A DNA stretch of 16,708 bases from Thermoplasmata archaeon (GTDB taxonomy: Archaea; Thermoplasmatota; Thermoplasmata; Lutacidiplasmatales; UBA184), in NCBI GenBank assembly GCA_030042955.1, contig JASHYQ010000120.1:1-16708 (forward strand), given 5' to 3'. Each line of letters opens with the position of its first letter. The first letter of the stretch is position 1. Position numbers and translations under genes: made by a program. Below the pieces are notes generated by a model. The model saw nothing but the letters and a program-made list of their open reading frames with translations. It was not told where the DNA came from and ran no database searches. Below, one piece after another: positions 1-16,708 of this stretch.

Positions 1-107
1 CGCAGCACCCGCAGCACTTCGAACACCCGTAGCTGGCGGAAGACGGCGCTGCGCTCGATGCGCTCGATGAGCTCGGGACCGTAGAGCTCGATCTCGATCG
101 TTCGCAT
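1..107 (-). CDS. N-terminal fragment of unidentified protein (possible HTH regulator), cut by window edge
   Basis: An ATG at 107 opens a minus-strand frame that stays open to the window edge, giving 35 codons. The peptide begins MRTIEIELYGPELIERIER and continues with alternating charged and hydrophobic residues rich in Glu, Arg and Leu. This looks like a folded protein rather than a shadow frame. The style (a short beta strand followed by amphipathic helices with 'FEVLRVLR') resembles the N-termini of archaeal proteins carrying a bacterio-opsin-activator type HTH, but that is only an impression. It is divergent from the MFS exporter, starting 105 bp away, so a regulator of that exporter would fit. 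No Shine-Dalgarno motif is visible upstream of the ATG. Confidence 0.5.
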   Translation of the reverse strand, partial: MRTIEIELYGPELIERIERSAVFRQLRVFEVLRVL

Positions 108-201
108 CGGTCCGCTTCGGGTTCCCAGGTCTATCGGAGCGGCCCCAAAAGCCTAGCCCATGAGGCAGAATCGGAATTCCGACCGGTTGGGTAGTACGGC
201 T

Positions 202-206
202 GGAGG
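202..206 (+). promoter_or_regulatory. Shine-Dalgarno motif for the MFS gene
   Basis: GGAGG lies five bases before the ATG at 212. It decides the start of the exporter. It is one of only two clear ribosome binding sites in the window, since most other genes appear leaderless. Confidence 0.75.
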
Positions 207-211
207 AGCCG

Positions 212-1717
212 ATGACGAGCGAGCAGGGCCCGGATTCGTCGGCGGCGCTGCCGTCCACCTCCCTCGGGAGCCGGTCCTTCGACCGCAGCTATGCGAACCG
301 AACGCTGGTCCTCCTTGCCTGTCTCGGGGCGTTGATCGTCTACATCGACGTCATGCTCCTTCCCGCGCTACCGACCATCGCGGTCGAGTATCACGTCAGC
401 ATCGCCGAGACGAGCCTGCTGATCTCGCTCTACACCGTCTTCGGCGTGGCCGTGATGCCGATCGTCGGCAAGCTCGGCGACATCTACGGGAAGCGCCGGG
501 TGCTCCTCTACGTCCTCGGCACCTACCTCGCGGTCGCGACCACCACCTCGTTCGCTCCGACCTTCGAGCTGGTGCTGGTCTCGCGGTTCTTCCAGGGTGT
601 GGGGCTGGGCGTCTTTCCGCTCGCGTTCAGCCTCGCCCGGGAGGAGTTCCCCCGGCCCCTCGTCCCGCGGGCCCAGGGGCTGCTGAGCGCGGTCCAGGTC
701 GCCGGTGGGGCGGTGGGAATCCTCGGAGGATCGCTCGTCACTTCGGCCTTCGGCTGGCAGGGGAACTACCACCTGGCCCTCCCCTGCATCCTGATCCTGG
801 CGGTGCTCACGTACTTCGTCGTCCGCGAGTCACCGAACCTCAAGCCCGGGACTCGGCTCGACTACGTCGGGGCCGGCGGGCTCGGAGCCTGCCTGACCGC
901 GATCGTGCTCGGTATCTCGGAAGGGGCGACCTGGGGCTGGCTCTCGGGGGCGACCCTCGCGCTGCTCATCGGAGGTCTGCTCGCGACCGTTCCCCTCGCG
1001 CTGTACGAGAACCGTCAGAAGGAACCGATTTTCAATCTGAGGCTCCTGAAGCAGCGCAACATCTTGCTCGCGAACATCATCACGCTCATCTACGGCCTCG
1101 CGGGCTACATCGCGTTCCAGGCGGTGACCTACCTGATGGAACTGCCCCACCCAGCCGGATACGGGCTGAGTCTGATTCAGACGGGACTGACGTTGATCCC
1201 CCTGGTCGTCGTGCTGCTTCCGGTCGCCCTCGCGGTCGGGACCATCATCCCTCGCTACGGAGTGAAACCGTTCCTCTACCTCGGTGGACTGTTTGGCGTG
1301 GCGGCGTACCTGCTCCTGTCGGTCGCGACGAGCCCGCTCGAGGTAGGAGCGTTCCTGGCCGTCTACGCGGTCGGCGGCGGACTCGCGTCGGTCGCCCTAC
1401 AGAATCTCCTGGTGCTCTCCCTGGACAAGCGAGAGATGGGGCTAGGTACCTCCCTGAACACTTCGTTCCGGTACATCGGACAAAGTCTCGGGGCCCCCGT
1501 CGCGGGCGCCATCTTGACCACCTACGTGACCATCCAATCCTCCGGCGGACACGCCCTCCTGCTCCCTACCCAGGCGGCGTTCCAGTACTGCTTTTACCTG
1601 GCCGGAGTCGCCTTCGTCCTGGTGGGCCTCGTCGCGATCTTCGCCCGAGAAGTGATCGGCCGCCGTGCGAGTGCGGCCGGTGCATCGCCCATCCTTCCCA
1701 TCCGCGAGGAAGGATAG
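212..1717 (+). CDS. MFS drug/solute exporter, DHA2 (14-TM) type
   Basis: A 501-residue integral membrane protein, probably a proton-driven exporter of drugs or other small molecules. Fourteen hydrophobic segments can be counted: six before and eight after the polar stretch near residue 210. Fourteen helices is the number typical of the DHA2 (EmrB/QacA-like) family. TM1 contains the DHA2-like pattern 'IDVMLLPALPTIA'. The loop after TM2 has a good motif A, 'GKLGDIYGKRR' (about residues 86-96). TM5 contains 'GGAVGILGGSL', matching antiporter motif C. The cytoplasmic N-terminus of about 28 residues is Ser-rich. The start is set by GGAGG five bases upstream. The gene stands alone and ends in TAG, followed by a G/C-rich hairpin. 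The substrate cannot be told from the sequence. The divergent fragment at 1-107 could be its regulator. Confidence 0.93.
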   Translation: MTSEQGPDSSAALPSTSLGSRSFDRSYANRTLVLLACLGALIVYIDVMLLPALPTIAVEYHVSIAETSLLISLYTVFGVAVMPIVGKLGDIYGKRRVLLYVLGTYLAVATTTSFAPTFELVLVSRFFQGVGLGVFPLAFSLAREEFPRPLVPRAQGLLSAVQVAGGAVGILGGSLVTSAFGWQGNYHLALPCILILAVLTYFVVRESPNLKPGTRLDYVGAGGLGACLTAIVLGISEGATWGWLSGATLALLIGGLLATVPLALYENRQKEPIFNLRLLKQRNILLANIITLIYGLAGYIAFQAVTYLMELPHPAGYGLSLIQTGLTLIPLVVVLLPVALAVGTIIPRYGVKPFLYLGGLFGVAAYLLLSVATSPLEVGAFLAVYAVGGGLASVALQNLLVLSLDKREMGLGTSLNTSFRYIGQSLGAPVAGAILTTYVTIQSSGGHALLLPTQAAFQYCFYLAGVAFVLVGLVAIFAREVIGRRASAAGASPILPIREEG

Positions 1718-1723
1718 GGCGCG

Positions 1724-1752
1724 ACGGCCCTCCGGTTCTGGAGGGGGGCCGT
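1724..1752 (+). terminator. GC-rich hairpin after MFS gene
   Basis: ACGGCCCTCC (1724-1733) pairs with GGAGGGGGGCCGT (1740-1752) across a 6-base loop, with a small G bulge. It begins seven bases after the MFS stop. There is no T-tract, so it may stabilise the 3' end of the transcript rather than terminate transcription in the archaeal T-run manner. Confidence 0.45.
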
Positions 1753-1931
1753 CCCGGAATCTTCAAACGATGCCCGCGATCCTTCGGTCGCGAGCGCGCT
1801 TGCCCGCGAGCCCGATCCACTCCTGAGACAAGGCCCCCGAGCATCGCTTCAGTCCGGGTTTCGACATGCAAGGGGGACCTGCCCCTCACCGCGGCGACCG
1901 AGGCTGTGGATTCCGAAAGTTCGCATCGACC

Positions 1932-1938
1932 AATTATA
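1932..1938 (+). promoter_or_regulatory. TATA-like box for VOC gene at 1973
   Basis: AATTATA stands out in G/C-rich DNA, centred about 38 bases before the ATG. With an archaeal TATA-to-start-site spacing of about 27 bases the leader would be about 10 bases. Confidence 0.45.
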
Positions 1939-1972
1939 GCGGAGGAGCATCCGAGCGAATGGGGCAGGTCCG

Positions 1973-2380
1973 ATGAAGGCCGAGATGAGCGTCATGCTGA
2001 ACGTCAAGGACGTCGACCGCTCGGTGCGATTCTACAAATCGCTCGGTTTCGACACCCGGTGGGAAACGAAGGGAGACGATGACCACCTGGACTACGCCGG
2101 CGTCGGGATCGGGGACGCCGTCATCGCGCTGGGGAGGATCCCGAAGGATCCGCGGACGATGTCGAAGGACTATGCCGACTGGGTCGGCACTCCCCTCGGG
2201 GCGGGAGTTATGATCACCGTGGAGCTGGATGCGGTCGAGGAGATCTACAAACTGGTCAAGAAGGCGAAAGTGCCGATCGACTCCCCGCTCTCGGAGCGTC
2301 TCTACGGCACGGCATTCATGATCAACGACCCTGACGGCTACGTCGTGCGTTTCCTTCGCCCGAAGGGCGTCTTCGCCTGA
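1973..2380 (+). CDS. VOC-superfamily protein (glyoxalase/bleomycin-resistance fold)
   Basis: A 135-residue cytosolic protein with the paired beta-alpha-beta-beta-beta pattern of the vicinal oxygen chelate fold. The first module is 'MLNVKDVDRSVRFYKSLGF' (residues 8-26), and the second ends in 'INDPDGYVVRFLRP' (about 117-130). That ending corresponds to the family's usual 'DPDGN.iEl' strand. Arg126 occupies the place of the usual Glu metal ligand, and the first strand lacks the expected His/Gln/Glu ligand. A metal-dependent lyase or dioxygenase is therefore unlikely. A ligand-binding or sequestering role is more plausible, but the substrate is unknown. A TATA-like box lies at 1932-1938. In-frame ATGs also occur at 1985 and 1994, so the true start may be slightly inside. 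It converges with a second, only distantly similar VOC gene. Confidence 0.88.
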   Translation: MKAEMSVMLNVKDVDRSVRFYKSLGFDTRWETKGDDDHLDYAGVGIGDAVIALGRIPKDPRTMSKDYADWVGTPLGAGVMITVELDAVEEIYKLVKKAKVPIDSPLSERLYGTAFMINDPDGYVVRFLRPKGVFA

Positions 2381-2388
2381 GTTCCTGC

Positions 2389-2464
2389 CCCAACCGGTCG
2401 TCCGGGGGTAAACCCGAAGGAGGCGTTGCAGTCGGTCCAAACCCCTGGACCCGAAGCGGTTGGG
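2389..2464. terminator. Inverted repeats between two convergent VOC genes
   Basis: The 84-bp gap is bounded by a perfect 8-bp inverted repeat, CCCAACCG (2389-2396) and CGGTTGGG (2457-2464). The right arm ends at the base before the opposing gene's stop codon. Inside is a second hairpin, GGTCC (2434-2438) and GGACC (2447-2451). The placement fits a bidirectional transcript-end structure, but no T-run is present. Confidence 0.45.
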
Positions 2465-2836
2465 TTACTTCGCTCGACGGGTGAACCACCACTGGTTTCC
2501 CCAAGCGTCGAGCACGCCGCCCCTGCGACCATCGGGTGCGTCGATCGGAGCACGGATACTGGTGGCTCCGGCTTTGAGGGCCTGCTGGTACGCTGAGTCG
2601 GCATCTTCCACGTACAGGTGGAGCATCGCCGGAAATGGCCGGGCGTCACTGGGGGCCTCGGCGACCATGACCAAAGAATCCTCGATACGAACCTCCGCGT
2701 GGTTGACCTTGCCGTCCTTGGTGAGCTCCTGGTATCCGGGCTTCCCTCCTATGCCGCGTTGAATGAACTGGGCCAAACCCGCGGCGTCGCGGACGAGCAG
2801 GTACGGGGCTAGTTTCGGCGAATACTGAAGGTCCAT
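2465..2836 (-). CDS. VOC-superfamily protein, PhnB-like
   Basis: A 123-residue protein of the vicinal oxygen chelate fold, closest in style to the PhnB-like/YdfO group. Landmarks are 'APYLLVRDAAGLAQFI' (10-25), 'VNHAEVRIEDSLVMV' (45-59), 'LHLYVEDADSAYQQALKAGATS' (about 72-93) and the C-terminal 'DAWGNQWWFTRR' (110-121). The last is the typical 'D.fGN.WW' ending, with Trp where metal-dependent relatives have Glu. The ATG at 2836 was chosen over longer frames for two reasons: upstream codons would overlap the SRPBCC gene and read as non-protein-like sequence, and a TATA-like GCTTATGAG is centred 27 bases upstream, giving a leaderless start. His46 and His73 could bind a metal. The enzymatic role is unknown. 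Confidence 0.88.
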   Translation of the reverse strand: MDLQYSPKLAPYLLVRDAAGLAQFIQRGIGGKPGYQELTKDGKVNHAEVRIEDSLVMVAEAPSDARPFPAMLHLYVEDADSAYQQALKAGATSIRAPIDAPDGRRGGVLDAWGNQWWFTRRAK

Positions 2837-2858
2837 GCGGCGCAAGCGGTACCCGGAC

Positions 2859-2867
2859 TCATAAGCC
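2859..2867 (-). promoter_or_regulatory. TATA-like box for PhnB-like VOC gene
   Basis: GCTTATGAG on the minus strand is centred 27 bases before the ATG at 2836, consistent with a leaderless transcript and supporting this start over upstream alternatives. Confidence 0.45.
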
Positions 2868-2972
2868 CCCGCTGAGGTCGCGAAACAGTCGGTGTAAGGG
2901 GGCTTGCAACGCCCTTCGTTTACGTAGAAGTTCAGCAGGGCGGCCTTGAGGGAGGGTAGGGAAGCGAGTAAC

Positions 2973-3452
2973 CTAGCCCTTGGCCGGCATTCCGCTCCGG
3001 TACCGCTCTTCGATGGCCAGCACAAGCTTATCCCAATAGTTGTTCGAGGAACGAAGCCAGTCGGCCCTCTTGGGGAACTTTGGAACCATCCACCGCTCAA
3101 CCATCACCAGGCTGACTCGGGTCTTGCTCGGACCCAGCGCGGTGAGTTTGTAGTCCATCGAGTCGAGATCCTCCTCACCGATCGTATCCTTGTGCCAAGC
3201 ATTCGGCGGGCGAAGTCGAACAACTTCGACGTTCATCACAGGATTCTTAGCTCCCTTGCTGGCGACCTTGACGCGAACCAGCCGCTGGGGACTCACTCTC
3301 ACGACTCGATGCCTCTGCTCGGACCTCGCGAGCTTTGCGTCATCGGGCCGGAAGTCGGTGCACCAGTCGTATACGTAGCGGAGGGGAGCGTCGACGACCT
3401 TGGAGAGTCTTCCCGTTTGCGTTGCGAAGACTCGTCGGCCTTGCTCGGGCAT
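2973..3452 (-). CDS. SRPBCC-fold (START/polyketide-cyclase-like) protein, copy 1
   Basis: A 159-residue protein with the layout of the SRPBCC helix-grip fold. The first strand and helix are 'GRLSKVVDAPLRYVYDWCTDF' split around residues 14-34, followed by several long antiparallel strands and a long C-terminal helix ('SSNNYWDKLVLAIEERY'). The signature 'VYxWCTD[FY]xPxDA' is shared with the gene at 14485-14961, as are 'VVRLxPPNxWHxD' and 'SxDYxL', so the two are paralogues. Such proteins bind hydrophobic ligands in a central cavity, and no catalytic residue can be assigned. The start was chosen by alignment with the paralogue (25 versus 29 residues before WCTD), with a TATA-like GATTATCA about 36 bases upstream. 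It lies upstream of the PhnB-like gene, 136 bp away, on the same strand. Confidence 0.83.
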   Translation of the reverse strand: MPEQGRRVFATQTGRLSKVVDAPLRYVYDWCTDFRPDDAKLARSEQRHRVVRVSPQRLVRVKVASKGAKNPVMNVEVVRLRPPNAWHKDTIGEEDLDSMDYKLTALGPSKTRVSLVMVERWMVPKFPKRADWLRSSNNYWDKLVLAIEERYRSGMPAKG

Positions 3453-3484
3453 GGCACGTACCAGGGTTCGAATGGTTCGGAGCC

Positions 3485-3492
3485 TGATAATC
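3485..3492 (-). promoter_or_regulatory. TATA-like box for SRPBCC copy 1
   Basis: GATTATCA on the minus strand lies about 36 bases before the ATG at 3452, which predicts a leader of about nine bases. No Shine-Dalgarno motif is seen. Confidence 0.35.
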
Positions 3493-3647
3493 GTTGAGCC
3501 AGCAGTCGTCGGGGCTGTTCATGACCCAAATGGATGACAATCCGAGGGCCGGGGTGTAGCAAGTATCGCACCCAGGGCCGCCTGGCGTAAGTGCACCACT
3601 CCCCCGTAACCACTGGAAGGGTAAGTCTGCTAACGCGAGGGTCGCGG

Positions 3648-3992
3648 TCACTTGGGAACTTTGGCTCGGGTAAGTTGACGCAGGAGACGAGGGGCATCTT
3701 CGGTGACTAGGCGCCAGATTACGTCGGGGTCCAGGTCCGCGTAATCGTGGGTGAGCAGCTGACGTATCCGGCCGATTCGGGTTCTGTCAAGTTTCGGATT
3801 CAGGTTGAAGAACGAGTCACCCTGTCGATTCAACGACTCGAAGGCTTTCCTCAGCTCTCCCTCAACGAGGCGCAGTGTATCGGGATTCTCCTCCTCAAAG
3901 AAGGTGGCACGACCTCGCTGAGAGTAGCGGACTGCCTCTTGGAAGTGCTCAATCGAGAGCGAGAGACGATCTCGCACTCTGCCAACGTTCAC
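3648..3992 (-). CDS. hepT: HepT-like HEPN ribonuclease toxin (DUF86)
   Basis: A 114-residue all-helical protein matching the HepT/DUF86 branch of HEPN ribonucleases. The diagnostic motif is 'RQLLTHDYADLDPDVIW' at residues 77-93. It supplies Arg77, His82 and Tyr84 in the R-x4-H-x-Y arrangement. In characterised HepT proteins Arg and His form the RNase site, and the Tyr is the residue AMPylated by the partner nucleotidyltransferase. The C-terminal 'LVTEDAPRLLRQL' is also typical. The start is GTG at 3992, overlapping the nucleotidyltransferase stop as GTGA, so the two are translationally coupled with the antitoxin read first. Toxin activity is inferred from the family. The intact motif argues against a decayed gene. 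Confidence 0.9.
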   Translation of the reverse strand: MNVGRVRDRLSLSIEHFQEAVRYSQRGRATFFEEENPDTLRLVEGELRKAFESLNRQGDSFFNLNPKLDRTRIGRIRQLLTHDYADLDPDVIWRLVTEDAPRLLRQLTRAKVPK

Positions 3993-4417
3993 AAAGGGAC
4001 CGCCTCAGCGATTACCTGCGGCTGAATGAACCAATGGAGCGAACTCTCAGAGACCACATCGACGCGTCGTCCAAGCAGTTTCTCCAGTTCAATCGTCAGT
4101 GAGATCGGGTCGTAGCGACGTCCACTCGACGTGACCAAAATGTCAACGTCGCTCGCAAGTGTGGCTTCGCGGCGGGCCACCGATCCGAACACCCTCGCCT
4201 CTCGAGCACCGAATCGTTCGACCAAGCGCAGCAGCTTGGGCCTTCTGTCTCCGATGATTTGCTCGACTCCGAGTCCCGACCCGTACGTCGGTATCCTCAA
4301 TCGAGGGGTGGCGAAGAATGGCGATTTGCATCGAGCACAGATGCGAACCCGAGCTCTTCGAGGATACCAATAGTACCCGCAGCGGTAACAGCGTGCAGCA
4401 CTCCGTCGATTTACCAT
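3989..4417 (-). CDS. mntA: MntA-like nucleotidyltransferase antitoxin with N-terminal zinc ribbon
   Basis: A 142-residue minimal nucleotidyltransferase. The catalytic motif at residues 68-82 reads 'GSVARREATLASDVD', matching the GS-x10-D-x-D pattern of MntA antitoxins. Asp110 in 'RRVDVV' is the likely third acidic residue. In characterised systems MntA neutralises HepT by transferring AMP to the Tyr of the R-x4-H-x-Y motif, which is present in the next gene. Residues 10-30 form a zinc ribbon, C-x2-C-x13-C-x2-C ('CYRC', 'CARC'), an extension absent from minimal MntA proteins. It may bind DNA or RNA for autoregulation (inference). The ATG at 4417 was chosen because it directly precedes the ribbon and lies about 30 bases after a strong TATA box. 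The longer frame from 4513 would begin upstream of that box. Confidence 0.88.
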   Translation of the reverse strand: MVNRRSAARCYRCGYYWYPRRARVRICARCKSPFFATPRLRIPTYGSGLGVEQIIGDRRPKLLRLVERFGAREARVFGSVARREATLASDVDILVTSSGRRYDPISLTIELEKLLGRRVDVVSESSLHWFIQPQVIAEAVPL

Positions 4418-4661
4418 CGATGAAAGTAAGATTCTTGAGCCACTTAAAAACTTACCTTCGCCCTCGGGAGGTAAATGAGGCAACCCCCCCCAGACCGTTC
4501 TGTCCGTAATCATCCAAACAGACCCCCAACGGCTTTGGTTTGAGCCTCGTCCAGGGGCTTGTGAGGCTCATCGTGGATGTCACCCGCCCCGAGCTCGATG
4601 CCCGAGAAGGCGTGCTGACTGTTTGAATCTCTGTCCCTCTCACACCGCTCAGAGCCCTAAG
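4418..4661. other. Intergenic stretch with one inverted repeat
   Basis: Apart from the mntA promoter the stretch holds no convincing gene. TGAGCCTC (4541-4548) and GAGGCTCA (4563-4570) form a perfect 8-bp inverted repeat around a 14-base loop, with no T-run beside it. Minus-strand frames here are Ser/Thr/Arg-rich and lack protein-like structure. Confidence 0.4.
4443..4450 (-). promoter_or_regulatory. TATA box of the mntA-hepT pair
   Basis: TTTTTAAG on the minus strand is the most AT-rich element nearby. It is centred about 30 bases before the ATG at 4417, so transcription would start at or within a few bases of the start codon. The inverted pentamers GTAAG (4426-4430) and CTTAC (4451-4455) bracket it and may form an operator. 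Confidence 0.6.
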
Positions 4662-4805
4662 ATGAGCCAAGGTCGATTCGCGTCCCTCCAGTACACTTGC
4701 CCGCGTTGCCACCGCCAGTTTCAGAACAGGGTCGACAAGAGCCAGAAGTTGTGGTCAAGGTTGTGCGCGGCCTACGATAAGCGGGAGCATCGGGCTCGAG
4801 GTTGA
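4662..4805 (+). CDS. Possible small zinc-binding protein (47 aa)
   Basis: A 47-codon frame from ATG 4662 to TGA encodes a basic peptide with 'YTCPRCHRQF' at residues 11-20 (Cys13, Cys16), then Cys35 and His44. These four could hold one zinc ion, as in the many single-finger proteins of archaea. The peptide is rich in Arg, Lys and Gln, compatible with nucleic acid binding. Against it, no clear promoter or ribosome binding site was found, the C-terminal spacing does not match a standard C2H2 finger, and so short a frame could occur by chance. An upstream TTG at 4623 would add 13 residues. It is the only protein-like frame in the 520 bp between the mntA start and the reductase gene. Confidence 0.38.
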   Translation: MSQGRFASLQYTCPRCHRQFQNRVDKSQKLWSRLCAAYDKREHRARG

Positions 4806-4937
4806 TGGACTCACGAGCGCACTGGCATGACTAGGATCGTTTCTGGATCAGGGTAAAGATCGCCTAACCGGCCCTGCGTAGATTGCCCGTGGTTTCCGAG
4901 CTGGCTGGGTGAAACGGGTATTGCAGCTCCGAGTTGG

Positions 4938-5564
4938 CTAATCTCTCGATTTGCCCAGCTCGGACGTGGCGTAGTGCAAGAAGACAGCGCCTGAGCGAAA
5001 CGCTCGCGCCTCCAGCAACCGGAAGTCGTGTCGACCGGGAGCTCCGAGAGGGACGACGTCGTCGTGGTGGTCCAGAGTGGGCTCCATGTGGAACAGCGGG
5101 AGACCTCGTCCGATGAGGCTCGGGGACACCGTCAGGCAAAGCTCATCCGCGAGATCTTGGGCGAGCACTGACTGAACGAGTCGGACTCCGCCCGCGACGA
5201 TCATGTTCTTGCCGGGGAGGGATCTCAGTCGGGAGATTTCGTCCGCGACAGAGCCCCGGACGATCCGGGAGTTGGCCCACGTGGCCGACTGGAGCGTATG
5301 GGAGAACACGACCTTCTCCACTCTGGTGGAGAACCGAGCGAAGGCCCGCCAATGTTCGTTTTCGGAATCGACTTGACCAGGCCAGAACCCCGCCCAAGCC
5401 TCGTAGGTCTTTCTCCCGAGCAAGAGCGTGTCGACGTCCTGCATCGGCCCGGTCCACATCGCCTCCCAAAACTGACGATCCGCTTCTGGGTCGTCCGGAC
5501 CGTCGGCAAGCGCTGCAAATCCATCCAAAGTCATGTACATCGTGACCAGGACTTTCCTCGGCAT
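4938..5564 (-). CDS. DHFR/RibD-C-like reductase family protein
   Basis: A 208-residue protein of the dihydrofolate reductase-like RibD C-terminal family (YyaP/YwjB type), presumably NAD(P)H-dependent. Landmarks run in the family order: the N-terminal strand 'KVLVTMYMTLDGFAA' (4-18), 'DTLLLGRKTYE' (45-55), the glycine turn 'MIVAGGVRLVQSVL' (121-134), 'SPSLIGRGLPLF' (137-148) and the C-terminal strand pair 'FRLLEARAFRSGAVFLHY' (181-198). The length is normal for stand-alone members. These proteins are not usually the folate or riboflavin enzyme itself, and the substrate is unknown. The ATG at 5564 is supported by the immediate conserved strand and by a TATA-like TAATATC about 36 bases upstream. 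It is a single gene, divergent from the M28 peptidase. Confidence 0.88.
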   Translation of the reverse strand: MPRKVLVTMYMTLDGFAALADGPDDPEADRQFWEAMWTGPMQDVDTLLLGRKTYEAWAGFWPGQVDSENEHWRAFARFSTRVEKVVFSHTLQSATWANSRIVRGSVADEISRLRSLPGKNMIVAGGVRLVQSVLAQDLADELCLTVSPSLIGRGLPLFHMEPTLDHHDDVVPLGAPGRHDFRLLEARAFRSGAVFLHYATSELGKSRD

Positions 5565-5596
5565 CGCTCGGCTCCCACTCCGGGCATGGAACGGTC

Positions 5597-5603
5597 GATA
5601 TTA
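5597..5603 (-). promoter_or_regulatory. TATA-like box for the reductase gene
   Basis: TAATATC on the minus strand is centred about 36 bases before the ATG at 5564, which would give a leader of about nine bases. Confidence 0.4.
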
Positions 5604-5863
5604 CGGGTACGCGGATCTCGAACGATTGTCCGGCCTTAGCGCGGCTCCGCAACCTATCTTGCAGTGGGCTTACGCCCGAAATCGATGCAACAAGGCTTGC
5701 ACCCGAGGCTACTAAGGTAAGATCAGGTGTAGTGGGACGCCGAGGACTCCCTTCAAGCCGACGTGGGTGCGAGTCAATACTGCTTGACGGAAAGGATGCG
5801 GGCGGGTCCAGCGGCAACGGCGGTTCCGGGCGGGACTTCGGTTACTACCGCAAGGTCGTAGCT

Positions 5864-5872
5864 CATTAAACA
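5864..5872 (+). promoter_or_regulatory. TATA-like box for the M28 peptidase
   Basis: CATTAAACA lies about 24 bases before ATG 5892 and 30 before the second in-frame ATG at 5898. Both fit a leaderless or nearly leaderless transcript. No Shine-Dalgarno motif is present. Confidence 0.5.
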
Positions 5873-5891
5873 TCGACGACTCGCGGGTCGG

Positions 5892-7496
5892 ATGACTATG
5901 GTTCGTAAGAGCGGGACTCTCCCGTGGCTCGCGGGGATGGTTGCGACCAACGGTAACCTCTCGACGGACCCCGACCCGACCACATTGGGCCAGCGATGGT
6001 GGTCGCATGTGCAGCTGCTCGCTGACGACCGAATGGAAGGGCGCGAAACGGGCAGCCCGGGTTACACCCGTGCGGCCGAGTACGTGAGTCAGCAGTTTCG
6101 CGCCTTGGGCCTTCAGCCTGCCGGTGTTAGTGGCTACCTGCAGCCAATGAGTTTCCGGGTAACTCGGCTCGACTTGAGCGGGAGCTCGTTGGAGCTAATC
6201 CGGGGGACTGAGCCACACAGCGTCCCGTTGGGGAAGGACGCGTGCCCAGTCGTGAGTTCTGCGACGGTCGAACGACTCGAGGCCGACGCCGTGTTCGTGG
6301 GGTACGGTCTATCCGTCCCCGAACTCCACTACGACGACCTAGCGGGCCTCGATCTCCGAGGCAAGATCGTGGTACTCGTCCGCGGCGGCCCCTCCGACAT
6401 GGCGGGTTCCTTGAAGGCACATTTCCAGTCTCCCGAGGAGCGCTCCAAAGCACTACGCGCCGCTGGGGTTGTCGGGGCGATCTACATTGTGGACCCGACG
6501 ACACCTGACCTACCTTGGCCCCGACTGGTCAATGGCCTTCAAATGGCCAGGATGGAGCTCAGCGACCCCGGCCCCGACGGCTATCACCCCTTGCCGATGA
6601 GCATTGCGTTCCCTCCTGAGGCGGCGAATCAGCTGTTCGTCGGCAGCGGGCACTCTTGGAAGGAAGTGTTGGATTCGGTGACTAGGGGCGGCCCCCTGCC
6701 GCGCTTCCCGCTCGCGGTCCGAGTACGGTCTCGGACTAGGTTTGCACGGACGTCGGCGCAGTGCCACAACGTCGTGGGCTTGCTCCCCGGGAGCGATTCT
6801 AGTGTCAAGAATGAGCACGTCGTTGTCAGCGCCCACTTGGATCACCTGGGCATCGGCGCGCCAATCAATGGAGACTCCGTCTATCACGGAGCGATCGACA
6901 ACGCCTCCGGCGTCGCCTCGATCCTCGAGATCGCGCGGGCCTTCCATGACAGCGGTGCGCACCCTCGGCGCTCCATCCTGTTCCTCGCCGTAACGGGTGA
7001 AGAGAAGTTCCTCCTCGGGTCAGAGTTTTTTGCTGCCCATCCCACAGTATCCGGACCTCTGATTGCCAACATCAACATCGATGGCCTGTGGTCCCTGTTC
7101 CCGCTCCGCGCATTGGAAGTAATGGGCGTGGAGGAGTCTACCTTGGGGGACGACATTCGTGCGGTCGCCGCAGAGGCAGGGGTTCGTGTCGACTCCGCGT
7201 ACGAGCCCAACCGAGTACTCTTCATCCGCAGCGACCAGTACAACTTCATCAAGCGGGGAGTACCAGCCCTGTTCCCCGGAATTGGGTACGATCGAGGTTC
7301 GGCCGAGGAGGAGATGGTCCACAACTGGATCGCGGACCGCTACCACAGTCCCGCGGACGACGGAAAACAGCCGGTGGATTTCGTAGCGGCCGCCCGGTTC
7401 AACGCGCTCATGGGTCAGCTCGTATTGCGGATCGCCAATGCAAAGGAGCGACCCTCGTGGAAACCGGAAAGTTTCTTCAAGCGCTTCGCCCGCTAG
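5892..7496 (+). CDS. M28-family zinc metallopeptidase with PA domain
   Basis: A 534-residue aminopeptidase-like protein. A protease-associated (PA) domain covers about residues 130-200 ('DAVFVGYGLSVPELHYDDL', 'LRGKIVVLVRGGP', 'ALRAAGVVGAIYIVD'). The catalytic M28 domain follows, with all expected residues. His315 and Asp317 are in 'SAHLDHLG', the bridging Asp336 is in 'GAIDNASG', Glu370-Glu371 are in 'TGEEKFLLGS', Asp397 is in 'NIDGL' and His485 is in 'YHSPADD'. A two-zinc exopeptidase acting on peptides or amino-acyl conjugates is predicted. Unusually for PA-M28 proteins, no clear signal peptide or lipobox is seen at the N-terminus, so it may be cytosolic or leave by an unknown route. Frame-open codons upstream contain no better start. 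ATG 5898 is an alternative. A 7-bp inverted repeat follows the stop. Confidence 0.93.
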   Translation: MTMVRKSGTLPWLAGMVATNGNLSTDPDPTTLGQRWWSHVQLLADDRMEGRETGSPGYTRAAEYVSQQFRALGLQPAGVSGYLQPMSFRVTRLDLSGSSLELIRGTEPHSVPLGKDACPVVSSATVERLEADAVFVGYGLSVPELHYDDLAGLDLRGKIVVLVRGGPSDMAGSLKAHFQSPEERSKALRAAGVVGAIYIVDPTTPDLPWPRLVNGLQMARMELSDPGPDGYHPLPMSIAFPPEAANQLFVGSGHSWKEVLDSVTRGGPLPRFPLAVRVRSRTRFARTSAQCHNVVGLLPGSDSSVKNEHVVVSAHLDHLGIGAPINGDSVYHGAIDNASGVASILEIARAFHDSGAHPRRSILFLAVTGEEKFLLGSEFFAAHPTVSGPLIANINIDGLWSLFPLRALEVMGVEESTLGDDIRAVAAEAGVRVDSAYEPNRVLFIRSDQYNFIKRGVPALFPGIGYDRGSAEEEMVHNWIADRYHSPADDGKQPVDFVAAARFNALMGQLVLRIANAKERPSWKPESFFKRFAR

Positions 7497-7509
7497 TCCA
7501 AGCCTGATC

Positions 7510-7542
7510 CGTGGGCGCGAACTCGGGTGCTCTCTGCCCACG
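7510..7542 (+). terminator. Inverted repeat after M28 gene
   Basis: CGTGGGC (7510-7516) and GCCCACG (7536-7542) are perfect 7-bp arms around a 19-base loop, starting 14 bases after the M28 stop. No T-run follows, so termination is only possible. Confidence 0.4.
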
Positions 7543-7614
7543 ACCAGAGTGAACGGTTTGACGAATCCATCGGCTCACCCCGCGGACCTAAGGCGGAAGT
7601 AGTCCTGTAGAATC

Positions 7615-7631
7615 TCCCCCTCATCGGGGGA
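7615..7631 (+). other. Short hairpin just before the GTG start at 7638
   Basis: TCCCCC (7615-7620) and GGGGGA (7626-7631) form a 6-bp stem with a 5-base loop, ending six bases before the GTG. In mRNA it would sit over the initiation region if the transcript has a leader. It would be upstream of the RNA if the gene is leaderless. Confidence 0.4.
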
Positions 7632-7637
7632 TCGGTA

Positions 7638-8492
7638 GTGGCGGCTCCCAGCGTGGTCGTCCCCGAGAGTTCCTCTCCCTCGGGCGGTGCGAGCGAGGGG
7701 ACCACGTCGAGGCGTCCCCGAAAGGGACCCTCCCAGGGAACCCTGGGGGCGATCGTGGTCGTCGTCGTGGCGGTCGTTGTTGTCCTCGTCCTGCTCATCG
7801 CGGGGATCATTCCGGGGTTGCGGAGCACCGGATCCCAGTCGAGCCTCACGATGAGTGAGCAAGCTGCTGCCCCCTTGGGCGAAGGGTACGCCGGCGGTGT
7901 TGCCGGCGGACCGTGGTCCTTGTTTACGACCTGGGGGACAGACACCACCAGGGGGCTAACCCTCCCGGTGAGCAACTTCAGAAACAATGCTTCCTGCCCG
8001 CTGCAGGGCTCGACCGTAACCTCAGTATCCGACCCCGCGTACAGCGGCGACTACTCGAACGGTCTTGCGGAAGATTGGATCATGGTCTTCCTATCGGCGG
8101 GCGGGACGACGGCGGAGCTGATCCTCTTCGTCCAGAACGGCGCCGTCTCGGAAATCGGGGAAGAGACCGCGCTGGGGTGCGTCCCTACCCCTAGCTCCAC
8201 CGCCCTCCCGAACCAAGCCTACGACAGCGTCGCGGCGGCGAACGCCGCTACGGGAACCTCCAACGCCTCCGCCTACTTGGCGGCGCACCCGACCTCCAAT
8301 GCCACCAGCACGCTCTACATGGCCCCGTTCGGCCCCCATGGCGCCTACGTCCCGTTCTGGGACATTGACTACTGGACTTGCTCCGGGGTCGACGAAGTGG
8401 AGGTCGATACCAGTCTTTACGCGAGCAATAACACCGTCCACTTTTCGGACTATTACCCGTCTTCTCCCTCGACCGGTTGCCAAGGACCTTAG
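7638..8492 (+). CDS. Membrane-anchored extracellular protein, probable glycoprotein
   Basis: A 284-residue protein not recognised as a known family. Residues 1-35 are Ser/Pro/Gly-rich and end in the basic patch 'RRPRKG' (25-30). A Val-rich hydrophobic segment spans 36-59. The rest is polar, rich in Ser, Thr, Asn, Gly and Tyr and poor in Lys. This gives an N-in, C-out topology with an uncleaved anchor. The outer part has four cysteines (120, 181, 248, 281), enough for two disulfides, and four N-x-S/T sequons (N117, N209, N221, N264). Both are typical of archaeal cell-surface proteins. The start is GTG 7638; an in-frame TAG at 7608 limits upstream extension and no ATG is available. A stable hairpin precedes the start. 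It stands alone between the M28 gene and a convergent toxin-antitoxin pair. Confidence 0.78.
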   Translation: MAAPSVVVPESSSPSGGASEGTTSRRPRKGPSQGTLGAIVVVVVAVVVVLVLLIAGIIPGLRSTGSQSSLTMSEQAAAPLGEGYAGGVAGGPWSLFTTWGTDTTRGLTLPVSNFRNNASCPLQGSTVTSVSDPAYSGDYSNGLAEDWIMVFLSAGGTTAELILFVQNGAVSEIGEETALGCVPTPSSTALPNQAYDSVAAANAATGTSNASAYLAAHPTSNATSTLYMAPFGPHGAYVPFWDIDYWTCSGVDEVEVDTSLYASNNTVHFSDYYPSSPSTGCQGP

Positions 8493-8568
8493 TCCATCGC
8501 GTCGGGTCGCACGTCAGAGAAGTGGCCCTAAAACGCCCCGGGAGACAAGTTTCCTCGGAGGGACACGC

Positions 8569-8617
8569 GCAAGTCTAGACACGCAAAGGGACTTGCATCT
8601 GCCGGAAGTCCGCGGAC
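8569..8617. terminator. Inverted repeat and palindrome between convergent genes
   Basis: GCAAGTC (8569-8575) and GACTTGC (8590-8596) are perfect 7-bp arms with a 14-base loop. A perfect 10-bp palindrome GTCCGCGGAC (8608-8617) abuts the stop codon of the antitoxin gene. Their position between converging genes suggests transcript ends, but there is no T-run. Confidence 0.38.
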
Positions 8618-8953
8618 CTAACCGAGCTCGAGGACGAGCTTGTGTTTTTGTTCCGGTGCGACAAGGACCTCTTGACCGTTCCGGAGCTTCAGGTAGCGAG
8701 CAAGGGGGGATGGAATCCGAACCACGAGCGAGTTGCCAGAACGGGCCACTTTCACCTTCGAAGCCAGGCCCCAGAGACCTAGCTCCTTGGCCCGGTCTTC
8801 GATCGCGGAGACACTTTCAGAGGTGAAGAAGACCTCCCCGCATTCATTGCAGACTTCCGCAGCGTACGTCCCAAGCTCGATTCCAAACATCTCCTCGCGG
8901 ACACGCTTGGGCCTGAGGGTTCCTTTGCCACACACAGGGCACTGCTCTGCCAT
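8618..8953 (-). CDS. Antitoxin: YgiT-type zinc finger fused to AbrB/MazE-like domain
   Basis: A 111-residue two-domain protein. Residues 5-38 form a YgiT/MqsA-type zinc finger with Cys5-x2-Cys8 ('CPVC') and Cys35-x2-Cys38 ('CNEC'), followed by 'GEVFFTSESVSAIEDRA', a typical continuation of that family. Residues 64-110 are an AbrB/SpoVT/MazE-like DNA-binding domain, with 'VKVARSGNSLVVRIPSPLARYL' split around 67-88 and 'L.NGQEVLV' after it. In MazE the 'SGNSLxVRIP' element contacts DNA, so the protein probably represses its own operon while the zinc finger contacts the partner (inference). It starts one base after the stop of the upstream DUF4258 gene, so the two are co-transcribed with the toxin candidate first. 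It ends against a palindrome shared with the convergent intergenic region. Confidence 0.9.
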   Translation of the reverse strand: MAEQCPVCGKGTLRPKRVREEMFGIELGTYAAEVCNECGEVFFTSESVSAIEDRAKELGLWGLASKVKVARSGNSLVVRIPSPLARYLKLRNGQEVLVAPEQKHKLVLELG

Positions 8954-8954
8954 G

Positions 8955-9161
8955 TTACCACCTTGGCTTCACCGTAATGACCAGGACTCTGCCCTTCTGC
9001 ACGACATAGACGACTTCGAAGTAGCGATAAGCTGCGACGACTCGATTACCCTGCCTCGATTTCGAACCCGACCGAATGGCCGCTTCGATTTCATTCCGAG
9101 TAATCCCTCGAAGGACCATCCGCTCAACTGCATGTCGACTGTAGAAGACCCTTGGGGTCAT
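8955..9161 (-). CDS. DUF4258 protein, probable toxin of the pair
   Basis: A 68-residue protein with the DUF4258 pattern 'YSRHAVERMVLRGITRNEIEAAIRSG' (about 7-32), then strands 'RYFEVVYVVQKGRVLVITVKPRW' to the C-terminus. DUF4258 proteins are small, RelE-like in size and often found beside YgiT-type zinc-finger genes. A toxin role is inferred from that pairing and has not been shown for this sequence. His10, Arg14 and Arg18 are the conserved polar residues in the first helix. The ATG at 9161 is supported by a strong TATA element centred 27 bases upstream, making the message leaderless. Its stop is followed after one base by the antitoxin ATG. Confidence 0.88.
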   Translation of the reverse strand: MTPRVFYSRHAVERMVLRGITRNEIEAAIRSGSKSRQGNRVVAAYRYFEVVYVVQKGRVLVITVKPRW

Positions 9162-9182
9162 CTGTTACTTGTATTACATGTC

Positions 9183-9193
9183 ATATTTTAAAG
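9183..9193 (-). promoter_or_regulatory. TATA box of the DUF4258/YgiT-AbrB operon
   Basis: On the minus strand CTTTAAAATAT is centred 27 bases before ATG 9161, the best archaeal-like promoter in the window. The next 25 bases remain AT-rich and contain the palindrome ACATGT, a plausible site for the AbrB-like domain. Confidence 0.62.
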
Positions 9194-9422
9194 ACTTGGG
9201 GGCGTTCGCCTGTCGGAATTTGCGGTTTCGGTCGGGACCGATCCGAGCCCCAGTTGTCTGAAAGCGGGCTTGCACCGTCTCGACGTGAACGATGGGAGGG
9301 CACCACTACTTTGGAACCTGATCTTCTCGGTGACGCGGGTAAGGCCCAAAACGGGTCTATTTCTGGATCGTATAGCCGGCCGCTCGTCAATGCTACCGGT
9401 GATCTGCTACTGTTGAAGTCCG

Positions 9423-11342
9423 TCAGGCGAGGTTCATCCGCTTCAGGATCTGAGTGAATCGTGGATCCTGCCGCGCGGGCTCGAGCATTGGCTCGAGCCG
9501 CCAAACCTGAAGCGGGACCTGGTGCTCCTCCAGCGCTTTCTCCATGAGCCGGAAGCATTCATCGAGGTTACCCAGTAAGGCATGGACCATCGCGACGTCC
9601 GCATCCTTACCGATCTTGCCCTCCTTGCCCGCCGGACTTTCGAGGATTTTCACGGCCTTCTCCTTCTCCCCAGCCGCCGCGTAGAGAAGGGCAATCCAAG
9701 TAAGATGATGTTGTGACGCTAGCTCCTCGGACCGACTGAGCTCCTGAAGGGCTCGCGGCAAGTCAGACCTACAGAGATAGTAGAAGGCGAGCCCCCAGTG
9801 GTAGTATTGGGGATCCCCGCCCAGTTCCTTTTGTCGTTCAATCTTGACTTTGGCTTCGTCCAGTCTTCGTAGCATGAGCAAGGTCGTACAGTATGAGATG
9901 GCGTTGACGAGCGAATGCGGGTCGCACTCCTCCGCGAGCGCGTGCTCTCGGAGGGCTTCGTTGGCTCGACCTTCATCCTCGAGAATGGCTGCGTAGATGT
10001 GATGCGCAAAGGAGTAGCCCGGAATGATCGATAAGGCAAGCTGGATTTCCTTCTCCGCTCTGACGTACTCGAAGGCATCCCACACGATGGCGGCAAGCGA
10101 ACAGTGAGCCTCCGCCAGCCCCGGTTCGAGTTCTATGGCGCGGGCGGCGTACGCCCTCCTCTCCTGGTCCCACCCCTCTCGAGTGGTTACGCGCCAACCC
10201 CAACCGAGATAGCTCGTTACGTCCGCCAGGCCCGAGTAGGCCCTCGCATTCGTCGGGTCAATCGAAATCGCGAGCTCGAACTGCTTCTTTGCAGCTTGGA
10301 AGTTCTCCTTGGACCACGAGGCGAGCAAAAGGGAGCGGCCTTTCAGATACGCGAGGTAGGAATCGGGGCGCACGGCCGGTCGTTTTTCGAGTCGGGTCTC
10401 CTCGCCCTTCTTCATCTTGATCTTTAGAACCCTAGCAATGCGCTTGGCGACCTCGGTTTGGACCGCGAAAACGTCTTCGAGCTTTCGGTCGTAGGTGCTC
10501 GCCCAGGCGTGTTCCTGGGTGCCCACGTCGATCAACTGGACCGTGATGCGGATCTGGTCGCGCGCCTTCCGGACGCTTCCCTCCAGGATCGAGGTGACCC
10601 CGAGCTCGGACCCGATTTGAGAGACGGACTTCGAGGTAGCCTTGTACGGGAATACCGACGTGCGGGCGATCACCCGAATCTCCTGAAGCTGAGAGAGGAT
10701 CGTGATTAGCTCCTCCGTGAGGCCATCGGCAAAGTACTCGTCGGCGGGGTCCGGGCTCATGTTGACGAACGGCAACACCGCGAGCCGGATCGGACCGAAA
10801 GTCGGGGACTCAGGTTCCGGAGTGAGCCACGGCAAGGCGACTCGATAAACGTCGATCGGGAACCGCAAGTTCTTGAGGTTCTTGGGAGGCAGCTTTTCTA
10901 GCGCGTTCGGTATCTTGTTGCGGACCTGGTCGAAAACCTGTCCCGAGAGACAGACTCCTCCCGGGTCGGCCAAGGGCTCCACCCGAGCGGCGATATTGAC
11001 CGCGTCCCCGAAGATGTCATGGCCGTGCTGCTCCACGTCCCCGAGATGAATGCCGATTCTCAGTTGCACGGGCACGACGTTCGTTTGGGAGTTGCGCTCG
11101 TGCATGCGACGCTGAATCTCGATTGCGCACTGGGCGGCCCTGAGCGCACTGTCGAATTCGACCAAGAACCCGTCACCAGTCGACTTGATCTCGCGTCCCC
11201 CGTACTCCGCAAGAAGGGGACGAACCAAATCTTCCTGTTCTCGCAAACGCGCTAGCGTACCCGACTCATCAATCTGAGTTGAGGCCGAATAGCCGACCAT
11301 GTCCGTGAACATGATGACGGCCAGCCGTCGTTTCGCGGCCAC
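9423..11342 (-). CDS. Class III nucleotidyl cyclase with TolB-N-like domain and TPR repeats, copy 1
   Basis: A 639-residue soluble protein in three parts. Residues 5-170 are a class III cyclase domain with all canonical catalytic residues: metal-binding Asp14 ('FTDMVGYS') and Asp57 ('STGDGF'), adenine-selecting Lys53 and Asp109, and transition-state Asn116 and Arg120 ('GDAVNIAAR'). The spacing fits adenylyl rather than guanylyl cyclases, so cAMP production is predicted. About 186-310 is a TolB-N-like domain ('LAVLPFVNMSPDPADEYFADGLTEELI'). From about 325 to 625 are TPR repeats, including 'AISIDPTNARAYSGLAD' and 'AIELEPGLAEAHCSLA'. No membrane segment is seen. The start is GTG 11342, because an in-frame TGA lies 12 bases upstream. 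The conserved 'MAA.RRLA.I.FTD' N-terminus and the promoter shared with copy 2 support it. A cAMP receptor is not visible in the window. Confidence 0.94.
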   Translation of the reverse strand: MAAKRRLAVIMFTDMVGYSASTQIDESGTLARLREQEDLVRPLLAEYGGREIKSTGDGFLVEFDSALRAAQCAIEIQRRMHERNSQTNVVPVQLRIGIHLGDVEQHGHDIFGDAVNIAARVEPLADPGGVCLSGQVFDQVRNKIPNALEKLPPKNLKNLRFPIDVYRVALPWLTPEPESPTFGPIRLAVLPFVNMSPDPADEYFADGLTEELITILSQLQEIRVIARTSVFPYKATSKSVSQIGSELGVTSILEGSVRKARDQIRITVQLIDVGTQEHAWASTYDRKLEDVFAVQTEVAKRIARVLKIKMKKGEETRLEKRPAVRPDSYLAYLKGRSLLLASWSKENFQAAKKQFELAISIDPTNARAYSGLADVTSYLGWGWRVTTREGWDQERRAYAARAIELEPGLAEAHCSLAAIVWDAFEYVRAEKEIQLALSIIPGYSFAHHIYAAILEDEGRANEALREHALAEECDPHSLVNAISYCTTLLMLRRLDEAKVKIERQKELGGDPQYYHWGLAFYYLCRSDLPRALQELSRSEELASQHHLTWIALLYAAAGEKEKAVKILESPAGKEGKIGKDADVAMVHALLGNLDECFRLMEKALEEHQVPLQVWRLEPMLEPARQDPRFTQILKRMNLA

Positions 11343-11664
11343 GATGCGACATCAAATCAGGACAGATTAGCCCTCGGTCCGCGCCGTTACTGTCGCCTTG
11401 AGAGGCGCCTTGGTCCCGGGCGGGTGCGCCGTCAGGTGACCGACCCTTTGGAACGGGGGGGGTTGTTCCCACCGGGGTGGGAGTTCATGCGGCGCCCTAT
11501 CGCGTCCCAAGCGACGGTGGGATCGATTCGCTGGAAGTCAGTCGCGGGAGGGCTTGCCACTCTGGTTCGAATCGCTTCGGCCTCGACGTCTCGGGGTTCG
11601 AAAGGGGTGGTTTGCTCGTAGCCCGGCTCTGAGCCAAAACCTTGACGATACGGGTTCAACGCTC
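11343..11664. other. Intergenic region (322 bp) between cyclase copies 1 and 2
   Basis: Besides the copy 1 promoter, it holds a G-rich stretch at 11453-11491 with an 8-base G run and a nearly loop-less inverted repeat, TCCCACC (11467-11473) and GGTGGGA (11476-11482). No frame here has recognisable protein features. One minus-strand frame stays open from the end of copy 2 to 11432, with moderately protein-like composition but no identifiable domain. Confidence 0.4.
11365..11370 (-). promoter_or_regulatory. TATA-like box for cyclase copy 1
   Basis: CTAATC on the minus strand is centred about 26 bases before the GTG at 11342. The 33 bases before the start align without gaps to those before copy 2, sharing TAATC and GATGTC at identical positions, which supports both starts. 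Confidence 0.5.
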
Positions 11665-13704
11665 TCAACGAGGGGGAACCTGATGGCTCGGAGGGCGACT
11701 CTTGGTCCGGGCGGTACTGGTTGAAGGAGGGCCCCCACCTGACCAAAGTGGGCGAGACAATGTCGTTGGAAGATTCATGGACCGAAGCAGGGCTAGGAAC
11801 CGCGGGTCGTCTCGGATTGGGTCGAAGCCGTGCTCTTCGTAGTGGTTCCAGAGGAGCTTGTCGCCGCTCCTGCAATCCCGCTCTAGCAGTGTAAGCGCTC
11901 TTTCCTTCTCTCCGCAGAAGGCATACGCCGAAGCAATCACTGTACTGTTCGGGACCTTGGTCCTTGGAGCCGGCTCCCTTTCAGCTAACCATGCTCGCAA
12001 TTCCTGGGGATTGCCAAGGAATGCGAGGAGTTGCCCTCGTGTGAGCCGAAAGATCAAGTTCGAAGAACCAGCCCACGGCTTCACGAGCTTGACCGCGTCG
12101 TCACTTCGGCCAGCGATCGCATAGGTCCACGCCAGCGTACTACGAGCCATTGGACGGTCGCTGAAATCCTTCATCAACTTCTCGCCCAAAGCGATCGCTT
12201 GGTCGTAATCGGCCAACTCACTGTAACTCCAAACTAGGAGCATTCTGGGGTAAAACCAAAGGGGATCTAGCTCGATTGCCGCGAGAAGTAGTTTCTGTTT
12301 CTCCCGGAATCTTTGGAGAACCGACAGAAGGTGAGCGTACCATACACGAGCGGTCGAGCTGCTCGGGTTCAGGGCGATGGCCTGCTGGAATTCCGCCTCC
12401 GCACGAGCCCAGTCAAGGTCCGCCTGAAACGCGAGGCTGCCCCGGGCCGTATGCGCGTCAGACGAGTTCGGGTTCAACTCCAGCGCCTGGACCAAGAGCT
12501 TTCGGGCGCGAGCAAAGGCAGGCCTCGCGGGACGAGTATCCCCGCCGGCGGCAATCAGGTGATTCGACAGGTGCGAATAGGCCGCCGAGAACTCGGGATC
12601 TTCGCGAATGGCCGCTTCGAAGTTCTTAGCGGCCTCGCGATCGATCTCCTTCCCAACGCCCATGGACCCACCGCCCAGGTACTGTTGAGCTGCTTGGATT
12701 CCCCTGAGATAGAACTCGTACGCGGTGAGGTTCGACGTCGGCTTCTCTTGAATCGCCTCCCGCTCAGGTTTCAGAAGTTCGACCTTCAGCGCGCCCGCGG
12801 TCCGCTCCGCCACCTCCGCTTGGATCGCGAAGACGTTCTCGAGCTTGCGGTCGTACGTTTGCGCCCATCGGTGTTCGTCCGTCCCCGTGTCAATCAGTTG
12901 GACCGCGATTCTCAGCTGATCCCCTGCTTTCCGTACGCTACCCTCGAGTACCGAATCGGCCCCGAGTTCGGAACCGATCCGGGCGACCGGCTTTGTGGTC
13001 CCCTTGTATTGGTTCACCGAGGTCCGGGAGATGACTCGAAGGCCTTTGATCTGCGAGAGGACCGTGATTAACTCTTCCGTGAGCCCGTCCGCGAAGTACT
13101 CGTCCTTCGGGTCCGGGCTGATGTTCGCAAGGGGAAGGACTGCGAGACGGGGAAGTTGAGGGGGTTTCACGACCGATTCACTGCCGGCCCATGGGAGTAC
13201 AACCCGGTAGACATCCATCGGCTCTTGCACCCCCTTGAGGTTCTTCGAACCGAGCTTTTCCAGCTGGTAGGGAACCTTGTTGTGGACCTGGACGTAAACC
13301 GGTTCGGAGAGGCAAACACCCCCCGGGTCGGCCAGGGGCTCCACCCGCGAAGCGATGTTGACCGCGTCCCCAAGGATGTCGCTCCCCTTTCGTTGGACGT
13401 CCCCGAGGTGAATTCCCACCCGTAGCCGAAGCGGTCGTTCTTCTTCCCGGGTGTTACGCTCGTGCACTTGGCGTTGGAGGTCCACCGCGCACTCGACGGC
13501 GTCCAACGCATTGTGAAACTCGATGAGGAGACCGTCGCCCATCGACTTGACCTTGCGGCCTCGGTGGATTTCGAGCAGCGGTCGAATCAGCCTCTCCTGT
13601 TCCTGCAGAAGCCGCAGCGCCCCGGCTTCGTCGGACTGAGCGAGCGAGGTGTAGCCGGCGATGTCGGTGAATACGATGGCGGCGAGCCGCCGAGTAGCGG
13701 CCAT
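11665..13704 (-). CDS. Class III nucleotidyl cyclase with TolB-N-like domain and TPR repeats, copy 2
   Basis: A 679-residue paralogue of copy 1. The cyclase domain again has Asp14, Lys53, Asp57, Asp109, Asn116 and Arg120 at the same residue numbers, so an active adenylyl cyclase is predicted. The TolB-N-like part contains 'LAVLPLANISPDPKDEYFADGLTEELI'. The C-terminal TPR part differs from the other copies: it begins 'NLTAYEFYLRGIQAAQQYLGGG' and includes 'ALELNPNSSDAHTARGSLA' and 'AIALNPSSSTARVWYAHLL'. The family usually ends near 'DPRF..LL..MNLA'. Here the frame runs on 34 residues beyond 'MNL' as a Ser/Thr/Pro/Arg-rich tail, suggesting a lost stop or a 3' frameshift. The ATG at 13704 is supported by a TATA-like GATTAATGC (plus-strand sense) centred 27 bases upstream, giving a leaderless transcript. 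Confidence 0.93.
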   Translation of the reverse strand: MAATRRLAAIVFTDIAGYTSLAQSDEAGALRLLQEQERLIRPLLEIHRGRKVKSMGDGLLIEFHNALDAVECAVDLQRQVHERNTREEERPLRLRVGIHLGDVQRKGSDILGDAVNIASRVEPLADPGGVCLSEPVYVQVHNKVPYQLEKLGSKNLKGVQEPMDVYRVVLPWAGSESVVKPPQLPRLAVLPLANISPDPKDEYFADGLTEELITVLSQIKGLRVISRTSVNQYKGTTKPVARIGSELGADSVLEGSVRKAGDQLRIAVQLIDTGTDEHRWAQTYDRKLENVFAIQAEVAERTAGALKVELLKPEREAIQEKPTSNLTAYEFYLRGIQAAQQYLGGGSMGVGKEIDREAAKNFEAAIREDPEFSAAYSHLSNHLIAAGGDTRPARPAFARARKLLVQALELNPNSSDAHTARGSLAFQADLDWARAEAEFQQAIALNPSSSTARVWYAHLLSVLQRFREKQKLLLAAIELDPLWFYPRMLLVWSYSELADYDQAIALGEKLMKDFSDRPMARSTLAWTYAIAGRSDDAVKLVKPWAGSSNLIFRLTRGQLLAFLGNPQELRAWLAEREPAPRTKVPNSTVIASAYAFCGEKERALTLLERDCRSGDKLLWNHYEEHGFDPIRDDPRFLALLRSMNLPTTLSRPLWSGGGPPSTSTARTKSRPPSHQVPPR

Positions 13705-13726
13705 GACCTGACATCGAGTCTAGGGT

Positions 13727-13735
13727 GATTAATGC
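13727..13735 (-). promoter_or_regulatory. TATA-like box for cyclase copy 2
   Basis: GCATTAATC on the minus strand is centred 27 bases before the ATG at 13704, giving a leaderless transcript. It aligns with the equivalent box of copy 1. Confidence 0.55.
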
Positions 13736-13851
13736 TCGGTGCCAATGTCGGGTGACGCACAACGGGCACTTTGCGCTCGCAAGGGGTGGGATGTTATCGG
13801 AAGAGGTGCCGACCTACGGATGAGCCCGACCGGATTCAACGGCGTCGCCAA

Positions 13852-13862
13852 GATTCTATGTA
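13852..13862 (+). promoter_or_regulatory. TATA-like box for the gene at 13882
   Basis: The AT-rich GATTCTATGTA is centred about 26 bases before ATG 13882, compatible with a leaderless transcript. The match is weak but the spacing repeats that of neighbouring genes. Confidence 0.35.
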
Positions 13863-13881
13863 GGATCCTCAATCTCCTCCC

Positions 13882-14289
13882 ATGGCCCTGAAGCGTAGTC
13901 ACGACCTGCCCTCCACGGTGCATGTCGAACTCTTTGTCGTCCCCCGATCAAAGCGGAGCGAGCTCCTCCACCGGAGTCGCGACCTTTACCGCGTGGTTCG
14001 ACCCCCCACCCGAAGGCGGAACGGCGTAGGTCCGTGGCTCTTCCTGCTCGAAGGGAAGCCTCGCCGACGCACCATTCCTCAGAACCTCCGGAGCGTCGTC
14101 GAGGTGAGGCCTGACGAGGACCTCTGGCTCGAGCTCGCCTTCTACTCGGGTCCGTCGGCGATGCGGAAAACCTTGCGGCAGCTGTGGAAGCGTCCCCAAG
14201 TCGTTCGCTTGGCTCAGGAAGTGGAACGGCTGAGTCGCAAGCGGAATCGATCCTGGACCATTGCGACGGGAGCGGTTGCGATCCGCTAG
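13882..14289 (+). CDS. Unrecognised basic protein, possible dimeric alpha/beta-barrel (DUF1428-like)
   Basis: A 135-residue protein that I do not firmly recognise. It is strongly basic and begins with a strand-like 'STVHVELFVVPRSKRSELLHRSRDLYRVV' (about 11-39). A second strand region is 'GPWLFLLEGKPRRRTIPQNL', then 'VRPDEDLWLELAFYSGPSAMRKTLRQLWKRPQVVRLAQEV', which alternates strand and helix. The order 'V.K..L', 'W..FYS...MR..L..L...P.V' recalls DUF1428-type ferredoxin-like barrels, but this is weak. No catalytic motif is seen. Codon use matches real genes nearby, unlike the Arg/Pro/Gly-rich frames on the opposite strand. A TATA-like element lies about 26 bases upstream of the ATG. The gene is divergent from cyclase copy 2 and followed by a 7-bp hairpin. 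Confidence 0.62.
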   Translation: MALKRSHDLPSTVHVELFVVPRSKRSELLHRSRDLYRVVRPPTRRRNGVGPWLFLLEGKPRRRTIPQNLRSVVEVRPDEDLWLELAFYSGPSAMRKTLRQLWKRPQVVRLAQEVERLSRKRNRSWTIATGAVAIR

Positions 14290-14326
14290 TGGCTCCGCGC
14301 AATCGAGGTCGAGCGGGTCGCGAAAC

Positions 14327-14352
14327 ACCAACCTTCGGGGAGAGGGGTTGGT
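14327..14352 (+). terminator. Hairpin after the gene at 13882
   Basis: ACCAACC (14327-14333) and GGTTGGT (14346-14352) form a perfect 7-bp stem with a 12-base loop, 38 bases past the stop. No T-run follows. Confidence 0.4.
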
Positions 14353-14484
14353 TCGGGTTGGAAGGGGTGCCTTCTAGGACGACGGGGTCCACGCCCATCT
14401 CTCCGACCAGCGGGTTCGAACCGACTTGCGGTGGAGTCCAGTGGACGATGGGTGCTCCGAGCCGGCGGGTCCGTTCGGTTGCCC

Positions 14485-14961
14485 TTAGCTCCGCCCGCGC
14501 TTCGAACCCACCCTCTTGTACTCCCGTTCCAGGGCCTGGCCGAAGTTCTTCCAACTCTTCGCGACGTATCGTTCCCACTGAGTTTTCGGAGGATTCTTCG
14601 TGCCGATTCCGTACGGTCGACGGCGCGCCTTTAGGGTCAGTCGAGTACGGTTCCCAGGAAGTCGTGAGAGTCGATAGTCCAACGAGACGGCCCGGTGACT
14701 CCCTACTGAGTCAGAGTGCCAACGGTTGGGCGGGAGGAGGCGAACCACGTGCCGGGACCAAACCCAGCCTTCCTTGCTGCTGGAGAGATCCTCGTAGATC
14801 ACCTCCCGAAGAGACCTGCGAAGGATTCGGCGGTCGTATTCATCCCGCTCGTACCGCGCATCCTTCGGCGTGTAGTCTGTGCACCATCGATAGACGAAGT
14901 CCAAAGGCGCACGGAACGTCGCTCGCACTTCGTAGCGGGGACCGGGCCAACGTTTCGGCAT
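14485..14961 (-). CDS. SRPBCC-fold (START/polyketide-cyclase-like) protein, copy 2
   Basis: A 158-residue paralogue of the protein at 2973-3452. Shared elements are 'VYRWCTDYTPKDAR' (about 23-36, against 'VYDWCTDFRPDDAK'), 'HVVRLLPPNRWHSD', 'SLDYRLSRL' and the C-terminal helix 'YVAKSWKNFGQALEREYKR'. A hydrophobic-ligand-binding helix-grip fold is predicted and the ligand is unknown. The ATG at 14961 is chosen over an upstream one at 15135 for two reasons: GAGGAGGT lies seven bases before it, and the N-terminus then matches the paralogue. An AT-rich AATTTTCATT about 52 bases upstream may be the TATA box, leaving a leader of about 25 bases that contains the Shine-Dalgarno motif. It lies between cyclase copies 2 and 3 on the same strand as both. 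Confidence 0.85.
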   Translation of the reverse strand: MPKRWPGPRYEVRATFRAPLDFVYRWCTDYTPKDARYERDEYDRRILRRSLREVIYEDLSSSKEGWVWSRHVVRLLPPNRWHSDSVGSHRAVSLDYRLSRLPGNRTRLTLKARRRPYGIGTKNPPKTQWERYVAKSWKNFGQALEREYKRVGSKRGRS

Positions 14962-14968
14962 GCAGGCA

Positions 14969-14976
14969 ACCTCCTC
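14969..14976 (-). promoter_or_regulatory. Shine-Dalgarno motif for SRPBCC copy 2
   Basis: GAGGAGGT on the minus strand lies seven bases before ATG 14961. It sets the start and rejects the longer frame beginning at 15135. Confidence 0.75.
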
Positions 14977-15008
14977 TCCCCGGGGGTGCAGGGAAATCGA
15001 GCTGGGCA

Positions 15009-15018
15009 ATGAAAATTG
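15009..15018 (-). promoter_or_regulatory. TATA-like box for SRPBCC copy 2
   Basis: AATTTTCATT on the minus strand is about 52 bases before the ATG. At a 27-base spacing it predicts a leader of about 25 bases that holds the Shine-Dalgarno motif. Confidence 0.42.
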
Positions 15019-15250
15019 CGCAAGGGGGGCTATGTCAACGGAGACCCGACCTGCGGGAACCCTCTCGATTCCGGGCCTTCTCGATGTCGGGAGCCGTTTA
15101 GGCGATGCGCGACCCATTTCGGTCAGGTGACTCACCTTGCGGGGCTTGACCCCGTCAACTTCGCCAGCGTCTTCCTTCGGTGCGCTTGGCCGATCTCACG
15201 TAGTCGGAATCTTCAGCTTCGCGAGCATCGAGTCCAGCCTGCTGGTGCCC

Positions 15251-16708
15251 TTACGCTAGCTTCCTTTTCCTCAGCAGCTCGACGAACCGCGGATCCTTGC
15301 GAACATGACCGAGACGCGGGTCGAGCCGCCATCGTTGCAACGAGAGATTGGATGTCTCTTCCGCCCTAGCCAACCAGCGAAAACAGTTGTCGAGGTCGCC
15401 GAGCGCGGCGTAGATCCGGGCGATGAACTGCGCCGAGGGCGGGCGGTCCGGTAGAGTCTCGTCGTTCCGAAGAATGGCCCTCGACTGCTCTCCATCCCCA
15501 GCGCAAGCACAGTACATGGCACGCCTCAGTTGGCTGTCCCGAGGGTCGCTGTCTGCCTCCTCAGCCCGTTGAACCTCCTTGAGGACCTGCGGAAGGTCCG
15601 ACCGAGCAAGATAGTACTCCGCGAGCTGACCGTGATAGGCGGCGCGGGCGCTGCTCTCGTCTGGGATCAGCGTCCCCGCTCTCTGGATCTTGACGAGAGC
15701 CTCGTCGAACCTACCGAGCCACAAGAGCAGGTTGGCCATGTGAAAGAGGTTCAGGCTCCAGTAGGGGTCGGCTTCCTCTGCGAGAGCGAGCTCTACGAGA
15801 GCCTCCTCGGGCTGGTTTAGATCCTGTAGCATGTTTCCGAGCGTGTTATGTGCCGCTGAATAACTCGGATTCAGCGAGAGGGCGAGTTCGACCTCCTTCT
15901 TCGCTACGGCGACGTCCTCTCGCCAGAGCACCGCCCCTAAGGACGCGTGGGCTTCCGCCAGATTTGGGTCCAGCTCGATCGCCCGGTCTACCAGACGGCG
16001 GGCGGTTCTGTCCGATTCCTCTGGGGGAACGTCGCGGTGCCACCATCCCAGCCGGATTATCGTGTCGGCCAAGCCGGAGTACGCGGCAGCATTCCTGGGG
16101 TCCCGGGAGATGGCAGTCTCGAACCGCTCCCTCGCCGCGTCGAGGGTAGCCCTGGAGGTGTCACGGTGCAGCAGGGTCCGCCCCTTCAGATAGGCGAGGT
16201 AGGAATCCGGTAGGACTCGTGGTCGGGATTCGATACGCGCTGCCTCGGAACCGCGGAGCTCGATTTTCAGGGCCTCCGCCACCTGGAGGGCGAGTTCTGC
16301 CTGGACCGAGAACACGTCGTCGAGTTCCCGGTCGTACGTCTTGGCCCAGAGGTGTCGGTCGGAACGTGCGTCAATCAACTGAGCGGTAACCCTTAGTCGG
16401 CTTCCGGCCTTACGCACGCTGCCCTCAAGGATCGAGGCCACGCCCAACTCTACCCCAATCTGGGAGGCCGACTTAGGGGTGGCTTTGTACAGCATCACCG
16501 ACGTGCGAGAGATCACGCGAAGCTCTCGCAGCTGGGAGAGCACGGTGATCAACTCTTCCGTGAGGCCGTCCGCGAAGTACTCGTCCTTCGGGTCGGGACT
16601 GATGTTGGTGAACGGGAGCACGGCGATTCCTGTTGGGCCGGCGATTTCGGACAGGACGTCCCGATCGGTCCAGGGAAGGATGACTCGGTAGATTTCAATC
16701 GAAACTTG
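15251..16708 (-). CDS. TolB-N-like/TPR protein, copy 3 of the cyclase family, N-terminus beyond the window
   Basis: 485 codons of the C-terminal portion are present, and the gene runs off the window edge. The first visible residues, 'VSIEIYRVILPW', match the end of the cyclase domain in copies 1 and 2 ('IDVYRVALPW'), so a cyclase domain almost certainly lies outside. The TolB-N-like part follows ('AVLPFTNISPDPKDEYFADGLTEELI'), then TPR repeats such as 'AISRDPRNAAAYSGLADT', 'AIELDPNLAEAHASLGAVL' and 'ALSLNPSYSAAHNTLGN'. It ends in 'DPRFVELLRKRKLA'. The TPR part resembles copy 1 more than copy 2. At DNA level its TolB-like start is nearly the same as copy 2 (16558-16607 against 13078-13127). 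Internal GTG 16621 is not the start. Confidence 0.92.
   Translation of the reverse strand, partial: QVSIEIYRVILPWTDRDVLSEIAGPTGIAVLPFTNISPDPKDEYFADGLTEELITVLSQLRELRVISRTSVMLYKATPKSASQIGVELGVASILEGSVRKAGSRLRVTAQLIDARSDRHLWAKTYDRELDDVFSVQAELALQVAEALKIELRGSEAARIESRPRVLPDSYLAYLKGRTLLHRDTSRATLDAARERFETAISRDPRNAAAYSGLADTIIRLGWWHRDVPPEESDRTARRLVDRAIELDPNLAEAHASLGAVLWREDVAVAKKEVELALSLNPSYSAAHNTLGNMLQDLNQPEEALVELALAEEADPYWSLNLFHMANLLLWLGRFDEALVKIQRAGTLIPDESSARAAYHGQLAEYYLARSDLPQVLKEVQRAEEADSDPRDSQLRRAMYCACAGDGEQSRAILRNDETLPDRPPSAQFIARIYAALGDLDNCFRWLARAEETSNLSLQRWRLDPRLGHVRKDPRFVELLRKRKLA

Follow-up and report, generated by a model that had tools for sequence, protein, structure and literature searches.

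Results

Three genes of one architecture on one strand

The window (the whole stretch of 16,708 nucleotides that was analysed) carries three genes on its reverse strand (Table 1). They share one architecture, as a sequence-only reading had proposed. Copies 1 and 2 join a PF00211 cyclase domain to TPR repeats. Copy 3 consists of TolB-like and TPR parts; the contig stops before the 5' end of the gene is reached, so that roughly the final twelve residues of a cyclase part are visible. The nearest relative of copy 3, G238:C26, is 71% identical over the TolB-TPR part and has a complete cyclase domain, as judged by its PF00211 match and by inspection of the sequence; copy 3 therefore very probably has one too, beyond the contig end. 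TPR repeats score above the curated cut-off in all three copies, with several TPR models matching copy 2 and TPR_2 reaching 28.2 bits in copy 1 (cut-off 27). The term 'TolB-like' is the name given by the sequence-only reading; a Pfam-type scan of the copies at E 0.001 listed no TolB model.

Table 1. Features of the three cyclase-TolB-like-TPR genes, in window coordinates
Feature	Positions	Strand	Extent	Basis
Copy 1, cyclase-TolB-like-TPR gene	9423..11342	-	639 aa	ORF, GTG start
Copy 1 cyclase domain	10833..11330	-	residues 5-170	HMM match converted to window coordinates
Copy 1 TolB-like domain	10368..10808	-	residues 179-325	profile built from three copies
Copy 2, cyclase-TolB-like-TPR gene	11665..13704	-	679 aa	ORF; AlphaFold model
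Copy 2 cyclase domain	13195..13692	-	residues 5-170	HMM match; structural match to 3mr7 and Ma1120
Copy 2 stretch matching the CadC sensor (TolB-like and first TPR repeats)	12163..13155	-	residues 184-514	
Copy 3, TolB-like and TPR, 5' end open	15251..16708	-	485 residues	open ORF; TPR models
Copy 3 TolB-like domain	16214..16654	-	residues 19-165	profile built from three copies

The TPR parts are far more divergent (25-30% identity) than the remaining parts (59-62%), in agreement with the earlier reading. Over the cyclase, copies 1 and 2 are 60% identical. In the TolB-like part copy 2 shares 62% with copy 1 and 59% with copy 3; in the TPR part the values are 25% and 30%, respectively.

A class III domain with predicted adenine specificity

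The PF00211 matches of copies 1 and 2 (48.9 and 62.3 bits) lie well above the curated cut-off of 21.9. Copy 2 has the six class III residues D14, K53, D57, D109, N116 and R120, and copy 1 has the identical letters (DKDDNR) at the same alignment columns, so that the claim that both copies keep all the catalytic residues is borne out. We take D14 and D57 to be the metal-binding Asp residues, N116 and R120 to be transition-state residues and K53 and D109 to be the adenine-selecting Lys/Asp pair (copy 2 numbering). Since Lys and Asp occupy the base-selecting positions, copies 1 and 2 are probably adenylate, not guanylate, cyclases, which is a prediction from residues. In the genome to which the window belongs, 17 of the 21 domain matches have all six residues; the other four comprise two that are cut at contig ends and both halves of one tandem protein. 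The six are also intact in 107 of 120 domains of the collected loci, a set assembled from the best matches, 10 of its domains being bacterial.

Residues 1-172 of the copy 2 model structurally match 3mr7 from Silicibacter pomeroyi and Ma1120 from Mycobacterium avium. These are single class III domains, and the likeness concerns the cyclase part only; unlike copy 2, neither has an aligned TolB-TPR part. The model for a putative peptide modification system cyclase (TIGR04510) gave 57.6 bits for copy 1, 69.6 for copy 2 and 38.2 for copy 3, far below its cut-off of 400. Both the copy 2 and the copy 3 lineages are under purifying selection, with dN/dS near 0.2 (0.161/0.745 for copy 2 with L023 and 0.214/1.235 for copy 3 with G238).

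The TolB-TPR half resembles the CadC sensor

Residues 184-514 of the copy 2 model matched the periplasmic sensor domain of CadC (PDB 3lya) with both Foldseek and VIA-align, at 14% sequence identity. In CadC itself the output is a winged helix and the protein includes a membrane segment, whereas the output of the window genes would be the N-terminal cyclase. The CadC model reached 19.4 bits on copy 1, against a cut-off of 400 for the CadC/ToxR-like family. The TolB-TPR half may act like the CadC sensor, but the protein, with a cyclase in the N-terminal place of the winged helix, is not a CadC. Because the modelled half takes the CadC sensor fold, we read the window genes as soluble, signal-controlled adenylate cyclases.

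The expansion belongs to an archaeal family

The host is an archaeon, as the earlier reading had suspected, and not a bacterial bin: a TBP gene lies on contig C281, which also bears a cyclase. Further copies, which the earlier reading had anticipated, are plentiful, with 21 cyclase domain matches in a draft genome of 1.59 Mb that is 59% complete. These do not represent 21 separate genes. Two pairs of contig-end fragments overlap, one at 98.5% along 272 residues and the other at 99% along 110, and two of the domains sit in a single ORF; the matches therefore reduce to 18 distinct genes, to which copy 3 is added. In this genome, five pairs of adjacent cyclase genes share a contig and lie within 5 kb of each other, against 0.65 expected (P 0.00025) when the genes and the contig ends are randomly placed and genome sizes are rounded; in the same analysis, the spans for G161 and G242 were picked after the places were known. 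The cyclase genes are thus clustered above chance.

The sequence-only reading had held such proteins to be less expected in archaea, yet in the taxonomic family of the host they are common: the domain is present in 67 of 103 genomes, with 0 to 21 matches per genome. It was found in 10 of 145 genomes in a sample of the phylum and in 18 of 200 in a sample of the class, and 13 of those 18 belong to the same family. The control genome of Methanosarcina acetivorans also matches PF00211, and class III is not new to archaea.

The tree was built from 91 rows, after removal of three rows shorter than 420 residues, and its bacteria are rhizobial-type plasmid records only. Within it a fully supported branch separates the 81 archaeal from the 10 bacterial rows, and the cyclase genes of the host genome are scattered through the family's tree. 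The sister of copy 2 lies in a different genome, and so does that of copy 3. In an AU test (40 of the 91 rows, a simpler model, groups named after the tree was seen), a single clade of the three window copies was rejected (p 1.9e-8) and a sister relationship of copies 1 and 3 was weakly rejected (p 0.017). Recent tandem duplication within the window can thus be discarded, and with it the earlier idea of a local amplification; the unit of expansion is the whole archaeal family.

A candidate cAMP receptor in cyclase-bearing genomes

A small protein whose cassette for cyclic nucleotides is canonical (for example, FFGEMALLDEQPRTADV) is present in 51 of the 67 cyclase-bearing genomes of the family and in 1 of the 36 cyclase-free ones; by direct homology within the genus, the figures are 47 of 58 and 1 of 20. 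About 150 residues long, it contains a single canonical cyclic-nucleotide-binding domain, beside which no further domain was recognised; one example is encoded at G209:C5:3535-3990. A listed cyclase lies no more than 5 kb away for 13 of 70 such proteins, compared with 1 of 51 proteins that score weakly; this count covers 178 of 379 cyclase places, excludes those of the host genome and includes one neighbour, G202:C41, that is a partial match (E 5.5e-5). Its best match in the PDB is a cGMP-dependent kinase from an apicomplexan, with an E-value of 2.9e-37 that sums several domains. The canonical cassette is common to this protein and the cyclic-nucleotide-binding domains of PKG/PKA and MloK1; unlike those, it is a lone domain with no kinase, channel or DNA-binding part. 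We regard it as a probable cAMP-binding protein.

The earlier reading had advised looking for cAMP-binding proteins elsewhere in the genome. Proteins with a cyclic-nucleotide-binding domain are present in the relatives; in the host itself, a direct homology search of the 59% complete assembly recovered no canonical receptor. C257, the one PF00027 protein of the host genome, was rejected as a cAMP receptor, since Trp takes the place of the canonical Glu in its cassette, GEVLGWSWL. Among 12 weak-scoring proteins, C257 included, seven have this change and two (L193 and L194) are canonical; the match ends before the cassette in L189 and L195, and L192 has no match. The canonical cassettes among the weak scorers mean that the score cut-off slightly undercounts canonical receptors.

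Discussion

We favour, with fair though far from complete confidence, the view that the three genes come from a large group of class III adenylate cyclases that are soluble, controlled by signals and multiplied within a single family of Thermoplasmata, and whose cAMP would in most cyclase-bearing genomes be read by a receptor. By analogy with other class III enzymes, two chains would come together by way of their N-terminal cyclase domains to convert ATP to cAMP, with the metal-binding Asp residues of each site coming from one chain and the Lys, Asp, Asn and Arg from the other. The TolB-like and TPR half would form a CadC-type two-part sensor, in which a small ligand or a protein partner may shift the pair off or on; the fold is taken from the model, and the ligand and the switching are what we propose to go with it. 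The paralogues would respond to different inputs, given TPR parts that have diverged beside conserved cyclase and TolB-like parts. Finally, the co-occurrence and the minority linkage in relatives suggest that most cyclase-bearing genomes of the family could read cAMP with the separate receptor of about 150 residues, which would presumably act by protein contact.

The TolB-TPR half might instead be a scaffold on which protein partners dock, and no sensor of ligands, with paralogues at different complexes producing cAMP locally. This we consider unlikely, if worth keeping in mind. The sequence-only reading spoke of different partners or inputs; of these two conjectures, the CadC-like fold of the model favours inputs.

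An archaeal lineage may even possess a complete many-input cAMP network of its own, with about 20 sensor cyclases per genome at most, in CadC-type, AAA/TPR-type and tandem forms, and a dedicated single-domain receptor. We advance this tentatively, at somewhat short of even chances; as far as the searched literature shows, such a network would be without precedent among archaea. cAMP has been measured in archaea, while its makers stay unclear. According to a 2021 paper (PMC8646023), very few predicted archaeal cyclases are of class III, and in most archaea the enzyme probably belongs to a class not yet known. In a 2005 census (PMC1183210), archaea lack class 3 enzymes except for highly diverged, probably inactive ORFs, and one full-size class 3 domain comes from an uncultivated crenarchaeote. 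No published work on this cyclase expansion was found in the literature searched, which left out most subscription journals; the main text of the Lutacidiplasmatales paper does not mention cyclase, adenylate or cAMP, and the sole match for adenylate cyclase with Thermoplasmata concerned a cave community whose functions had been inferred. With the expanded cyclases and a small probable cAMP-binding protein in hand, archaeal cAMP signalling becomes directly testable: the 18 or more cyclase genes and the co-occurring receptor of the relatives are concrete proteins for in vitro tests.

A defence role, in which Pycsar-kind cyclases make cCMP or cUMP upon infection, would account for the copy number, the patchiness within one family (0 to 21 matches) and the clustering of the genes, and in a PADLOC scan of four proteins PycC was the best match of all four (36.1 bits for copy 1 and 32.5 for copy 2). 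That match, however, is confined to about positions 186-347 of the 374 in the profile, that is, to the cyclase domain common to all class III enzymes. The Lys/Asp pair, which we presume to select adenine, is retained, and the receptor that co-occurs with the cyclases is no PycTIR or PycTM effector, being a binding domain by itself. We therefore give this explanation little credence.

Finally, the architecture and its close bacterial kin are already known from rhizobia. Rhizobial proteins such as WP_223730784.1 of Ensifer adhaerens, annotated as an adenylate/guanylate cyclase domain-containing protein, align with 94-99% of the query at ~32-37% identity and have their domains in the same order; the window genes differ in their archaeal host and in a branch separate from the 10 rhizobial-type proteins sampled. 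A recent arrival from rhizobia-like donors, with genes piling up without a settled role, would agree with the same architecture on rhizobial plasmids (~34% identity) and with the sparseness of class III cyclases elsewhere in the class, but is very improbable given the fully supported branch between archaeal and bacterial rows, the dN/dS near 0.2 and the sister copies common to different species. A tree whose bacteria are all of rhizobial type would be compatible with an older origin in some bacterium. Large complements of adenylate cyclases are familiar in that group, the counts given in the census being 28 for Sinorhizobium meliloti and 37 for Bradyrhizobium japonicum (PMC1183210).

An expanded cyclase family in an archaeon

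The window is the entire contig C326 of a 1.59-Mb draft genome (estimated completeness 59.4%, contamination 1.58%). Copies 1 and 2 of its cyclase genes are complete ORFs, while copy 3 is open at the contig end. That three genes of the same architecture lie on one strand was confirmed: by Pfam, every copy carries TPR repeats, copies 1 and 2 also have a class III cyclase domain (PF00211), and no TolB model was among the matches of copies 1–3. Divergence of the TPR regions on conserved enzymatic parts was also borne out. Copies 1 and 2 are only 25% identical in the TPR part versus 60% in the cyclase and 62% in the TolB-like part; the TolB-like and TPR values are 59% and 30% for copies 2 and 3, and 64% and 46% for copies 1 and 3. 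In the two pairs for which dN/dS was computed, the values were 0.161/0.745 (copy 2 with its tree partner L023) and 0.214/1.235 (copy 3 with that from relative G238), and the cyclase-TolB-TPR genes are therefore maintained by selection.

The archaeal host suspected by the sequence-only reading is supported by contig C281, which carries a TBP gene together with a cyclase gene, and by the relatives matched among the genome contigs, four of four being Thermoplasmata archaeon. Further copies do exist elsewhere in this genome: its 21 cyclase domain matches fall in 20 ORFs. Because four of these ORFs lie at contig ends and overlap in two near-identical pairs, the number of distinct cyclase genes is put at 18, with copy 3 in addition. 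The domain occurs in 67 of 103 genomes of the taxonomic family, with 1 to 21 matches each, and 14 times in relative G242 (97% complete), counts outside our genome being domain matches with fragments included; 36 family genomes, several of them at least 90% complete, have no match. It was found in 10/145 genomes of a phylum sample and 18/200 of a class sample, where 13 of the 18 belong to this same family and our genome accounts for at least 15 matches. Class III cyclases in archaea are described as very few or absent in two papers (PMC8646023, PMC1183210). Here, rhizobial-type cyclase-TolB-TPR proteins, already known as a kind, are expanded in an archaeal family, and their predicted function is likely signal-controlled cAMP production.

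Other architectures include TPR-cyclase proteins, cyclase-AAA-TPR proteins roughly 1,090 residues long, an alpha/beta hydrolase-cyclase protein in one relative and one protein with a weak PDZ match N-terminal of the cyclase (20.6 bits, cut-off 27). In four further proteins (L122, L123, L124 and L136) the TolB-TPR part is accompanied by a C-terminal AAA domain, and a cyclase is lacking. The tree places these four within groups of cyclase proteins; as a side reading, their cyclase output domain may have been lost or exchanged. In the tandem protein L070, the first cyclase domain lacks the first metal Asp and keeps Lys, Asp, Asn and Arg, and the second keeps both metal Asp residues, with Lys and Asp replaced by Arg and Glu. 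These losses are complementary, as in pseudo-heterodimeric cyclases. Mammalian soluble adenylyl cyclase is likewise built of two cyclase domains with AAA and TPR parts behind them; it was absent from the matches listed by a PDB sequence search.

Features in the window and on other contigs of the same genome
Feature	Location	Strand	Evidence or remark
Cyclase-TolB-like-TPR copies 1, 2, 3	window 9423-11342, 11665-13704, 15251-16708	-	
Paralogous protein pair	window 2973-3452 and 14485-15135	both -	E 2e-24 for a 133-residue alignment at 35% identity
HepT-like + NTP_transf_2/Polbeta gene pair	window 3648-4513	-	four-base overlap, toxin-antitoxin type
Small protein, two CxxC pairs	window 8618-8953	-	weak MazE-type match, 23.5 bits, below cut-off 24.7
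Tandem cyclase-cyclase-AAA-TPR protein, 1,289 aa	L070 (G000:C75) 318-4187	-	residue alignment and domain scan
PF00027 protein	L076 (G000:C257) 421-1266	-	overlaps end of ORF with iron-sulphur-type cysteine motifs

Origin of the cluster

Of the sequence-only interpretation, supported in part overall, local amplification did not stand. The tree comprised 91 proteins, of which 81 are archaeal and 10 bacterial. A branch with full support sets the bacterial rows apart from the rest. Our genome's 16 rows are spread through the tree: the label changes they require (15) are as many as shuffling the labels gives (15.0), and a mixture model led to the same picture. Copies 2 and 3 pair with L023 and the G238 protein; copy 1 is long-branched, and the row nearest to it by path is that of G198, with own copies nearly as close. 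AU tests on 40 of the 91 rows rejected a single clade of own copies (p 4e-41) and of the three window copies (p 1.9e-8), and weakly rejected copies 1 and 3 as sisters (p 0.017). Scattered rows and rejected clades together mean that most splits among own paralogues predate divergence from the related genomes, and that the window cluster is a gathering of old relatives.

Cyclase genes are clustered in our genome (P 0.00025). Seven of nine domain matches in G161 lie within 132 kb (P 5e-6) and 6 of 14 in G242 within 68 kb (P 0.001), both spans having been chosen after viewing positions.

A candidate receptor

The search for cAMP-binding proteins gave candidates in relatives and none in our own genome. 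PF00027 occurs in 77/103 family genomes. Strong matches (E up to 1e-16), where the sequence was readable, have a length of about 150 residues and a canonical cyclic-nucleotide-binding cassette; strong matches are present in 51/67 cyclase-bearing versus 1/36 cyclase-free genomes (Fisher p 5e-14, uncorrected for kinship between genomes). Weak matches occur in 44/67 and 15/36, respectively; among 12 inspected, the cassette Glu is missing in seven and two are canonical. Direct search with one receptor sequence found it in 48/78 genomes of the genus, 47 of the 58 with cyclases and one of the 20 without (Fisher p 1e-9, likewise uncorrected). A listed cyclase is no more than 5 kb away for thirteen of the 70 strong matches, compared with one of the 51 weak matches. 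Against a cyclase–receptor link count this lack of kinship correction, the single receptor of cyclase-free G178, and the failure of the direct search to find a receptor in our genome or in 10 other cyclase-bearing genus members. Our genome's PF00027 protein, L076, is probably not a cAMP receptor, because its cassette has Trp in place of Glu. In the related genome G161, a 153-kb region (G161:C2:231057-384243) holds seven of the nine cyclase matches and both of the genome's strong cyclic-nucleotide-binding matches.

Other genes of the window

Neither member of the paralogous pair matched Pfam; one sits between copies 2 and 3. The window nucleotidyltransferase has a 44% relative on another cyclase contig (L068:520-993).
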